64,000 bases of DNA from Ereboglobus sp. PH5-10 (GCF_029504735.1 NZ_JAQFIP010000013.1:1-64000), one strand, 5' to 3'; numbered from the stretch's first letter, positions 1-64,000 are shown. The notes: generated from the sequence alone by a model not told the origin. Numbers and translations: made by a program.

Positions 1-382
1 AATTCCGGCGTGTAGGCTGGTTTTGTTTTTGGCATGTTTGTTTTTCTTTTGTGGTTATGTCTGCACCTCCTGTCCACAAATCAGGGGTAACCTCAAGGAT
101 CCAGCCTATCTGCACTGTTACTGCTCATAAAACATACACCACAGAGCTTCTTGTGGATAGCAACAATCGAATATGCGGCAGCTTCTGGAAATGTCATCTT
201 CACAAGCAGCCGCAAATGCCTATAAAAGAACATGCCAAGTGAGGGCAGCATATCTGAACTTTGCACTCAAAAATCAGGGCAAATGTCCTGAGCATTTCTT
301 CGTCCACATCTAAATTGCCCAATTAAAAACGCGACGGTGTGTGCCGTCGCGTTTAGGGTTTCGAGCATGTTTATATGTGCGA
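1..382. other. Non-coding left edge
   Basis: No convincing gene. The stretch is AT-richer than the relaxase gene, holds one AATCAGGGCAAAT motif (271-284) and a terminator (327-354). The short open frame at 51-242 has no recognisable features and is not called. Confidence 0.5.
327..354 (-). terminator. Rho-independent terminator of the small gene at 383-733
   Basis: Perfect 11-bp stem (327-337 with 344-354) around a 6-nt loop. On the minus strand it is followed by a T-run, so it terminates the small minus-strand gene whose stop codon lies 29 bp before it. Confidence 0.8.
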
Positions 383-733
383 TCAAATCCACTGATGTGT
401 GAGCGCGCCGGTATCGTTGAACAACGCCCAGCCGAGGTTGTAAACAGCTTCAAACGCCACGTCGGTTCCGCAGCCGCCGATGCGTAGTGCCTCGCGTCTG
501 CGGTCGTAAGGAACTTGGAGGGTTCTGGCGGCATTCCATGTGATGCGGAACGGGCGGCTGTTTTTTATGAGGTAAAGGTCAATCAATCGGCTCATGCCGC
601 TTTTGCTCACGTTGCGCAAGATGACGTAAATCGTGTCACCCGGTTTGACGCTTTCCTTGAGATATTCGATGGCTTGCTGGCGGTCTGCATCCTTGGCGGA
701 CGTGCGGGATTTTTGAGCGGTGTCGCTGGTCAT
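383..733 (-). CDS. Small conserved phage/plasmid-type hypothetical protein
   Basis: A protein of 116 residues if started at the ATG ending at 733; an open frame continues upstream to 817, but those 28 extra residues look unlike the rest. The C-terminal part has a pattern I recognise from small proteins of unknown function in phages and proteobacterial plasmids: a 'KPGDTIYVILR' segment, 'SKSGMSR', and a terminal 'GGCGTDVAFEAVYNLG' block. No catalytic motif or membrane segment is visible. It is followed by its own terminator and stands alone, divergent from the relaxase gene with the presumed oriT region between. The function is unknown; a role in replication or transfer of mobile DNA is only a guess from the family's habitat. 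Confidence 0.65.
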   Translation of the reverse strand: MTSDTAQKSRTSAKDADRQQAIEYLKESVKPGDTIYVILRNVSKSGMSRLIDLYLIKNSRPFRITWNAARTLQVPYDRRREALRIGGCGTDVAFEAVYNLGWALFNDTGALTHQWI

Positions 734-830
734 GTTGTGAAGCGAAGTCGCGCAACGAAAGTCTCCGGCGTCGTGCCGGGGCATCCTCTGTTGCCCGATT
801 TCCCCGTCCAGCGGCACACCAAGTCAAAGA

Positions 831-856
831 CCGCTTGGCGCGGGTGCGCCGAGCGG
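831..856. repeat. Inverted repeat 1 in the putative oriT region
   Basis: Arms 831-841 and 846-856 match at 10 of 11 positions around a 4-nt loop. It lies upstream of the relaxase gene outside any supported gene. Confidence 0.55.
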
Positions 857-1017
857 TCGTGGTGGAGATGCGACGAAGGAGCATTCGACCTTGACGGTGT
901 GCGATAATGGAAAATCAGGGCAGAGCTATTTCCCTTTGCATCTGCTCGCAAGCGGCATGGTTGCCCCTATTTTTCGAGGCAGGTGCGCCGTTCATCAGCG
1001 CGGTCAAAAACGCCGTC

Positions 1018-1110
1018 GCGGAACAGGGGGGCGGGAGGCGGCGCGAAACAGACGCACAACGCAACGAATTTCCGAAAAGCTAACGCGGGCCTCCCGCCCC
1101 CCTGTTCCGC
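1018..1110. other. Putative origin of transfer (oriT): 22-bp perfect inverted repeat
   Basis: Arms 1018-1039 and 1089-1110 are perfect reverse complements over 22 bp, very G/C-rich, enclosing 49 nt. The position, about 350 bp upstream of the MobF relaxase gene in a roughly 730-bp stretch without a convincing gene, is typical for an oriT, where the relaxase and accessory proteins bind inverted repeats next to the nic site. Two copies of an AATCAGGGCA-type motif flank it (911-924 and 1262-1276). The nic site itself cannot be named. An alternative is a strong attenuator or structured RNA. Open frames overlapping it (for example 891-1334) are judged non-coding. Confidence 0.5.
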
Positions 1111-1451
1111 TTGGGCGTTTGGCTCGCGCAATAATTACTCCGCGTTTGCACGATGGCGCGCCGCGAAACAAGTCCCGCAAGGGACGCGGGAGCGCGGCGC
1201 GCTTTCGTGCCGGTCGGACAAAAGTGCCGCAACTTATTTTTCACATCCGTCTGCGCACGGCAAAATCAGGGCAAATGCGATACCCTTCCAGCCCCTATTT
1301 TAATTCGCAATGCACCGGTATGGTGCGGGCATGAAAGCCCTAAAAAAGACATTGCCGGCTGAGGCAAGGGGAGAGGCGTCCTGCTCACAAAAAACGCAAG
1401 TGCGTTTCGAGTGCGCGCGGCATGTCCCGATTTGTTTCGCGCCGGTCGCAT

Positions 1452-1458
1452 GGGAGGT
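1452..1458 (+). promoter_or_regulatory. Shine-Dalgarno site deciding the relaxase start
   Basis: GGGAGGT lies 6 bp before the ATG at 1465, favouring that start over the in-frame codon at 1411. Confidence 0.7.
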
Positions 1459-1464
1459 ATCGTC

Positions 1465-4281
1465 ATGCTGAGTCCGAAGCCGCAGTTGAATCTCGCCAAT
1501 GCGCTGGGATATTTTCGCGAGCATCTGGCCGTTGGAGATTATTACATGGACGGTCATGTGGTCGCCGGTCAGTGGCGTGGCATCGCCGCGTCGATGCTCG
1601 ATTTGGAGGGCGTTGTCACCGAGGAAAAGTTTCTCTCGATGTGCCAGGGTATCCATCCCGACACGGGCCAGCGCCTGACGATGCGGCACAATACGACGCG
1701 CCGGGATGGCGAGCACACCGTGTCGAATCGCCGCGTGTTTTATGACTTCACGATCAGTCCGCCGAAGTCGGTTTCGGTGGTCGCGTTGTATCAAGATGCC
1801 CGCATTATTGCGCTCCACGATCACGCGACCCGTGTGATGATGGATGAACTGGAAAAGTTTGCAGAGACGCGCGTGCGCAAAGGCGGCGCGAATAGCGAGC
1901 GCGTCACCGGCGGAGTCGCCGCCGCGATGTTCCGGCATGACACGAGCCGGGAACTCGACCCCCATTTGCACACGCACTGCGTGGTCTTCAACGCGACCTA
2001 TGATTTTGCCGAGGAAAAGTGGAAGGCGCTTCACGCGACGGGCATGTATCGGGCGCAAAAATTCGCGGAAAATTTGTATTATCACGAACTGGCAAAAGGG
2101 CTCCGGCAACTCGGCTATGACATCACCAACACGCCGACGGGATTTGAAATCCAAGGGGTGCCGCAAAGCGTGATCGACCGCTTTTCCAAACGGCATCAAC
2201 AGATCGACGCGGAGACGAAAAAACGAATCGAAACAGAAGGATTGCGCGGCAACGAAAAAGCGCTGCGCGAGCAAGTCGCGCATGACAAGCGGCGTCGGAA
2301 AATCAAGAACATGCCGGCGGAGCAACTGCGGCCTCATTGGGCTGCGGAGATGCCGGAACCCGAGCGTGCCGCGCTTGCGAAAATCGGGCCGCCAAAGCTG
2401 CCGCCGCCGCTGCCGGAAACATCCGTGGGAAAATGCGGGCTGCCCCAATTAGTTGAATGGGCGGATGCTCACCTGTTTGAACGGCGTTCGGTCGTCGGTG
2501 ACTACGAGTTGATGTCGTCAGTTTTGGAGCGCGGGCGCGGTGAAAATTTTGCGCTGGCGGACTTGGAAAAAAACGTGGCGGAACGCGGATACATCCGCGA
2601 TGCGCAGTCGCGCAAGCTGACCTCGCGGGATGCGCTTTCTTGCGAATTGTCCATTGTGCTTGCCGCTCAAAACGGGGTGCGAAATCACGCCGCGTTCAAT
2701 GCGGCGCATCAACCCGCACCGTCACTTTCGGCGGAGCAACGCGCGGCGGTTTCGCGCATTTTGCGCAGCCGCGATTTTATCACGGTTTTTCAGGGCGGCG
2801 CGGGCACGGGAAAAAGCTTTGCGCTGCGAGAAGTCGTGCGGGGATTGGAAGCGGCGCGGCATCCGGTCGTCGTGATCGCGCCGCAACATCAGCAAGCGGC
2901 AGATTTACGGCGCGACGGGCTGGCCTCGGCGGACACGCTCGCGCGGTTGCTCGCGGTCGGCGCGAACGCCCGTTTGCCGCGTGGCGCGGTCGTGATTGTC
3001 GATGAGGCGGGGCAAGTCGGCGGACGCGACATGCGCGCGTTGATTGAGCGAGTGCAGGCTTGCGGCGGGCGATTGATTTTGTCGGGTGACATCCGGCAGC
3101 AAGGCGCGGTTGCGGCATCCGATGCGTTGCGTGCGATTGAGGAGCATACGAGTTTGCAAACGGTGCGTCTGGGCGCGATTCGCCGCCAAGACCCGCAAAC
3201 CGTGCAGTCGAGGGAAGAAAAGGCGTTTGTCCGAAAATACCGCGCGGCGGTGAAAGCGGCGGCGGAAGGTCGTTTGGTGGATTCGTTCGACAAACTGGAC
3301 GCGCTCGGCTGCGTGCGCGAACTCGATGTCGAAGATCGCATGGCGGAACTGGCGCGCGAGTATTGCGATGCGCTTGCCCGCAAGGAAAAGGTGCTCGCCG
3401 TTGCCCAAACTTGGGATGAAGTGCGCGCGGCCAACGACGCGATTCGCTCCCGCTTGCGGGAAACCGGAAAGCTGGGCGAAGGCGTGCCGGTCATGTCCTG
3501 GCAATCGACTGATTTGAGCGAGGCGCAAAAGTGCGACGCACGGTATTACACGCCGGATGCGCGAGTTTTCTTCGTGCGTGATTACGGGCGATTCAAGCGT
3601 GGTGATTGTTACGAGGTCGCCGGCGCCGACGAGCGCGGCGTGGCCTTGGGAAAAGACGGAAGAACCACGACCATAAGCTACCGCTATGCGGACAGATTTG
3701 TGGTCGTGAAGACGCGGCAACAAGAGTTGGCGCGTGGGGATCGGCTGCTGATGAAATTTAATGGAGACTCAATCGAAGGAAAGGCGGTTAGGAACGGCGA
3801 ACTGGTGACGATATGTCGTGTGTTAAAAGACAAAAGCATCCGGGTTCGAGACGACGAGGGAACGATAAAAACACTCTCCGCGGAGCAGCGAATGTTCGTG
3901 CCGGGATACGCAGTGACTTCGTATGCATCGCAGGGAAAAACCGTCGATACCGTGCTCGTTTCGCATGACGCCGAGCAAACGCCGATAAATCGGCACCAAT
4001 GGTATGTCGGCATCTCGCGTGCGCGGCGGAAAGTCGTCGTGTTCACCGGCGACAAGGAAGCGTTGCGCCTTAACATCGAGCGCGAATCCGACCGCGAACT
4101 GGCGCTGTCGATCAAGCCGGACGATGCGACGGTCGAGCGAATGCGCGAAAGACTTATGGAGGAGCATCAACACCGATTGTCACTGCAAGCGCGACAACGC
4201 TTGCATGAGTCAGTCAGACAGTGGGTGCCGCCTCCGCAACAACAACAAAACCATACAACAAACAGAGGAATACGACCATGA
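1465..4281 (+). CDS. MobF-family conjugative relaxase-helicase (TrwC/TraI type)
   Basis: Nicks oriT, stays covalently bound to the 5' end and unwinds the transferred strand. The protein has 938 residues with the start chosen at the ATG after the strong ribosome site. The N-terminal TrwC relaxase domain (about 1-300) shows paired catalytic tyrosines Y26-Y27 and the metal-binding 'DPHLHTH' motif near residue 168. The C-terminal half is a RecD-like superfamily 1 helicase, with Walker A 'GGAGTGKS' near 444, 'VDEAGQVGG' as motif II and the final 'WYVGISRARRK' near 848. The domain order and length match complete MobF enzymes. The gene overlaps the next small gene by 4 bp (ATGA), implying coupled translation. 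With the coupling protein at 7.5 kb and the T4SS operons it completes the DNA-processing part of the ICE. Confidence 0.95.
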   Translation: MLSPKPQLNLANALGYFREHLAVGDYYMDGHVVAGQWRGIAASMLDLEGVVTEEKFLSMCQGIHPDTGQRLTMRHNTTRRDGEHTVSNRRVFYDFTISPPKSVSVVALYQDARIIALHDHATRVMMDELEKFAETRVRKGGANSERVTGGVAAAMFRHDTSRELDPHLHTHCVVFNATYDFAEEKWKALHATGMYRAQKFAENLYYHELAKGLRQLGYDITNTPTGFEIQGVPQSVIDRFSKRHQQIDAETKKRIETEGLRGNEKALREQVAHDKRRRKIKNMPAEQLRPHWAAEMPEPERAALAKIGPPKLPPPLPETSVGKCGLPQLVEWADAHLFERRSVVGDYELMSSVLERGRGENFALADLEKNVAERGYIRDAQSRKLTSRDALSCELSIVLAAQNGVRNHAAFNAAHQPAPSLSAEQRAAVSRILRSRDFITVFQGGAGTGKSFALREVVRGLEAARHPVVVIAPQHQQAADLRRDGLASADTLARLLAVGANARLPRGAVVIVDEAGQVGGRDMRALIERVQACGGRLILSGDIRQQGAVAASDALRAIEEHTSLQTVRLGAIRRQDPQTVQSREEKAFVRKYRAAVKAAAEGRLVDSFDKLDALGCVRELDVEDRMAELAREYCDALARKEKVLAVAQTWDEVRAANDAIRSRLRETGKLGEGVPVMSWQSTDLSEAQKCDARYYTPDARVFFVRDYGRFKRGDCYEVAGADERGVALGKDGRTTTISYRYADRFVVVKTRQQELARGDRLLMKFNGDSIEGKAVRNGELVTICRVLKDKSIRVRDDEGTIKTLSAEQRMFVPGYAVTSYASQGKTVDTVLVSHDAEQTPINRHQWYVGISRARRKVVVFTGDKEALRLNIERESDRELALSIKPDDATVERMRERLMEEHQHRLSLQARQRLHESVRQWVPPPQQQQNHTTNRGIRP

Positions 4282-4709
4282 GCCTTCGAGAAGAAATCGA
4301 GCGTCGCCGTATGGCGCATGCTGTAAGCAACGCAGCTAATAAACCAAACGGTATCTCTGACACGCTCTCAATCACCACCCCGGCCTCAACGCCAACGGCA
4401 TCTCCACCAGTGTTTCTGCGAGTCATGAAATTGGACAAACAATGCTGGGTTCTCCCGTGGGCTTGTTTTCAGGGTATCGGGTTTAGTCCATCTGCCACAT
4501 TTATTGGCACATCAGACAAATGCGAACGCTTGAATCTCGTCTTCCTGCGCCATGAAGTAATTGTGCACGGGTATAACCTCATCAACATTATTGGCGCTAT
4601 CGAAGAAATGGCTCTTCACGCGTTATGCGAAATATCAGAGAAATACCTTGATGTTGAGATTGCTGGCAAAACGGCAAGAGTTTTAGAAATATCTGTCAAC
4701 AAGTTGTAG
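4278..4709 (+). CDS. Unknown protein translationally coupled to the relaxase
   Basis: A protein of 143 residues whose ATG overlaps the relaxase stop (ATGA), with an AGAGGAA ribosome site just upstream. The N-terminus is charged ('SLREEIERRRMAHAV'), followed by a Ser/Thr/Pro-rich linker (about 25-45) and a compact C-terminal domain of about 95 residues with alternating hydrophobic strands and a helix ('IGAIEEMALHALCEISEKYL'). There is no signal peptide, membrane segment or known motif. The coupling to the relaxase suggests a role in relaxosome assembly or as accessory DNA-processing factor, but no homology supports this; it could equally be an unrelated passenger. Confidence 0.6.
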   Translation: MSLREEIERRRMAHAVSNAANKPNGISDTLSITTPASTPTASPPVFLRVMKLDKQCWVLPWACFQGIGFSPSATFIGTSDKCERLNLVFLRHEVIVHGYNLINIIGAIEEMALHALCEISEKYLDVEIAGKTARVLEISVNKL

Positions 4710-4841
4710 GATAAAGGGTTGAAATTGCTTTATGGACCCTTGGCATAAATCCACACTTGTCACCCGTCATCCAAACAAACGATGGTAATTGTAAGTCAAT
4801 TTCTCTTTATTCCACTGATTCAGAAGGTAATCTAACAATCC

Positions 4842-5345
4842 ATGCAATACGTTGAAGCTAAAATCGCAAAAAAAGAAGATGTCGTTAAGGCTGTTAAGGA
4901 TGGCTTACAGTTGAGCGCAATAGCTGCTTTCTCGGAAGAAGAAGGTGGTTGGCGTCTTGATATTCAATTTATACGTGATGCGCAGCTGCACTCGTATCAA
5001 GGGCGTCTATTTCGCGCGCCAACTGAGCAAGCGGCACAAGAAACAGCTCAAAAACAATTAAATCAGATGCTCGGAAAACCGAGAGAGGGCGGAAAAAAAT
5101 ACAGTAATACATACCTGTTGGCAAAAGAAGCGTTGGAAAGAAAAATACAACAAATTTGGGATGCTTCCGCAGAAACTGAAACTGACCTCATAAAACCCGG
5201 CCCAATCAAGTTCAATTGGACGCGAAAAGAGCCGGCAATTCGAGTGATTCGACCGACAAGTATGAAAAAAATAGAAGAAAAATATAACCCCGAGTTCAAG
5301 GAGTTCGTCAACGCTTCCAAAGACGAAGCGCAAAAGCAATTTTAG
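4842..5345 (+). CDS. Unknown 167-residue soluble protein
   Basis: Not recognised. It is lysine-, glutamate- and glutamine-rich, without signal peptide or membrane segments. The first 60 residues look like a small alpha/beta domain; the middle is helical ('YLLAKEALERKIQQIWDAS') and the C-terminus ends in a charged helix. It is preceded by 130 bp of non-coding sequence and lies tail to tail, 12 bp apart, with the GHKL-ATPase gene on the other strand. Base composition is AT-richer than the relaxase gene, like its convergent neighbour, so the two may have been acquired together. A functional link with the ATPase is only suggested by position. Confidence 0.6.
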   Translation: MQYVEAKIAKKEDVVKAVKDGLQLSAIAAFSEEEGGWRLDIQFIRDAQLHSYQGRLFRAPTEQAAQETAQKQLNQMLGKPREGGKKYSNTYLLAKEALERKIQQIWDASAETETDLIKPGPIKFNWTRKEPAIRVIRPTSMKKIEEKYNPEFKEFVNASKDEAQKQF

Positions 5346-5357
5346 CTAAAGCAAAAT

Positions 5358-7256
5358 TTAGTCCTCATCCCGTTTTTCACTTGTCGGTGATTGTGTATTT
5401 GAATCAGCAAACTTTTTCATCCCATGTCGAAGGATTTCTAGAAATGTGTGGTTCCTACATTCGGCGTCGGCAACGATGGCATCGAATGACATGACAAATG
5501 TTGGTGTAGGAACAACCGAGCCATTTGGACGCTTTGTGGGAAACTCCTGGTAATAAACTTTCCCTCGGGAAAAGAGCGGCGCCCACTTTCGCTGCTCAAG
5601 CCGAGTCGCCATAGTGTCATTAACCTGAATAACAGCATAATACCATATGCGCTGTATATTTGGACAGTGGGCGGCAAGTTTTACCGCGCGGTCTAACAAC
5701 TGATTAATTGCGTATTCGTTTTCCTTCTCGTCGTCGGTTTTTTTCTTAATTTCGACAACAACGACATCAACGGAGGCTTCTACCGCTGGATCAGCGGAAA
5801 AAATCATGGCTATATCGGGACGTCCTTCGTCTTTGGTCGCTTCCTCATTAAGCGTAATAGCCCCTATTACGGAATCCATGCGCGCTTCGCTAAGAATGGT
5901 GCGGAAGCTCATAAACTTATCATCCAAAAGCCATGCGTTATTGCTGTAAACGTCCCGTATCAAGTCACTCTCTTCGAACTCTTGATAACGCGGGACAATA
6001 AGATTGTGAATTTCCGCTTCGGAGTTGTCGCCGGACATGTCCTTGAATTTTCGAATTATCTTGTCTCTGTATAAAATATATTCTGTCAAAGAGCGCGACG
6101 ATAGCTCCAATGATTTTTCAAATGTAGAGTCGGTTAGCTCCTCACACTGTAAAACTTCTTTTTGGGCTTTGAAAAACTTGCTTTGAGCGATGTCGAGCGC
6201 CTCATCCTTGTTGATAAGTCCAACAGTATTTTCTTCGAAAAGGCCGAGCAAATGGGGAAATTGTTTCTCAAATTGGTTTTTAGCTTCTTCGTTTTTTTCG
6301 GCTATTTGTGGAATTTTCTCTGTAAATATTTTCCCGACTTCACGACGTAATACACTTAATAGATCAGGCTCGGATATATTGTCCGGTAATATCAATTTTT
6401 GCCGTGAGGTATCCGCAGCACCTTTGAAAAGTTGGGACACAAAAAGAAAAATGCCCGAATGGTCGGGAGGCACGGCATGAGGTTGCAACAGTTTAATGGG
6501 AATAGTGCGGCCATCTATACTCACTGCGGTCAAAAGTGTGCGCTCCCCCATTCCTGCCTTTACTCGAAACCACATTTCCACGCCTTCATATGCATCAAGG
6601 AGTGGGTCTTCAATACTGACAGATTGAAGTTCAGGTAGGTCATCTGCTGTGATTGTTTCATCATCAGAGAAAAACTCTTTTTGTGTGTTACTTTCTTCGG
6701 TTTGGAGGCTGATTTTAATTAAAAACGGACGTTGAGTGCGCCTGCGCTCATGCAACGTCGGCAAAAATTGTTCAATGATTCGAGTTTTTAGCGCGCCCGG
6801 TTTTATGTCATCATAAGATTTAAGTCTTTCACCTATAAAGTTAGTGAAAACGAGTGTAGTCGTATTTGACTGAATTTTCTCCAGTTTCTCCAATTTACTC
6901 TCGTCGCGAAACGCTTCTGAGAACGTAAACTGACGCCTATTATCTCCCCACACACTGTTGACCTCAATGCGTGCAAAATACTTTAGGAATAACAATCGAC
7001 CAAGCCCCTTGTGGAATGCGTCTTGTGGCTTCAAAAGACGGGCAAACCGTTCGAAACTTTCGTTCGTAAAACCGTCTCCATTATCGCTAATGGTTATTTT
7101 AAGCGTGTCTGGTGCCGAGAATCTTTGGATTTCGATGTTAATTGAGATTTCAGAGGCGTTCGCATCCAATGAGTTTGCGACTGATTCAAAAAACACCTGA
7201 ACCAATGAGGGATTTGGAAAAAACAGCTTTACGGCGTTGGTTGTTTCGATGTCCAT
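5358..7256 (-). CDS. GHKL-type ATPase fused to a PD-(D/E)xK-like nuclease domain; candidate defence protein
   Basis: A protein of 632 residues. The N-terminus (about 1-200) is a GHKL (Hsp90/MutL-like) ATPase: N-box 'FFESVANSLDANAS', Mg-binding 'ISDNGDGF' and a glycine-rich lid 'GLGRLLFLKYF'. The middle is mostly helical. The last 160 residues contain 'RPDIAMIF' (D about 481), then 'VVVVEIKKK' (E about 502, K about 504), the layout of a PD-(D/E)xK nuclease core. Known: GHKL ATPases linked to restriction-type nucleases (prokaryotic MORC/MutL-like families) occur in restriction systems. Inferred: an ATP-controlled nuclease, probably anti-phage or anti-plasmid cargo. No methylase lies nearby. It is convergent with the gene at 4842-5345 and divergent from the coupling-protein gene. 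Confidence 0.7.
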   Translation of the reverse strand: MDIETTNAVKLFFPNPSLVQVFFESVANSLDANASEISINIEIQRFSAPDTLKITISDNGDGFTNESFERFARLLKPQDAFHKGLGRLLFLKYFARIEVNSVWGDNRRQFTFSEAFRDESKLEKLEKIQSNTTTLVFTNFIGERLKSYDDIKPGALKTRIIEQFLPTLHERRRTQRPFLIKISLQTEESNTQKEFFSDDETITADDLPELQSVSIEDPLLDAYEGVEMWFRVKAGMGERTLLTAVSIDGRTIPIKLLQPHAVPPDHSGIFLFVSQLFKGAADTSRQKLILPDNISEPDLLSVLRREVGKIFTEKIPQIAEKNEEAKNQFEKQFPHLLGLFEENTVGLINKDEALDIAQSKFFKAQKEVLQCEELTDSTFEKSLELSSRSLTEYILYRDKIIRKFKDMSGDNSEAEIHNLIVPRYQEFEESDLIRDVYSNNAWLLDDKFMSFRTILSEARMDSVIGAITLNEEATKDEGRPDIAMIFSADPAVEASVDVVVVEIKKKTDDEKENEYAINQLLDRAVKLAAHCPNIQRIWYYAVIQVNDTMATRLEQRKWAPLFSRGKVYYQEFPTKRPNGSVVPTPTFVMSFDAIVADAECRNHTFLEILRHGMKKFADSNTQSPTSEKRDED

Positions 7257-7362
7257 GGAGTCAACAAGTTATGTAGGTTGTCGGGCTAAGTTCCACTGCA
7301 AAATTCCTTTTCTTGGCACTTTTACTCGGTAGTGGCTCGGGTAACTTGGAAAATTATGTTTT

Positions 7363-7404
7363 CCCGTTTTTGTTCTCAAAAATCGCGGGAATGTCCAAGC
7401 CAAG
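7363..7404 (+). promoter_or_regulatory. Shared 42-bp control element, copy upstream of the coupling-protein gene
   Basis: Matches the copy at 27245-27286 (read on the minus strand) at 32 of 42 positions, including TTCTCAAAAA and GTCCAA. It ends 71 bp before the ATG at 7476 and points toward that gene. Confidence 0.65.
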
Positions 7405-7475
7405 GATGATGGAAACTGGCATGCTTGCGACATGGATGCACTCTTACACCGTAAGAGCGCACCATCTTTGCCATT

Positions 7476-8960
7476 ATGCCGTTACACTTGCTTCTTGTCG
7501 CTGTGAGTCTCGTATGCGCTTGGGGTGCGCTGCGAGTCGGAGTGCCTTCGTATGTCGCGATGGCGATGTCGACGGGGTTCGGCTTATTTGCCGTCTGGCA
7601 GATGGTGTGCGGAGTGCTGGCGGTGCGCAGTCGCCCGCGTGCGAAACCGATTTTGACGCTGGGCGGGTTTTCTTGGTCGCAGAATGACTTTTGTCGCGGG
7701 TGGCTCGTCACCGGCGAAACGGGAAGCGGCAAGACGCTTTCGGCGATCAATGCGATGCTCTGGCAGGTTTCGCGAAACTGTCCGCGTTGGGGCGGCATCT
7801 GCATCGACGACAAGGGACTCTATTGGGAAACACTCTCGGCGATGTTCAAGCACCTCGGGCGCGAGGACGATTTGATTTTGCTGCAAGTGCGACCGGACAG
7901 CGCGCCCGCCGATTGGGAGCCGCCACACACGTTTAATTATCTTGAGGATGCCCGCCTGCCTTTTTCGGCAAAGGCCAAGGATGTTTGCGATGTGGCCGCG
8001 TCGCTCGGGCAGGATGGCGACCAGACGTTTTTCAAGACACAGGCGGAAATTCAGATGAGCTTTGCATTTCAAGCGCTGGCGTGCGTCGGGATGCCCGTCA
8101 CGCTCGATAATGCTTACGAATTGCTCTCGTCGGATGTGATGATGAGGGAAATTGTCGGAATGTTGGACAATAAAAACACGCCGGAAGCGCGCGAGTTGCT
8201 TACTCATTACGAAACGCAAATTGCCAGCCAGCCCATCGAACAACTTGGCGGTGTGCGCGGCACGCTTGCCAATCGGCTGAAACACTTCACGCCGCTTGAT
8301 ATTGCGGAGGTGTTTTGTCCGAAAAAATCGACCTTCTCCTTTTCAGAAATCGACCGGGGGAAAGTGATATGCGTTTCGATTCCACAACGCTTCAAAACTG
8401 AACGCCGGTATATCCACACACTTCTCAAGCTCGTGTTTTATTCGCATGTGCTGCTGCGTTTCGACCGACCCTCGAAGGAACGCGCCGGAGACAACTTGCT
8501 CGTTTTATGGGCGGATGAAGCGCAAAAGATCGTGACCGCGAATCATGACGGCACGAGCGATTACAATGTTGTGGATGTGATGCGTGAAGCCAGGGCAACC
8601 GTCGTGGCCGCGACGCAAAGCTACACATCGCTCATTCCGCCGATTGGCGATGAGAAAAAGGCAAAGGTGTTCATCGCGAACATGGCAAACCGCATCATGT
8701 TCAAGGCCGCCGATGAGGAATCGGCAAAAATCGCCGCCGACACGCTCGGCAAAAAGAAATACAAGAAACGCACCTATGGCTATTCGGCGGGCAAGCGCAC
8801 GACCTCGTTTTCCGAGGAGGAAAAATATTATATCGAACCACATGAGTTTCGCCGGCTGCGGAAGTTTCAGGCTGTGGTGCAACACTGTGAATCGGGATTT
8901 CGCCGTGTGGTGCTTCCGCCGCGTGAAGCCGATGGGCGCGTGTGCGAGTGGTTTCGCTAA
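7476..8960 (+). CDS. Type IV coupling protein (VirD4/TraD/TraG-like ATPase)
   Basis: Brings the relaxase-DNA complex to the T4SS channel at the inner membrane. The protein has 494 residues. Two membrane helices lie at about 4-22 and 28-48, followed by the cytoplasmic motor: Walker A 'GETGSGKT' near 80-87 and Walker B 'LLVLWADE' near 341, then 'EARATVVAATQSY', the glutamine-containing motif typical of coupling proteins. It is short compared with F TraD (717 residues) because it lacks the long C-terminal tail. A gene for an AAA+ ATPase starts 13 bp downstream in the same direction, so the two form an operon. The upstream 42-bp control element suggests co-regulation with the T4SS genes. Confidence 0.9.
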   Translation: MPLHLLLVAVSLVCAWGALRVGVPSYVAMAMSTGFGLFAVWQMVCGVLAVRSRPRAKPILTLGGFSWSQNDFCRGWLVTGETGSGKTLSAINAMLWQVSRNCPRWGGICIDDKGLYWETLSAMFKHLGREDDLILLQVRPDSAPADWEPPHTFNYLEDARLPFSAKAKDVCDVAASLGQDGDQTFFKTQAEIQMSFAFQALACVGMPVTLDNAYELLSSDVMMREIVGMLDNKNTPEARELLTHYETQIASQPIEQLGGVRGTLANRLKHFTPLDIAEVFCPKKSTFSFSEIDRGKVICVSIPQRFKTERRYIHTLLKLVFYSHVLLRFDRPSKERAGDNLLVLWADEAQKIVTANHDGTSDYNVVDVMREARATVVAATQSYTSLIPPIGDEKKAKVFIANMANRIMFKAADEESAKIAADTLGKKKYKKRTYGYSAGKRTTSFSEEEKYYIEPHEFRRLRKFQAVVQHCESGFRRVVLPPREADGRVCEWFR

Positions 8961-8972
8961 GATTTTTTCTCC

Positions 8973-9863
8973 ATGAATACATCCCTGCCTGCCTGTGCAA
9001 ACATCGGCGTCGATTGGTTCAGCCAACGCCGCGAACAACTCCGCAACCTCGGCGCGCATCTTCACGAGCACATCAAGGGACAATCGCATGTTATTGGACG
9101 TGTCGAATCCGTGTTGCGGAGGGGCGAACTCGGCCTTGCGCATCCGGGGCGTCCCAAAGGCTCGTTTTTGTTCGTCGGCCCGACCGGTGTTGGAAAAACA
9201 GAAATTACAAATGCCTTCACCGATTATCTTTTCAACGGGATGAAACCCGTTCGTTTCGATATGTCGGAGTATCAAAATCAATCGTCTGTTGAAAAACTCA
9301 TTGGTGAAAAAGTCGGTGATATTGGGTTGCTCGGCCGCTCGCTTGCAAAGGCGGATTGCGGCACGTTGCTTTTCGATGAAGTGGAAAAGGCGCATCCACT
9401 CGTGCTCGATCTTTTCCTGCAAATCCTCGATGATGCGAGCATCACACTCGCCACTGGAGAACGGAAAAACCTCTCGCGGTTCTATGTCGTTTTCACCTCA
9501 AACATAGGCGCGGGGGAAGCGATGCGAATGCAGTCCGCCCCCTTTGCGAGTATTGAGCGCACTGTGCTCGCGCGGGTGGGGCAACAGCTCCGGCCTGAAC
9601 TTGTGGGCCGTATGACTGAAAAAATTGTGTTCTCCCGTCTGAGTTACGATGTGCAACGCGAAATCTGCGAGGCCATGATCGCGGGAGAATGCGCCCGTTT
9701 GCATAAACTTGGGCACATTATCACGGTCACTCCGGCAGACTTGGAGACGATCTTGCGGGAAGGGTGCCACAAAACACTAGGCGCGCGTCCCATGCGCGGG
9801 GCCGTGGAGCGTTTTCTGCAAGATCGTGCGGCAAATGGATTGTTGGCCTCACCGTCCCGTTAG
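8973..9863 (+). CDS. Stand-alone ClpB/ClpA D2-like AAA+ ATPase in the transfer region
   Basis: A protein of 296 residues made of little more than one class-II Clp AAA+ module: Walker A 'GPTGVGKT' (69-76), 'FDMSEYQ', Walker B 'LLFDEVEK' (about 131), sensor-1 'VFTSNIG', arginine-finger region 'LRPELVGRM' and a small C-terminal subdomain with 'LGARPMRGAVE' (sensor 2). The N-domain, the first AAA ring and the coiled-coil M-domain of ClpB are absent. It sits 13 bp after the coupling-protein gene. Known: such Clp modules remodel proteins using ATP. Inferred: it may unfold the relaxase or other substrates, or replace the VirB11 ATPase that this T4SS seems to lack. Its 3' end overlaps the convergent araC-type gene by 4 bp. 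Confidence 0.85.
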   Translation: MNTSLPACANIGVDWFSQRREQLRNLGAHLHEHIKGQSHVIGRVESVLRRGELGLAHPGRPKGSFLFVGPTGVGKTEITNAFTDYLFNGMKPVRFDMSEYQNQSSVEKLIGEKVGDIGLLGRSLAKADCGTLLFDEVEKAHPLVLDLFLQILDDASITLATGERKNLSRFYVVFTSNIGAGEAMRMQSAPFASIERTVLARVGQQLRPELVGRMTEKIVFSRLSYDVQREICEAMIAGECARLHKLGHIITVTPADLETILREGCHKTLGARPMRGAVERFLQDRAANGLLASPSR

Positions 9864-10783
9864 CCCAATATCTGGCCATCATCTCCCTGCTTTGAGAGTT
9901 CAGCGCAGAATTTGCGAAAATTGCGCGACAAGTGACTTTGATCGCAAAAGCCGACTGCAAGCGCAATTTCAGACAATCGCATCTTTCCCTCGACTATGAG
10001 CGATTGAGCCAGTTGGAGTCGTTTCAAAAGAATGTATCGGTGGGGAGTGACACCCATTGTATTTTTGAAGAGACGCGTGAAATGATCCTTACTCATGTCG
10101 ATGATCTCCGCCAAATGAGGCACCAGCACGGTTTCACAAAGGTGGTCATGTATGTAACTGCGCACAATGCGCAACTGTTCTGAACTCAATCCTGTGCTTA
10201 CCAATAATGGCTGCTTATCAGTTTGCGTCTTTTTGAACAGTTGATTCGCTAATATGATGCAAATAGCCTCAATGAATATAGTTGGTTCGTCCGACAATTC
10301 GGATTTTATTATTTTTTGGAGAATATAGGCTAGATACCAAATAAGAAGGTCTCCTTTTTCTAGCTCATTACATTCCCTAATCTGTATCCCACGCCAAGTT
10401 GAATCATGGGTCATTTGGGTGAAAAGTTCATCATGCAACAGGAGGCAAATAAATGATGCCGCTTTTTCCCATTTTAATGAATGTCTGATCCCTGACTCAA
10501 CGAAAATAAGATGCTGCCCGATTACTTGGCAATGTTCCCTATAAGATGAAAACTCCCATGTGATTTCTGTTTTGATGTTATCTTCGAGCAAGAGAAAAAA
10601 TTTGTGATGTGCATTCTTTTGTTCTGGTAAAAAACAAGTTGGCTGCCGGTTACAGCATATTTCGATTTCCCTGAACCGGTGGTATGCGAGTGCGGATGAA
10701 AATCCACCGGGTTTACCATTAACACATGGTTTATGCACATGTGCGTCGATCTGTTTACCATGAGTTGTTTTTTGGGGAAACAT
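9860..10783 (-). CDS. AraC-family transcription regulator; candidate master regulator of transfer
   Basis: A protein of 307 residues. The N-terminal sensor-like half (about 1-190) resembles a cupin-type fold without a recognisable ligand site. The C-terminal 100 residues are a standard AraC/XylS DNA-binding domain: first helix-turn-helix around 'LAEIIDMSKDHFTRLFKNTM', the 'GVTPHRYILLKRLQLAQSLI' linker helix, and the second helix-turn-helix ending 'AVGFCDQSHLSRNFRKF', the family signature. A copy of the 42-bp element found before the transfer operons lies 62 bp upstream of its start, so autoregulation plus control of transfer is plausible. An alternative is a regulator of lpxI or metal genes upstream on the same strand. 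The gene is AT-rich relative to its neighbours. Confidence 0.88.
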   Translation of the reverse strand: MFPQKTTHGKQIDAHVHKPCVNGKPGGFSSALAYHRFREIEICCNRQPTCFLPEQKNAHHKFFLLLEDNIKTEITWEFSSYREHCQVIGQHLIFVESGIRHSLKWEKAASFICLLLHDELFTQMTHDSTWRGIQIRECNELEKGDLLIWYLAYILQKIIKSELSDEPTIFIEAICIILANQLFKKTQTDKQPLLVSTGLSSEQLRIVRSYIHDHLCETVLVPHLAEIIDMSKDHFTRLFKNTMGVTPHRYILLKRLQLAQSLIVEGKMRLSEIALAVGFCDQSHLSRNFRKFCAELSKQGDDGQILG

Positions 10784-10845
10784 ATCGGAATGCGGCTACC
10801 GCTCTGATATGAAGCGATGGTCACTTTGTATCTGAAAATCATTTT

Positions 10846-10887
10846 TGCGTATTGGACAAAAACGCGGTTTTTCAAAATAAAAGCGCG
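10846..10887 (-). promoter_or_regulatory. Shared 42-bp control element, copy upstream of the araC-type gene
   Basis: Matches the copy at 27245-27286 at 31 of 42 positions, with both ends (CGCG...TTTTATT and GTCCAATACGC) kept and the central GGAAAC lost. It ends 62 bp before the start codon at 10783 and points toward it. Confidence 0.65.
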
Positions 10888-10969
10888 ATATATTATATGC
10901 ATGTTCACAAGCGCTGCAAGGTGCCAACATGACTGCATTATGGTTTTGCTTAAATAGCTAATTTTCAGA

Positions 10970-11854
10970 CTAATCGGCCATTTGCGCAGTGCCATCTTCA
11001 ACGAAAACTACGCACAGATCGTTCTTGTCGGCAAAATCGGCGCACTCCTGAGCTTCGACCGTAACAGTTTTGCCTGCTTCCATTGCCAGAACGCAGGCAC
11101 CCGAGGCGACAAGATTCTTGAGCGTTTCCACTCCAAAATAGGGAACATCAAATCGCATGTCTTGATTTGGTTTTCCTATCTTTATAATGGTAAACCCACC
11201 AGATGGACAAAGGGAACCTGCTCTGCTAATGCAGCCGTCAGTGCCTTCCAGTGCTTCCACCGCAATGATGGATTGATTCTTAACCGCCACGCTTTGACCA
11301 ATGTCAAGACGTCCAATTTCGCGAGCGACTTTCCAGCCGTATTGAATATCTTTCCATTCGCTTGAGGATGGCCGTCTTTTTGTAAGGGTGGTTTGTTTCA
11401 TGATAAGCTCAGGGGCATAATCTGTTGCTGCTGTGATGTGGATTCCTTGTAATTCAAATGCCTCGACACATCGCATCAAAAGCGAGTCATTACCTTGCGA
11501 TTTTTGCTTGGAGAGAATGTGCTGGGAAAAAATCCGGGCGGTATAGAAATCAGGAAAATGTTTCCATAAAAAATCTGCGGAAAATAGTAGGCGTTTCTTA
11601 ACACCACCGGCCATTGTGACTGAGGTGATATTATGCTTTTTGAAAAAGCGGATGGCTTTGCCGAATTGTCCCAGCCCCATCGGTTGGTATTCGACACAAT
11701 ATTTCGCGATTTCAGGAAGTGCATGATCACGTATTGCCGCGCAATATATTTCGTAATTTTTATTTTTTAATAATTTCGCAAGTTCTACCGGATACAGGCC
11801 AATGCCTGCGATAATACCGATGCGTTGCGGAGTGTTATGTTGAGTCAGGGACAT
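10970..11854 (-). CDS. lpxI: LpxI-family UDP-2,3-diacylglucosamine pyrophosphatase
   Basis: Hydrolyses UDP-2,3-diacylglucosamine to lipid X and UMP in lipid A synthesis (the LpxI route used where LpxH is absent). At 294 residues it has the usual family length. Seen: N-terminal 'IGIIAGIGLYPVELAKLL', then the C-terminal DUF1009 signature 'AVEALEGTDGCISRAG', 'GGFTIIKIGKPNQDMRFDVP' and 'GACVLAMEAGKTV'. It lies alone between the araC-type gene and an outer membrane protein gene, without the fabZ or lpxA neighbours often seen on chromosomes, and is AT-rich. As cargo of a conjugative element it is odd: it could be a second copy that alters envelope synthesis after transfer. The family assignment is firm, the role on the element is inference. 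Confidence 0.88.
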   Translation of the reverse strand: MSLTQHNTPQRIGIIAGIGLYPVELAKLLKNKNYEIYCAAIRDHALPEIAKYCVEYQPMGLGQFGKAIRFFKKHNITSVTMAGGVKKRLLFSADFLWKHFPDFYTARIFSQHILSKQKSQGNDSLLMRCVEAFELQGIHITAATDYAPELIMKQTTLTKRRPSSSEWKDIQYGWKVAREIGRLDIGQSVAVKNQSIIAVEALEGTDGCISRAGSLCPSGGFTIIKIGKPNQDMRFDVPYFGVETLKNLVASGACVLAMEAGKTVTVEAQECADFADKNDLCVVFVEDGTAQMAD

Positions 11855-11952
11855 TTTCTTCGTATGAATCTCTCACAATGGCGGCACGTAATCATGATAT
11901 TTGACTGATGCCGCCACTAGAGAGAATCGCTTTTGTTCTATGTGCGAGCGGC

Positions 11953-12629
11953 CTAGAATTTCCAACCAACAGAGACGTTCAACGTGTGCGTGTCCATAGC
12001 GTCGAATTTAACCTTGCGATCAAAAAGGGTGTAATCGGTTTCACCAGTGCGCAGATACCGGTAGCCTGCGTCGAGATATAGATGCTTTGAAATGTGCCAC
12101 GTTACGCCGGTTCCGGCACCGTATGCAAAGGTGCTATCTGTGTCGTTGCTTTTCACATGGCGCGAACCGCTATTGTGCGGAGCACCGGCATCGACTTTCA
12201 TCATATATAGACCGGCCGCTGGACCGACCCGAACTTCCCAGCGTTTTTGCGTTCCGAGTGGAATGTAAAAACTGTATGAGGCGAGCAGCGGAACAGCAAA
12301 ATAATCAAGGTCGGTGTTATTGCTTCCGGGTGTATAATAATTGTGCCCGCCGCCGTCATTTGCCTTGAGCGCGCCTGCTTCGATTTGAATCTTGTTGCGT
12401 TCGTTTATTCTCCAGCCAAACGCGGCCATGGCTCCGACAAATGTCTGCGTGCCTTCGACACCGGGATGCCCCACATGACTGCAATGCCTCCTTCCAGACT
12501 CAAGTTCGCTCCAGCAGTCTTGGGTGTCGCATATGAATCGTCTGCTGATTCCGTCTGGGCGAAGATTGGAATGCCTGCGACGAGAATGCTAAAAAGCAGT
12601 GACCAAGTGTATTTTATATAGGGTTTCAT
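11953..12629 (-). pseudogene. Outer membrane beta-barrel protein gene with a frameshift
   Basis: The first part (from the ATG ending at 12629) encodes a signal peptide, 'MKPYIKYTWSLLFSILVAG...FAQ', and a barrel start 'GANLSLEGGIAVMWG'. The second part, in another frame (up to 12474), continues with 'HPGVEGTQTFVGAMAAFGW' and typical alternating strands ending in an aromatic C-terminus 'NVSVGWKF', as outer membrane barrels do. The frame change falls near 12460-12475 at a GTGGGGC run. If repaired the product would be about 225 residues, the size of an OmpW/OmpX-like barrel. It may be a sequencing error, a decayed gene or phase variation at a short G-run. It lies between lpxI and the metal-efflux genes. 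Confidence 0.75.
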
Positions 12630-12732
12630 GATTATATATGTATTTGTATTGTTGTTTTTATTTTTGCCGTTTGTTTGAGGCAAAAGTGATGCGGGCGCCG
12701 ATCAGTGCCGTTTTACTCGGAGGTGTCCGTAG

Positions 12733-14697
12733 TCATTTGGTGGACACCTTCAAAAGTCGCAGTGAATTCGCGACAACTAGGAGTGTTGCGCCTGTGTCAG
12801 CTAAGACAGCCAGCCAGAGATTGGCGTAGCCGAGCACTGTCAGAATGAGGAAAAGTGCCTTGAGACTGAGCGCGAAAGCGATATTGAAATAAACGATAGA
12901 AAGAGTTCGTCGTCCGATGCGGATTGTCTCGGCAATTTTACCAAGATCATCCTGCATGAGTGTGATATCGGAAGTTTCGATTGCAGCGTCGGTGCCTGCC
13001 GCACCCATCGCGATGCCAATGTTTGCAGTGGCCATTGCCGGAGCGTCGTTCACACCATCACCTACCATGCCGACACTTTCGTAAGCATCTCTCAGTATTT
13101 TGATGGCGCACACCTTGTCGTCGGGCAACAGGTCGCCACGTGCTTCGTCTATACCGGCTTCTTTTGCGACGTAATCTGCAGCGTGCTGATTATCGCCGCT
13201 GAGCATTACAATATGTTCGATGCCTGCTGCTCGGAGATTCGCCACGGCAGTTCGTGCGTTTGGACGCAGGCTATCGCCCACGGCGATTACGCCAAGAATC
13301 TTGCCAGCACATGTGTCATTCGGCCTGTGTCCGACAATAACAACAGATTGTCCCTTGGCCTCATAGTTTCTTAGCGTTACTTCAAGCGAGGATGTGCAAA
13401 GGCCAAGCTCGTGTGCGAAGCGATGATTACCAACAAAATAGGGATGCGTATCTATATATCCTTCCGCGCCTCGACCACTGTGTGACTGGTAATTTGCCGC
13501 ACGTGTGAAAGCAACAGCATGCTCCTTGGCATAGGTGACAATTGCCTTGGCAATCGGATGAGGAGAGTGGTCATCGATTCCAGCGGCGATGTAGAGCACT
13601 TCTGTCTCGGATTTTGCAGTGATACATTCAATCGAGAGCACGCGAGGTTTTCCTTCGGTGATTGTGCCGGTTTTATCGACTGCCAGCGCACGTAACTTGG
13701 CAATCGTTTCAAGATGTTCGCCACCTTTTACGAGCACACCACGTCGGGCGAGCGCGGTGAGTCCTGCGACGATTCCGACCGGTGTGGAAATCACCAATGC
13801 GCAGGGGCATGCGATGATGAGCAACACACAGGCACGATAGAGCCAAACACTCCAACCGCCGCCCATTAAGAGCGGTGGCATAAGAAAGATGAGCAACGCG
13901 GCAAGTGTGACCGCGGGCGTATAATACTTGGCAAAAGTATCCACGAACCGCTGCGTCGGTGCTTTTTGTTCCTGTGCTTCCGCAACAAGACGGATTATGC
14001 GCGCGAGCGTTGTATCTGCGGCAGGTTTGGTGACCTTGATTTCAAGCGAACCTTCTCCGTTGATTGTTCCGGCAAAGACAGGGTCGCCCAGCTTTTTATC
14101 CACGGGCACTGATTCGCCAGTAATAGGCGCTTGGTTGACAGCGGATTCCCCTGTGATAATTTCACCATCCAGCGGAATGCCCATTCCTGATTTGACCGCG
14201 ATTACTTCCCCTGCGGTGACTTGCTCCACCGGTATTTCGACAAATACTCCATCGCGGCGCGCAAGAGTGGTCTTGGGCGCGAGTTCAAGCAGTGCCTCGG
14301 TGGCTCGCTTCGCACGACGGTCAGCCCAACCTTCAAGCCATTCCGCGACGCCAAACAGGAATACTACTGCGGATGCTTCCAGCCACTCACCAATGATGCT
14401 CGCCCCGATTGCTGCGATGACGACGAGCAAGTTAATGTCGGGTCGCAATCGGCAAACTGCATTCCATGCTTTCGGAAGCAAGAACCAGCCACCCGCAAGT
14501 ATTGCAGTAAACGCAAAAATTTCCTTCGCGATTTCCGGCAATACATTTCCCCATAAGTTTGCAAGTGATATTGCAACCAAGACACCTGAAATTAAGAGAC
14601 TGGCTGTTTCAAGGCGGTTGGATTTTTCTTCATGGTTGAGGGTGCCTGCGTCGGTATGCTGCGAGGAACTATCGTGCGTGGAGTGTGATTGTGGCAT
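12733..14697 (-). CDS. Heavy-metal P1B-type ATPase (Zn2+/Cd2+/Co2+ exporter)
   Basis: Pumps divalent metal ions out of the cytoplasm using ATP. The protein has 654 residues. Seen: membrane helices at the N-terminus, 'TGES' actuator loop, the 'CPC' metal site in the sixth helix (near 296), phosphorylation motif 'DKTGT' (D near 341), 'SPHP' nucleotide motif and 'GDGVNDAPA'. No N-terminal HMA (CxxC) domain exists; instead there is a short His/Ser-rich tail ('QSHSTHDSSSQHTD'). The last helices ('LADTGATLLVVANSLRLL') are of the Zn/Cd/Pb (ZntA/CadA) type. It is the last gene of a run of metal-efflux genes all on the minus strand. Confidence 0.93.
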   Translation of the reverse strand: MPQSHSTHDSSSQHTDAGTLNHEEKSNRLETASLLISGVLVAISLANLWGNVLPEIAKEIFAFTAILAGGWFLLPKAWNAVCRLRPDINLLVVIAAIGASIIGEWLEASAVVFLFGVAEWLEGWADRRAKRATEALLELAPKTTLARRDGVFVEIPVEQVTAGEVIAVKSGMGIPLDGEIITGESAVNQAPITGESVPVDKKLGDPVFAGTINGEGSLEIKVTKPAADTTLARIIRLVAEAQEQKAPTQRFVDTFAKYYTPAVTLAALLIFLMPPLLMGGGWSVWLYRACVLLIIACPCALVISTPVGIVAGLTALARRGVLVKGGEHLETIAKLRALAVDKTGTITEGKPRVLSIECITAKSETEVLYIAAGIDDHSPHPIAKAIVTYAKEHAVAFTRAANYQSHSGRGAEGYIDTHPYFVGNHRFAHELGLCTSSLEVTLRNYEAKGQSVVIVGHRPNDTCAGKILGVIAVGDSLRPNARTAVANLRAAGIEHIVMLSGDNQHAADYVAKEAGIDEARGDLLPDDKVCAIKILRDAYESVGMVGDGVNDAPAMATANIGIAMGAAGTDAAIETSDITLMQDDLGKIAETIRIGRRTLSIVYFNIAFALSLKALFLILTVLGYANLWLAVLADTGATLLVVANSLRLLKVSTK

Positions 14698-14730
14698 GGC
14701 TGGTTAGTGCTTCGATTGTTTTTCGTTTCA

Positions 14731-15075
14731 TCACACTGCGATGGCACCAGTTTCACCGGTGCTTATCCGCAATGCTTTTTCAGCGGACAGAATATATACT
14801 TTTCCATCCCCCCGGTTTCCTGTTCGGGCTGCCACAGCAATCCCAAGCGCGATTGAATCTGCGTGCTTATCGGGAACCATAAGGTCGATGCGGACCTTTC
14901 GGAGTGTGCCTACAAGAGCTTCATCACGAGAGCTTGCGCTTTGGTCATGACCGCGCCCGCGTCCGAAGCCACGCACATCAGAAAAGGTCGCTCCGGTGAC
15001 GCCTGGCATCTCGTGCAGTGCCTGACGCACAGCGTCTTCCTTTGATGGGCGAATGAATGCAACTATGTTTTTCAT
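14731..15075 (-). CDS. PII-like protein of the metal-efflux-linked group (PII-NG type)
   Basis: At 114 residues it has the size of a GlnB/GlnK PII protein, with the fold's conserved segments: N-terminal 'MKNIVAFIRPSKEDAVRQAL', 'VTGATFSDVRGFGRGRGHDQ', 'KVRIDLMVPD' and 'GDGKVYILSAEKALRI'. The T-loop differs from GlnB and lacks the uridylylated tyrosine region. Known: a separate PII subgroup (PII-NG) is encoded next to CzcA/CusA and P1B ATPases. Here it stands exactly between the P1B ATPase gene (33 bp) and czc-type genes (11 bp), so a role in sensing metal or nucleotide state and controlling efflux is likely, though the ligand is unknown. Confidence 0.88.
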   Translation of the reverse strand: MKNIVAFIRPSKEDAVRQALHEMPGVTGATFSDVRGFGRGRGHDQSASSRDEALVGTLRKVRIDLMVPDKHADSIALGIAVAARTGNRGDGKVYILSAEKALRISTGETGAIAV

Positions 15076-15086
15076 AAACCCTCCTT

Positions 15087-15542
15087 TCAGTGTTTGTGCG
15101 CATCTTCACCTTCGCAAATGCACGCATATTCGGCACGTTTGCATTCCGCGCAGACTTCATCGTGAAAAACGATGCGATAGTTTTTGGGGCGTGCGCCATC
15201 GGAATCACGCACTTGTAGAACAATGGTATAACCATCGCCATCAGGGAGCGGTTTGCCCGAAACGAGAGCGCCATCCTTTTCGATGAAATCAAGTCTCGTC
15301 TTGCCCGATTTAGCCTCTGCGATGGCAGTCACTATTCGGTTTGCAATGGGTGTTGATTTTAATGCGTCGTCGTAAAAGGAGACGGTGACTATACGATCTT
15401 TCCCGACGAGGAACTCCACATGAGGGGACGTTTGGGTCACAATGCGTCCGCCTTTGGGACCGGCGATAGGCTTGGCAATAAGCGCAGTGATGGAAGCCAC
15501 TGCGCAGATGGCTGTGAGTATTATGATACGGGTTGTTTTCAT
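15087..15542 (-). CDS. Exported metal-binding-like protein of the efflux cassette
   Basis: A protein of 151 residues. An N-terminal signal peptide ('TTRIIILTAICAVASITALIAKP') is followed by a domain of about 95 residues with 'GPKGGRI' and predicted strands. The C-terminal tail carries 'CAECKRAEYACICEGEDAHKH', with four cysteines and two histidines, which looks made for binding a soft metal. It lies between the genes for CzcA and the PII-like protein with gaps of 33 and 11 bp, so it is surely co-transcribed. A periplasmic metal carrier that hands ions to the RND pump is a reasonable inference; no named family is recognised with confidence. Confidence 0.75.
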   Translation of the reverse strand: MKTTRIIILTAICAVASITALIAKPIAGPKGGRIVTQTSPHVEFLVGKDRIVTVSFYDDALKSTPIANRIVTAIAEAKSGKTRLDFIEKDGALVSGKPLPDGDGYTIVLQVRDSDGARPKNYRIVFHDEVCAECKRAEYACICEGEDAHKH

Positions 15543-15575
15543 ATTTTTTGTTTTGGTTGTTGGTTGTGATCGCTC

Positions 15576-18500
15576 TCAGGAATTTTTCTCTTTGGGTTTC
15601 GCATTATCCCGCTCGAGCCAGCAGTAAAGCGTGGGTAGCAAAACAAGCGTGAGGAATGTAGCCGTGATGATGCCTCCGATTACGACTGTCGCGATGGGAC
15701 GCTGCACTTCCGCTCCGGGGCCTGTGGCAAGCGCCATCGGGACAAAGCCGAGAGCTGCAACAAGCGCCGTCATAAGAACGGGGCGCAGGCGTGTGAGCGC
15801 GCCTTCAATTACGGCATCACGCACTTTTCGCCCCTCTTCACGCAGTTGATTTATAAAAGAAATCATCATCACGCCGTTGAGCACGGCGACGCCTGAGAGC
15901 GCGATAAATCCAACCGCAGCCGAAATGGAGAACGGCAGCCCTCGCATCCATAATGCGAATATGCCACCAGTGACAGCCAGAGGGATGCCAGTATATACTA
16001 TAAGCGCCTGTCTCACACTTCCGAACGCCAAAAAGATTAGCAGAAATATAAGCGCGAGTGCCGCCGGCACGACAATGGCAAGTCGTGCGCGCGCTTCTTG
16101 CAGATTTTTGAAGGCGCCTCCGTATTCGACAAAATAGCCTTCGGGTATTTTGACATTTTCGGTAATTTTTGCGCGCGCTTCCTCGACAAAACTTTGCACG
16201 TCGCGCCCACGCAAGTTCACCTGTATCGCCATGCGCCGCTGGAATGCCTCACGCGAGATTGTATTTACGCTTTCTGTGACGCTTACATCGGCGACTTGTC
16301 CGAGCGTGATGAGGTTTCCGTCCGCCGTTTTCACTGGAAGCGTTGCCACGTTTTCAAAATCGCGGCGCGCCCGTTCCGTAAGTCGTGTGACGATCGGATA
16401 TCGCCGATTACCATCAACGACAACTCCAGCTTCGGCACCAGCAAACGCTGTCTCTATAACTTTGTTCACTTCGCTGGCATGGACATTATAGCGCGACATC
16501 GCCGCGCGATTCATGACAGCTTGGAGCACTGGCGCTTTTCCTGCCGCGTCAAATTCTACATCGGCCGCACCGGGAATTTTTTCGACAATTTCACGAACCT
16601 CTCCCGCAACTTTTTCGAGCGTTTCATAATCATCGCCGAAAACCTTGATAGCAATGTCGGCCCGACTGCCGGAAAGCAGTTCGTTGAAACGCAATTCGAT
16701 GGGTTGTGAAAAGAGGTAGCTTTGTCCGGGGAAGTGGACGGATAGCTCCTTCGACATCATATCCGTCAGTTCATCCTTGGTGATGGTGCGTCCATTGACT
16801 TTCCGCCATTCCGCTGGCGGTTTGAGCATGATGTAGCTGTCGCCGACATTTACACCCATCGGGTCGGTGGCGACTTCAGATGTGCCTACACGCGCGAAAG
16901 TATGTGTAACCTCCGGAAATTTTTCTAGCATGAGCTTTTCCGCAGCGGTCTGCATGTCCAACGAGGCATTAAGGCCGATGCTGGTCGTCCGAATCATCTG
17001 CGCGGCTAAAGAACCTTCATCCAACTGAGGAATAAATTCAGCGCCGAGATGTGTGAACACCCATGCAGAAAACGCAAATACGGCAATGGCGACGGTGGCG
17101 ACAATCCACCGCAGGCGCAGGCTCAAATGAAGTATCGGGCGATAAACCCGTTTTGCAAAACGTATGGCAATGTTATCGCCTTCGCTTACTTTGGCGCTCA
17201 TGAAAAACGAGCAGAGAACCGGAACAAGCGTGAGCGCGAGTAAGAGTGCGCCGACGAGAGCAAACACCACAGTAAACGCCATCGGTGTGAACATTTTCCC
17301 CTCGGTGCCTGTGAGGGAAAAAATAGGCAGATAAACGATGGTAATGATGGCGACGCCAAAGACTGTCGGACGCCCCACTTGTTTGCATGCAGAGAGCACG
17401 GTTTGCAGGCGTTCCTTTGCGGTAAGCAATCGCCCACATTCATGCTGCTTGTGGGCGAGCATTCGCACGACGTTTTCCGCCATGACAACAGCTCCGTCTA
17501 CAATTAGCCCAAAATCTACGGCTCCGAGACTCATCAAATTTCCAGAGACGCCGTAACGAACCATTCCTGTCATCGCGAAGAGCATTGAGAGCGGAATTGC
17601 CGTAGCTACGATCAGCGCGGCGCGCCAGTTGCCCAAAAGGGCGATGAGAACGACGATCACCAAAATTGCACCTTCAAAAAGATTTTTTTCAACGGTGCGA
17701 ATGGTGGAGTTTACCAAATCCGTGCGATTATACACGGTGTCGATTTCCATTCCCGCAGGAAGTTTCGATTGTAGTTCCTCTATACGGTCATGCACGCGAC
17801 TTGATATTATGCGGCTGTTTTCGCCGATGAGCATAAGCGCCGAGCCGAGCACGGTTTCTTCACCATCACGCGTCGCCGAGCCGGTTCGCACGCCTGAGCC
17901 AATAGCGACCCCGGCAACATCTTTGATGCGCAGAATGCCAGTGCGCGCCCCTGAGAACTTTAATGGCAAATCGGCAATTTCTTCCGTTGTCTGCACGCGA
18001 CCCACAGAGCGCACCGTCACGGCTTCGCCGCCTTTCTCAACAACAGAGCCTCCGGCGTTTGAGACATTCTCTGCAATTATATCCGAGATTTCACCAATTG
18101 TAAGTCCTACACTCGTGAGTTTTCCGGCATCGGGCGTGATGACGATTTGCTTCTCATACCCGCCTGATGTATTCACCTCTGTAACTCCAGGCACAGTGCG
18201 CAGCGATGGTTTTACGATGTAATCCTGTGCGAGCTTCAGTTCACGCAGACGATCAATCGGGTCTGCGGGAACGTCTTTGAAGTCAGGCTTGTATCGAATA
18301 GTGTAGTGGTAAATTTCGCCAAGCCCTGTCGTAATAGGAGCGAGTCGAGGTATTACACCCGGTGGCAACTCCTCGAGGACGGCTTGCAATCGTTCACCGG
18401 CGAGTTGTCGCGCGCGGTAAATATCCGTGCCCTCCTGAAACACGAGCGTTACTTGCGAAAGTCCGAATTTGGAAATGGAGCGAACTTCGAGCATTTTTTC

Positions 18501-18728
18501 GATGCCGCCCATTTCCACCTCGATTGGATAAGTAACCAATTTTTCAATTTCCTCGGGCGCAAGAGAAGGCACAGAGGTATTGATTTGAACCTGAACATTT
18601 GTGATGTCCGGAACGGCATCAATGGGAAGGCGTGTCGCCGACCATAAGCCGATAAGAATGAGCGCAACTGCGGCGATAAGCACAAATATGCGCTGGCGCA
18701 AAGCGAACTCCAAAATTTTGTCAATCAT
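15576..18728 (-). CDS. czcA: CzcA/CusA-family heavy-metal RND efflux pump
   Basis: Proton-driven inner membrane pump exporting metal cations through a tripartite complex. At 1050 residues it is full length for HME-RND proteins. Seen: the first helix 'ILEFALRQRIFVLIAAVALILIG', periplasmic 'LPIDAVPDITNVQVQI', fourth helix 'GAVDFGLIVDGAVVMAEN' carrying the proton-relay aspartates near 402 and 408 (the DFG...D pattern of Zn/Co/Cd pumps), and the C-terminal helices 'VGFIALSGVAVLNGVMMISF'. The arrangement with czcB-like and czcC genes upstream on the same strand gives the full system. Substrate (Zn/Co/Cd versus Cu/Ag) is inferred from the DFG motif. Confidence 0.95.
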   Translation of the reverse strand: MIDKILEFALRQRIFVLIAAVALILIGLWSATRLPIDAVPDITNVQVQINTSVPSLAPEEIEKLVTYPIEVEMGGIEKMLEVRSISKFGLSQVTLVFQEGTDIYRARQLAGERLQAVLEELPPGVIPRLAPITTGLGEIYHYTIRYKPDFKDVPADPIDRLRELKLAQDYIVKPSLRTVPGVTEVNTSGGYEKQIVITPDAGKLTSVGLTIGEISDIIAENVSNAGGSVVEKGGEAVTVRSVGRVQTTEEIADLPLKFSGARTGILRIKDVAGVAIGSGVRTGSATRDGEETVLGSALMLIGENSRIISSRVHDRIEELQSKLPAGMEIDTVYNRTDLVNSTIRTVEKNLFEGAILVIVVLIALLGNWRAALIVATAIPLSMLFAMTGMVRYGVSGNLMSLGAVDFGLIVDGAVVMAENVVRMLAHKQHECGRLLTAKERLQTVLSACKQVGRPTVFGVAIITIVYLPIFSLTGTEGKMFTPMAFTVVFALVGALLLALTLVPVLCSFFMSAKVSEGDNIAIRFAKRVYRPILHLSLRLRWIVATVAIAVFAFSAWVFTHLGAEFIPQLDEGSLAAQMIRTTSIGLNASLDMQTAAEKLMLEKFPEVTHTFARVGTSEVATDPMGVNVGDSYIMLKPPAEWRKVNGRTITKDELTDMMSKELSVHFPGQSYLFSQPIELRFNELLSGSRADIAIKVFGDDYETLEKVAGEVREIVEKIPGAADVEFDAAGKAPVLQAVMNRAAMSRYNVHASEVNKVIETAFAGAEAGVVVDGNRRYPIVTRLTERARRDFENVATLPVKTADGNLITLGQVADVSVTESVNTISREAFQRRMAIQVNLRGRDVQSFVEEARAKITENVKIPEGYFVEYGGAFKNLQEARARLAIVVPAALALIFLLIFLAFGSVRQALIVYTGIPLAVTGGIFALWMRGLPFSISAAVGFIALSGVAVLNGVMMISFINQLREEGRKVRDAVIEGALTRLRPVLMTALVAALGFVPMALATGPGAEVQRPIATVVIGGIITATFLTLVLLPTLYCWLERDNAKPKEKNS

Positions 18729-18765
18729 GGGAAAATCGTGTTAGTTTTTAAGTTTGTGTGGTGGC

Positions 18766-19494
18766 TCAATGGCTGTGCCCGCCGCCTTTGGTCAGGCGCA
18801 GTTCGGAAAGCCAGAGTTGTTCAACGGGTGACGTGACAACAATGTCGCCTGCATAGAGGCCGTCCGTGATTTCAATATAATCGGCGGAACGTATGCCGGT
18901 TTGAACGACAGTTCGCAGATACCCGTTTCCATTGACCACATACACAATTTTGTTGGTTGCCGTCTCAAGAACGGCTGATCGCGGCACGACAAGCGTCGTG
19001 CGCGGCGGCGAGGATACTGGGAACGTCACAAAATTTCCGGGCTCGGGCTTCGTCTGCGATGAGGAATCGTCGAGTTCAAAAATAAGCTCCGTCATCCGCG
19101 TGGCCGAGTCGGTGACCCGATCGATGCGCAGGAGTTTCGCCCCTCTATAAATAGCATTTGAATAGCCCGCTGCCTGGGATTCCGGCACAAGCGCACTAGC
19201 GAGGATTTTAGGTGACGTCGCAAATATGTAAGCGGTCGCGCTGCGTTCCTCGGAAATCGGACGTTCGTCGGCCTCTGCTGTTTCGAGCATCAATGCCTTG
19301 ATTACATCGGGCGTAATCAGAAGCCCTTGCCCTGATTTGAATGCGACGCCTTCTTCATCAGTATGCGAATCCTCTGCGTGCTCGGATATATTTTGAGCGA
19401 CCTGTTGTGTCGGGCTTCTCTCCCCGCATCCTGCGAGTAGAAATACAAACCCTGAAACGGCGAATGCCATAATAAAGCATGCGTTTTTTTTCAT
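18766..19494 (-). CDS. Short CzcB-like periplasmic adaptor lipoprotein
   Basis: A protein of 242 residues beginning with a lipoprotein signal ('FAVSGFVFLLAGCGERS', Cys near 23). A His/Glu/Asp patch follows ('EHAEDSHTDEE'), then a segment resembling the beta-barrel and membrane-proximal parts of CusB/CzcB ('PEPGNFVTFPV', 'VPRSAVLETATNKIVYVV', 'VQTGIRSADYIEITDGLYAGDIVV') and a C-terminal 'GGGHSH'. The usual lipoyl domain and long alpha-hairpin are missing or nearly so, and CzcB proteins are normally 380-520 residues. It may be a reduced adaptor or need a partner. The gene overlaps the preceding czcC gene by 4 bp, so it is translationally coupled. Confidence 0.85.
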   Translation of the reverse strand: MKKNACFIMAFAVSGFVFLLAGCGERSPTQQVAQNISEHAEDSHTDEEGVAFKSGQGLLITPDVIKALMLETAEADERPISEERSATAYIFATSPKILASALVPESQAAGYSNAIYRGAKLLRIDRVTDSATRMTELIFELDDSSSQTKPEPGNFVTFPVSSPPRTTLVVPRSAVLETATNKIVYVVNGNGYLRTVVQTGIRSADYIEITDGLYAGDIVVTSPVEQLWLSELRLTKGGGHSH

Positions 19495-20822
19495 TGTGCA
19501 ACCTCCACAGGGTTGAGGTTGATGCCGGTGAGTTCTTGAAGTTTTAGCCCGGACTCAAGCGCTTCGGTTTGCGTGGATAGCAGCGCTTCCACGGCATCAA
19601 GATAACTGTTTTGAAGTTCGATGTAGGCAGTGATTGTTACCGCCCCCATGCGATAGTGACGGTCGGCCAACTCTGCCGCTTCGGAAAATTTCTTAGCAGC
19701 ATCGGACGTCCATTGCCGCGCCTCGGTGAGTTTTGCAGTGAAAATTTGAGCTGCGGTCACAACATCACGCTCGAGTTCGCGTTGTGCAACCAAAGCTGCG
19801 GCTTCGGCCTGGCGTTGTCGCACTCTCGCAATGTCTACCGCTGCGCGTCGCGTGCCGGTGACAGGCAGTGGAACGCTCATCGTCAGACCAACGATAGTTT
19901 CACGGTCACCGATATTATCCCGTGATATATATGGCCCGACACTTACGGAGGGATAGCGTTCATTGCGTGCAAGTTTTACGGCAAATCCCTGTTGCTCCAA
20001 TTCAACTTGGCGCATGCGGTAGTCGAAGTTGTTTTCACGCGCAGCCACGAGCAGGCTTTGAGTGCTGGGCGCATCGTCGAAAGAAAACCTTTTGGCTTTC
20101 ACGCGCAACGGTGCATCAATAGGGACGCCGCGCAGTTGATTGATCTCTACGAGTGCGGCTTGCACAGCAAGATCGGCCTCCGTTGCACGGCGTCGAAGTG
20201 CAAGTTCGCTTGCTTCAATGGCGCGTGTATCAAGTAGGGGCGTGATACCTGCGGGGTCGCGTGCTAGAAAAGTCTCCTTGAGTGATGTAAAGCGCTCTGA
20301 GACCTCACGGATTGCGTTGGCCTTTTCGTTGGCTGCGTAGAGGCCGAACGCAAGTATTCGAGCGCGAGAAGCAAGGGCATTTTCAAAACGTGAAATTCCC
20401 AATTTCGCTAATTCGACCTGTCGGCTGGCGATGGCCTTGCGCAATGAAAGACGACCGGGCCACTCGAACGTTTGTGTGATGGATACGCTCCATATCATTC
20501 CGTCTCCGACATTTGTTCCCGATGAATCTTTAAGCCGCTTGTAGCCAGCATCCACACCGAGTTCTGGTTCGGACCAGCGACCAGCTACTCGTGCGGATAC
20601 ACGCGAGGCGTCAAGTTCCTCAATGTAGAGGCGACGTTCAGGATTATTCAAAGTGATCTCATTGACGAGATCATCCAACGAGAGCGCTGCTACCGATGAC
20701 TCGGTGAGCTTTGCAGGCGGTGCGTCTTGTGCATACAAAGAGCACGCGATAGATGAGATTGCCAGCAATAGTGCTGGTGAAAGAATATATCTAAAAGGAT
20801 GTGAAAAGACTAATGATTTCAT
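19491..20822 (-). CDS. czcC: CzcC/TolC-like outer membrane efflux protein
   Basis: Outer membrane channel of the metal-efflux complex. It has 443 residues when started at the ATG ending at 20822, which places a signal peptide ('PALLLAISSIACSLYAQ') properly; the open frame goes further upstream but would bury that signal. Two OEP repeats are visible, with helix-rich stretches ('ASRQVELAKLGISRFENALA' and 'RQRQAEAAALVAQRELERDV') and barrel segments ('GMIWSVSITQTFEWPGR', 'ETIVGLTMSVPLPV'), as in TolC-like proteins. The stop overlaps the czcB-like start. It is the first pump gene of the operon; a small Cys-rich gene precedes it. Confidence 0.92.
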   Translation of the reverse strand: MKSLVFSHPFRYILSPALLLAISSIACSLYAQDAPPAKLTESSVAALSLDDLVNEITLNNPERRLYIEELDASRVSARVAGRWSEPELGVDAGYKRLKDSSGTNVGDGMIWSVSITQTFEWPGRLSLRKAIASRQVELAKLGISRFENALASRARILAFGLYAANEKANAIREVSERFTSLKETFLARDPAGITPLLDTRAIEASELALRRRATEADLAVQAALVEINQLRGVPIDAPLRVKAKRFSFDDAPSTQSLLVAARENNFDYRMRQVELEQQGFAVKLARNERYPSVSVGPYISRDNIGDRETIVGLTMSVPLPVTGTRRAAVDIARVRQRQAEAAALVAQRELERDVVTAAQIFTAKLTEARQWTSDAAKKFSEAAELADRHYRMGAVTITAYIELQNSYLDAVEALLSTQTEALESGLKLQELTGINLNPVEVAQ

Positions 20823-20946
20823 GAATCGATGGATTGGTTGGCTGTCTGCGTAGGGGCGAGGAACGAAGCATCCTGTGATTCGAACACGCAAAAGCGTGCA
20901 CAACAGGAGTTGACGCGAGAAAACGACTAGTCCGCGCAGGGACTAA

Positions 20947-21387
20947 TCAACCAATCATCGAAGGCGCGCGCGATAATGGCGCGGCGCGGCGGACAAATTG
21001 CCAGCCTTGAATCCAATCAAGCGGACGGTCGTAATCTGACCCCGCCAATGTGCATTTTTCCGGCAACACCGGAGTCAGCAGCTGCTCGCAAAGCATGCAT
21101 ATACATGCAACAAGCGAAGGAATCGGAGCTTTGAGTGTTGCTAGCGTTATTGCCATGCCTGATTCAACTACCGCACAGCTATCACTAGCACATGAATAAC
21201 CGTCACAACATTCAGTCGCAGCGGCTTCCGCTGTAGAGAGACTTATTGCCTCAATTCCGCAATGCATTGTGGCTGGCATCCATATTGCCAGTAGAAAAAT
21301 TGATGCGATGCGAAAAAGCGGTGACACAAAATCCTCAAGAACCGTTTGCGCGGTATTTGTCAACACTTGTATTCCACATGGAGTCAA
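20947..21387 (-). CDS. Cys-rich exported protein upstream of the metal pump
   Basis: A protein of 146 residues (start uncertain). A hydrophobic segment ('LFRIASIFLLAIWMPATMHCG') suggests export or a lipoprotein-like anchor. The middle is cysteine-rich ('ECCDGYSCASDSCAVVES' and 'ACICMLCEQLL'), nine cysteines in all, which fits metal binding. It ends in a charged/aromatic tail containing 'DRPLDWIQGWQF'. It lies 124 bp before czcC on the same strand, so it is probably the first gene of the efflux operon. Small exported proteins in this place in czc/cop clusters (CzcI-like) often modulate metal response, but I see no real homology to them. Confidence 0.6.
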   Translation of the reverse strand: MTPCGIQVLTNTAQTVLEDFVSPLFRIASIFLLAIWMPATMHCGIEAISLSTAEAAATECCDGYSCASDSCAVVESGMAITLATLKAPIPSLVACICMLCEQLLTPVLPEKCTLAGSDYDRPLDWIQGWQFVRRAAPLSRAPSMIG

Positions 21388-21401
21388 TTTTAGAGAGAAA
21401 A

Positions 21402-22220
21402 TTATTCGGACGGTCTGCCTGGGCGTGAATTTCGCAATATGCCGTGTTTTTTGCAGAATCGCCGGACATCCTTGGTTTCGACGATGATTTTTTGAGTGCG
21501 CAGATGTCGTCTAAAATCGCGTATGCAATAGCGCGGTTTGGGATTGTTGAGCATGTAGTGGAGCACTGAAAGTTTCCACCAGTTGGTGTAACCGAAATGC
21601 GCCCGCGTGATTGACCCTCGTGGCTGCCCGCGAAAAAATTCCGCTGCTTTGACAAGATTCTGAACGAGTTCGAGATTCGCACAGTGTCCCGAAAATGCAG
21701 CTTGAAAAAAACGTCCGCTTATCAGGAGCAATGCGGCGCGATTTGACAAATCGGGCAACGCGCGCCGCCAAGCGTGCGCGAGCAAAAACGCGGAGAGTTC
21801 TATTCCTCCCGATGCTTTCGTTCCTCCTGCTTGATAACGTCGGATCAGGTTGATGACTTGCGCGTGCGTGAGCCCTCCGTAAGGCGCGGAAGTTGTGTGA
21901 TTTTGCGAAAGCAAGACCGCATCGCGCGCAAGCGCTTTATCGGTGTTTGCGAGCCAAGAGAGCAAGTGCCGTCCATGCGCGGAATGACGCGGAGGATGCG
22001 TCTTACCTGAAAGGTGACGGGAAAGGCGCGAGCGCGTGTCGGGGTTCAGAAACGCGCTGAAAAGCCAGTGCCGCAAGTTTGGGGACTCGCGCAAAAGTTG
22101 AATAAAAAGCGTAACGCAAGCCGCATCGCTTCCGTTGGCAATCGTTGCGAAAAGGGCGTCGTCAAGGCTGGTTGGATTGTCAGACATGAAAGCAAAAAAG
22201 CGGAGGAATGTTTCACGCAT
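21402..22220 (-). CDS. Unknown protein at the end of T4SS operon B
   Basis: A protein of 272 residues when started at the ATG ending at 22220; an open frame reaches 22355 but would overlap the preceding gene by 100 bp. The sequence is helical, with Arg-rich blocks and 'HAQVINLIRRYQAGGTKASG', 'LLSWLANTDKALARDAVLLS' and a C-terminal basic tail 'RRFCKKHGILRNSRPGRPSE'. No signal peptide and no known domain are seen. It follows the small charged protein by 31 bp and ends 14 bp before the stop of the next gene's region, so it closes the conjugation operon. A cytoplasmic or DNA-binding accessory role is only a guess from the charge. Confidence 0.6.
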   Translation of the reverse strand: MRETFLRFFAFMSDNPTSLDDALFATIANGSDAACVTLFIQLLRESPNLRHWLFSAFLNPDTRSRLSRHLSGKTHPPRHSAHGRHLLSWLANTDKALARDAVLLSQNHTTSAPYGGLTHAQVINLIRRYQAGGTKASGGIELSAFLLAHAWRRALPDLSNRAALLLISGRFFQAAFSGHCANLELVQNLVKAAEFFRGQPRGSITRAHFGYTNWWKLSVLHYMLNNPKPRYCIRDFRRHLRTQKIIVETKDVRRFCKKHGILRNSRPGRPSE

Positions 22221-22251
22221 CGCCCCGCTCGTTTTGAAGCAGTTTTGTTTC

Positions 22252-22629
22252 CTATGCGGAAATGCCGTTTCCTGCGGGCTGACGCATTGACTGGCGCGCC
22301 GCCTCATCCTTGGCGACCCGGACAAATGCCCGCTGCCGGTTTTCGGCGGGGACATTTTTGATGCGCTCCTCGACCTTCGCCTTGATGTCGGGGTTTTGAT
22401 TCACCCATTGGATAATTTCCTGATCGCGCTGCTGGGTGTATTCGTTGCGCTGCATTTTGCCGAGCATGAGCTTTCGGATAAGCTGCTCCTTGGTCATTTC
22501 GTTATAGTAATCGTAGAGCTTCGGATTGTCCGCGATGTATTTGGTGAGTTTGGCGTCGATTTCAGGGTTGATGCGGGTGTTGGCGCTTTCCCTGGCTTTT
22601 TTCTCCGCAATGGATTGTTTGAGTGACAT
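22252..22629 (-). CDS. Small charged protein in T4SS operon B
   Basis: A protein of 125 residues (start at the ATG ending at 22629; an upstream in-frame start at 22668 is less likely). It is almost entirely helical and rich in Lys, Glu, Arg, Asn and Gln: 'SLKQSIAEKKARESANTRIN', 'DAKLTKYIADNPKLYDYYNE', 'EEIIQWVNQNPDIKAKVEER' type repeats, with two related 'YI/WV...NP' units about 50 residues apart. It has no membrane segment or signal peptide. The context, after the small acidic gene and before the unknown end gene, makes it a probable conjugation accessory protein. The function is not known. Confidence 0.65.
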   Translation of the reverse strand: MSLKQSIAEKKARESANTRINPEIDAKLTKYIADNPKLYDYYNEMTKEQLIRKLMLGKMQRNEYTQQRDQEIIQWVNQNPDIKAKVEERIKNVPAENRQRAFVRVAKDEAARQSMRQPAGNGISA

Positions 22630-22737
22630 GTTTTGATTGTGGATTTTCCCCAGCCATTGGTGAAACAAGGCGGCTGGTCGCCAGTGGCGGTTGACCTTGT
22701 GCGGGCGAGGGTTCGCCCAAAAAACGGTGAGTGCGGT

Positions 22738-23040
22738 TTATAGATCGAGAAGAGTCTGGTCGTAGTGGCCGTCGTCGTCGGGGATGAGGTCGCTGCCGGA
22801 AATATTCAGCACGGATTCCTCAAAAGCGCGCGTGATTTCCCAAGGCGGCGCGCCGGCAAGCCATAGTCGCATAAGATCGTCGGCGAGCGGCGATTTGCCG
22901 TAAGTCTTGGCGAGGTGCGCTTCGGCCTGCTCAAAATTTTTCCGGTGATGCGGGCCGATGGCGAGAGGAACGACGGCATCGGTTGAGTCCTTCGTTTCCT
23001 CTGTTGTGTTTTCGGGCATGGGTGGCGCGTTAGTGCTCAT
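22738..23040 (-). CDS. Small acidic protein in T4SS operon B
   Basis: A protein of 100 residues with an acidic, Thr-rich start ('NTTEETKDSTDAVV') and a helical middle ('HRKNFEQAEAHLAKTYGKSP', 'DDLMRLWLAGAPPWEITRAF'), ending 'DDDGHYDQTLLDL'. No signal peptide or membrane segment is present. Its ATG overlaps the stop of the lipoprotein gene by 4 bp, so translation is coupled to the T4SS core. I do not recognise the family. Confidence 0.65.
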   Translation of the reverse strand: MSTNAPPMPENTTEETKDSTDAVVPLAIGPHHRKNFEQAEAHLAKTYGKSPLADDLMRLWLAGAPPWEITRAFEESVLNISGSDLIPDDDGHYDQTLLDL

Positions 23041-23564
23041 GGTTGTTTCGTTGTGGTTGTGTTTTCAGTTGTTGCGGCGGGTTTGTTGCGCAGTTGCGCG
23101 ACTTCCTTTCGCAGATTGGAAAGCTCCGTGGTGAGTGTTTCGTTCTGCTCGATGAGCGCGGCCATAAGGCGGTTTTGAGCGGCCATTTTTTGCTCAACCT
23201 CGGCGGGCAATAACTGCGGTTTTTCGGCTGGGTCGGCCAATGCCATCACGGGGCCGAGCGGCACGACAGTCGGCGCGTGCGGGGCGAGATTCCATGCGGC
23301 GGGAGTTTCCTTGCGATACACAATGTGCGCCTCGTGCATGAGATTCGGGTCGCGCGGGTCAACGTATCGGCTCACGGGATACGCGCGCAGCGTTTCGCTT
23401 TGGCGGAGTTTTTCGGTGTTGGCCGGGTCAAGTTCGGTGCCGCTTACCGGCGATGCGGCGATGGTGTGGATTACGGGCGGCGGCGCTTTTCTTTTGAAGA
23501 GCGAGCAACCGCCGAGTGGAATGCAGGCAACTGCAAGTATGAGGATGAGCGAACGGGTTTTCAT
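23037..23564 (-). CDS. T4SS lipoprotein (VirB7/TraV-like role)
   Basis: A protein of 175 residues with a clear lipoprotein signal, 'LILILAVACIPLGGCSLF' (lipobox cysteine near 20). The body is Pro-rich and carries 'LHEAHIVYRKETPAAWNL'-like strands; the last 50 residues form a predicted coiled coil ('MAALIEQNETLTTELSNLRK'). Its ATG overlaps the stop of the VirB10-like gene by 4 bp. Outer membrane lipoproteins next to VirB9 and VirB10 stabilise the core complex, so the position argues for a VirB7-like role, though VirB7 itself is much smaller and no sequence homology is claimed. Confidence 0.75.
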   Translation of the reverse strand: MKTRSLILILAVACIPLGGCSLFKRKAPPPVIHTIAASPVSGTELDPANTEKLRQSETLRAYPVSRYVDPRDPNLMHEAHIVYRKETPAAWNLAPHAPTVVPLGPVMALADPAEKPQLLPAEVEQKMAAQNRLMAALIEQNETLTTELSNLRKEVAQLRNKPAATTENTTTTKQP

Positions 23565-24628
23565 GGTGTCGCGGTTTCTTTCTTTTGCCAAAGGTCGGCG
23601 CGGAGGTTGCCGCGCGTGGCCTTCGACTGGTCGAGGGTTTGGGTGACGTAGAGGTAAAATTGCTTCCCCGCGGGCACGCGGACATAGTAGCCGTCCTGGG
23701 CGATGATTTGCTGAATGCGCGCGGCATAGGCGTTGAGCACGTCGGCTGTGCCTTGGAGCGCGGCGTTCTTGGCGGTGGCCTTCGGAACTTGGGTCACGTC
23801 GCCATACGCGGTCGTCTGGTTGCGCATTTCCTGCAAACCACCCGCCATGCCCGCGAGGAAGGTAGAGGCGAAAAGTTTTATTTCCTGCCAGTCGTCGGTT
23901 TTCAAAATGTCACCGACAAGTCCGGCACTTCCATCGCGCAAACCAAACTCTCCGGTGATGTCGTCACGTTGCCGGTCAAGCGCGATGCCGTTTATGACAA
24001 GTTCGTTTCCGTTATTCGTGGTGCGGTCGCGCCAAATGATTATCCACTGGCCGGACGCGGCGATGCGCTCGCGCGCATGATCGTTTGCGGCGCGTCCGTG
24101 AACTTCCGCGCCTGCGGGAATGATAAGACGTCCGTCGTGCCACACGTCCTCGGTGACAAGGCCGATGATCGGCGTGTCGATTTTCGATGATTCCAACGTG
24201 GTCACGGTTTCGCATGGGATGAGCCGCCCGTAGGGAGCATAATCCTTTGAAAGATCGGCTGTGCGGGCGGTGGCGCCGTCAGGCGGAAGCAAGCTGATTG
24301 GCAGTGGCGCGGGTTCGTTGGTTTTCGCGGCGGATTGTTCGCCTCGCGCGGCACGCGGACGGGAAATTGTTTCCGCTTCATCGCCTGCGGGCGCGCGCGA
24401 GTGCGCGGTTTGCGCTGGACGCGAGGGCGAGGGAACCTTGAGTTCTTGTCCGCCGCGAGTGATGGTGTGGCGTTCCATCGGCGCGGTTGCGGCGGGCGGT
24501 TGCGTGATGTTGGGGCGTTGGCTGCGGCTGTCGTTGCCGTGAACAAGCAACGCGCAAATGGCGATTAGGACGGCAAGACATGTGAGGCTTCCGACAGGGG
24601 TTTTGACAAACTTGATGATGCGTTTCAT
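23561..24628 (-). CDS. virB10: VirB10/TrbI-like T4SS core protein
   Basis: Spans the envelope, linking inner membrane ATPases to the outer membrane pore. The protein has 355 residues: a short cytoplasmic start, one membrane helix at about 12-30 ('VGSLTCLAVLIAICALLV'), a Pro/Ala-rich periplasmic linker (about 35-125) and a C-terminal TrbI-like barrel domain beginning 'APYGRLIPCETVTTLESS', with 'PIIGLVTEDVW', 'LIIPAGAEVHG' and, near the end, 'VRVPAGKQFYLYV'. These are the family's conserved pieces. It overlaps both neighbours by 4 bp (the VirB9-like gene upstream and the lipoprotein gene downstream), a tightly coupled operon. Confidence 0.92.
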   Translation of the reverse strand: MKRIIKFVKTPVGSLTCLAVLIAICALLVHGNDSRSQRPNITQPPAATAPMERHTITRGGQELKVPSPSRPAQTAHSRAPAGDEAETISRPRAARGEQSAAKTNEPAPLPISLLPPDGATARTADLSKDYAPYGRLIPCETVTTLESSKIDTPIIGLVTEDVWHDGRLIIPAGAEVHGRAANDHARERIAASGQWIIIWRDRTTNNGNELVINGIALDRQRDDITGEFGLRDGSAGLVGDILKTDDWQEIKLFASTFLAGMAGGLQEMRNQTTAYGDVTQVPKATAKNAALQGTADVLNAYAARIQQIIAQDGYYVRVPAGKQFYLYVTQTLDQSKATRGNLRADLWQKKETATP

Positions 24629-25521
24629 CGCGGCTCGATGAGTTGCACGTCGCGGGTGACGCGAGGGACAATGATGTTGAATTTGTTTTTCACGCTGAGG
24701 TTGGCGCGACTGCCGTCCGGTTTTCCGGTGATGGCAAAATAGGCCGTGGTGCCCGCGTGTGGCGGGATGAGTCCCGATGCGTCGGAAACGGACGCAGTGT
24801 AAACACGCGAACCGATGCGCGCGGCGAGGCTTTGGGGCTGGTAGGCAACCTCGGTGTCGCCGGTATTTTCCAGCCGCAAGCGAAAGATCAAGGTGTCCTC
24901 GGGGTCGAAGCGAAAAACTTCCTCGACGGTCACGGAAAACTCCTTGTAGCGCGTGACGGCTTCGCTGATTGGCGGCGCGCGGTGTTCGATTTGTTGCACC
25001 GCCTCGGGATATTGGTCGCGGACTATGCGGTAGGATTTTGCGCGGTCGAGGAGTTCAAGAAGCACGTCGGGCGTGGCGCGTTTTGCCAAAGCCGGACTGC
25101 GACCCGCTAAACGATCCTCATAAAAAGTGACGGAGCCGTAGGGTTTTTCGGACGCCGTGAACCGGATAATGTAGGTGCGGTTTTTCCAGATGACATTGAG
25201 CGTCGCCTGCGCGTCCGGCTTGAGCGCGCGGACACTGAGGTAATGGTGTCCGGGCGTGTGCGAGAGCAAAACGGGCGCGGGGGTCTCCGGCTTGGCGGTG
25301 ATGCCCGCGCTTTCGAGCGCGGACGGCGCGGAGGGAAACATGATCGTCGTCGGCACGCTCATGCCAATGGGGATTTCATAGACGACGCGCTCATCGAGCG
25401 GAAATTGTTTCACGACGGGAGCGGTAGTTTTTGAACCGGCATGTATGACGACGGCGCTGATTGCCGCGAATGCGAGCACGCAAGTGATGCGTGTCAGAGG
25501 AGTGAGAATTCGTAGTTCCAT
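24625..25521 (-). CDS. virB9: VirB9/TrbG-like T4SS outer membrane core protein
   Basis: A periplasmic/outer-membrane component partnering VirB10. The protein has 298 residues with a signal peptide ('ITCVLAFAAISAVVIHAGS'). The N-terminal domain shows 'VYEIPIGMSVPTTIMFP' and 'LSVRALKPDAQATLNVIWK', as in VirB9/TrbG N-domains; the C-terminal part (about 190-298) has 'FRFDPEDTLIFRLRLENTG' and 'NKFNIIVPRVTRDVQLIEPR'. The match is by position and general pattern more than by strict motif, so the C-terminal domain may have diverged. The start overlaps the VirB8-like gene by 28 bp and its stop overlaps the VirB10-like gene by 4 bp. Confidence 0.75.
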   Translation of the reverse strand: MELRILTPLTRITCVLAFAAISAVVIHAGSKTTAPVVKQFPLDERVVYEIPIGMSVPTTIMFPSAPSALESAGITAKPETPAPVLLSHTPGHHYLSVRALKPDAQATLNVIWKNRTYIIRFTASEKPYGSVTFYEDRLAGRSPALAKRATPDVLLELLDRAKSYRIVRDQYPEAVQQIEHRAPPISEAVTRYKEFSVTVEEVFRFDPEDTLIFRLRLENTGDTEVAYQPQSLAARIGSRVYTASVSDASGLIPPHAGTTAYFAITGKPDGSRANLSVKNKFNIIVPRVTRDVQLIEPR

Positions 25522-26174
25522 ACGGCGAGCGGGTAGCGTTTGTTGGCGATCATGTCCGGGTTGCGGACAAGGGTGAGGGTGAGTGCGAAGCGCGGGGATT
25601 CAGTGAACGCCTGTCGTTCAAACACGCCGGTGCGCACGAGCTGGCCTTCAATGCGCACAAGCACTTGGTCTTCGCGCGTGCGAAGGATGTCGATTTTGAA
25701 AACCTCCGGCTTCTGGTGAATCTGCTTCACTTCGAACTCCTCGCGCGAGGCGAGCAATTCGTTCTGCGCCTTGGTCGCGGCGTCGGTGAGAAACAATCGT
25801 TGCAGTAAATCGGGAAAATCGAAGTTCTTCGGGTTGCGTTGCAAAAGCGCGAGCGCCGACCAGATCGAAAGCGTTTCGTGAAGCGTTTTCGCCTCCTCGA
25901 AACCGAGTAGCGGCGACACCGAAAAACTTCCGCCGCCGTCCAGGATGACAACGCGCTCGCGAGCACGGTAAGCCTCAATTATCAGATAAGGTTGGACCGC
26001 CACGAGAACGAGCGCGCCGCACGCGACAAACATCCACATGCGCGCGGCAAAGGCATGGTCGGCAAATAGTCCTGCCGGCGAAAACGCGCGTTTTGTTTTC
26101 GGTGGCGAGAGTCGCACGGCATTATCGACCGGCGTTTCACGCAATGGCGCATCGAGCTGTTTTTCAGTGTTCAT
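25494..26174 (-). CDS. virB8: VirB8/TrbF-like inner membrane T4SS protein
   Basis: An assembly factor with one membrane helix and a periplasmic domain. The protein has 226 residues: a basic cytoplasmic N-terminus, a helix at about 50-68 ('MWMFVACGALVLVAVQPYLI'), then a periplasmic NTF2-like domain in which 'EAKTLHETLSIWSALALLQR', 'QIHQKPEVFKIDILRTREDQ' and 'VLVRIEGQLVRTGVFERQAF' give the helix-then-strands layout of VirB8. It lies 3 bp after the VirB6-like gene and overlaps the VirB9-like gene, as expected for the order VirB6-B8-B9-B10. Identification rests on topology and gene order rather than on invariant residues. Confidence 0.78.
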   Translation of the reverse strand: MNTEKQLDAPLRETPVDNAVRLSPPKTKRAFSPAGLFADHAFAARMWMFVACGALVLVAVQPYLIIEAYRARERVVILDGGGSFSVSPLLGFEEAKTLHETLSIWSALALLQRNPKNFDFPDLLQRLFLTDAATKAQNELLASREEFEVKQIHQKPEVFKIDILRTREDQVLVRIEGQLVRTGVFERQAFTESPRFALTLTLVRNPDMIANKRYPLAVWNYEFSLL

Positions 26175-26177
26175 TTG

Positions 26178-27146
26178 TCAGAGTCCGGGAGTGGAAGGGG
26201 CTGGCGAAGGCGGAGGTGCGGCGTTTGATTGGCTTGTGCTGGATGACGCGCCATTTGCTTGCGCCGCCATTGCGGAAACCGCTCCGGCCCGAGGCGTGAA
26301 CATGTTGCCTACCATGTTGGCGCGATAGAGCACATCTATTCCTGATTTTCCCAACGCGCCGGGGTTGCCGGTTTCACCCGTGAACGCGTAACCTTGGGCA
26401 AATATCTTCTGGCAAATGATCGGCGTGCTGATCGTTCCGATCAGCAACGTGAGCGCGGCGAGTATGCCGCCGACGTTGGTAAGAAATGGCGAGTAAGCGG
26501 CCATTTCGAGTGTCGCGGGATCAGCGCCGACCACTGAGCGAAAATCCTGCCAGATGGCGATGCTGACAAGGTTGGTGATCGCAAAACCGACCGGCCACGC
26601 GAGAACGGCAAGCACCTGTTGAAAAAAACGGACGCCGATTTGGGTTGCTCCGGGAATCATGAAGCACGCGAGTGCGAACGGCGTCAGCAGGTAGAGAATC
26701 CATCGCAGTATGTATTGCAGGATTATCATCGGCGCGGAAATCAGCGCGCCGATCTGGATGAACACCCATGACACGGCATCGGTGACTGCGTTGTAAAGCG
26801 ATTCGTTCAGCTTGCGCCACGACCATTCCTTTTTCTCGGGATTCAGCGCGATGCCCGCGCGCAGTTCCTCGGACGCGCGAGCGGGGTTGTCGTTATACTG
26901 CGGGTCAAGGTATGACGCCGCCGCGAGCATGGTGTTTTCCACGAGCGGAAACCACCAGTTCATCGAGGAAACAAGGGCCACGATGGTGATGGCTCGCGCG
27001 AGCGGTCGCGCGATTTCGCTGTTGGTGTAATGCTGCCTGCTCATGCGGGCGATCAGGCCGGCCACGAGCATCGCAAACACAACAAAGCGGAACGCCGTCA
27101 CCATCGCGGTGATTTTGTTTTCCAGAACTGGCAGAACGAGGTCCAT
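26178..27146 (-). CDS. VirB6/TrbL-like polytopic T4SS protein
   Basis: A protein of 322 residues with about six membrane helices, including 'MVTAFRFVVFAMLVAGLIAR', 'AITIVALVSSMNWWFPLVE', 'IGALISAPMIILQYILRWIL', 'LLTPFALACFMIPGATQIG', 'VLAVLAWPVGFAITNLVSIA' and 'GGILAALTLLIGTISTPIIC'. The C-terminus is Ala/Ser/Pro-rich and soluble. Polytopic inner membrane proteins of this shape (VirB6, TrbL) form part of the DNA channel. It is the first gene of T4SS operon B; a 42-bp control element lies 98 bp upstream. Family membership is inferred from topology and context. Confidence 0.82.
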   Translation of the reverse strand: MDLVLPVLENKITAMVTAFRFVVFAMLVAGLIARMSRQHYTNSEIARPLARAITIVALVSSMNWWFPLVENTMLAAASYLDPQYNDNPARASEELRAGIALNPEKKEWSWRKLNESLYNAVTDAVSWVFIQIGALISAPMIILQYILRWILYLLTPFALACFMIPGATQIGVRFFQQVLAVLAWPVGFAITNLVSIAIWQDFRSVVGADPATLEMAAYSPFLTNVGGILAALTLLIGTISTPIICQKIFAQGYAFTGETGNPGALGKSGIDVLYRANMVGNMFTPRAGAVSAMAAQANGASSSTSQSNAAPPPSPAPSTPGL

Positions 27147-27244
27147 AATGGTTCGGGTTTTTGTTGCCGAATGTCCGAACCTCGTTGGCGCGAGCCACCG
27201 GATTCAGGGCAAATCGTGCCACCAGTATGCCTCGATTGCTTGGG

Positions 27245-27286
27245 CGCGTATTGGACGTTTCCGTGTTTTTTGAGAATAAAAACGCG
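27245..27286 (-). promoter_or_regulatory. Shared 42-bp control element, copy upstream of T4SS operon B
   Basis: On the minus strand it starts CGCGTTTTTATTC and ends GTCCAATACGCG. It differs from the copy at 35539-35580 at only 3 of 42 positions. It ends 98 bp before the VirB6-like start codon and points toward it. Confidence 0.8.
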
Positions 27287-27367
27287 AAAAAGAGAATTTC
27301 TGTGTCGTCTCTGTATCTAAAACAATCATTCTCATGCTTTAGAACGACATTAACCTCCAGCCGCTAT

Positions 27368-28150
27368 ATGCCGATCACATTAACCACTGTTAAGCGTCTA
27401 TTCGCAAAATCGGGAAACAAATGTGCAATGCCTGACTGTCATTCCAAACTTGTAAGGGATGACTCATTGCTTGTGGAAATTTGCCACATTCAGGCCAAAC
27501 GAAAAACTGGTCCTAGATTTTCGCCAACTTTATCTGTGAAAGAGAGAGATGAGTTCCCGAATTTGCTACTGCTTTGCCCGACATGCCACACACTGGTGGA
27601 TAAAAATCCACAGCGATATACGGTTCCGTTGCTTCAACGCATAAAAGAAATGCATGAAGCGCAGGGGGCTGTTGAAATTAGCCGACAGATAGCGACACAA
27701 GCAGAGCGTGTTTTTTCAAAAATTGGATTGGCATGTGTTGCCCGAGCTACCGCTAAAAAACAGTCTGTTGCAGTCTCCATCGCTGGCGACAATAGCGCTC
27801 CCATCAATATTAAGCAGACATTTGGCACTGATAGAAATTACCCGAAAAACAGCATCGGTGCAGATGCCAATATGTCGAACTATATGGATTATCTCTGTGG
27901 GTTGTATTCGGATTATGCAACAAAGTTATATCCCACTGAAAAAGAGCGCTGGGCAATAATTGGAACAGCGATAAAGCGGAAGTTTAGACTAAAAACTCGG
28001 ACTCGATATTATCTGTCTGTCGATAGGTTTGATGAACTCGTTGCTTTTTTGAAGGAAAAGTTATCACGAACACCTGTCGGGAAAAGACACATAAAAAACG
28101 GAACGCCTCTCTGTCGAGCATTCGACGAGTTTAGACATGGGAAAATGTAA
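27368..28150 (+). CDS. HNH endonuclease with an unknown C-terminal domain; candidate defence cargo
   Basis: A protein of 260 residues (start at the ATG at 27368; the longer open frame runs through the control element and is rejected). The N-terminal HNH zinc-finger nuclease domain (about 1-85) has 'KSGNKCAMPDCHSKLV', 'LLVEICHIQA' (catalytic His) and 'NLLLLCPTCHTLVDKNP'. After a linker, the C-terminal domain (about 140-260) contains 'QTFGTDRNYPKNSIGADANM' and 'CGLYSDYATKLYPTEKER'. I know this two-part pattern from HNH proteins of mobile regions but not its target. It opens the AT-rich cargo block between the two T4SS operons and is the only plus-strand start there besides the next gene. Confidence 0.78.
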   Translation: MPITLTTVKRLFAKSGNKCAMPDCHSKLVRDDSLLVEICHIQAKRKTGPRFSPTLSVKERDEFPNLLLLCPTCHTLVDKNPQRYTVPLLQRIKEMHEAQGAVEISRQIATQAERVFSKIGLACVARATAKKQSVAVSIAGDNSAPINIKQTFGTDRNYPKNSIGADANMSNYMDYLCGLYSDYATKLYPTEKERWAIIGTAIKRKFRLKTRTRYYLSVDRFDELVAFLKEKLSRTPVGKRHIKNGTPLCRAFDEFRHGKM

Positions 28151-28188
28151 ATATAGTTAATTTTCAATGCATTAAATATTCATACTAC

Positions 28189-28683
28189 ATGCCTAAACGT
28201 AACAAATATTATCCGTTTCCATCAAAATGGACTCAAGATGAGTGGGCGCAATTTTGCCCTAACTATACCTATCGCGTAATAAATCCATCAGAGTTTCCTG
28301 AGTTTCTTCCAGAAACGCTCACAGAGAAATTTAACACTGCTGTAGTAATGGCTTCTGGAAGTGACTGTAATCAGACGTATTTATTTCAAGGTTACAGGAT
28401 TGATGGTTCTGAAATAGATGAACATCAATATATCGTCACATTTGATCTCACTAGCGGAATATGTCATGCCGGATTTGTAGAACATGCTGATTACGATGGC
28501 CGAACAACTGAAATACCAACCGGAATGTCTGAAAGCATGAGTCTGAGCGGAATTAACATTGACTACCAATTTCCAAGAAAACCAACCCAAGCATCTGGGA
28601 ATATTTCAGATTTGGTAAGCGCAGGATTGATTCAAGGTCTTGCTAACTCAGTATCAGTGCAAAATAACGAAAGGAGTAGTTAG
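28189..28683 (+). CDS. Unknown protein downstream of the HNH nuclease
   Basis: A protein of 164 residues, not recognised. It is aromatic-rich and acidic ('PFPSKWTQDEWAQFCPNYTY', 'GSEIDEHQYIVTFDLTSGIC'), soluble, with no signal peptide, and has a low-complexity C-terminus. It starts 38 bp after the HNH gene on the same strand, so the two probably form one transcript. Its stop overlaps the convergent HEPN gene's stop by 4 bp. Base composition is clearly lower in GC than the T4SS genes on both sides, suggesting separate acquisition. A partner or immunity role for the HNH protein is possible but unsupported. Confidence 0.6.
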   Translation: MPKRNKYYPFPSKWTQDEWAQFCPNYTYRVINPSEFPEFLPETLTEKFNTAVVMASGSDCNQTYLFQGYRIDGSEIDEHQYIVTFDLTSGICHAGFVEHADYDGRTTEIPTGMSESMSLSGINIDYQFPRKPTQASGNISDLVSAGLIQGLANSVSVQNNERSS

Positions 28684-29669
28684 TCGTCTTTTGACATCAT
28701 ATGATTGCACCAGGAGCAATATCCGCTTCCATCAAGTTCACAGCTAGGAATGGAGGTATAGCATCGTTGGCATCTGCGTTCTACTGATTCGCCACATATT
28801 AGACAGACATCCTCACTCAGATGATAGGCTTCTCGAAAACAATTCGGACATTCTGCGGTTACCGGATCTCCGCCTTCTTTTGCTGCTATATAGTTCTCTG
28901 TGACATAATATTCTTTTATAGCGCCTTCGGCGCCAGTCTCGTAGTCATATTTCTCTCCACAACTACGACATTTGAAGGTTACAGACTCGGGCTCGACATG
29001 CGGTTCTTCGACATCAATGAGAAATGAACCACACTTTTTGCATACCCACTCCGTAATCGCTTCTTTAAGAAATGGATGTTCCCATTCAATTGACTCCATA
29101 TTATCAAGGCATTCAGCTTTCTCTTTTATGAATATTTCAGAAACTTCCGTTAGGGTTGACCAAGTTTCTTCACCTAGCGCAACAAGTGGGTCTAAGCATA
29201 GTTCGGTGCGCAAAAAATCTCTGATTATTATGAAGGAGTCTGACAGCAAGCCTTTGAGCGCTGAATGATTTAGTGAACTAAAATAATGTTCAATGTCGTT
29301 TCTGTGCTTAACGATTTTTTCGACTCTTTTCCAATCGACAGTTATCCCGAGACTGTCACTCCGTTCTTTCATTTGCTGCACATCCACGGTTTTCTTGCCT
29401 TCGCCTTTCCACGCAACGCCGTCAGAAGCATCAAGCACGGGTAATACACGTTGTTTTATCAATACCTCATCGGAACCTGATGGGCTGAGTTCTGCCAGAC
29501 GATGTTTAATGAGAAGAAGAATACCCGCAACCAAGTTTCTTGTAGATGAAAGAATTCGTCTTGGGTCGTCTGAATTATAATCTTCTATGCCTAAGACTAT
29601 TGAATCTATCGCGTTTTTGAAAATACCCATGAATTTATGATATGCATTCTTGTTTAAAATGAAGCTCAA
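28680..29669 (-). CDS. HEPN-like protein with C-terminal zinc ribbons; candidate RNase/defence protein
   Basis: A protein of 329 residues. The helical N-terminal half includes 'NLVAGILLLIKHRLAEL' and, near residue 125, 'KHRNDIEHYFS', which carries the RNxxxH motif typical of HEPN RNases. The C-terminal third has several Cys pairs ('WVCKKCGSFLI', 'FKCRSCGEKYD', 'AECPNCF', 'CLICGES', 'RRCQRCYTS', 'YCSWCNHM'), consistent with three zinc ribbons. Known: HEPN domains are widespread in toxin-antitoxin and anti-phage systems. Inferred: a ribonuclease effector or RNA-binding protein. It is convergent with the HNH pair and AT-rich like them. A non-catalytic structural role cannot be excluded. Confidence 0.65.
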   Translation of the reverse strand: MSFILNKNAYHKFMGIFKNAIDSIVLGIEDYNSDDPRRILSSTRNLVAGILLLIKHRLAELSPSGSDEVLIKQRVLPVLDASDGVAWKGEGKKTVDVQQMKERSDSLGITVDWKRVEKIVKHRNDIEHYFSSLNHSALKGLLSDSFIIIRDFLRTELCLDPLVALGEETWSTLTEVSEIFIKEKAECLDNMESIEWEHPFLKEAITEWVCKKCGSFLIDVEEPHVEPESVTFKCRSCGEKYDYETGAEGAIKEYYVTENYIAAKEGGDPVTAECPNCFREAYHLSEDVCLICGESVERRCQRCYTSIPSCELDGSGYCSWCNHMMSKDD

Positions 29670-29690
29670 AATGTTTCAGTCGAACACTTT

Positions 29691-30290
29691 TCAACTCTTT
29701 GCGAAAGCAATCAGCCGTTGCATGTCGCCTTGGTCGGCTTCTTTCAGGGCGGCGATATAGTTTGCGCGAACATCGCCGGATTGCGCGAGGTTTGAGCCGG
29801 AGCCCCATGTCAACGGCTTGCCGCCGTTGGCTGCGAGCAACACGTCGGCCAATAGGCGCGAATGCCGTCCGTTGCCGTTTGGCCACGGGTGAATGACCAC
29901 CATCCGGTGATGCAGGCGCACCGCCGCTTCATCAAGCGGATAGGTGGCGTATTGCACCCATGCTCGAAAATCGTCCATGAGGACTCGCATCCCCTCGGGA
30001 ATGCGGTGCCATTCCCATCCGAGATTGCGTTCGGTCGTGCGGTATTGGCCGGCCCATTTCCAAACTTGGTTAAACATGCGGCGGTGCAGTTCCCGCGCAA
30101 AAAAGTCCGTCGCCAAGTCCGCGCGTTTTAACACGGATTTCGACATGGCCCACACACGCGCCTCGTTGATGTTCAGGCGTTCGACTTCGTTAAGCTGGCC
30201 GCGCGTGGAAAGGCTCAATTTGAGCGAGTGCAATTCTTCCGGTGCAAGCGGTGTCTGCGCGTCGTCGCCGGCGGAAAAAATGGAATTCAT
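29691..30290 (-). CDS. Fic-domain 'mobile mystery protein B'
   Basis: A protein of 199 residues. The Fic core is at about 60-190, with the motif 'IHPWPNGNGRHSRLLADVLL' (H near 154). The canonical motif is HxFx(D/E)GNGRxxR; here the acidic residue is Asn, as is usual in this subfamily, so classical AMP transfer may be altered. Known: this protein is found paired with an HTH partner (mobile mystery A) on mobile elements, hence the family name; the target is not known. The start overlaps the HTH gene's stop by 4 bp, so the pair is translationally coupled. A toxin-antitoxin or element-maintenance role is inferred. Confidence 0.9.
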   Translation of the reverse strand: MNSIFSAGDDAQTPLAPEELHSLKLSLSTRGQLNEVERLNINEARVWAMSKSVLKRADLATDFFARELHRRMFNQVWKWAGQYRTTERNLGWEWHRIPEGMRVLMDDFRAWVQYATYPLDEAAVRLHHRMVVIHPWPNGNGRHSRLLADVLLAANGGKPLTWGSGSNLAQSGDVRANYIAALKEADQGDMQRLIAFAKS

Positions 30291-30748
30291 GGGCGGCTGG
30301 TTTTTTCGTCGTTTTCCGGTGCGGGTGATTGCGGGGCGGGCATGGCCGGAAGGTCGCCAACCGCCTGGCCCTCCAAGGCCATTGAGTGTTCGGTCGCGCG
30401 CAAATGTTTGAGTGCTGCGTCATCACGTGTCGCAAGCTCGGCAAACGATTTTGCAGCCTGTTCCTTCGGCACGAGAAAATAAACCAGTTCGCAATCAAGC
30501 GCATCCGCCGCGCGTCGTAATGTGGAAAGTGAAACAGTGCCGTCGGCCTCGCGCTTTTCCATGCTGGCATAGGGCTGCTGGCGGATGCGCATACGCGCGG
30601 CAATGTCGCGCTGACTTAGCCCCAAGGCTTCGCGGACAGCGCGCAGCCAGCCTTTTGCGGGTGCGTTGATTTTCCCACGCAAGTCGTGCTTGGCTTCGAT
30701 TTCCTCATCCAAACCGCGAAGCAGGATTTCTTGGAGTTGTGTTTTCAT
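30287..30748 (-). CDS. HTH 'mobile mystery protein A' (partner of the Fic protein)
   Basis: A protein of 153 residues. An XRE-type helix-turn-helix lies at about 35-95 ('LRAVREALGLSQRDIAARMR', then 'SLSTLRRAADALDCELVYFL'), followed by a Pro-rich tail. This is the typical partner of the Fic protein encoded immediately downstream and is most likely its regulator or antitoxin. Three similar palindromic sites lie in the 85 bp around and upstream of its start codon (30749-30832), as expected for autoregulation. The pair is inserted downstream of the VirB5-like gene, between the two T4SS operons. Confidence 0.9.
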   Translation of the reverse strand: MKTQLQEILLRGLDEEIEAKHDLRGKINAPAKGWLRAVREALGLSQRDIAARMRIRQQPYASMEKREADGTVSLSTLRRAADALDCELVYFLVPKEQAAKSFAELATRDDAALKHLRATEHSMALEGQAVGDLPAMPAPQSPAPENDEKTSRP

Positions 30749-30764
30749 ACATCTTTAAGAGTGT
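30749..30764. promoter_or_regulatory. Palindromic operator 1 for the HTH/Fic pair
   Basis: ACATCTTTAAGAGTGT, an imperfect palindrome touching the HTH start codon, of the same type as the two sites below. Confidence 0.65.
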
Positions 30765-30780
30765 CGATTTTCAATAAATG

Positions 30781-30798
30781 GACATCTTAAAGAATGTC
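30781..30798. promoter_or_regulatory. Palindromic operator 2 for the HTH/Fic pair
   Basis: GACATCTTAAAGAATGTC, an inverted repeat (GACAT...ATGTC). It likely overlaps the promoter and is bound by the HTH protein. Confidence 0.7.
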
Positions 30799-30812
30799 AA
30801 TATGAGTAAAAT

Positions 30813-30832
30813 AGACATCTTTTAGGATGTCT
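30813..30832. promoter_or_regulatory. Palindromic operator 3 for the HTH/Fic pair
   Basis: AGACATCTTTTAGGATGTCT, the most complete copy of the inverted repeat (AGACATC...GATGTCT). Confidence 0.7.
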
Positions 30833-30875
30833 AAATAGACCCCAACCTTGGCAACTTGACAGCTTGGACACTTGG

Positions 30876-31673
30876 CTACCGCACGTTTTTACGCGGGTTG
30901 AGTGAGCGCATGAAAGTCGCAACGCGCTGGTTGGCGATGTAGTTGTCTTTTGCCGCGAGATCGGCGGCGGCAAGTTGCTCAATTTCGCGACGGTTGTCGT
31001 TCGCGATTTTTTGGAGAAGCACTTCGTCAACTTGACGGCGACGCGCGGTTTCAACCTGCGAAAGTTGGCCGTTCAGGACGATGAGTTTGGCGGTGAGTTT
31101 TTGCACCTGTGCGTCGGTTGAACCGCTGCGAAGTTCGGCCAGGGTGAGGGCAATTTCCTCCTGCAATTCGCGCTCACGTTCGCGGGTTTGATCGGTGACA
31201 AGACGTGTGTTGTCTGTGCGAGCGTCAATCAACGTATGCCGGCGATAGGTGAGCGGGTCGTGTTGGACTGCGCCACCGTTGAGATCAGGCACGGAAACGG
31301 GACGGTAGGTGTTGCCGTCCGTGTGCGTGAGAGTGTCGAGGCTTTGCGCCGCGCGGGCGATGTCGGTGCGCGACATTCCAAAATCACGCATTAGGTCGCG
31401 CTCTGTCAGAATCCCCAGCGAAACAAGTTTTACGGCATCAGCGGGATTTCCTGTCCAGTTTCGCAACTGCCCTTGAATGCTGACCTGCTCTTTCAACTGC
31501 GTAATCTGCGCCTTCAACTGTGCGATGTTTTCAACCCATTTGGCAATGGTTGCGATGTGCGAAATCTGGCTGTTGGCAAGGTTGGCCGCGTCGATGACGG
31601 GCATACCGGCAAAAACGAGCACGCTTAACGCGGTCGATGCCGCCAGAACGAAAAGTGCGAATAGTTTCTTCAT
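30876..31673 (-). CDS. virB5: VirB5/TrbJ-like T4SS pilus-associated protein
   Basis: A protein of 265 residues with a signal peptide ('KLFALFVLAASTALSVLVFAG'). The mature protein is nearly all helical: 'AKWVENIAQLKAQITQLKEQ' near the N-terminus, as in TrbJ/VirB5, a central loop rich in Thr/Asp, and a long C-terminal coiled coil ('TRERERELQEEIALTLAELR', 'LIVLNGQLSQVETARRRQVD'). Proteins of this kind sit at the pilus tip or help pilus assembly. It is the last gene of T4SS operon A, 27 bp after the glycine-zipper lipoprotein gene. Confidence 0.85.
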   Translation of the reverse strand: MKKLFALFVLAASTALSVLVFAGMPVIDAANLANSQISHIATIAKWVENIAQLKAQITQLKEQVSIQGQLRNWTGNPADAVKLVSLGILTERDLMRDFGMSRTDIARAAQSLDTLTHTDGNTYRPVSVPDLNGGAVQHDPLTYRRHTLIDARTDNTRLVTDQTRERERELQEEIALTLAELRSGSTDAQVQKLTAKLIVLNGQLSQVETARRRQVDEVLLQKIANDNRREIEQLAAADLAAKDNYIANQRVATFMRSLNPRKNVR

Positions 31674-31700
31674 GATAATGTGGATTGATTTTTGGGGCTG

Positions 31701-32123
31701 TTATTGAGCGCGTATGACGGCGGTGGTGGGTCGCAATATGGTGCCGTCGTTGGTGGTGGTTTCGGGAAGCGTGACTGTGACGGGGCGTGCTTCCGCGCCG
31801 GTTTCGTCGTCCTGTTTTTGGAGATTTTGGATTATCCAGTATTGTTGCTTTACGGCCTGATTCATCGCGCGGTCATAGCCTCGCTTCTCGGCATCGGTGA
31901 CGGCCTTTTTCACCTGTGTTTGCGCGACCTTCGAGATGACATAGCCACCGGCGGCACCGATGGCCGCTCCGCTGACGTTGTGATCGGAAACCTCGTAACC
32001 GATGGCCCCGCCAGCACCGGCAAGCGCAAGATCGGTCGCCGATGTGCCGAGCGTGCCGCAGCCGGAAAGAAACACCATAATCAATAGAAATGGTGGTATG
32101 AGCATGCAGATGTTTGTTTTCAT
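31701..32123 (-). CDS. Glycine-zipper lipoprotein of the T4SS (TrbH-like position)
   Basis: A protein of 140 residues when started at the ATG ending at 32123, 5 bp after the VirB4 stop; the longer frame would overlap virB4. The lipoprotein signal is 'LIPPFLLIMVFLSGCGTLG' (Cys near 22). A glycine-zipper hydrophobic stretch follows ('LALAGAGGAIGYEV', 'SGAAIGAAGGYVISKVA'), then a helical and a Thr-rich tail. Small lipoproteins with glycine zippers occur between VirB4 and VirB5 in Trb-type systems (TrbH). The function is inferred from place and architecture. Confidence 0.75.
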   Translation of the reverse strand: MKTNICMLIPPFLLIMVFLSGCGTLGTSATDLALAGAGGAIGYEVSDHNVSGAAIGAAGGYVISKVAQTQVKKAVTDAEKRGYDRAMNQAVKQQYWIIQNLQKQDDETGAEARPVTVTLPETTTNDGTILRPTTAVIRAQ

Positions 32124-32128
32124 AATTT

Positions 32129-34744
32129 CTAATTTTTCTTTGCTTGGATGTTGCGCACCGTGCCGCAAAGCGGCGGGTCGGTGACGGGTGTGAAAAAGCA
32201 AATCGACGAAAACTTTTTCCCATCGGGCTGCTGTTCCGGCATCGGATAGTTTTGAATCGCCTCGCAGATGTTTTCGGGAAGCGCGATGTCGCGGGCAATG
32301 TCGGCGATGTCGCTGCGGTCAAATTGCCGCATGAGGAAAAACTGCTTGCTGTTGCCGATGACGACGGGGCGGATTCTGGTATCCTTGAAACGGCTGTATT
32401 GTTGAACAATCGAGGCAGTCCAGCATGAGAACTTGCGCAACTGCGCATAAGATTCGGCGACGATTTTTTCGCCTCCAGGCACGTCGAGGAAACGGGCGAG
32501 TTCCTCGTAGAGCATGCGTTTTCGCAATACGCGCGGCAGTGAAATTATGTGCTGGCGGGTAAAGCCGGTGATGAGCAAACCTGCGGCAGTTTTGAGTTCA
32601 GTCGCCTGTTCGGGAATGTAGCCAAGTTCAAAATGGGCAACGGTTCCGGTGAGTGAAATGTTTGTCTGTCCGTCGAAAAGCCGTCCGTATTGTCCATGCG
32701 CACTCCACGCGGCGAGCAACGTGGAAATGTGGTCAATGGTTTCCTTCTTGTGCTCGGGAAAACGCGAAAATTGCATCAATTCGACAAGGCTCGCGTGCTG
32801 CGGGTAGTCGTCCGGTTCATACCACACGTGCGCCGTTGCCATGACTGCGCGCTCGGTTTGAGGGTCTTTCAGGAAGCGCGTGATGTTCGCCTCGGGAATC
32901 GCGGCGATGAATTGCTGCGCCTCGTCGTCATTGCTGGCGATGCGGTCGCGAAGCTCGGCGTATGATTCGAGGTCGGTGGTGCCGTGCGACATTTTCGCAC
33001 GTTTCCAGAGATTTGTCGCGCACGCCATGCGCTGAATCTCCGGCATGAGTGCTTGGTGGCGTTTTGCCCAATCATCGAAAGCGTCCTGGTAAAGCTGATG
33101 GACGTATTGCCCCAAAATGGCCTGCCGGATTTGCTGCGTCTCCGCGTCGGCGGCTTCGCCGATCATGCGCGAGGAAAGCGCGACGGCGGTGGCCATTTGA
33201 AGCTGGCTGAGAGGAAGTTTCCCCGTGTCGAGGTAGTTGATTGTGAGGTCGCCATCGGGGTGCAGAAGTATCGGACGCTCGCCCATCGCCTCGGTGTATT
33301 TGGCGTAGGACAAGCCCTCCTCGATGATGACGGTGTAATCGTAATAAGCGGCGGTTTGTTCGAGCAAATCGCACATGTGGACGGATTTTCCCGCGCCGGT
33401 CGCACCGAGAAGAACCGCGTGCTGCGGCGTCGGCGGGTTGCCAATGAAGGTGCGCAAGCCGACGAGATTTCCCTGCTGTGCGCCGTCGTAAATCGCCTCG
33501 GCTTCGGCGAGGTGTCCGGTGAATGTCGATGAGAACGGCAGCAAGTCGGCAAGGTAAGTGTCCTCGGCATATAGGTTGCGATGGCGGTAGGTTGAACGTG
33601 TCCAGCCGGGCCATGAGGCAAAGAAAAGTTTCTTCGCGGTGCTGGGCAGGGCGCATTCGTAATACTGCGCGCCGCTGAGATTGTTGATCGCATTTTTGAC
33701 AGCGGCGCATTTTGCGGAAAGCGTCTGCTCGGTTTCATCCCACACGCGAACAATGTAGGTGGTCGAGAATGGGCGAATGAATCCCGTGGAAAGCGATTCG
33801 ACCTTGCGCTCCTTTTTGCCGATGGCGACGAGGAGCGAGTGGCGTTCGGTGTCCTTGTATTCGCCGCGCAAGCGTTCGATGGCTCGCTCTTCTTTTTCGA
33901 CCTCGATCTTTGTCGGAAGCGGTTCGAGATTGACGGTGATTTGATAGTCGAGAAACGGCAGCGCGGTGAGTCGCAAAATGATTCCCGGATATGTCCGGCT
34001 CGGCCACCGTTTGAAGGCGAAAACAGCGTGATAACGCCCGTCGAAATAGAAACCGGTTTTCGGGAGATTCACGCCGTCTGAACACCAACAATTTTCCTGT
34101 ATGGTTTGCGCGGGGTTGAATCGCGCGGCGAAGTCGATGTCGAAGGCATCGGCAAGCGAGGGGTTCAAAAACTTGGAATAATAAGTGAAATGCGCGAGGT
34201 CATCCATCGGAGTGACCGTCGTGTTGCTGCCGAAGAGCGTGCGCAGCGTGGCGGTCAATTCGTCAAAGCGCGTGCGCAATTGCGCGAGTATTTTTTCGTA
34301 ATGCGCCGCGAGGTGATCGTGCGAAAGTTTCGCCTTCGCCGATTTTGGCGGCACGGATGCGTCGAGATTGGTTGAGATGAACAGCACGAGCTGTTCGCGG
34401 CGCAAATCGCGACGGTGCATCCGCTGCCAGTAACGCTCAAATCGCTCCGTGCGGACTTGTCGGATGTGCGAATGTTTCACGCGTTCGGTTTCGCGGTGGT
34501 AGCGGGTCAACTCCTGCCGGTAGTCACAGTTGCATGTCCATTGGAGTTGCGCGCGCATTCCGTCGCCAAGAGCCGCGAGCAAACTGCGGATTTTGTCTTG
34601 ATAGGCGTTTAGCTGGGCAACGCTCCCTCCTCGCAAATCGGGTGGTTGCAGCAAAAGGCCCTTGCTCGCGATGCCGCCTTTTTCGAGTGTGCCGTAGATG
34701 AGCAAACCCTCGGCAAAGTATCCGTTAGGCGCGGCGGTTTTCAT
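32129..34744 (-). CDS. virB4: VirB4/TrbE-like T4SS ATPase
   Basis: Cytoplasmic ATPase that powers pilus building and substrate transfer. At 871 residues it has the usual length for TrbE/VirB4. The N-terminal half holds 'GYIPEQ'-type family segments and a long helical region; the ATPase domain has Walker A 'LLGATGAGKSVHM' near 445 and, later, 'RMLYEELARFLDVPGGEKIV' in the Walker B region near 745, then 'WTASIVQQYSRF', the conserved Gln motif. Its start overlaps the VirB3-like gene by 20 bp. The C-terminus carries 'SICFFTPVTDPPLCGTVRNI' before the stop. Confidence 0.93.
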   Translation of the reverse strand: MKTAAPNGYFAEGLLIYGTLEKGGIASKGLLLQPPDLRGGSVAQLNAYQDKIRSLLAALGDGMRAQLQWTCNCDYRQELTRYHRETERVKHSHIRQVRTERFERYWQRMHRRDLRREQLVLFISTNLDASVPPKSAKAKLSHDHLAAHYEKILAQLRTRFDELTATLRTLFGSNTTVTPMDDLAHFTYYSKFLNPSLADAFDIDFAARFNPAQTIQENCWCSDGVNLPKTGFYFDGRYHAVFAFKRWPSRTYPGIILRLTALPFLDYQITVNLEPLPTKIEVEKEERAIERLRGEYKDTERHSLLVAIGKKERKVESLSTGFIRPFSTTYIVRVWDETEQTLSAKCAAVKNAINNLSGAQYYECALPSTAKKLFFASWPGWTRSTYRHRNLYAEDTYLADLLPFSSTFTGHLAEAEAIYDGAQQGNLVGLRTFIGNPPTPQHAVLLGATGAGKSVHMCDLLEQTAAYYDYTVIIEEGLSYAKYTEAMGERPILLHPDGDLTINYLDTGKLPLSQLQMATAVALSSRMIGEAADAETQQIRQAILGQYVHQLYQDAFDDWAKRHQALMPEIQRMACATNLWKRAKMSHGTTDLESYAELRDRIASNDDEAQQFIAAIPEANITRFLKDPQTERAVMATAHVWYEPDDYPQHASLVELMQFSRFPEHKKETIDHISTLLAAWSAHGQYGRLFDGQTNISLTGTVAHFELGYIPEQATELKTAAGLLITGFTRQHIISLPRVLRKRMLYEELARFLDVPGGEKIVAESYAQLRKFSCWTASIVQQYSRFKDTRIRPVVIGNSKQFFLMRQFDRSDIADIARDIALPENICEAIQNYPMPEQQPDGKKFSSICFFTPVTDPPLCGTVRNIQAKKN

Positions 34745-35072
34745 GGCGGATTACGGGTGCCGGCTGGCTTTGCGGCGCGAAACTCCAGCCCTCTTTGTTG
34801 AGAAGTTCGTCGAAAAAATCCTCGGCGTAGCCCTCGGGCTTGTTGCGGCGAAACATCATTACCCATAAAAATGGGCCGACGCATACCGGCACGGAAAACA
34901 CAAGCGCCATAACTGGCGCCGCGCCCAGCATTGCATAGAGAACGAGAAAAAGTCCAATGGCGGCGACGATGCCGACAACAACATAAACGAAGTCGTTTCC
35001 CTCGAAACCAAGCGCTCGGCCCTTGCTGTCGTTGGCACTGTTTGTGTCGGTGATGCGCAGTTCGGCGCTCAT
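34725..35072 (-). CDS. virB3: VirB3/TrbD-like inner membrane T4SS protein
   Basis: A protein of 115 residues with two adjacent membrane helices ('FVYVVVGIVAAIGLFLVLYA' and 'PVMALVFSVPVCVGPFLWVM'), then 'FRRNKPEGYAEDFFDELLNK' on the cytoplasmic side. This layout, the size and the position between virB2 and virB4 are those of VirB3/TrbD. It overlaps the virB4 gene by 20 bp and follows the pilin gene by 21 bp. Confidence 0.85.
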   Translation of the reverse strand: MSAELRITDTNSANDSKGRALGFEGNDFVYVVVGIVAAIGLFLVLYAMLGAAPVMALVFSVPVCVGPFLWVMMFRRNKPEGYAEDFFDELLNKEGWSFAPQSQPAPVIRHENRRA

Positions 35073-35093
35073 GACGATGGCGGTGCGGTTTCG

Positions 35094-35450
35094 TTAGAAT
35101 TGCGGCGTGAGCGAACCGTCGCTCATCCCGAAGATATAGAAGAGCGCGGCCATAATCGCGGCGGCTCCGGCAATGATGATGCCGGAAACAATGCCCATTT
35201 TGCCGTCCGCGTCGCCCTTCTTGAGACGGTCGGCTCCGCCCCAGATGTTAATGACGCCCCAGATGAACCCAACCATGAACAGGATGCCCAAACCATATTG
35301 GAAACCGGTTTTCACCTGTGTGGGTATTTGCGCGATAATCGTGATGGGCGTAATTTGCGCGGCGTGCGCGGGTGTTGCCATCAGTGTCGCGAGCGACGCG
35401 AGTGCGAGCGTGAAAACCGTGCGGAGTATTTTAGTGGAGAGTTTTTTCAT
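35094..35450 (-). CDS. virB2: VirB2/TrbC-like pilin
   Basis: A protein of 118 residues with a long signal peptide ('KILRTVFTLALASLATLMATPAHAA') and two hydrophobic helices ('YGLGILFMVGFIWGVINIWG' and 'MGIVSGIIIAGAAAIMAALF') separated by a basic/Gly loop ('ADRLKKGDADGK'), the classical conjugative pilin layout. First gene of T4SS operon A; a 42-bp control element ends 88 bp upstream. Confidence 0.9.
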   Translation of the reverse strand: MKKLSTKILRTVFTLALASLATLMATPAHAAQITPITIIAQIPTQVKTGFQYGLGILFMVGFIWGVINIWGGADRLKKGDADGKMGIVSGIIIAGAAAIMAALFYIFGMSDGSLTPQF

Positions 35451-35538
35451 GACGGGAGTTTTTCGATTTATCCCGTCCTCCGCCGATTGCGGCGAAAACA
35501 GGGGAAATCATGCCGCTATTTTGCCCTGATTATTTTTC

Positions 35539-35580
35539 CGCGTATTGGATGTTTCCGTGTTTTTTCGGAATAAAAACGCG
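35539..35580 (-). promoter_or_regulatory. Shared 42-bp control element, copy upstream of T4SS operon A
   Basis: Differs from the copy at 27245-27286 at only 3 of 42 positions. It is oriented toward the pilin gene. An AATCAGGGCAAA motif follows at 35520-35531 on the same strand. Confidence 0.8.
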
Positions 35581-35626
35581 ATTTTTTCATTTTTGCACGA
35601 ATGCCCATGCAAACATCATCTCATTT

Positions 35627-36187
35627 TCAGACGTGCTTTGTTGATTCATACAACTCGCCCAACAATGTATAAAGAGTATCAAGCTCTGGCGAAGGGTGAA
35701 TGAGCGATCCGAGTCTGGAACCATTATGTTTTCTATTGCGAAGCAATCGGATCAGCTTTGCTGCAAGCATGGCATGAGTTGGGCGTTTCAGCGGGCGGGC
35801 ACGTTGGGAATCGGGGGAAGTCTTTGATGACATGGAAATCCCAAGTCGCAAATATGCCTGGCGCAAACCGAGTCCGCACAATGCGTCCGGTGAATCAATA
35901 CGCCGGGCAAATTGCATGTAACGTTGCGCGGTGCGCACTCCGCCGTGAAAACATGTCTTCAGCCACGGAAGCCATGCGCCGCGTCCTGCGTGCCTGCGGA
36001 TGCTCGCTTTTTCAACGATGAGGAGTTTCCCCGCGCGCCATGCGGCTGTCAGCGCGGCGTCTAGTGAGCGGCGGGATTCGCCGACAAGCTGTTGTGCCTC
36101 CGAGTGTAGGCGGTTTATCTCTGAAATGGCAGACGCGGCGGAGTGCGTTGTCGGCGTATTCGCAGATATGATTATTTCCGTTTTCAT
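35627..36187 (-). CDS. DUF3102-like protein
   Basis: A protein of 186 residues, started at the ATG ending at 36187, whose first base overlaps the end of the preceding HTH gene (4-bp overlap). The central part matches the DUF3102 pattern: 'ISEINRLHSEAQQLVGESRR', 'DAALTAAWRAGKLLIVEKAS', then 'GAWLPWLKTCFHGGVRTAQR' and 'YMQFARR'. Proteins of this family occur on plasmids and ICEs and may act in DNA binding or partition, but no function is proven. The C-terminal third is basic. It is the last gene of the regulatory block before T4SS operon A. Confidence 0.8.
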   Translation of the reverse strand: MKTEIIISANTPTTHSAASAISEINRLHSEAQQLVGESRRSLDAALTAAWRAGKLLIVEKASIRRHAGRGAWLPWLKTCFHGGVRTAQRYMQFARRIDSPDALCGLGLRQAYLRLGISMSSKTSPDSQRARPLKRPTHAMLAAKLIRLLRNRKHNGSRLGSLIHPSPELDTLYTLLGELYESTKHV

Positions 36188-36513
36188 AATGCGAGTCCCA
36201 TGCTTTTGCGAAAGTCGTCCGCAAGTTTGTGAATAGTCTGCCGGGTGCAGTCGGCCTGCTCGCCGATTTCCTCCAAGGTCATGCCGCCGATGAGGTCGGG
36301 GCGCACTTGACGCAGCACGATGGTCGAGCGCAGGCCGCGTTGCACGAGCGTGCTTCCTTCGGAGATCCAAAGCAGGACATGTGTGAGTGCTTCCAACGTC
36401 ATTGCGCGGGCCTCGGCTTTCGAGTCAATAGGGTCTGCGAAAAACGCTTCGTCGCTGGCGGACGCGCGGGCTGGTGTGTCTTGATGATTGGTTTTATTAT
36501 TTTGTATATTCAT
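36184..36513 (-). CDS. Small helix-turn-helix protein
   Basis: A protein of 109 residues, started at the ATG ending at 36513. The N-terminus is Asn/Gln/Asp-rich; the C-terminal 60 residues contain 'MTLEALTHVLLWISEGSTLV' and a helix-turn-helix of the sigma-region-4 kind, 'GGMTLEEIGEQADCTRQTIH', with 'KLADDFRKSMG' following. It is coupled to the DUF3102-like gene by a 4-bp overlap. A transcription regulator of the ICE core is likely; target unknown. In-frame upstream codons to 36858 are non-coding and cross a terminator. Confidence 0.75.
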   Translation of the reverse strand: MNIQNNKTNHQDTPARASASDEAFFADPIDSKAEARAMTLEALTHVLLWISEGSTLVQRGLRSTIVLRQVRPDLIGGMTLEEIGEQADCTRQTIHKLADDFRKSMGLAL

Positions 36514-36630
36514 GGGCGTGGTTGTTTCGCCCTGCATCCTGCTCCTGCTTATGAATACATAATAGGGGCGCGCCTCTGTGTTGATTTGCCCCAATTTTTT
36601 TGAATGAGATTTAAATGTATAAAAAAGAAA

Positions 36631-36659
36631 AACGCCGCATGTGCGGCGCATGCGGCGTT
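36631..36659 (-). terminator. Rho-independent terminator after the Xis-like gene
   Basis: Perfect 11-bp stem (36631-36641 with 36649-36659) and 7-nt loop, followed on the minus strand by a T-rich run. It separates the Xis-like gene from the HTH operon. Confidence 0.8.
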
Positions 36660-36692
36660 CATTGGGAAAACTATTGTTGAATTGTTTTGTTT

Positions 36693-36926
36693 TTACCCGC
36701 GCGCTGGCACGAAAAGTTTCGTGCGGATGTGGAGCGAGACTTCGGCAAGGTCGTAATAAACGAAATGCCCCACGCGGTGATGCGGGATGCGACGATTGCG
36801 TGTCCATTCTCGCAAGGTGCGGATGGACGGCTCGCGTCCTGTCGGAAAAATCCCGCAAAAGCGCAGGCCGTTGATATCGATAAGTGACGGGTGATTGTAT
36901 GCGATTGTAGTTTCCATGCTACCCAT
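36693..36926 (-). CDS. Excisionase-like small DNA-binding protein
   Basis: A protein of 77 residues with a winged/MerR-like helix-turn-helix: 'LIDINGLRFCGIFPTGREPS' followed by 'IRTLREWTRNRRIPHHRVGH' and 'FVYYDLAEV', the layout of phage and ICE excisionases (DNA-recognising helix, then the 'R..P..R.G...YY' wing). It lies 25 bp after the integrase stop on the same strand and is closed by its own terminator. Size, basicity and place next to the integrase make it the best candidate for the recombination directionality factor; an alternative is a transcription regulator. Confidence 0.75.
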   Translation of the reverse strand: MGSMETTIAYNHPSLIDINGLRFCGIFPTGREPSIRTLREWTRNRRIPHHRVGHFVYYDLAEVSLHIRTKLFVPARG

Positions 36927-36951
36927 GTAGTGGCGTCACGTTGCACATGTT

Positions 36952-38193
36952 TCACGCGGCACGGGAAATCGGATCGCTGGATGCAAGTGGTGCGGCCGAT
37001 GCAGGTGTTGTCGGTGCCACCGCTTTCGGCACGGCTCGCAGTTTTGGCATAATGGAGAAGAACACCTCGGCCTCGCTCTGGCTTTTCACGTCGAGGTAAT
37101 GCTTGCGAATTATTTCCTCCGAGTTTCCAGCTTGTAACGCCGTGTCGCCCATTGAGCGAAACTTCGCCACATGCATCGAAATGAATGTGTGGCGCAACAC
37201 ATCATGCGTGAGATTGAATTTTTTCGATATCCTGATCCGCAGGTATTTCATGTTGGTTATGACCACCGGATATTTCTTCAACGGATACGCACTCAACCAC
37301 GCATCCAGATTCGGCTGTATCGTGATATTTCGTTTCATATTCACCTTTGAAACCTCCGGCTCAATTCGGATGACTTTTGTATCCAGATTGATGTGCTCGG
37401 GCCTTAATTTGGCGATTTCACCCTGGTCAATATCAGGCCGGATGCCGGCAAACAAGCATAGCGCAAAATAAGAGGCCAAACGCCCTTCGTGAAATGTTTC
37501 GACATATTCCATCAGTTCAGCCGCCTGATTCGCCGAAAGCGTAGCCGCTGAACCGCGCTTATGCGCAATCCGATATTGCGGGATTTTGGCAACAGGATTT
37601 TTTGAAATCCACTCTTTATCCATGGCGAATTTTAAGAAAGTCGAAACAATGCCGCGGCGATTGTTGTGCGTTTTGAGCGTCGCGTTTCCCCGCCCGAAAA
37701 AAGTCCTGAGATGATCTGGCGTTATGTCTGAAACGAGCACATTGGGAAATGAATTACACAAATGCGTCATGTTATTTTTGATAGCCTTTATCTGTGAAAC
37801 TGAAATCAAACCCTTGGCGTGATCTTGAGCTCGTTGCGCACGGTATTCGAACACGGCATTCGTCAAAGGAATTTTGTGCTCTACCTCACGGTAGTTTTTC
37901 AATGCATAATCAACGTAGAAGGATAACGAATGATTCAGTGGTTTTATTTTCAGGAACAAAGCCTCTGCCTCGCTTTGTTGCTCCGGGGATAGAATAGTCG
38001 CTGTGGGACGCAGCCCGGAGGCAATCTGCGCCGCTTTGATTTCGAGGGTGGATTTTTCGACAACCGCTTCTTGACGGGTCTTGAAGTTTTTTCGGATTCG
38101 CTCGCCATGAAGCCAGCCACTCACACGGTAGGATGTAACGCCATTGCGGTTTTTGAATGGCTTGAGAACAAATAACGCGGTTTGTGTTTTCAT
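36952..38193 (-). CDS. int: Tyrosine recombinase (ICE integrase)
   Basis: Catalyses integration and excision at the tRNA-Ser site. The protein has 413 residues: N-terminal arm-binding part (1-70), core-binding SAM-like domain (about 110-215) and catalytic domain. The catalytic residues visible are Arg in 'FAGIRPDI' (near 250), Arg-His in 'HDVLRHTFISMH' (near 333) and the nucleophilic Tyr in 'RKHYLDV' (near 365), with 'AGNSEE' before it. The family's box-II His is shifted ('HDVLRH' instead of HxLRH) and the GHS motif reads GNS, a variant I associate with verrucomicrobial integrases. The start codon is 74 bp from the tRNA-Ser 3' end. Confidence 0.93.
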   Translation of the reverse strand: MKTQTALFVLKPFKNRNGVTSYRVSGWLHGERIRKNFKTRQEAVVEKSTLEIKAAQIASGLRPTATILSPEQQSEAEALFLKIKPLNHSLSFYVDYALKNYREVEHKIPLTNAVFEYRAQRAQDHAKGLISVSQIKAIKNNMTHLCNSFPNVLVSDITPDHLRTFFGRGNATLKTHNNRRGIVSTFLKFAMDKEWISKNPVAKIPQYRIAHKRGSAATLSANQAAELMEYVETFHEGRLASYFALCLFAGIRPDIDQGEIAKLRPEHINLDTKVIRIEPEVSKVNMKRNITIQPNLDAWLSAYPLKKYPVVITNMKYLRIRISKKFNLTHDVLRHTFISMHVAKFRSMGDTALQAGNSEEIIRKHYLDVKSQSEAEVFFSIMPKLRAVPKAVAPTTPASAAPLASSDPISRAA

Positions 38194-38195
38194 CG

Positions 38196-38226
38196 ATTAG
38201 GTTGCCGCGTCACGTGGCAACCTAAT
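38196..38226. promoter_or_regulatory. Inverted repeat immediately upstream of int
   Basis: Perfect 11-bp arms (38196-38206 and 38216-38226) around 9 nt. It starts 3 bp before the int ATG, so it may act as operator, recombinase arm site or as a hairpin masking the ribosome site. Confidence 0.55.
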
Positions 38227-38240
38227 TTCATCCGAATGTT

Positions 38241-38263
38241 AACATGTTTATATTAAACATGTT
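38241..38263. repeat. Palindrome between int and the tRNA 3' end
   Basis: AACATGTTTA-TAT-TAAACATGTT, 10-bp perfect arms, 3 bp from the encoded CCA end. A probable integrase or Xis site of the attachment region; it could also end tRNA transcription. Confidence 0.5.
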
Positions 38264-38266
38264 AAG

Positions 38267-38290
38267 TGGCGGAGGAGGAGGGATTCGAAC
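38267..38290. other. Probable attachment site (att) within the tRNA-Ser 3' end
   Basis: The 3' end of the tRNA, T-arm side, next to int. The exact core cannot be set without the other att site. Confidence 0.55.
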
Positions 38291-38357
38291 CCCCGGTGAG
38301 CGTGAGCCCACGTCTGATTTCAAGTCAGGTGCCTTAAACCAACTCAGCCACTCCTCC
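38267..38357 (-). tRNA. tRNA-Ser (anticodon UGA), CCA encoded
   Basis: Complete cloverleaf of 91 nt including CCA: acceptor GGAGGAG/CTCCTCC, D-arm, anticodon loop CTTGAAA (UGA), long variable arm typical of class II tRNAs, and T-loop GGTTCGAATCC. It is the integration target of the ICE; its 3' end faces the integrase gene. Confidence 0.97.
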
Positions 38358-38551
38358 GAGTGCGAGATTCGTCACGGTGCGCGACTTCTTGGATTTTTCA
38401 AGCACTCTCTTCCGTGTCAACACGACACGCGCAAAACTGGGCGCAAGGAATGGCATCTGGAAAACCCCGATCATTATACCGCAATCAGCCGGAGGCGCGA
38501 ATGCCGGGTGCGCACCTGGGTTCACGCCTTCCGGAGACTGGATGGAATCAG

Positions 38552-39283
38552 TTAAAACCGATACCCGATGCCCGCGACCAGCCGGCCGCCGGACAGGTTT
38601 ATGTCTTCGCAAAACTTATCGAGCTTCACCTTCGTCGCGCCGAGCGCGGCGACGGAACAGTCAACATAGAAGCGGTCGTTATTGCGGAGGATATTCCAAC
38701 GTAGGCTGAGCGTCGCGCCATACATGAAGGCGACTCCGTCATCGCTGCGCATCACGTTGCTCGCGTTGCTCACGCGCGGGTTCCTCTCCTCGCTGGCATC
38801 GATATACGCCGCGCCGACCGTGGGGCCGAAGGCGCAGGCAAACCTGCCGCTTTTCGTTTTCCACTCGTGCTGCCAGCCAAACAAAACGGGGATGACCGTC
38901 TGCTTGATTTCGATTTTTCCGTCGTGGTAAATGGTGCTGCTGCCGCTGCGATAATATGAGAAACGCCCGGTCACTTTCGGGTCCAGGTCGAAGCACGCGC
39001 CCATGTCGAGCGTGAGCCTGTCCGCCGCGCCAATATAACGGCCGCCGCGAATATTAAAACCGAGGCCGCTCAGGTCGCTGCTTATGTGCGTCAGGAGTCC
39101 CGCATCGACAAACCATTTTTGATCCGGCGTGGTTCGAGCGGTGGATTCGGCTGACGCGTCCGCCGCGACGGCGGCGGGAGCGAGCATCATCAATGCGCAA
39201 AACGCCAGTGCGACAAAGGCGAAGGCGCGCGAGTTTGCATTTTGATAGGCCGCGCAACGGCGGCGGAATTTTGGTGAAGTCAT
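38552..39283 (-). CDS. Outer membrane beta-barrel protein
   Basis: A protein of 243 residues. The signal peptide region is 'AFAFVALAFCALMMLAPAAVAA' (cleavage near 45). The mature part shows alternating amphipathic strands ('VTGRFSYYRSGSSTIYHDG', 'VIPVLFGWQHEWKTKSGRFA', 'GVAFMYGATLSLRWNIL') and ends in the strand 'GRLVAGIGYRF' with a C-terminal Phe, the outer membrane insertion signal. It belongs to the broad OmpX/OmpW-like class; substrate unknown. It is the first chromosomal gene outside the ICE and stands alone on the minus strand downstream of the response regulator gene. Confidence 0.82.
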   Translation of the reverse strand: MTSPKFRRRCAAYQNANSRAFAFVALAFCALMMLAPAAVAADASAESTARTTPDQKWFVDAGLLTHISSDLSGLGFNIRGGRYIGAADRLTLDMGACFDLDPKVTGRFSYYRSGSSTIYHDGKIEIKQTVIPVLFGWQHEWKTKSGRFACAFGPTVGAAYIDASEERNPRVSNASNVMRSDDGVAFMYGATLSLRWNILRNNDRFYVDCSVAALGATKVKLDKFCEDINLSGGRLVAGIGYRF

Positions 39284-39493
39284 GGTGTGCGGTTTTTTGT
39301 TTATTATTTGAACCCGCGCGTCGGAGTCGCGTCGTGCATCCTCTTTCCGCGGGCGTTGCGCACATTATATCAAAAACCGGTGACGGCTTAAACCGCGTGT
39401 ATCAATGAAATCTCAACGCCCCCGTGTTCGCCCGCTTTATGAATTCGCACGCAAACAGTCGTTCGCACACGAGGGCGCGCGCAAGGCGCGCCC

Positions 39494-40186
39494 CTACGAT
39501 TGATATATATAACCGGTGCCGTGTATTGTTTTTATTGTTGTGCGATCGGCATCATTCACCGCGTCGCGCAGTTTGCGGATGCACTCATCCAGCGACGCCT
39601 CGTCCCAGCCCCATTGCCTGACCAGCTCCGCCCGGCTCAGGCTGACATCCTTGTTTCGCGCAAACACCACGGCCAGGTCGAGCACTTGCGGCGACAGGCG
39701 CTTGGATTCTTTGGCTCCGGTGATCGTGGCGGTGTGCGTGCTTGTGTTGATCACGGCCCGCGGGCCGAAGGGGAATTGATTGTTTCGCGCCATTTCGCGC
39801 GCGCGGAGTTGAAACGCCTTCATTCCGCACGGTTTTCGAGTGAAGCCAGTTTTGCCATGGCCGGGCAGTTCGAGCGCGTCCGCCTCGATTTCCTCGTCGT
39901 TGCCCGCGGTGAGAAAGAGCACGGGCACGTCGGGATCGAGGCGGCGCATTTCCCTGGCGGCCAGCAAACCCGCTTTATTATTCACGCCACGGCCCCGCGC
40001 GGCGGGCATTTGCATATCGAGCACCACCAAGGCGAACCGCCCCAGCTCGAACGCGGTCAGCGCGTCGGCTTTGTTTGTCGTGCGCGTCACGGTGTAGCCC
40101 GCCCGCGTCAGCCACTCCTCCCAAAACAGGCCGAGATTCAGATCATCCTCCGCGACGAGGACCGCGCCGTTGTTTATATTATTCAT
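39494..40186 (-). CDS. OmpR/PhoB-like response regulator
   Basis: A protein of 230 residues. The receiver domain (1-125) has acidic 'AEDD' (14-15), the phosphorylated Asp in 'LVVLDMQMP' (D57), and 'FLTAGN' then 'TRKP' (conserved Thr and Lys). It carries an insertion after the phosphorylation loop ('AARGRGVNNKAGL'). The C-terminal winged-helix DNA-binding domain (about 140-230) ends 'DRTTIKTIHGTGYIYQS', the OmpR signature. Its start overlaps the histidine kinase stop by 4 bp, so both are co-translated. Targets are probably the glycosidase and repeat-protein genes of the same operon or the neighbouring outer membrane protein gene; this is inference. Confidence 0.92.
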   Translation of the reverse strand: MNNINNGAVLVAEDDLNLGLFWEEWLTRAGYTVTRTTNKADALTAFELGRFALVVLDMQMPAARGRGVNNKAGLLAAREMRRLDPDVPVLFLTAGNDEEIEADALELPGHGKTGFTRKPCGMKAFQLRAREMARNNQFPFGPRAVINTSTHTATITGAKESKRLSPQVLDLAVVFARNKDVSLSRAELVRQWGWDEASLDECIRKLRDAVNDADRTTIKTIHGTGYIYQS

Positions 40187-41925
40187 GTCTGTTTATTATT
40201 ATTTGCCAGCGACAGGATGAAGACGTTTCCGCCCTCGCCGTCGCCCGGGGTTTCATGGGCAAGATCGCCGCCAAGGGAGCGGGCCAGTTTTCTGCACAAC
40301 GGCAAACCGATGCCGTGGCCGCGCTCATCATCCTTGGGACGCCAGCGGGGTTTGAAAATACGTCCGAGTTCGGCGCCCGAAATGCCGGGACCGTGATCGC
40401 GAACACGCAGCTCAATCATGCCCGTCGCCGCGTTTTCCCGCAGGACTAACTCCACCATGCGATTGTCCGCCGGCGCGCGCAGGCAGGCGTTCTCGATCAG
40501 GTTTCGCAGGATGATGGAAATCGCGGTTTCGTTGCTCGCAAGGCGGACAGGCTCCCCGGGAAAACTCGACCGGAATCCCATTGGGATTCCCGCCCTTCGC
40601 ATGGCAGCAGTGAACTCATCCAGCAATTTTCCCGCGACTTGGCCGACATCGACATTTTCCGTCCACAGTTTTCCGCCGCGCATGACGCGCGGGAAAAAAT
40701 CCAGGACAAACGCCACCGTCTCGGAAAGCCGCCCGGACGCGTAATAGATCATCGCGGCCCGCTCCTTTGTCAGATGCTCAACGTCGGCGTCCGGTGGCAG
40801 CGCATCCGGGTCGGTGCAGCATAAAATTTCCTGCACGTCGGTTCGCATCTCGTGCGAGGCGTAGTCCGTGACGGCCGCGATGATTTCGTTTTCGCGCATC
40901 CGTTTTTGAAAACCGAGCAGCAGCAGGATTCCCAGCGACGCCGCGAGCACCACGAGCAGCGATGCGCTGATGTATAATGCTTCCCCGGAAAACACCGCGC
41001 CGGCATCGGGGGTGCTTTGCGCGGCGGCAACCCTCCAACCGGGAAGCAGCTCGTCGTGAATCGAAAAACCGCCGCCGCCGTCCGTGAGCAATTGATAACG
41101 CCCGCCGCCTTGCGTCTCCGCCGGGAGCGCGATGGAAAGCAGGCGCGCGAGCTCGTGCAAATCCACGCTGACGGCCAGCACGATGTCGTCATCGCACATG
41201 CGCCACGCAAAAAGTCCGCCGGGCGCGCCGTTCCAGCCTGCGCGCTCGACGAAGGGAATGCCGAGCCGCCGCCGACGCTCGGGCCAGGTTTCCCTTTTTG
41301 TATAATCATCGCTTGGCGGCAGCGCGCCTACGTTGCCGGTCGCGATGCCATCGGGCCCGGGTTCCCCCGCATCATCGCCGCGCGCGTGCCACGGAGCGCG
41401 AGCGGCGGCGGTGCGCAATTTTTCACGAAGCGGTTCCCATGCGGTGACGGTGGCGGATGAATCCGCGTGCGCCGGGATTTTTTCGGCAACGGCTCCGGAA
41501 TGCCACGGCGTTTTTGAAAGCCAGTCTGTCATCATCGGCGCCGGCGCGATGGCTGCGGCGCCCGGGTCCGGCACGCCGAGCGCGTTCACAAGCACGGCGT
41601 CGGCGATGAGGGGATTCACTTCGCGCCAGCGTTCCAAAAAAGCGAGCGTGCCCTCGCGCGGCACGGCGTTGAGCGTCGCGGTGAGCGCGCCTTGCACGTC
41701 CGAAAAAAGCACTTCCATCAAGCTGGCGGAGAGCTTGGCGCGGTCGGCGATGGCGGCGGCGCGAAGCTGCGCCTGGCGTTGCGCCTCCGCTGCATCATGC
41801 GCCCGGTTTTGGCGCAGCAACACAAGCATGACGACCGCGCCCGTCACGATCAGCGCGACGAACAACCACGACGCGAACGGCGTCAAAAACAAGCGCTTAA
41901 TTTTTGCCTCGAAGTTCCTTTTCAT
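40183..41925 (-). CDS. Membrane sensor histidine kinase
   Basis: A protein of 580 residues with one helix at about 15-38 ('FASWLFVALIVTGAVVMLVL'), a periplasmic sensor of about 280 residues without a recognised ligand fold, and a second helix at about 318-340 ('ISASLLVVLAASLGILLLLG'). The cytoplasmic kinase part has the phosphorylated His in 'SHEMRTD' (near 359), 'LIENACLRAP' (N-box), 'VRDHGPGISG' (G1) and 'GHGIGLPLCRKLARSLGG' (G2). Co-translated with the response regulator. Its start overlaps the glycosidase gene by 29 bp, so sensor and hydrolase belong to one operon; the signal may be a glycan fragment. Confidence 0.92.
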   Translation of the reverse strand: MKRNFEAKIKRLFLTPFASWLFVALIVTGAVVMLVLLRQNRAHDAAEAQRQAQLRAAAIADRAKLSASLMEVLFSDVQGALTATLNAVPREGTLAFLERWREVNPLIADAVLVNALGVPDPGAAAIAPAPMMTDWLSKTPWHSGAVAEKIPAHADSSATVTAWEPLREKLRTAAARAPWHARGDDAGEPGPDGIATGNVGALPPSDDYTKRETWPERRRRLGIPFVERAGWNGAPGGLFAWRMCDDDIVLAVSVDLHELARLLSIALPAETQGGGRYQLLTDGGGGFSIHDELLPGWRVAAAQSTPDAGAVFSGEALYISASLLVVLAASLGILLLLGFQKRMRENEIIAAVTDYASHEMRTDVQEILCCTDPDALPPDADVEHLTKERAAMIYYASGRLSETVAFVLDFFPRVMRGGKLWTENVDVGQVAGKLLDEFTAAMRRAGIPMGFRSSFPGEPVRLASNETAISIILRNLIENACLRAPADNRMVELVLRENAATGMIELRVRDHGPGISGAELGRIFKPRWRPKDDERGHGIGLPLCRKLARSLGGDLAHETPGDGEGGNVFILSLANNNKQT

Positions 41926-43150
41926 GTTCCGCCGCCTTCCATAATCGCATGATCACTCGCGCCGCCTGCTTGGGTTGTCCGTCCGCGGTGAAAATGCCCA
42001 GATGACTTTCGAGGCCGATGTTCGGCCCCGAATCGAAATCGCCCTTCCACGCCTCGTCTTTCAGCGAAAAAACATAGCCGCCCGCGCCGCTTCCGGTGAA
42101 GTTGGACTCGATCTCGGCCCACATTTTTTCGAGCCACGCGGCCTGGAGTGCGCTGGTGTCGTTGCCGCGTCCGTCCATCGAGCTGCGTCCGAATTCAGAG
42201 AGCACGACGGGCATGGGCGCCGCGCGCGTCAGCGACTCCCAATCCTTGTATAATGCGCCGAAGCCGGGGCCGCGGTATATATTAAGCATGACCATGTCCA
42301 ATCCGGGGATGGCGCGGTATTCGAGCATTTCCGCCTCGCGTGGCAACTCGCCATGGACAACCGCGGTCGGTCGCGAACTCACGGCCTTCGCGTTTTTCAC
42401 CGCGTCGGCGAGGATGGCGAGCCACCTGCCTTTGTCGCCCCCAAACCACTCCGCGTATTTATAATTATACTCATTGCCAAACGCCCACGCGAGCACGGCG
42501 GGGTGCGAGGCAAAGGCTCTTATATATTCCATATAAAACGCCTCGCGATACACGCGCCCCGTGGCGTCGTCGCGGATACCCCCGACAATGTCGCGCGCGG
42601 AGTCGAAGCCGACGGTGACGGAGATCCCCGCCTCCGCCAGCTTGTCCAGCATGCGCTTGGTTTTTTCGTAATCGAGCTCGACTGTCTCCGCGCCCTCCTT
42701 GTAGGCGGCGAACGGCCTGAATGTCCGGATCGAGTTTGCGTGAATCGCCTTCAACAACTCCAAGTCGCGGTCGAGGTTTTCATAAAACGTGAGGCCGTTG
42801 GCATCGTTGGAGTAACACACGCCTTTTATTATATAATTCCCGGACGCGTTTTTATCATGATCGCGCGTGACGATTATTTTGCGACCGTCGATTTTTACGG
42901 ATGCGAAACCGTTCCCGGCGGAAGCCGTCGTCCGGTGCACGGTGACGATTTCGGAGCCTGTAATGGCTTTCGCGAGGGTGGGCGCAACGGAGGCGACAAC
43001 CAGAAGCGCAATACAAAGTGATGTTATTAGAATACGCGGAGCGACTGGGAGCGCCGGCTTCCAGCCGGCAGACGAAGTATCGCATCCTCTCATTGCTTTC
43101 GAATTTGCCGGCAAGATGCCGGCGCTCCCAGTCGCTGGCGCGTTTTTCAT
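41897..43150 (-). CDS. Exported clan GH-A glycoside hydrolase (GH2/GH5-like TIM barrel)
   Basis: A protein of 417 residues. A hydrophobic export signal ('ILITSLCIALLVVASVAPTLA') comes only after about 38 residues encoded by a palindromic repeat. The barrel starts 'KGVCYSNDANGLTFYENLDR'; catalytic acid/base Glu in 'WAFGNEYNYKY' (near 224) and nucleophile Glu in 'PVVLSEFGRSS' (near 317) fit a retaining clan GH-A enzyme. The exact family and substrate cannot be set from sequence alone. The start overlaps the stop of the repeat-protein gene (ATGA), so the two are co-translated. If the repeat is a late insertion, the original start lay nearer to the export signal. Confidence 0.85.
   Translation of the reverse strand: MKNAPATGSAGILPANSKAMRGCDTSSAGWKPALPVAPRILITSLCIALLVVASVAPTLAKAITGSEIVTVHRTTASAGNGFASVKIDGRKIIVTRDHDKNASGNYIIKGVCYSNDANGLTFYENLDRDLELLKAIHANSIRTFRPFAAYKEGAETVELDYEKTKRMLDKLAEAGISVTVGFDSARDIVGGIRDDATGRVYREAFYMEYIRAFASHPAVLAWAFGNEYNYKYAEWFGGDKGRWLAILADAVKNAKAVSSRPTAVVHGELPREAEMLEYRAIPGLDMVMLNIYRGPGFGALYKDWESLTRAAPMPVVLSEFGRSSMDGRGNDTSALQAAWLEKMWAEIESNFTGSGAGGYVFSLKDEAWKGDFDSGPNIGLESHLGIFTADGQPKQAARVIMRLWKAAEHEKELRGKN
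43041..43135. repeat. Paired palindromic (REP-like) element inside the 5' end of the glycosidase gene
   Basis: Arms 43041-43058 and 43118-43135 are perfect 18-bp reverse complements, each followed inward by a GCCGGC palindrome. It encodes residues resembling 'SAGILPA...GWKPALP', a string seen in many mis-extended proteins where such repeats are translated. Confidence 0.8.
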
Positions 43151-44634
43151 GATTCCTCCAAAACGGTCAGTTTTGTGAAGCGCGGATTGTTGTTGTTTCG
43201 TTTGTTGAGCGGCACGGGGAGATGACTCGTGCTCTCGCCAAAATCCACCGCGATCTCGCGAACCGCGCCGCCGTTGCCCAGCCCGACAAGCGCGCCCTCG
43301 AAATAGCGCGCGGTTTTGTTCAACGAAAATTTCGCGGTCTTTCCGCCCGGCGCGGCGTCCACGATTTTTTCGGAGTTCGATGCGTAGATTGTTTTCCCAT
43401 TTTCAAAAACCACGCGCAGCAGAAAACTCACGTCCTCGCCGGTGTTGAAGCACGACGCGCCATCAAAGTGCAGCCGCAGCGTCGTGTTTTTTCCCGACAG
43501 CCTCAGTCCGCGCGCGCCCGTGAAAACGGCCACGAGCCAATTCGGGCCGCCATAGTAGGCGGGCGCGACATACTCCCTCGTTTGCGCGCCGGCCGCCGGT
43601 TTGGCGGGTTGCGCTTGCGGCACGGCGGATGCGCCTTGCGCTCCCGCAACGGGAGAAATGTCCAGGCTGTTGAAGCGCACGTCGGCGGTGTTCTTTTTGT
43701 TGAGGCTCCACGTTCCGCGTCCGTAGGCCATCGTGGATTCGCCGAAGTCAACCGCCACTTCCTTCAGCTCGCCCAAGCCGTCCACGACCGCCTCGAAGCC
43801 GCCGCCCTTCCGCTCCATCACGGTGACGCCGCCCTTGCGACGCGCGACCTCGGCGCTGTTGCTAAGAAAAACCGTGCCGCCGGTCTTGAACACGAGACGG
43901 CAGAGAAAATTCTGCGCCTGCGCGCCGCCCCGATACACGGAGCCGCCGTCGAAGCCGAGCCTGACCGTCGCGCGCTTGCCCACGGTTTTTCCGCGCGCGC
44001 CGGGCCACGCGGCGACGGACCAATTCGCGCCGGCGTAGTAGGCCGGAATGCCGAAGGACAACGGCGCCCAATCCGAAACCGCGCCGCCATTGCCAGCCTC
44101 GCCGGCGGCGCTTGCGCCCTCGCGCGGGATGAACCGCAGCGACGTGAAGCGAGGATCGTTAGTGTTGCCCGGATTCAGTTCGCCGGCGGAGTAGTGCACC
44201 GTGCTCCGCCCGTAATCGACCGCCGCCTCCGCGAGCACGCCGCCGCCCGGAAGGATTCCCTCGAAAACGCGCTCCTTTTTTTGCATCAAAATCGCGCCGG
44301 CCTTCGACGCGGCGACCTCCGCGGAGTTTGTCAGAAAAACAAACCGTCCACCGATTCGCACGCGCAGCAGGAAGTTGGGGCCGGCGCCGGTGTTGTAGGG
44401 CGACACCGAGTCGAAGCCGAGCTGCACGATGGAACGGTCGATACGGCTTTTCTTCAACTGAATCGCGGGCCAGCCGGCGCTCTGCCAGTTGGCGCCCGCC
44501 CAGTTTTCGATGTCGGGAAAAGTGCTGTCGGTTTCCAGCGAGACGCCGTCATCGGCGCGGAGCACGCCGGCCAGGACAACCAGCGCAAACAGCGCGCGCA
44601 AAAAAACGCCGCGGACGGATGTGATTTTTTTCAT
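43147..44634 (-). CDS. Exported protein with three tandem copies of an unknown ~130-residue domain
   Basis: A protein of 495 residues with signal peptide ('GVFLRALFALVVLAGVLRAD'). Three units start near residues 42, 190 and 350, each with the pattern 'Y..ANW..A..PGARG', 'TVRLGFDG.S.Y', 'NFL.R..F..G...F.SNSAEV', 'F......L..VAVDFGEST' and 'N..N..RF.SL'. They are clearly related and probably beta-sandwiches. No known family is recognised. The gene overlaps the glycosidase gene by 4 bp, so a carbohydrate-binding role is a reasonable inference. Pro/Ala linkers separate the units. It is the first gene of the four-gene operon with the two-component system. Confidence 0.8.
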   Translation of the reverse strand: MKKITSVRGVFLRALFALVVLAGVLRADDGVSLETDSTFPDIENWAGANWQSAGWPAIQLKKSRIDRSIVQLGFDSVSPYNTGAGPNFLLRVRIGGRFVFLTNSAEVAASKAGAILMQKKERVFEGILPGGGVLAEAAVDYGRSTVHYSAGELNPGNTNDPRFTSLRFIPREGASAAGEAGNGGAVSDWAPLSFGIPAYYAGANWSVAAWPGARGKTVGKRATVRLGFDGGSVYRGGAQAQNFLCRLVFKTGGTVFLSNSAEVARRKGGVTVMERKGGGFEAVVDGLGELKEVAVDFGESTMAYGRGTWSLNKKNTADVRFNSLDISPVAGAQGASAVPQAQPAKPAAGAQTREYVAPAYYGGPNWLVAVFTGARGLRLSGKNTTLRLHFDGASCFNTGEDVSFLLRVVFENGKTIYASNSEKIVDAAPGGKTAKFSLNKTARYFEGALVGLGNGGAVREIAVDFGESTSHLPVPLNKRNNNNPRFTKLTVLEES

Positions 44635-44899
44635 GAGGAAGACTTTCTATGACGCATGGGTTTTCTCCAGTGTGAAAAGGCGGCGGGGCGAGGAGGCGGC
44701 CCTGCGCCATTCGACGCAAAAAGCGGGAACGCGCAAAGAATAAAACAAACGCCCGAAACGCACAACCGCCCCCACTCAATGATTTCTCAACGCTCCCGCC
44801 CCCGACGCCACGCCCGCATCCGCCCCACCCCGCCGAACGCGCTCCCCGCCCGCGGCGCGATTCATTTCGATAAAATAATCTTCCCCCCGTTCCAAGCCC

Positions 44900-45481
44900 G
44901 TGCCAAAACACACACCCGTGCCCGCCAAAATCAGCAAATCAAAAAAACAAACCACCGCCGCACGTGAAACAGAAAGCGGCCACGCGATCCACATCGCCAT
45001 CGAGCAACTCGCCAGGGCCATCGCCCAAAGGCATCCAGCCCGCGAAAAAATCCTCCTCCTCGGCATCGCCAACGGCGGCGTCACCCTCGCCCGCCGGCTC
45101 GCCGCCATGATCCCCGGCGCGCGCCCCGGCGTGCTCGACATCTCCTTCCACCGCGACGACATCGGCCGCCACCCCATCCCCAAGGAGTTCGCGCCCACGC
45201 ACATCCCCGGCGACGTCAACAACGCCACCGTCATCCTCGTTGACGACGTCCTCCAGTCCGGCCGCACCATCAACGCCGCCCTCAACGAAGTCTTCGACCA
45301 CGGACGCCCCGAACGCGTCGAACTCGCCGTGCTCGTTGACCGCGGCGACCGCCGCCTCCCCATCGCCGCCAACTACACCGGCATCCAGCTCGACGTCGGC
45401 GCCAACGAAAAAATCCGCACCCACATCGACCCCGCCGACCCCGCCCTCGACACCATTGAAATCCAAAACCTGAAAGCCTGA
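44900..45481 (+). CDS. pyrR: PyrR-like bifunctional pyr operon regulator/uracil phosphoribosyltransferase
   Basis: A protein of 193 residues (GTG start). The PRT fold is clear: 'EKILLLGIANGGVTLARRLA' and the PRPP loop 'VILVDDVLQSGRTI' (near 113-126), followed by 'RVELAVLVDRGDRRLPIAAN'. It has the usual PyrR length after a basic, low-complexity N-terminal 30-residue tail. PyrR proteins bind pyr mRNA leaders and sense UMP; the first place in the operon (pyrR, pyrB, pyrC) supports the call. The last codons lie in an inverted repeat shared with the pyrB leader (45470-45554), which might be its control point. Confidence 0.9.
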   Translation: MPKHTPVPAKISKSKKQTTAARETESGHAIHIAIEQLARAIAQRHPAREKILLLGIANGGVTLARRLAAMIPGARPGVLDISFHRDDIGRHPIPKEFAPTHIPGDVNNATVILVDDVLQSGRTINAALNEVFDHGRPERVELAVLVDRGDRRLPIAANYTGIQLDVGANEKIRTHIDPADPALDTIEIQNLKA

Positions 45482-45554
45482 AGGCTGAAAAATTACCCAA
45501 ACATCAACAAACTCACAACTGCCGAAGTTCTGATTTCAGCCTTCAGGCTTTCAG
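45470..45554. repeat. 21-bp perfect inverted repeat between pyrR and pyrB
   Basis: Arms 45470-45490 and 45534-45554 are exact reverse complements (CTGAAAGCCTGAAGGCTGAAA). It may be a repetitive genomic element or an RNA hairpin controlling pyrB. Confidence 0.75.
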
Positions 45555-45576
45555 CCCTTCAGCCCTTTTCACCACC

Positions 45577-46524
45577 ATGCCCTGGACACGCAAAGACCTC
45601 ATCACGCTCGAGGAACTCTCCCTCGACGAAATCGACCAAATCCACGCCACCGCCGCCGCCTTCAAAAAAATCCTCGGACGCAGCGTGAAAAAAGTCCCCG
45701 CCCTGCGCGGCAAGACCATCGTCAACCTCTTCCTCGAACCGAGCACGCGCACCCGCATCTCGTTCGACATCGCCGCCAAGCGACTCAGCGCCGACGTCAT
45801 CAGCTTCGACGCCTCCGCCAGCTCCACCACCAAGGGCGAATCCCTCCGCGACACCGCCGAAAACATCCGCGCCCTCGGGGCCGACATGATTGTCCTGCGC
45901 CACGCCGCCTCCGGCTCGCCCCTCTACCTCTCCAAACTCCTCGACATCCCCGTCATCAACGCCGGCGACGGCGCGCACGCCCACCCCACGCAAGGCCTCC
46001 TCGACACCTTCACCATGCGCGAGCACCTCGGCTCGCTCAAAGGCCGAAAAATCGTCATCCTCGGCGACATCCTCTTTAGCCGCGTCGCCCGCTCCAACAT
46101 CCACGCGCTGAAAAAATTCGGCGCCGACGTCACCCTCTGCGGCCCCTCGACCCTCGTCCCGCGTCACCTCACCGCCCTCGGCGTGACGGTCTCGCACGAC
46201 CTCCGCGGCGCCCTCGCCGGCGCGGACGTTGTCATGCTCCTGCGCATCCAGCACGAACGCCAAAGCGCGAACCACTTCCCCTCGCTCGGCGAATACACGA
46301 GCATGTTTGGCCTCAACAAAACCCGCGCTTCGTGGCTGAACCCCAAGGCGCTCATCATGCACCCCGGCCCGATCAACCGCGGCGTCGAAATCGACAACGA
46401 CCTCGCCGACGGCCCCAACAGCGTGATCCTCGAACAAGTCACCAACGGCATCGCGGTGCGCATGGCGGTGCTCTATCTCTGCTCCGGAGGCCAGCCGGAA
46501 AACGTGATCGCCAGCTCCGATTAG
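45577..46524 (+). CDS. pyrB: Aspartate carbamoyltransferase catalytic subunit
   Basis: Joins aspartate and carbamoyl phosphate in pyrimidine synthesis. The protein has 315 residues, full length. The carbamoyl-phosphate motif 'EPSTRTRISFD' (near 54-64), 'HPTQGLLD' (near 137) and 'MHPGPINRG' near the C-terminus are all present. No pyrI regulatory gene is seen nearby, so the enzyme is probably of the type that works without it or with dihydroorotase. Between pyrR and pyrC on the plus strand. Confidence 0.96.
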   Translation: MPWTRKDLITLEELSLDEIDQIHATAAAFKKILGRSVKKVPALRGKTIVNLFLEPSTRTRISFDIAAKRLSADVISFDASASSTTKGESLRDTAENIRALGADMIVLRHAASGSPLYLSKLLDIPVINAGDGAHAHPTQGLLDTFTMREHLGSLKGRKIVILGDILFSRVARSNIHALKKFGADVTLCGPSTLVPRHLTALGVTVSHDLRGALAGADVVMLLRIQHERQSANHFPSLGEYTSMFGLNKTRASWLNPKALIMHPGPINRGVEIDNDLADGPNSVILEQVTNGIAVRMAVLYLCSGGQPENVIASSD

Positions 46525-46526
46525 AA

Positions 46527-46637
46527 AATTTTCGATTTTCGATTCTCGATTTTCGATTGGGAGCTTCCGCTCCGTTTTGAATTTTGAACACGCGCGGTAG
46601 CGCGCAATCGAAAATCGAGAATCCAAAATCGAAAATC
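46527..46637. repeat. Large interrupted inverted repeat between pyrB and pyrC
   Basis: Arms 46527-46559 and 46605-46637 pair at 31 of 33 positions (built from repeated TTTTCGATT units). The loop holds two more small hairpins (GGAGC...GCTCC and CGCGC...GCGCG). Resembles a genomic palindromic repeat element. Confidence 0.75.
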
Positions 46638-46693
46638 CTTCCTCCCCGCCTCTCCCTCCAACGCCCACCAACCACTTTCAAACCACCATCACA

Positions 46694-47986
46694 ATGACAC
46701 CCATTTGGATTCACAGCGCCCGCATCATCGACCCGGCAACCAAACGCGACGCCATCGGCGACCTCTACGTCAACGACGCCGGCAAAATCGTCCCCGCCCT
46801 CTCCGCCGCCGCGAAAAAACGCGCGCGCAAAATCGACGCCACCGGCCTCGTCGCCTGCCCCGGCCTCGTCGATGTCCACGTCCACTTCCGCGAGCCCGGC
46901 CAGACGCACAAGGAAACCATCGCCACCGGCAGCCGCGCCGCCGCCGCGGGCGGATTCACCACCGTCGTCTGCATGCCAAACACATCGCCCGTCGCCGACA
47001 ACGCCGGCACCATCCAGGCGATCAAGGATGCCGCCGACCGCGACGCCGTCGTGCGCGTTTATCCCACCGGCTGCATCACCACAGGCATGAAAGGCCAGGC
47101 CCTCGCCCCCATCGGCTCGCTCAAGCGCGCCGGAGTCGTCGCCATCACCGACGACGGCGACTGCGTGCAATCCAACGCCCTCATGCGCTCCGCCGTCGAA
47201 TACGCCAAAATGTTCGACCTCCCCGTCATGGACCATTGCCAGGACCACTCCCTCACGCAAGGCGCCGTGATGAACGAAGGCGTCATGTCCAGCCGCCTCG
47301 GACTGCGCGGCTGGCCCAACGCCGCCGAGGACATCATCGTCTCGCGCAACGTCATCCTCTCCTCCTACACCGGCGCGCACATCCACTGCCAGCACATCTC
47401 TTCGAAATACTCCGTCGAACTCATCCGCCGCGCCAAGGCGCGCGGCACCCGCATCACCGCCGAGGCCACCCCGCACCACATCGCGCTCACCGACGCCGCC
47501 CTCGAGCACTACGACACCCACTACAAAATGAACCCGCCCGTCCGCACCGAGGAGGACCGCCTCGCCATAATCGAAGGCCTGCGCGACGGCGCCATCGACA
47601 TCATCGCCACCGACCACGCCCCGCACACCGACTACGAAAAAGACCGCGAATTTGACAATGCGCCCAACGGCATCCTCGGCTTGGAAACCTCGCTTCCCGT
47701 CACGCTCGACATCCTCGTGCGCCAGTCGAAGTTCAAGCTCCCCCACGTCATCGACCTGATGACAAGAAAACCCGCCCAACTCTTGAATCTGGAGGCCGGC
47801 ACCCTCGCCGAAGGCGCGAATGCCGACATCTGCCTCTTTGACCCGAAGGAAAAATGGCTCTACGACGCGAAAAAAGGCCAAAGCAAGTCCGCCAATTCCC
47901 CCTGGTCCGGCCAAACCCTCACCGCCCGAGTGAAACACACCATCGTCGGCGGCAAAGTGGTGTTTGAGAACGGGAAAATAAAGTAG
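46694..47986 (+). CDS. pyrC: Dihydroorotase
   Basis: Cyclises carbamoyl aspartate to dihydroorotate. The protein has 430 residues, the length of class I (type III-like) dihydroorotases. Metal-binding 'DVHVHFREPGQTHKE' (near 58-72), 'VMDHCQDHSL', 'GAHIHCQHIS' and 'IIATDHAPH' are visible. It follows pyrB after a 169-bp gap filled with an inverted repeat. A long open frame on the opposite strand is a shadow of this gene. Confidence 0.95.
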   Translation: MTPIWIHSARIIDPATKRDAIGDLYVNDAGKIVPALSAAAKKRARKIDATGLVACPGLVDVHVHFREPGQTHKETIATGSRAAAAGGFTTVVCMPNTSPVADNAGTIQAIKDAADRDAVVRVYPTGCITTGMKGQALAPIGSLKRAGVVAITDDGDCVQSNALMRSAVEYAKMFDLPVMDHCQDHSLTQGAVMNEGVMSSRLGLRGWPNAAEDIIVSRNVILSSYTGAHIHCQHISSKYSVELIRRAKARGTRITAEATPHHIALTDAALEHYDTHYKMNPPVRTEEDRLAIIEGLRDGAIDIIATDHAPHTDYEKDREFDNAPNGILGLETSLPVTLDILVRQSKFKLPHVIDLMTRKPAQLLNLEAGTLAEGANADICLFDPKEKWLYDAKKGQSKSANSPWSGQTLTARVKHTIVGGKVVFENGKIK

Positions 47987-48015
47987 CACAGACGCTCTCT
48001 CTGCAAACATCCCTA

Positions 48016-48531
48016 ATGAAATTTCAATATACTCCAACGTTTGCAGACTACCGGATGCTTAATAAATGGCACCTTTCAAAAATTAGAGAACTCAAAATAT
48101 TACGACTGCTGGCCATTCTTTTATTTTTGTATTACTGTGCATCTCCCATTCTGCGCCCAAGTCATCCGAACGACACAACACTGGATATCTATTTATCCAA
48201 TTGGCTGTTACTATTATTGCCATTGCTTATATTTTCTCTATTTTTCAGTTCGTTTTTTTTAGTAAGAAAAAAATGGAACACTCTCGCGGAAATCCGATGT
48301 GAAAAATCATACGAGATTTCCGAAAATGACATTCATGTTACAGGCGCAGGTTTTGAAGGACGACTCGAATGGCAACATATCGCATCTGCGGAATACCACA
48401 AAGGATGGTTCTTTCTTATGACAAATCAAAGGACCTATTATTTCTTCCCAGCCTCCATTGTTCCAAACACAAATACCTTGATTGCCTTGCTATCCCAAAA
48501 AGTCGCCAAAACTAAGGGCTTTCCAAAGTAA
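48016..48531 (+). CDS. YcxB-like membrane protein
   Basis: A protein of 171 residues with two membrane helices ('ILRLLAILLFLYYCASPIL' and 'NWLLLLLPLLIFSLFFSSFF'), then a soluble C-terminal domain ('AEIRCEKSYEISENDIHVTG', 'GRLEWQHIASAEYHKGWFFL', 'YYFFPASIV') that has the YcxB-like pattern found in Bacillus and many other bacteria. The function is not known. AT-rich relative to pyrC, so perhaps a later arrival. It lies 29 bp after pyrC but is likely separate. Confidence 0.8.
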   Translation: MKFQYTPTFADYRMLNKWHLSKIRELKILRLLAILLFLYYCASPILRPSHPNDTTLDIYLSNWLLLLLPLLIFSLFFSSFFLVRKKWNTLAEIRCEKSYEISENDIHVTGAGFEGRLEWQHIASAEYHKGWFFLMTNQRTYYFFPASIVPNTNTLIALLSQKVAKTKGFPK

Positions 48532-48636
48532 GAATCGAATGGTTGTCATGATACGTGCGTAAGCTCTAAAATCATCCCTCTTTCTCCACACGAGCACCCC
48601 ATCCCAAAAATCTTTGATCAACAACAAAACCTCCGC

Positions 48637-48878
48637 ATGAACTTCGACGCCCTCATCAAAAGCATCGCGGACATCCACCGGCAAACCCACGCAAGCGCGA
48701 CAAAAGCCGTCAACACCGCGCTGACGATGCGAAACTGGCTGATCGGCGCACATGCATTCAGGAATTTGAATTGCATGGCGAGGATCGCGCCACTTATGGC
48801 GACACATATACTTACGACCACGATGTGCCATTGGTTTACAATCTCGAAACGCTCTTACGTTTGGCTCAAACAAACTAA
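48637..48878 (+). pseudogene. DUF1016/YhcG-like (PDDEXK family) N-terminal remnant, frameshifted
   Basis: The first 38 residues ('ALIKSIADIHRQTHASATKA', 'VNTALTMRNWLIG') match the N-terminus of DUF1016/YhcG-type proteins. A frameshift occurs near 48755; in the shifted frame 'IQEFELHGEDRATYGDT' continues the same family, and the frame stops at 48878. The remaining catalytic nuclease domain is absent. It is therefore a broken remnant of an accessory gene. Confidence 0.7.
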
Positions 48879-48961
48879 AAAACAGCAGAAAAGCTCAGGT
48901 TGGGTTTCCCTTCTCCACTCTCCATCAATTTTTTGCATTCACCACTGAACAATTCCTAAAA

Positions 48962-49129
48962 CAATGCCACCAATGCGCCGAACCTGAAAACAAGCCGCCG
49001 CAGATCATCATTTACGAAACGGACGACAAGATCGCCAAGGTCAGCGTCCGCCTCCCGGCGCCCCCAAACATCATTTTTACACTGGCGGCGTCTGCCTCGG
49101 GTGATTCGAAAATGTTCAAAATTAAATAG
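48962..49129 (+). pseudogene. Possible RhuM-family N-terminal fragment
   Basis: An open stretch without start codon encodes 'PPQIIIYETDDKIAKVSVRL', like the beginning of RhuM/virulence-type proteins ('..IVIYQT.DG...I.VRL..'), after which similarity is lost. Together with the DUF1016 remnant it marks a decayed accessory patch. Confidence 0.4.
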
Positions 49130-49198
49130 CCTTTTTTCGGCATATTTTGGTTTCCCTTCAGGGAAAAGTGTGCTTCCTTGCTGGCGTAACCACACACG

Positions 49199-49600
49199 AT
49201 GAAAAAACAAAACGTTCCCTCATCGGCCAGCGACAATAACAAGCTTATTGTTCGCGGAGTGCATCTCGACCTAACCGACGCTCTCAGGGCTTTCATTGAA
49301 AGCAAATGTGAAAGGCTCCTGCGTCACCAAGCCCGGATCATCCGAATACGCGTCGACTTGGAATACGACAAGTTACGAAAAGGGAAACCCAAGTTTCTTG
49401 CGAAGGGGCTCATCGAAATTAGCGGTCCGGACATGGTTGTCACCATGGAAAGCGATGACGCCTACAAGGCCATTGATTTGATGTCGCAGAAGCTGGACCG
49501 CCTTCTGCGCGTGCGCGCCAGTGCCATGAAGAAAAAGAAACTTCACCCGCGCTCCGTTGATCTCGAGGCGGAACTACCCAAAGTGTCCGCGACAGCCTGA
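49199..49600 (+). CDS. Ribosome hibernation promoting factor / RaiA family
   Basis: A protein of 133 residues, the short HPF/YfiA class. Family pattern: 'LIVRGVHLDLTDALRAFIES', 'RIIRIRVDLEYDK', 'KGLIEISGPDMVVTMESDDA', 'YKAIDLMSQKLDRLLR'. It binds the 30S subunit in stationary phase and blocks translation or promotes ribosome dimers. Followed by a strong terminator (49630-49662). Confidence 0.9.
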   Translation: MKKQNVPSSASDNNKLIVRGVHLDLTDALRAFIESKCERLLRHQARIIRIRVDLEYDKLRKGKPKFLAKGLIEISGPDMVVTMESDDAYKAIDLMSQKLDRLLRVRASAMKKKKLHPRSVDLEAELPKVSATA

Positions 49601-49629
49601 GCCATCGTAAAGCCAATCAACAATAACCG

Positions 49630-49662
49630 AAAAAGCCGGATTCCTCGCGGGTCCGGCTTTTT
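49630..49662 (+). terminator. Terminator after the hibernation factor gene
   Basis: Stem AAAAAGCCGGA/TCCGGCTTTTT with an 11-nt loop and a T-run. Confidence 0.9.
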
Positions 49663-49755
49663 CATGCGCGGCCCCCTCGTCATGCGATTTTTCTTTGCGC
49701 GATTTCCTTCTTGGTTTTGCACCGGCAGGCGGCCAAGTTAGACATCCTACAAATC

Positions 49756-51126
49756 ATGAAAATCTGCTGCATTGGAGCTGGATATGTTGGAGGCCCCACA
49801 ATGGCCATGATCGCGCTTAAGGCGCCCGATATTCGCGTGACCGTCGTGGACATGAACGCGGCGCGCATCAATGCGTGGAATTCCGACGCCCTGCCCGTCT
49901 ATGAACCGGGACTCGACGACATCGTGAAACAATGCCGGGGACGCAACTTGTTCTTCTCCACCGATGTCGCCGGAAACATCCGCGAGGCCGACATTATTTT
50001 TGTCTCGGTCAACACTCCCACAAAAACCTATGGCGTGGGCGCCGGACGAGCGGCGGATTTGCGCTACGTGGAGTCCGTGGCGCGGACAATCGCCGAGGTC
50101 GCCGAAGGCTCCAAGATCATCGTCGAAAAATCCACCATCCCGGTCAAAACCGCCGAGACAATCAAAACGATCCTCGCGGCCAATACGAACGGGCTGAAGT
50201 TTTCCGTGCTTTCCAACCCCGAGTTCCTCGCCGAGGGCACGGCCGTCAACGACTTGATCGCGCCCGACCGCGTGCTCATCGGCGGCGAACGCACGCCGGA
50301 GGGCGAGCAAGCCGTGCAAATGCTCGCCGGCATCTACGCCCGCTGGGTGCCGCGCGAGCGCATCATCACCACAAACCTCTGGTCGTCCGAGCTTTCAAAA
50401 CTCGTTGCCAATGCCTTTCTCGCGCAGCGCATCTCGTCGATCAACTCGATTTCGGCGCTTTGCGAGGCGACCGGCGCGGATGTGGACGAGGTTGCGCATG
50501 CCATCGGTTGTGATTCGCGCATCGGGCCGAAGTTCTTGAAAGCCTCGGTCGGTTTCGGCGGTTCGTGTTTTCAAAAGGACATCCTGAACCTTGTTTATCT
50601 TTGCGAAAAATTCGGACTGCCCGAGGTCGCCGAATACTGGGAGCGAGTGATCAGCATGAACGACTACCAGAAGTCGCGTTTTGCGCGGCGCATTGTGCAC
50701 AGCCTTTTCAACACCGCGGCAGGCAAACGCATCGCTGTTCTCGGTTTCGCCTTCAAGAAGGACACCAACGACACGCGCGAATCACCCGCGATTTACATTT
50801 GCCGCGACCTGCTTGCCGAGCAGGGCAACGTGGTCGTTTACGACCCGAAGGTGCCCGCGAGCGCCATTTCGGAAACCGTGCTCGGCAAGGACGCCCCGCC
50901 CAACCCAAACCTGAGCGTGGCGGAAAACGCATACGAGGCGTGCCGGGGCGCGCACGCAATCGCCGTGCTGACCGAATGGGACGAGTTCAAGACGCTGGAT
51001 TTCCAAAAAATCTACGACACCATGCCCAAGCCCGCGCTGATCTTTGACGGACGCAACGTCCTCGACCTGGCAAAGCTCAAGGTCATCGGTTTTCAAGCAC
51101 ACGGCATCGGCCGGTCGTTTGAATGA
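49756..51126 (+). CDS. UDP-glucose 6-dehydrogenase, animal-like type
   Basis: Oxidises UDP-glucose to UDP-glucuronate for polysaccharides. The protein has 456 residues started at the ATG at 49756 ('[20 protein letters not shown]', an NAD-binding Rossmann start); the open frame further upstream is ignored. Catalytic Cys in 'FGGSCFQKD' and '[20 protein letters not shown]' are present. Strikingly, long stretches such as '[16 protein letters not shown]', '[18 protein letters not shown]' and '[17 protein letters not shown]' read like the human/animal enzyme rather than the usual bacterial one. Flanked by terminators on both sides, so a single-gene unit. Confidence 0.95.
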
Positions 51127-51140
51127 GATTTGCCCAAACA

Positions 51141-51167
51141 AAAAAGGCCGCGTCACGCGGCCTTTTT
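51141..51167. terminator. Bidirectional terminator between UGDH and dps
   Basis: Perfect 12-bp stem AAAAAGGCCGCG/CGCGGCCTTTTT with a TCA loop. It serves both converging genes. Confidence 0.9.
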
Positions 51168-51191
51168 GGATTCCTGGGGATGCGAGACTGA

Positions 51192-51683
51192 TCAGCGCGT
51201 GTGCGCCTCGATAAACCAAAGCGATTTGTCGAGGGCGTTTGAAACGCCGGTCAGCAAATCCGACGTGCCGGCGTCACCGGCGTCGGCGGTGGCGTCAACC
51301 TTCTTGCGCACGGATTTCGCGCACACGGCGTATTGGGCGGCGAGCGCCTTCGCGTAGGCGAGCGGGTCGGAATTCGCCGCCTTGTCGGACACCTTGAACT
51401 CGGACAAGCCGGAGTTTTTGGCGACCATGCGCACGGTGCCTTCCGCCACGCCGCCAAGCTGCACGATGCGCTCGGCGAGGGCGTCGATCGGCTCCTCAAC
51501 CGCCGCGGCCACGTCGTCGAACAATTTGTGCAGCGTGTAAAAATACGGGCCGCGCACATTCCAGTGAGCCTGCTTGGTTTGAGAATAAAGATCACTCACA
51601 TCGGCGAGGGTCTGGTTGAGCGCTTTGATTGAGAATGCGCGGGTTTTGGAGGGGATGTCATTCATGGTTGTTTGTTTTTTCAT
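51192..51683 (-). CDS. dps: Dps-like DNA-protection ferritin
   Basis: Oxidises and stores iron and protects DNA under stress, forming a 12-mer. The protein has 163 residues. The ferroxidase pattern is there: 'KQAHWNVRGPYFYTLHKLFD' and 'DVAAAVEEPIDALAERIVQL' (H, D and E ligands). The N-terminus is basic and short. Convergent with the UGDH gene; single-gene unit. Confidence 0.93.
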   Translation of the reverse strand: MKKQTTMNDIPSKTRAFSIKALNQTLADVSDLYSQTKQAHWNVRGPYFYTLHKLFDDVAAAVEEPIDALAERIVQLGGVAEGTVRMVAKNSGLSEFKVSDKAANSDPLAYAKALAAQYAVCAKSVRKKVDATADAGDAGTSDLLTGVSNALDKSLWFIEAHTR

Positions 51684-51807
51684 GGGAAAATTAATCTATT
51701 TATAGACAAAGCATATTTATGATAAACGCAACCCGCCGGGACAAAAAAGCGAATGCCCTGAGGGGAATTCGCCTTTGTTTTACATTTCGCGCCGCGGCGC
51801 CACGGAG

Positions 51808-53091
51808 TTACCCGCCGCCAAGCGTTGAAATGAAGTAACCGGCGGCAACCGCCGTGCCGATCACACCGGCGACATTCGGCCCCATGGCGTGCATGAGCAG
51901 GTGGTTTTGCGCGTCGTATTTCTGCCCCTCAACCTGCGAGACCCGCGCGGCCATCGGCACCGCGGACACGCCCGCCGAGCCGATCAGCGGATTAATCGGG
52001 GTTTTCCTTGAAACCAAATTCATGAGCTTGGCGACGATCACGCCGCCCGCCGTGGAGCAGCAGAATGCCACGACACCCAGCAAAATGATGCCGATTGTCT
52101 GTCCGCGCAGGAAGCTCTCGGCGTTCATGGTGAGCCCCACGCTCGTGCCGAGAAAGATGGTGACGACGTTGATGATTTCGTTTTGCGCGGATTTGACGAG
52201 GCGCTCCGTGACACCGCACTCGCGAAGGAAATTGCCGAGCATCAACATGCCGATCAACGGCGAGGCCGCCGGCACAAGCAGGATGCACACAATCATGACC
52301 ACGACCGCGAATATGAGCTTTTCCAGCTTGGAAACCTTGCGGAGCGATTTCATGCGGATGCGACGCTCCTTCTGCGTCGTGAGCAGGCGCATGATCGGCG
52401 GCTGGATAAGCGGCACGAGCGACATGTAGGTGTAGGCCGCGACCGCGATCGCGCCGAGCAGATGCGGCGCGAGCTTGTTGGACACAAAGATCGAGGTCGG
52501 GCCGTCCGCCCCACCGATGATGGCGATTGACGCGGCCTCCTTGGATGTGAACAACCCCGACAGCGTCGCCGACATGAAGGTGAGAAAAAGGCCCAGTTGC
52601 GCCGCCGCGCCCAGAAGCAATGTTCGAGGCATGGCGATCAACGGCCCGAAATCGGTCATCGCACCCACGCCCAAAAAGATGATCGGCGGGAAAAGTTCGA
52701 GTTTGATGCCTTGCGAGATAAAGTCGTAGAGGCCGCCCTCGATTCGCTCCACTTTGACGGTGCCGGTTGCCGCGGCGGGAGGCGTCACGGTTCCGTCGGG
52801 CGCCACTGTCATGGGCGGCGCGGTGTGATGCTCCAGCGTGCCCTCAATCTTGAATGTCGCCGTCTCATAAACACCGTCCGAACGCATTTTCGCCGTGAGC
52901 ACGCCTTCGGTCGGCAGGTTGGCGAGCAATGCGCCAAATGCGATCGGCACGAGTAAAAGCGGTTCAAACTGTTTCGCCACGCCGAGGTAAAATAGCACGA
53001 CAATCACCCCCCACATGATCACCATTTTCCAAGTGATGGCATGAAATCCGGTTGAGCTGAGATAATCCAAGAATCCTTGCAACAAATCCAT
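51808..53091 (-). CDS. Na+-translocating decarboxylase beta subunit (OadB/GcdB/MmdB)
   Basis: The membrane subunit that couples decarboxylation of an acyl-CoA or oxaloacetate to Na+ export. The protein has 427 residues and about 10 membrane helices. Family signature: '[19 protein letters not shown]' near 145, '[20 protein letters not shown]' (the Asp at the Na+ site) and '[17 protein letters not shown]' at the end. Compared with OadB there is an extra soluble loop at about 62-125, between the first helices. The gamma-like gene lies 52 bp upstream, but no alpha (carboxyltransferase) or biotin carrier gene is in the window. Confidence 0.92.
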
Positions 53092-53143
53092 GATATTTGA
53101 GTAGTTGATGTTACGTTGTTAAACTATTCACACACGCGCGCGA

Positions 53144-53551
53144 TCAACGCACTCTGTGTGACCTGAAAATATCCCGCCTGCCCTCGGCAGCCCACTCGTT
53201 GCCGTGCGCCGCCGCGTTGATGGTGAGCACGCGGTGTCGTCGCCCGGCAAGCGCGACGTGAATCGATGCGGAAATCACAGCGATCACCTCGGGAGCAATC
53301 CCTTCCGCTTGGGCGGATGGGGAAGCCTCGACAGGCGCGCTCGCGGCGGCTGCGGAAGCGCGCGCCCCGGCTTTCTTTTTCTCAACAAGGGCGCCATGTC
53401 GTTTAAAAATGGCCCCGGTGATTTCAAACAATATCCAAAGCCCTCCAAGAACCATAAACACTATCATCAATCCGTTAAATTGATAAACGAGTGTTTCAGC
53501 TACCGATGGTTTTTCAGGCAATACTCCCAACAGCAAGGGTGACAGTATCAT
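53144..53551 (-). CDS. OadG/MmdD-like small subunit of the Na+-pumping decarboxylase
   Basis: A protein of 135 residues with one membrane helix ('LVYQFNGLMIVFMVLGGLWI'), an Ala/Pro-rich linker as is usual for OadG and the biotin-carrier-like proteins, and a conserved C-terminal block 'PEVIAVISASIHVALAGRRH' then 'NEWAAEGRRDIFRSHRVR', as in gamma/delta subunits. It anchors the alpha subunit to the beta subunit. Gene order gamma then beta with alpha missing nearby suggests that alpha is elsewhere in the genome. Confidence 0.85.
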   Translation of the reverse strand: MILSPLLLGVLPEKPSVAETLVYQFNGLMIVFMVLGGLWILFEITGAIFKRHGALVEKKKAGARASAAAASAPVEASPSAQAEGIAPEVIAVISASIHVALAGRRHRVLTINAAAHGNEWAAEGRRDIFRSHRVR

Positions 53552-53796
53552 AGCGTGTTTATTTTTGGGTTGCGTATCTGGTTGACGAAAAAAGCAAACA
53601 CAGAAAAGCGGGGGGGACGAAAGTTGGGGAATATCGTCAAGGGTTTGGGAACTTGCGCAAGCAAAAGCGACGGCTTGATGGCAATTATATTCGTTTGCCG
53701 TTTACAAATTTTCACACGGAAACGACCCGCTATTTCAACGCGCCTGCAATAGGAGCCCGCGTTTGGCTCGCTCTATTAAATAAAATATTAAAAACA

Positions 53797-54480
53797 CTAC
53801 ACGTCAGCGGGACGCCCATTGTCATTCGGGCCAAACCCAAGAATCACCGGTGCCGCGCGCTTTGCCCATTCTTCTGGTTTTTGATACGAAGCCGCGCCAG
53901 CGCCCAAGCTTTGCCGGAGCATGTCCGTGTCGATCACACCCGGATTCAACGAAACCGCGGCCATGCCCGCCGGAAGCTCCTCCGCCAGCGCCCGCGTAAG
54001 CCCCTCGACGGCCCATTTCGCCGCGCAATAAGGGGCGACCTCAGGCGACACCGACCTGCCCCACCCCGAACTGAAGTTCACAATCACGCCGCGCCCGGCC
54101 TTTATCATGTCCGGCGCGAACGCGCGGATGACGTTTGCCATGCCCTTCACATTCACGTCGAGCACCCTGGCAAAATCCTCGGGAGGAACCTTCCAAAGCG
54201 GCGCGGGTTTGTTCATGAAACCGGCGTTGTTAATGAGCAAATCCGGCGCGCCATGGATGCCGGTCACACGCTCGGCCCAAAGATCGACCTTGGCCGGCAC
54301 GGAAACATCCACCGCCGAAAAGTCATGCGGCGAGGAATGCGTGAAACGCAAATCAAGAATCCCGTCAGCCCCGCGTCCGCACCCGATGAGCGTGTGTCCG
54401 AGCCGGATGAACTCCTCCGCAAGCGCCCGACCAAGCCCGCGTGTAACGCCTGTGACAACGATCTTTTTTGCATTATTCAT
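53797..54480 (-). CDS. Short-chain dehydrogenase/reductase (SDR family)
   Basis: A protein of 227 residues. NAD(P)-binding 'VVTGVTRGLGRALAEEFIRL' (TGxxxGxG), 'LLINNAGFMNKPAPLW', catalytic Ser in 'VIVNFSSGWGR' and the 'YCAAKWAVEGL' (YxxxK) motif are all present, followed by 'LNPGVIDTDML'. A classical SDR; substrate unknown. Alone on the minus strand between AcpH-like and decarboxylase genes. Confidence 0.93.
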   Translation of the reverse strand: MNNAKKIVVTGVTRGLGRALAEEFIRLGHTLIGCGRGADGILDLRFTHSSPHDFSAVDVSVPAKVDLWAERVTGIHGAPDLLINNAGFMNKPAPLWKVPPEDFARVLDVNVKGMANVIRAFAPDMIKAGRGVIVNFSSGWGRSVSPEVAPYCAAKWAVEGLTRALAEELPAGMAAVSLNPGVIDTDMLRQSLGAGAASYQKPEEWAKRAAPVILGFGPNDNGRPADV

Positions 54481-54549
54481 GAGATATATAATCCGTGCCG
54501 TTTATTTATGCCGAGAGGGTTTCCAAAACATGCGTTCCTGCTGTTTTAA

Positions 54550-55161
54550 TCACAACAGCATCGATTCGGGAAACTCCATTTCGGAAACATGCCTAACCAA
54601 TTGGGGAAAAAACTCGGCGAAGTCATTCGAAAACGCCTCGCGTGCGCGCTCAAAAACGGGCATCGCCACGGACAGGTCGACGGGCCTCCGCAAACGCGCG
54701 CCCATGCGTTGCAATGCGAGGCGGATTTTCCCGGCGTCGCGATAGGAAACCAGCCAGTCATGCTCGCACATGAGGCGCAGGCGCGAACGGGCGGCCCCGG
54801 GCAGTTCGTGCTCGCGCGCCCTTATCCCGTCATAAATCTGCGCGGCAAAATCCGGCAGCGGCACGGAAGGCGAATATTTCGCCCAGAAACAATCCTGCGC
54901 GAGCAGATGATCGTAAAGCATGTCCGTGAGCACGCCGCCCATGTGCCGCAATTCCCGCACGCCCGCGAACCGCGAAATGCTCCGGTGCACGACCGCGTGC
55001 GAATCCGTGAAATCGTCAATCGCGTGATGGCACGCCGCCCCGCGCCTGTATTCGATGTCCATGCCCGATATCAAGGCCGGACCGACGATATCAGGAAGCA
55101 CGTTGCCAATGCGAAAACGCGGCGACGGTTCCGAAAGCAAAAAATGAGCGAGCCAGTTCAT
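54550..55161 (-). CDS. AcpH-like protein (acyl carrier protein phosphodiesterase family, DUF479)
   Basis: A protein of 203 residues with the family start 'MNWLAHFLLSEPSPRFRIGN' and 'VLPDIVGP', then 'RGAACHHAIDDFTDSHAVVH' (metal-binding His and Asp) and 'GVLTDMLYDHLLAQDCF'. In E. coli AcpH removes the 4'-phosphopantetheine from ACP. Homologues of this kind in other phyla are often unproved, so activity is inferred. Next to the TPR protein gene on the same strand (127 bp). Confidence 0.88.
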   Translation of the reverse strand: MNWLAHFLLSEPSPRFRIGNVLPDIVGPALISGMDIEYRRGAACHHAIDDFTDSHAVVHRSISRFAGVRELRHMGGVLTDMLYDHLLAQDCFWAKYSPSVPLPDFAAQIYDGIRAREHELPGAARSRLRLMCEHDWLVSYRDAGKIRLALQRMGARLRRPVDLSVAMPVFERAREAFSNDFAEFFPQLVRHVSEMEFPESMLL

Positions 55162-55288
55162 GCGCGAAACGGGGTTTCGTTAATGCAAAATCGTCCGGGT
55201 TTCATTCATGCGAACGCAACTGCCAAAACCATGTTGCTGCAAATCACAAAATCCCAAGTTGCACGGCGCGGCACTTTCGCGGCCCGGC

Positions 55289-57595
55289 TCAACGCGTCGG
55301 GGAATCATTCGAGCGGCCGTCCGGCGTGTGCAAACCAGCCCCTGCTCCGGGGCTCGCGGCGAGACGCTCGAGCTGCTCGCGCGCCGGCGCAAAACCGGGG
55401 GCGATTCGCAGCGCGGCTCTTTCCGCGGCGACGGCCTCCGCAATGCGCCCAAGCGCCGCAAGCGCGACGGCGTAATTATGATGCGCGGAAGCCGCTTGTG
55501 GATCAAGGCGCAGCGACGCCTCAAAGTGCGCGATGGACTCCCCCGCGCGACCAGTGTTAAACAACGCCACGGCGAGGTTGTGATGGCAGCCGGCGGTCGG
55601 CTGGCGCGCAAGCGCCTGCTCAAAATGCGAAACCGCCTCCGCCGGCCTTCCGGAAAGCATGAGGGCGGTGCCGAGTCCGAAATGCGAGGCGCCCGCGTCG
55701 GGGGATATCGGGATCGACGCCTCAAAATAAGGAACCGCCTCCCCGTGCCGCCCAAGCGCGAGCAAATAGCGCGCCACATTGTCAACCGCGGCCCAGAGAC
55801 TCGGGTCGAGCCCGGCGGCGAGTTTGTAGCAGCGCAACGCCTCGTCCGTGTCGGTCCCGCGCGCCGAAAAGACATTGCCGCGATTGTTCCACGCCGTGGC
55901 GAATTTCGGGTCAACGGCCACGGCCTTGTCGAGCATGGCAAGCGCCTCGTCATAACGCCCGAGGCTGCAAAGCACATTGCCATAATTGCTGAGCGCCGCC
56001 GTGCAATCGGAACGGATTTTAAGGGCCGCGATAAAATCGTCCGTCGCCTCATCCAGGCGCCCCAGGCAAAAAAGCGAATACCCGCGATTGGCGAGCGCGA
56101 TCTCAGAGCCATGCTCCCGAAACCCCAGCGCCTTGTCATAATAGGCAAGCGCCTCCTGGTGTCGCTCGAGCTTGGCCAGCGCATAACCGTAATTATTGTA
56201 GGCTTGGGCAAAGTTGGGATTGAGCTCGATGGCTCTGCGGCAATGAGCCAGCGCCCGCTCCGGCATGTTTTTTTCCGCATAGAGATTGCCAAGGTTGTTG
56301 TGAGCGCGCGCATTGCCGGGAACCCCGGCCACAACATCCCGCCACAGGCTCAACTGGTCGCGATAAACCGCGTTGCGCTGGAATGTGGCAACCGCAAGCG
56401 CCGCCGCCGCCGCAATCAACAGCCATTGCGAACGCCGCCCCGCAACCAACCACGCCGCGACGGCAATCGCGCTCACAGTCGCGGCCAGGGGCAGATACAT
56501 GCGATGCTCGGCCATGGTTTGCGTGGCCACCGGAATCACGCTCGACGAGGGCGCGAGCACCGCGAAAAACAAAAACCCGGGAAACCCCAACGCCGGCTTC
56601 CGGATAAGCGCCCACACCGTCGCCCCACCCAACGCAACCAACAGCAACGCCTGCGGCCAGACACTCGAAACGCGCGCAACCACGCCGGAACCATAATCAA
56701 AAACCTGCCCGCGCGGCCAGACAACGAGGCGCAGGTAATGGGGAATCGCCTTGATTTGCGTGAGCGCGTAAGTCCACACCGTGGTTTCCGTGCCGAAGCC
56801 CGCGGTTCCCCCGCGCCCGCCCGCGCGCCAAACCAGCCAGCCGAGCAGCAACAGTGTGGACGCCAGCAGCGCATGGTAAACTTTCCGGCGCTTCCAAGCC
56901 TCCCGGAACGAACCGGCGGCAAACGTCCGGTCATAAAGAAAAACCATGAGCGGCGCGGAAACCATCACCTCCTTGGACGCCATGCCGAGCAGGCACGCGG
57001 CGACGGAAAGCGCGAGCCAAAATGTCCGCGCGCCCGCGGAATCCACGCCGCGCACAAAACAATACAGCGTGAGGATGTAGAACAACGCCATCAACGACTC
57101 GGCGCGTTGCACGATGTAAGTGACCGATTCGGTTTGCAGCGGGTGCAACAGCCAAAGCGCGGCAATGACAAACGCGACAAGCGTGGATGAGTCCCCGCCA
57201 AAATACGCGCGCAACACGGGCCGCAACAACGTGCGCCGCGCCAAGCCGAATAGCGACAGCCCCGCGGCAACATGGATGAGGAGATTGCCGAGATGATAGC
57301 TCCAAACCTCCTTCCCGCTGATCCTATAATTGATGGCAAAACTAAAGTTCAGCAGAGGCCGCCCCGAAACCGTTTCGCCAAAAGTGTTGGGCGGCGAAAA
57401 TGCCGTGCTCAATTGCCGGATGCTTTCATTGCGTGAAATCGACCAGATGTCATCAAAGATAAACTCTCCCGAAAACGAGTTGTGATACGCCGCCGCCGTG
57501 GCCAACACGAGCGCAAGCACAGCCACCCAAATCCGCCGGCGGTGAGCCGGCGAGCGGGCTTGGGAGGCGGCGGTGGTGTCATGGATATTCGTCAC
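55289..57595 (-). CDS. Polytopic membrane protein with C-terminal tetratricopeptide repeats (TMTC-like)
   Basis: A protein of 768 residues if started at the GTG ending at 57595, which directly precedes the first hydrophobic helix ('IWVAVLALVLATAAAYHNSF'); longer starts (57688, 57799) are possible. 'FIFDDIWSISRNESIRQL' is the start of the periplasmic loop with paired Asp typical of the PMT/TMTC glycosyltransferase class, then about nine more helices. The second half (about 430-750) holds some nine or ten TPR units ('AYNNYGYALAKLERHQEALA', 'ALSNYGNVLCSLGRYDEALA', 'ATAWNNRGNVFSARG'). Such proteins may transfer sugars or assemble complexes; the function is inferred by resemblance only. Confidence 0.82.
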   Translation of the reverse strand: MTNIHDTTAASQARSPAHRRRIWVAVLALVLATAAAYHNSFSGEFIFDDIWSISRNESIRQLSTAFSPPNTFGETVSGRPLLNFSFAINYRISGKEVWSYHLGNLLIHVAAGLSLFGLARRTLLRPVLRAYFGGDSSTLVAFVIAALWLLHPLQTESVTYIVQRAESLMALFYILTLYCFVRGVDSAGARTFWLALSVAACLLGMASKEVMVSAPLMVFLYDRTFAAGSFREAWKRRKVYHALLASTLLLLGWLVWRAGGRGGTAGFGTETTVWTYALTQIKAIPHYLRLVVWPRGQVFDYGSGVVARVSSVWPQALLLVALGGATVWALIRKPALGFPGFLFFAVLAPSSSVIPVATQTMAEHRMYLPLAATVSAIAVAAWLVAGRRSQWLLIAAAAALAVATFQRNAVYRDQLSLWRDVVAGVPGNARAHNNLGNLYAEKNMPERALAHCRRAIELNPNFAQAYNNYGYALAKLERHQEALAYYDKALGFREHGSEIALANRGYSLFCLGRLDEATDDFIAALKIRSDCTAALSNYGNVLCSLGRYDEALAMLDKAVAVDPKFATAWNNRGNVFSARGTDTDEALRCYKLAAGLDPSLWAAVDNVARYLLALGRHGEAVPYFEASIPISPDAGASHFGLGTALMLSGRPAEAVSHFEQALARQPTAGCHHNLAVALFNTGRAGESIAHFEASLRLDPQAASAHHNYAVALAALGRIAEAVAAERAALRIAPGFAPAREQLERLAASPGAGAGLHTPDGRSNDSPTR

Positions 57596-57801
57596 AGGGC
57601 AATTCGACGGAAAAGCACTCCGGTATTTTTCGCAAATAAGCGAAACCAACACTTCTCCAACAATGCGACATGACAAATATAAAAGCATTTCGCGCCCTCC
57701 ACGCTGGCGGAGCCCCGCATTGAGCTTTTCGAAAATTTTTCGATTTACAAGGAACCTCGCGCACCTAGCGTCAGGTTCCTGCGCACATGCGCAAACCATC
57801 C

Positions 57802-57889
57802 GGGCCAGGATGGCGGAATTGGCAGACGCAGCGGACTCAAAATCCGCCGCCCCCTAAAGGCTTGCGGGTTCGACCCCCGCTCCTGGCAC
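57802..57889 (+). tRNA. tRNA-Leu (anticodon CAA), CCA encoded
   Basis: Class II tRNA: acceptor GCCAGGA/TCCTGGC, anticodon loop CTCAAAA (CAA), long variable arm, T-loop GGTTCGACC, CCA present. Confidence 0.97.
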
Positions 57890-57928
57890 CATGATTAACG
57901 CACGCCCCCCCGCTGATTGTGCCCCTGA

Positions 57929-58654
57929 TTATCGCTTGAACTCGATCACCGTCATTTCGGTTGCGTCGAGATCATGCGCGCCGGCTGCGGGGACGTGGAG
58001 GAGCGATGCGTTTATCGGCTTGTTTTCCAAGCGGGTAAACCTGGCGATTATGTCCTCGGTGGACACTTTGCGAAGGGGGCGCAGTTGCACGTCCTTTGTC
58101 CATGCGAACACGGAGTCCTCAATAAGCGGCGCGTTGTTTTGTTCCGCCGAAAAACTGGTGACCACCGGAAGGCGGAAACGCTTGGGTTGCGGTTGCACGG
58201 GGATCGCCGCGGGCGCGGGTGTTTTCCGGACGGGTTCTGCAATCACGGCGGCGACGGCCACCGATGGTTGTGATTCGGAGGCAAGCGCGGGCTGGGTATG
58301 CGAGGGGGCCGCGCGGTTAATAAGGAAGACCGCCGCGCACGCGGCCATTGCCGTGGCCAGGCCGCCGATGGCGAACGGGTTGCGCCACCACGAGAAGCGC
58401 GCGCGAACGGGCGCGTGTGTGATTTTGCGATTTGCGCTAGCAAGAGCCCGGGCGAGGCGGGGCGTGGCGGGGGCGTGGGCGCGCTCGGCCTCGAAGAGCT
58501 GCGAGCAGGCTTTTTGCATGCGGCAATACTGCAAGTAGGTGCGCTGGCGCGCGGGATTGGCGTGAAGCTCGGCTTCCAGTTCGCGGGCTTCATCGGGGGT
58601 AATCTGGTGATCAACACAGAGGTTGAGCAGTTCGATAAATCGTTTGTCTTTCAT
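57929..58654 (-). CDS. Membrane anti-sigma-like protein, partner of the ECF sigma factor
   Basis: A protein of 241 residues. The cytoplasmic N-terminal part (1-100) starts 'DKRFIELLNLCVDHQITPDE' and 'ARELEAELHANPARQRTYLQ', helical and of a kind often seen in anti-sigma proteins of Planctomycetes and Verrucomicrobia. One membrane helix follows near 115-132 ('IGGLATAMAACAAVFLIN'), then an Ala/Pro-rich extracytoplasmic part ending in a domain with 'DVQLRPLRKVSTEDIIARFT'. Its start overlaps the sigma gene stop by 4 bp, so both are made together; the anti-sigma role rests on this context. Confidence 0.8.
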   Translation of the reverse strand: MKDKRFIELLNLCVDHQITPDEARELEAELHANPARQRTYLQYCRMQKACSQLFEAERAHAPATPRLARALASANRKITHAPVRARFSWWRNPFAIGGLATAMAACAAVFLINRAAPSHTQPALASESQPSVAVAAVIAEPVRKTPAPAAIPVQPQPKRFRLPVVTSFSAEQNNAPLIEDSVFAWTKDVQLRPLRKVSTEDIIARFTRLENKPINASLLHVPAAGAHDLDATEMTVIEFKR

Positions 58655-59301
58655 TTGAATTCGGCTCCCATTTTGGCCCTGAGGCTTTCGCGCGCGCGGG
58701 CGATGCGGCTTTTGACAGTGCCCACGGAAATGCCGAGGGCGGCGGCGATCTCCTCGTAGGACAGGTTTTTGATGTTTCGAAGTATTAGAATTTCGCGGTG
58801 TTTTTTGTTGAGCCGTTCCATCGCGGTAGCGATCTGCTCAACAAACTCCTGGTTGATTGTGACATTGTCGGGAGTGTCCATCTCGTCGGTCACAAACACA
58901 TCGGCAAGCGGCGTTTCATTGTCATCACCGACAGGCTGGTCGAACGAGATGGTTTTGTCGCGCTTGCGGCGCCACCAATACCAATACCGATTGCGGGCGA
59001 GGTTGGTGGCAATTTGATAAAGCCATGTCGAGAAGGCGGACTCGCCGCGGAAGTTTTCGAGGCCGCGGTGGGCGCGGATGAAGGCGTCCTGCGTGACTTC
59101 CTCGGCATCCTGCTGATTGCGGAGGAGCTGGTGCACCATTGCGTAAATGCGGTCCCAGTAACGGGACACCATTTCATCAAAAGCGGAGTGATCGCCATTT
59201 TTAAAGCGGCTCACCAGCAATTGATCGAGGGCAACATCCTGGGCTTTCGTCGACATACGTTCAACGGAAGTTTGATGCGCGTATTTTTCGATTGTTCCCA
59301 C
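58651..59301 (-). CDS. ECF-type RNA polymerase sigma factor (RpoE-like)
   Basis: A protein of 216 residues (perhaps 201 if started at the ATG ending at 59256). Region 2: 'FDEMVSRYWDRIYAMVHQLL', 'DAEEVTQDAFIRAHRGLENF' and 'FSTWLYQIATNLARNRYWYW'. Region 4: 'REILILRNIKNLSYEEIAAA' with helix-turn-helix 'LGISVGTVKSRIARARESLR'. Overlaps the anti-sigma-like gene by 4 bp. It likely answers envelope or stress signals sensed by its partner. Confidence 0.95.
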   Translation of the reverse strand: MGTIEKYAHQTSVERMSTKAQDVALDQLLVSRFKNGDHSAFDEMVSRYWDRIYAMVHQLLRNQQDAEEVTQDAFIRAHRGLENFRGESAFSTWLYQIATNLARNRYWYWWRRKRDKTISFDQPVGDDNETPLADVFVTDEMDTPDNVTINQEFVEQIATAMERLNKKHREILILRNIKNLSYEEIAAALGISVGTVKSRIARARESLRAKMGAEFK

Positions 59302-59511
59302 TTTCTTCAGTTGAAATTGTGTTGGTGCGCGCGAGGGGCGCGTTTTTGCCGGACGGTTTTTGGGCGGATGTATTTTTGCTTTTTACGTGGATAATCCAGT
59401 GTTTTTCGGGGCATGCCAGAAAAATGCCATCCGAGTATTTCATTTAGTGTGGAAAAAACTCTTGCAAAGGTGTCATGGGAAAACCTTATTCCATCCCCTT
59501 TCAACGCTTGG

Positions 59512-59586
59512 GGGTTGATAGCTCAACGGTAGAGCAGCGTCCTTTTAAGTCGTTGGTTCAGGGTTCGAATCCCTGTCAACCCACCA
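59512..59586 (+). tRNA. tRNA-Lys (anticodon UUU), CCA encoded
   Basis: Acceptor GGGTTGA/TCAACCC, anticodon loop CTTTTAA (UUU), T-loop GGTTCGAATCC, CCA present. The anticodon stem GCGTC/GTCGT has a U-U mismatch in its second pair from the loop and a G-U at its base, and the D-loop is short (7 nt), so the fold is a little weak. Confidence 0.92.
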
Positions 59587-59673
59587 GCGTGAAAATCAAA
59601 GGGCTGAAGGACTGGACGGCTGAAGGGCCGAAGGTTATGCGGCCAAAACTCTCGGAATCCAAAAAAAACCAAC

Positions 59674-59919
59674 ATGGCTATCGATTTCGGCTGGTGGAAA
59701 AAAACACCGGAGGACGGCAAATTCCAAATCAACGTGAGCGTCCACGGCGGCAACATCGAGTGGACGCGCAAACAGGGACATTTCAAGCAATGGGAAAACT
59801 ACGGGCCGCCCACTGACGAGGACTGGGATCGCCTGCTCTACGAAGCCGAAAAACGCGTGCCCCGCCGGCTGATTTCGCCAAAACAATTCGCCGCAATCAA
59901 GGCACTGCGTCCGCAGTGA
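59674..59919 (+). CDS. Small conserved-type hypothetical protein
   Basis: A protein of 81 residues with ATG start in a favourable context between two tRNA genes. It is charged and Trp-rich ('IDFGWWKKTPEDGKFQINVS', 'HGGNIEWTRKQGHFKQWENY', 'DWDRLLYEAEKRVPRRLISP'), no membrane segment. The regular pattern of charged and aromatic residues speaks for a real gene; the function is unknown. Confidence 0.7.
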   Translation: MAIDFGWWKKTPEDGKFQINVSVHGGNIEWTRKQGHFKQWENYGPPTDEDWDRLLYEAEKRVPRRLISPKQFAAIKALRPQ

Positions 59920-60050
59920 GGTCGCAAAAGACGCAAAAACGATTGCCTCTCAACTGGATGTTTTTTGCGCAGCGTGTGACTTCCCGTGGCGATTGATTTT
60001 GGCTTGCGCTTGGCGGCACGGCGGGTTTCCTCCCTATTTCTCAATTTCAA

Positions 60051-60126
60051 GCCGAGCTAGCTCAGTTGGTAGAGCAATGCTTTCGTAAAGCATGGGTCGT
60101 CGGTTCAAGTCCGATGCTCGGCTCCA
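60051..60126 (+). tRNA. tRNA-Thr (anticodon CGU), CCA encoded
   Basis: Acceptor GCCGAGC/GCTCGGC, anticodon loop TTCGTAA (CGU), T-loop GGTTCAAGTCC, CCA present. A terminator follows 9 bp later. Confidence 0.97.
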
Positions 60127-60135
60127 TTCTAAAGG

Positions 60136-60166
60136 CCTCGCAATCCATAGGGTTGCGAGGTTTTTT
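60136..60166 (+). terminator. Terminator after tRNA-Thr
   Basis: Stem CCTCGCAA.../...TTGCGAGG followed by six T. Confidence 0.9.
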
Positions 60167-60304
60167 GTTATTCATTTTCGCGCCAGTTTATGACGCCTAA
60201 TGTCGCGAAATGTCATTTTTGGCTGACTTTCGATTCCGCCAACAATCAACCAAACTCCATCCTTTTCACCGTTCACTCTTCACTCTTCACTCTTTTCCCT
60301 CACC

Positions 60305-61402
60305 GTGCCGCTCCCAACCGATCTCTTCGACTACCAACTTCCGCCGCGCCTCATCGCGCAAACGCCCGCCGAACGGCGGGACGCCTCGCGCCTTCTCGTC
60401 GTTGACCGTGCCGCGCGCGCGCTTACGCACGCCACATTCGCCGACCTGCCGTGTTTTCTTCGGCCAACCGACACTCTCTTTCGCAACAACGCCGCGGTTC
60501 TGCCCGCCCGCCTGCGCGCGCAACGTCCGACCGGCGGGGCGGTCGAGTGTTTCCTGCTGCGCCCCGAACCCGCGCGCGGCGAAAACACTTGGTGGTGCCT
60601 GCTGCGTCCCGGCAAGAAGCTTCCCGTCGGCGCCACATTTGCGCACGAAACCGAGTTCGCCGGGCATGTCCTCGAAAAAAACTCCGAGGGCGGCGCGCTC
60701 ATCCGGTTCGAAACCGCCGGCAACGAATCAATCATCGCCGTCGCCAACCGCCTCGGCGAAATTCCCCTGCCCCCCTACATCAATCGCGACGCCGCGCACA
60801 ATTCGCCCGACACCCGCGCCGCCGATCGCGAGCGATACCAAACCGTTTACGCCGCGCGCGACCGTCAGGTCGCCGTCGCCGCGCCCACCGCCGGCCTGCA
60901 CTTCACGCCCGAACTCCTCGAGCGCCTCGGCGCCGACGGCGTTGCCATGCGGAACATCACGCTCCATGTCGGCCTTGGCACATTCAAACCCATAGAAACC
61001 GCGACCATCGAGGAACACCCGATCCACCGCGAACTCTACGAAATACCCGCCTCCACGCAAAGCGCCCTTCTCTCCCCTCGCGGCCGTCGCGTGGCGGTCG
61101 GCACAACAAGCGTCCGCACCATTGAGGATTTCTTCCGCAAACGCCCCACTGGAACAACCGCCACGACGTCCACATTCGCCGACGAGGCCGCGCTCTACAT
61201 TTATCCGCCATCGACCTTCGCCGGGGTGGACGCGCTCATCACCAACTTTCACCAACCCCGCTCCACGCTCCTGTGCCTCGTCGCCGCATTCCTCTCGCCC
61301 GGCACAAGCGACGGGATCGCATGGATTCGCGAAATTTACGCCGAGGCCATCGCCAAGGAATACCGTTTCTTCAGCTACGGCGACGCCATGTTGATTGTGT
61401 GA
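60305..61402 (+). CDS. queA: S-adenosylmethionine:tRNA ribosyltransferase-isomerase (queuosine synthesis)
   Basis: Adds the epoxycyclopentane ring in queuosine synthesis in tRNA wobble positions. The protein has 365 residues with GTG start. Family segments: 'LFDYQLPPRLIAQTPAERRD', 'LPCFLRPTDTLFRNNAAVLP', 'TAGLHFTPELLERL' and 'NFHQPRSTLLCLVAAF'. Single gene followed by the sulfate-transporter gene; no other queuosine genes in view. Confidence 0.95.
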   Translation: MPLPTDLFDYQLPPRLIAQTPAERRDASRLLVVDRAARALTHATFADLPCFLRPTDTLFRNNAAVLPARLRAQRPTGGAVECFLLRPEPARGENTWWCLLRPGKKLPVGATFAHETEFAGHVLEKNSEGGALIRFETAGNESIIAVANRLGEIPLPPYINRDAAHNSPDTRAADRERYQTVYAARDRQVAVAAPTAGLHFTPELLERLGADGVAMRNITLHVGLGTFKPIETATIEEHPIHRELYEIPASTQSALLSPRGRRVAVGTTSVRTIEDFFRKRPTGTTATTSTFADEAALYIYPPSTFAGVDALITNFHQPRSTLLCLVAAFLSPGTSDGIAWIREIYAEAIAKEYRFFSYGDAMLIV

Positions 61403-61476
61403 GCATCCATCCTCCTGGCCGGATATTTTTTATGTCTTGGTAAACTTGGGTGGATTGTTTAAGCACATCGCCCGTT

Positions 61477-63261
61477 ATGTCTCTCGATTTTGATCCATCC
61501 CAAGTGAAACTAGCCAGGTTCCGGCCCAAGATTCTGGACTGCCTGCGCGACTATTCGCGGGAGAAATTCATCAAGGATTTGATGGCGGGGTTGACGGTCG
61601 GGGTGGTCGCGCTGTCGTTGTGCATCGGCCTCGGCGTGGCCTCGGGCGTGGAGCCGCAGGCCGGTTTGTATGCGGGCATAATCGGCGGTTTTCTGGTGTC
61701 GCTTTTAGGCGGGTCGAAAGTGCAGGTCGGCGGGCCGGCGGGGGCGTTTGTCGGACTTCTGGCAATCATCGCGGCAAACTACGGTTTCGCAAACTTGCTG
61801 CTGTGCACAATGATGGCGGGAGTGATGCTGTTTGCGATGGGGTTGTTTCGCCTGGGGACATTGATCCGGTTTGTGCCCCAGCCGGTGATCGCGGGTTTTA
61901 CCTGCGGCATTGCGATCACGATTTTGCTGACGCAGGTGAAGCCGTTTTTCGGACTGCAAATGGACAAGGAGCCGGGCGAATTTTTGCCGCGCATCGCGGC
62001 GTTGGTCCAGGCGGCGCCGTCGGTCAATTGGTTCACAACGGGGCTGGGCGTGCTATCATTACTGGTGTTGTTCCGGTGGCCGGCGCGCTGGGCGCGTTAT
62101 GTGCCCGGCTCGATTGTCGTGGTGGTTGGCGGCACGCTGCTCGTCTGGCTGGCGCAGCTCGAATGGGTGCGGCAATTTTTCACATTCAAGGTGGCGACCA
62201 TCGGCTCGGAGTTTGGAGGGATTCCGCGGGGACTGCCGAGTTTCGCGTGGCCTCGTTTTGACTGGCAGCAATTGGGAAACCTGGTGGTGCCGGCGGCGAC
62301 GATTGCGATGCTGGGCGCCATCGAGTCGCTGATGTCAGCCGTGGTGGCGGACGGGTTGACGGACGACCGGCATGATTCGAACCAGGAACTGATGGGACAG
62401 GGAGTGGCGAATTTTGTGACTCCGTTGTTTGGCGGAATCCCGGTAACGGGCGTGATTGCGCGCACGGCGACAAACATCCGCAGCGGCGCGCAAACGCCGG
62501 TCGCGGGGCTGGTGCACGCGGTGTTTTTGCTGGCGGTGTTGTTGATCGCCGCGCCGCTGGCGAAGCACATCCCGCTGGTTACGTTCGCGGCGGTGCTGGC
62601 CGCGGTGGGATGGAAGATGGGCGAATGGGGAGAGTTCACCCGGCTGAAGAAACGGCTGCGCGGCGACGCGGCGGTTTTTTTGGTCACGTTTTTCCTGACG
62701 GTGTGCGTCGATTTGACGGCGGCGGTCGGCTTCGGAATGCTTTTGGCGTGCGTCTTGTTTGTGAAGCGCGTGGCCGACACGGCGCAGGTGCAGTCGATGA
62801 TGGGCAACGAGAGCGACGCGGGGCAGCCAGGGCACGAAAAGAACGAGGAACTGGCGGAAAAATTGCCGAACGGCGTGGTGATTTACCGCGTGTTTGGCGC
62901 GTTGCTTTTCGGCGCGGCGGACAAGCTCGACATGGTTTTGCGCCGTGGGATCGAGGACACGCAGGTCGTCATTTTCCACATGGCGGCGGTGACGGCGATG
63001 GATTCAACCGCGCTGGACCGGCTTGAAAATTTGCACGCCAAATTGCACAAGCGCAAAAAGCACATGATTCTTTGCGGGCCGCACACGCAGGCCTATTTCA
63101 TGATGGAGAAAGCGGGCTTTCTCGACGCCGTGGGCCACGATAATGTCGCAGCTGATTTGCCGTCGGCGGTCGAGCGAGCCAAGGCGCTGCTCGCCCGCGA
63201 TGCGGTAGCTTCCGGAGGAAAGCCCAAACCGGGCGCCGCAAGCGACGCCCCTACTGAGTAA
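61477..63261 (+). CDS. SulP/SLC26-family anion transporter with STAS domain
   Basis: A protein of 594 residues (ATG at 61477; a GTG at 61450 is an alternative). About 12 membrane helices with SulP signature 'SGVEPQAGLYAGIIGGFLVS' and 'LLGGSKVQVGGPAGAFVGLL' at the N-terminus, 'NFVTPLFGGIPVTGVIARTA' in the middle, and a C-terminal STAS domain at about 470-560 ('GVVIYRVFGALLFGAADKLD', 'VVIFHMAAVTAMDSTALDRL'). It could carry sulfate, bicarbonate or dicarboxylates; the substrate is not visible. The 3' end overlaps the convergent exonuclease-like gene by 11 bp. Confidence 0.93.
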   Translation: MSLDFDPSQVKLARFRPKILDCLRDYSREKFIKDLMAGLTVGVVALSLCIGLGVASGVEPQAGLYAGIIGGFLVSLLGGSKVQVGGPAGAFVGLLAIIAANYGFANLLLCTMMAGVMLFAMGLFRLGTLIRFVPQPVIAGFTCGIAITILLTQVKPFFGLQMDKEPGEFLPRIAALVQAAPSVNWFTTGLGVLSLLVLFRWPARWARYVPGSIVVVVGGTLLVWLAQLEWVRQFFTFKVATIGSEFGGIPRGLPSFAWPRFDWQQLGNLVVPAATIAMLGAIESLMSAVVADGLTDDRHDSNQELMGQGVANFVTPLFGGIPVTGVIARTATNIRSGAQTPVAGLVHAVFLLAVLLIAAPLAKHIPLVTFAAVLAAVGWKMGEWGEFTRLKKRLRGDAAVFLVTFFLTVCVDLTAAVGFGMLLACVLFVKRVADTAQVQSMMGNESDAGQPGHEKNEELAEKLPNGVVIYRVFGALLFGAADKLDMVLRRGIEDTQVVIFHMAAVTAMDSTALDRLENLHAKLHKRKKHMILCGPHTQAYFMMEKAGFLDAVGHDNVAADLPSAVERAKALLARDAVASGGKPKPGAASDAPTE

Positions 63262-64000
63262 AGTCGAAGCGCGCGATGACGGGGCGGTGGTCGCTGGCGT
63301 CCCTCACGCCGGGACCGTCGTGGATTTGGGCGGCGTTGTCTTTCACAAATCGTTTCAACGACGGCGAAACGAGCATGTGGTCGATGCGCGAGTAGGAGTC
63401 CTGCCTTCCGTAGAAATGCGTCCAGACTTCGCCGCGCGAATCGGTTGCACGCAACAGGTGCATGATCTCTACGCGTTTTTCCCTGGTCAGGGTTCGGAGG
63501 GCGGGACTGGACCTGGAGTCGTTGAAATCGCCGAGAATCATAAAGAGGGCGCCGGGCGCGTCGGACTTTGGGAAAACGGAAAACACGCGGTCGCGCACGG
63601 CGCGCGCCTCCGCGGCGCGGCGTTGTGTCGATTCGGGATCATCCTTGCGGTCGGTGAGCCGGCTTTTCAGGTGCACAATGAAGAGCGCCAGTTCGCCGGC
63701 GGCGGTTTTCACGCGCACTTCGAGCAAGCCGCGTTTCACGGTTTCGGTGGTGTCGAAATACGCGAATTCGAGATCGGTGTGCTTGCTCACGCGCGTGAAC
63801 GGCTTGCGGGAAAGCACGGCCACGTGACGGGCTTCGTCGGCCGCGTCGAGCACGATCGCGTGGGGATAGTCAACGCCCTCGGTTTTCAGGTCGCGCCGCA
63901 ATTCCTCAAGGAAGGGCTGCGAGCCCATTTCCTGTAGCGCGACGATGTCGGCGTCGAGCGCCTTGATGACCGCGCGCAGGGCCTGCTTTTCGTTTTCCGG
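63251..64000 (-). CDS. Endonuclease/exonuclease/phosphatase family protein, N-terminus cut by the window edge
   Basis: C-terminal 249 residues; the reading frame continues out of the window, so the start is missing. Visible family motifs: 'LDADIVALQEMGSQ' (active-site Glu, at 63920-63960), 'FIVHLKSR' (near 63670), 'LGDFNDSRSSPAL' (Mg-binding Asp and Asn) and 'SRIDHMLVS' and 'ASDHRPVIARF' with the catalytic Asp-His. A Mg-dependent phosphoesterase of DNase I fold; target may be DNA, phospholipid or inositol phosphate. Convergent with the SulP gene. Confidence 0.92.
   Translation of the reverse strand, partial: PENEKQALRAVIKALDADIVALQEMGSQPFLEELRRDLKTEGVDYPHAIVLDAADEARHVAVLSRKPFTRVSKHTDLEFAYFDTTETVKRGLLEVRVKTAAGELALFIVHLKSRLTDRKDDPESTQRRAAEARAVRDRVFSVFPKSDAPGALFMILGDFNDSRSSPALRTLTREKRVEIMHLLRATDSRGEVWTHFYGRQDSYSRIDHMLVSPSLKRFVKDNAAQIHDGPGVRDASDHRPVIARFDFTQ

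Follow-up and report, generated by a model that had tools for sequence, protein, structure and literature searches.

The locus under study lies in a 64,000-nucleotide stretch of Ereboglobus sp. PH5-10 (NZ_JAQFIP010000013.1:1-64000, hereafter the window), in which four consecutive genes on the minus strand, numbered 1 to 4, have overlaps of 4, 29 and 4 bp, as a sequence-only reading of positions 39494-44634 had described and as was confirmed in the open reading frames. Gene 1 (43147-44634) encodes an exported protein of 495 aa composed of three homologous units of about 135 aa, as delimited by its reading frame and the unit alignments, and gene 2 (41897-43150) an exported clan GH-A glycosidase of 417 aa, recognised by PF02836 and its catalytic glutamates. 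Gene 3 (40183-41925) specifies a membrane histidine kinase of 580 aa (HATPase_c, 2.3e-15, and alignment), and gene 4 (39494-40186) an OmpR-type response regulator of 230 aa (Response_reg, 7.1e-13; Trans_reg_C, 1.2e-8). The module extends past these limits to include gene 5 (P0005, minus strand, 38552-39283) and two promoter sites at 39402-39416 and 44776-44790. Gene 5, recognised by its linkage, encodes an exported 243-aa protein with no family match, Pfam barrel domain profiles included, which from its length, composition and C-terminal phenylalanine is probably a small outer-membrane barrel. All five genes gave dN/dS ratios of 0.16-0.25 against the closest relative, G002, and so are under purifying selection and are not chance reading frames.

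The start of gene 2 at its ATG is supported by a GGAGG located 4 nt upstream. Its N-terminal leader reads through a 97-bp palindromic, REP-like element (43040-43136, no strand assigned) with arms of 31 nt that are 90% complementary. The idea that the overlap between genes 1 and 2 is an artefact of this palindrome was dropped because the GGAGG precedes the ATG, and it is also countered by G077, in which the two genes are close and the palindrome is absent. At the junction of genes 1 and 2, the palindromic, REP-like elements differ from genome to genome (43040-43136 in the window, 7195-7274 in L037, and the spacer in L039); the gene 2 frame of both the window and G002 runs through the junction palindromes, resulting in a longer leader.

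A probable integrative conjugative element, spanning approximately 1411-38193 of the window, is located at a tRNA-Ser gene (38267-38357); tRNA was the sole match of the Rfam search. The putative gene content of the element includes a TrwC relaxase (1411-4281), an RND efflux pump, an outer-membrane efflux protein and a P-type ATPase. Its integrase-like gene (36952-38193), assigned by eye and having no Pfam match, has a low GC content of 0.48 and is 99.9% identical to that of G002, the adjoining operon being 91-93% identical.

The exported pair

The three units of gene 1 (44119-44517, 43645-44052 and 43150-43569, all on the minus strand) share 47, 35 and 41% identity in pairwise comparison, with BLAST E-values from 1.5e-31 to 2.7e-20. 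The earlier statement that the repeat domain is unassignable stood in searches of Pfam, NCBIfam and the PDB, where gene 1 found no sequence match, including none to any described carbohydrate-binding module (CBM) or lectin family, and a profile of the unit returned nothing below an E-value of 0.35 against the PDB. The structural model of gene 1 is all-beta, its beta-sandwich units having cores near pLDDT 80. A Foldseek search with the three-unit model against the PDB and viral libraries retrieved generic jelly-roll sandwiches only, whose TM-scores over the query stayed below 0.2; these structural matches included laminin LG and a cycloalternan-forming enzyme module. Being exported, built from all-beta sandwich units in tandem and encoded beside a glycosidase, gene 1 resembles CBMs and jelly-roll lectin-like domains, yet unlike the members of those families it has neither a family sequence match nor a family-level fold match and is unfused to an enzyme. 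Glycan binding is predicted for it from the modelled fold type and the gene company. As judged by sequence comparison, the domain family is new to the databases and papers searched here, and its travelling with one glycosidase offers a concrete route to its ligand.

Gene 2 scored 29.2 bits against PF02836 (cut-off 21), and its acid/base E227 (in GNE) and nucleophile E319 (in EFG) are invariant both in the cluster and in distant relatives. A profile including distant family homologues, which are single-domain, GH72-like, or fused to family-2 glycosyltransferases, matched structures of GH158, GH2 and GH72. With an acid/base glutamate following an asparagine, a nucleophile glutamate and a TIM-barrel profile all present, gene 2 is classed by profile and residues as a clan GH-A glycosidase. 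The TIM barrel, the GNE acid/base and the E-[FY]-G nucleophile are shared with GH158, GH72 and the catalytic domain of GH2. Unlike in GH2, however, the barrel stands alone, only a leader of approximately 60 residues preceding it in place of the N-terminal sugar-binding and Ig-like domains, which are absent from gene 2, and the protein is too distant to be assigned to a single GH family. Its substrate is probably a beta-glycan.

The two-component pair and the distribution of the cluster

Genes 3 and 4 carry the features of an OmpR/PhoB two-component system, namely an ATPase domain and a phosphoacceptor histidine in the kinase, and a receiver aspartate and C-terminal winged helix in the regulator. 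H358 of the kinase, within SHEMRT, and its N and G boxes are invariant in the orthologue alignment, and HATPase_c (PF02518) was matched in all six kinase orthologues; the Pfam HisKA model left the window kinase unmatched although the H box is present. In gene 4, both PF00072 and PF00486 scored above cut-off, and D14, D15, D57 and K118 are invariant. The model of the whole kinase reached a mean pLDDT of just 48.7, at which the periplasmic sensor fold is unreadable. Other Opitutaceae have a kinase with different gene neighbours to which gene 3 shows a distant relationship that extends to the sensor region; gene 3 therefore looks recruited and diverged. A homologous kinase/regulator pair in G000:C5 (L118, 3775-9658) lies beside a serpin and a von Willebrand-type protein, and similar kinases in other Opitutaceae adjoin a superoxide dismutase and a Fur-like gene, these neighbours having been named by eye.

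Genes 1-4 are syntenic with the window in G002, G077, G100, G080, G604 and G850, giving seven Opitutales genomes in total, and each of the seven has gene 1, gene 2 and the kinase gene in succession, followed by regulator sequence. The linkage of the sensory pair with the exported glycan-related pair, on which the sequence-only reading depended, is thus maintained down to 36-59% identity per protein. The carrier contig of G100 is the same as JAIRTK010000038 and that of G604 is JAITHA010000081, G828 being evidently the same genome as G604; two of the carriers are named 'Opitutaceae bacterium Ct408_bin80' and 'Puniceicoccales bacterium Pc512_bin4'. The habitat of this bacterial group may be the insect gut.

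The exact overlaps are retained in G002 alone, the other carriers having short gaps or smaller overlaps. In G604, the regulator gene is separate from the rest and has its own promoter site. Two draft MAGs have a broken regulator frame: G850, whose regulator is the most diverged at 43% identity, shows an in-frame stop, and in the G077 contig the frame is truncated. In G000, G002 and G604, the position of gene 5 is downstream of the regulator gene, and in G850 its orthologue (L133, 9095-10054) is relocated upstream of gene 1; that the linkage survived this rearrangement argues for a shared function.

The expected conservation of the neighbourhood in Opitutaceae was borne out in part: the genes are linked wherever the cluster occurs, but it occurs in only five of 252 family members. 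A search with the unit profile found these five carriers, from two genera, in the family, and another family of the order contributed a further genus with the cluster (G604 and G850) and a fragment in G869, while a phylum-wide sample of 387 other genomes yielded no match. Neither of the two outcomes named beforehand as counting against the sequence-only reading, a well-known family for the repeat domain and unlinked genes in relatives, was encountered. The G869 fragment (L134, 1-507; G869:C64) is a lone gene 1 unit, 36% identical, situated at the edge of its contig and followed by neither a glycosidase nor a kinase gene; judging by this single unit, the domain may be present outside the cluster as well.

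A conserved direct repeat at the predicted promoters

A promoter is proposed for the operon and for gene 5, both on the minus strand. The former combines a -10 element TATTCT (44737-44742) with the putative regulator site TTGAGAAATCATTGA (44776-44790), which is invariant in six loci and lies 33 bp from the -10, and the latter a -10 element TATAAT (39364-39369) with the putative site TTGAGATTTCATTGA (39402-39416) at 32 bp. When the upstream regions of the six loci were aligned, one invariant 16-mer was revealed at the gene 1 promoter, TTGAGAAATCATTGAG, containing a direct repeat of TTGAG with an 11-bp period; across the cluster promoters, the motif reads TTGA-N7-[TC]TGA. The ArcA box is likewise a direct repeat with a centre-to-centre distance of 11 bp, a spacing also found in PhoB boxes (PMC3798270).

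The 3.58-Mb genome has three exact copies of TTGAGANNTCATTGA and no more: one precedes gene 1, one gene 5, and one an unlinked gene for a 225-aa barrel-like protein (site at L091 7843-7857, gene at 7047-7721), the PF13505 match of which (3.4e-4) falls below cut-off. G002 has the equivalent three exact sites, G604 carries three copies (before gene 1, the separate regulator gene and gene 5), and G051, a member of the same genus lacking the cluster, has no exact site. Among the 252 family genomes, the exact motif is near-restricted to those bearing the cluster, being present in all five of them and as a single copy in six of the 247 others, where the matches are mostly inside reading frames and none shows the promoter layout. 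The exact motif is absent from G850, in which the promoters of genes 1 and 5 instead carry TTGAT-N6-CTGAT, 32 bp from TATCAT and TATTAT, respectively.

The spacing between site and -10 is 32-33 bp in 13 of 14 promoters when upstream stretches of 300 bp are scanned, compared with a Markov-shuffle mean of 0.00; the fourteenth site, that of the G604 regulator, lies 310 bp upstream and thus outside the scanned stretch, with the same 32-bp spacing. No further arrangement of a site and a -10 at 32-33 bp was found in the window. Not every site is an independent case, given that the gene 1 promoters share descent and the promoter of the unlinked barrel-like gene resembles a copy of that of gene 1. The latter two promoters are near copies over approximately 130 bp, a likeness that suggests growth of the regulon by promoter duplication. 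A one-mismatch motif at G000:C6:166620, also present in G002, was rejected as a target, because the beginning of a long antisense reading frame overlaps it and no gene start lies downstream. Sites with two mismatches, 35 in G000 against 8 in the reversed control, were too noisy and were set aside.

The predicted regulon and its alternatives

Because the direct-repeat site precedes the operon, gene 5 and a further barrel-like gene, positive autoregulation by the operon's own regulator is the likeliest circuit, and on balance we favour a cell-envelope regulon in which a two-component system activates itself. Its kinase would detect an extracytoplasmic signal and phosphorylate the OmpR-type regulator, which is predicted to bind the TTGA-N7-TTGA repeat of 11-bp period, 32-33 bp upstream of the -10, and to act there by activation in preference to repression. 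It would thereby switch on its own operon, yielding more regulator together with the three-unit beta-sandwich protein and the GH-A glycosidase, and would also activate the genes of small putative outer-membrane barrels, namely gene 5 together with, in this genus, a single unlinked gene. The exported pair would then bind and cut or remodel a glycan, most likely a beta-glycan, either at the cell surface or within the periplasm. The earlier proposition that the sensory system and the exported pair are made together is supported by the overlapping genes, the shared predicted promoter site and the linkage in relatives.

A nutritional sense-and-digest system, following the sequence-only reading's suggestion that products of the operon's own hydrolase might be sensed, in which the hydrolase frees oligosaccharides from a polymer held by the repeat protein, the barrels admit them and the kinase senses them in a positive loop resembling that of polysaccharide utilisation loci (PULs), is judged an unlikely account. 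The predicted co-expression of hydrolase and sensor from one operon is in its favour, as is the potential of the regulon's small barrels to serve as oligosaccharide channels, but neither the operon nor the other exact sites include SusC/SusD, a TonB receptor, an inner-membrane importer, a further glycosidase or a catabolic gene, and the absence of importer and catabolic genes from the regulon weakens a purely digestive role and leaves product sensing a hypothesis and nutritional digestion one of several options. The locus is comparable to the Bacteroides PULs with hybrid sensors in that a glycan-active enzyme is co-regulated with a two-component sensor, and differs from them in its separate sensor and regulator, its single glycosidase and the lack of SusC/SusD and of an importer; no SusC/SusD-like pair or other importer was found among the operon genes and their neighbours.

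That the direct repeat serves another regulator, for example a different OmpR-type protein, with the cluster's own pair acting elsewhere, seems improbable. The genome does have other OmpR-type pairs, including two in L118, yet of the six other genomes of the genus or family that share the site, five have the cluster as well, and neither is present in G051. The regulator gene of G604, moreover, has its own copy of the site, and in G850 the site and the regulator have both diverged. Gene overlaps are common in bacteria and typical of compact genomes, so that the four genes could in principle be chance neighbours of no shared function; this we consider very improbable indeed, as it is contradicted by the linkage in seven genomes, the retention of gene 5 after rearrangement and the shared promoter sites.

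The self-activating regulon, as favoured here, is a circuit of a known kind, whereas the databases and papers searched here yielded neither the repeat domain nor the gene combination; the literature search uncovered no paper on such an operon and no characterised Opitutaceae regulon of the kind. Autoregulated OmpR/PhoB systems such as PhoB, ArcA and KdpE share with it a receiver and winged-helix regulator, a membrane kinase, a direct-repeat site of 11-bp period near the promoter and the inclusion of the regulator in its own regulon, the last two being predictions here; unlike theirs, its targets comprise genes for an exported repeat protein and a glycosidase as well as barrel-like genes, and the HisKA model finds no match in the window kinase. 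A bolder version, regarded as rather doubtful, would make it a compact envelope glycan-feedback regulon of a new kind, combining a new exported three-unit glycan-binding family confined to a few Opitutales lineages, a regulator and operator that co-diverged (TTGAG/TTGAG to TTGAT/CTGAT), a fixed promoter geometry and a glycosidase whose product is the kinase ligand. The analysis defines a small candidate regulon in Opitutaceae, with a predicted operator sequence.
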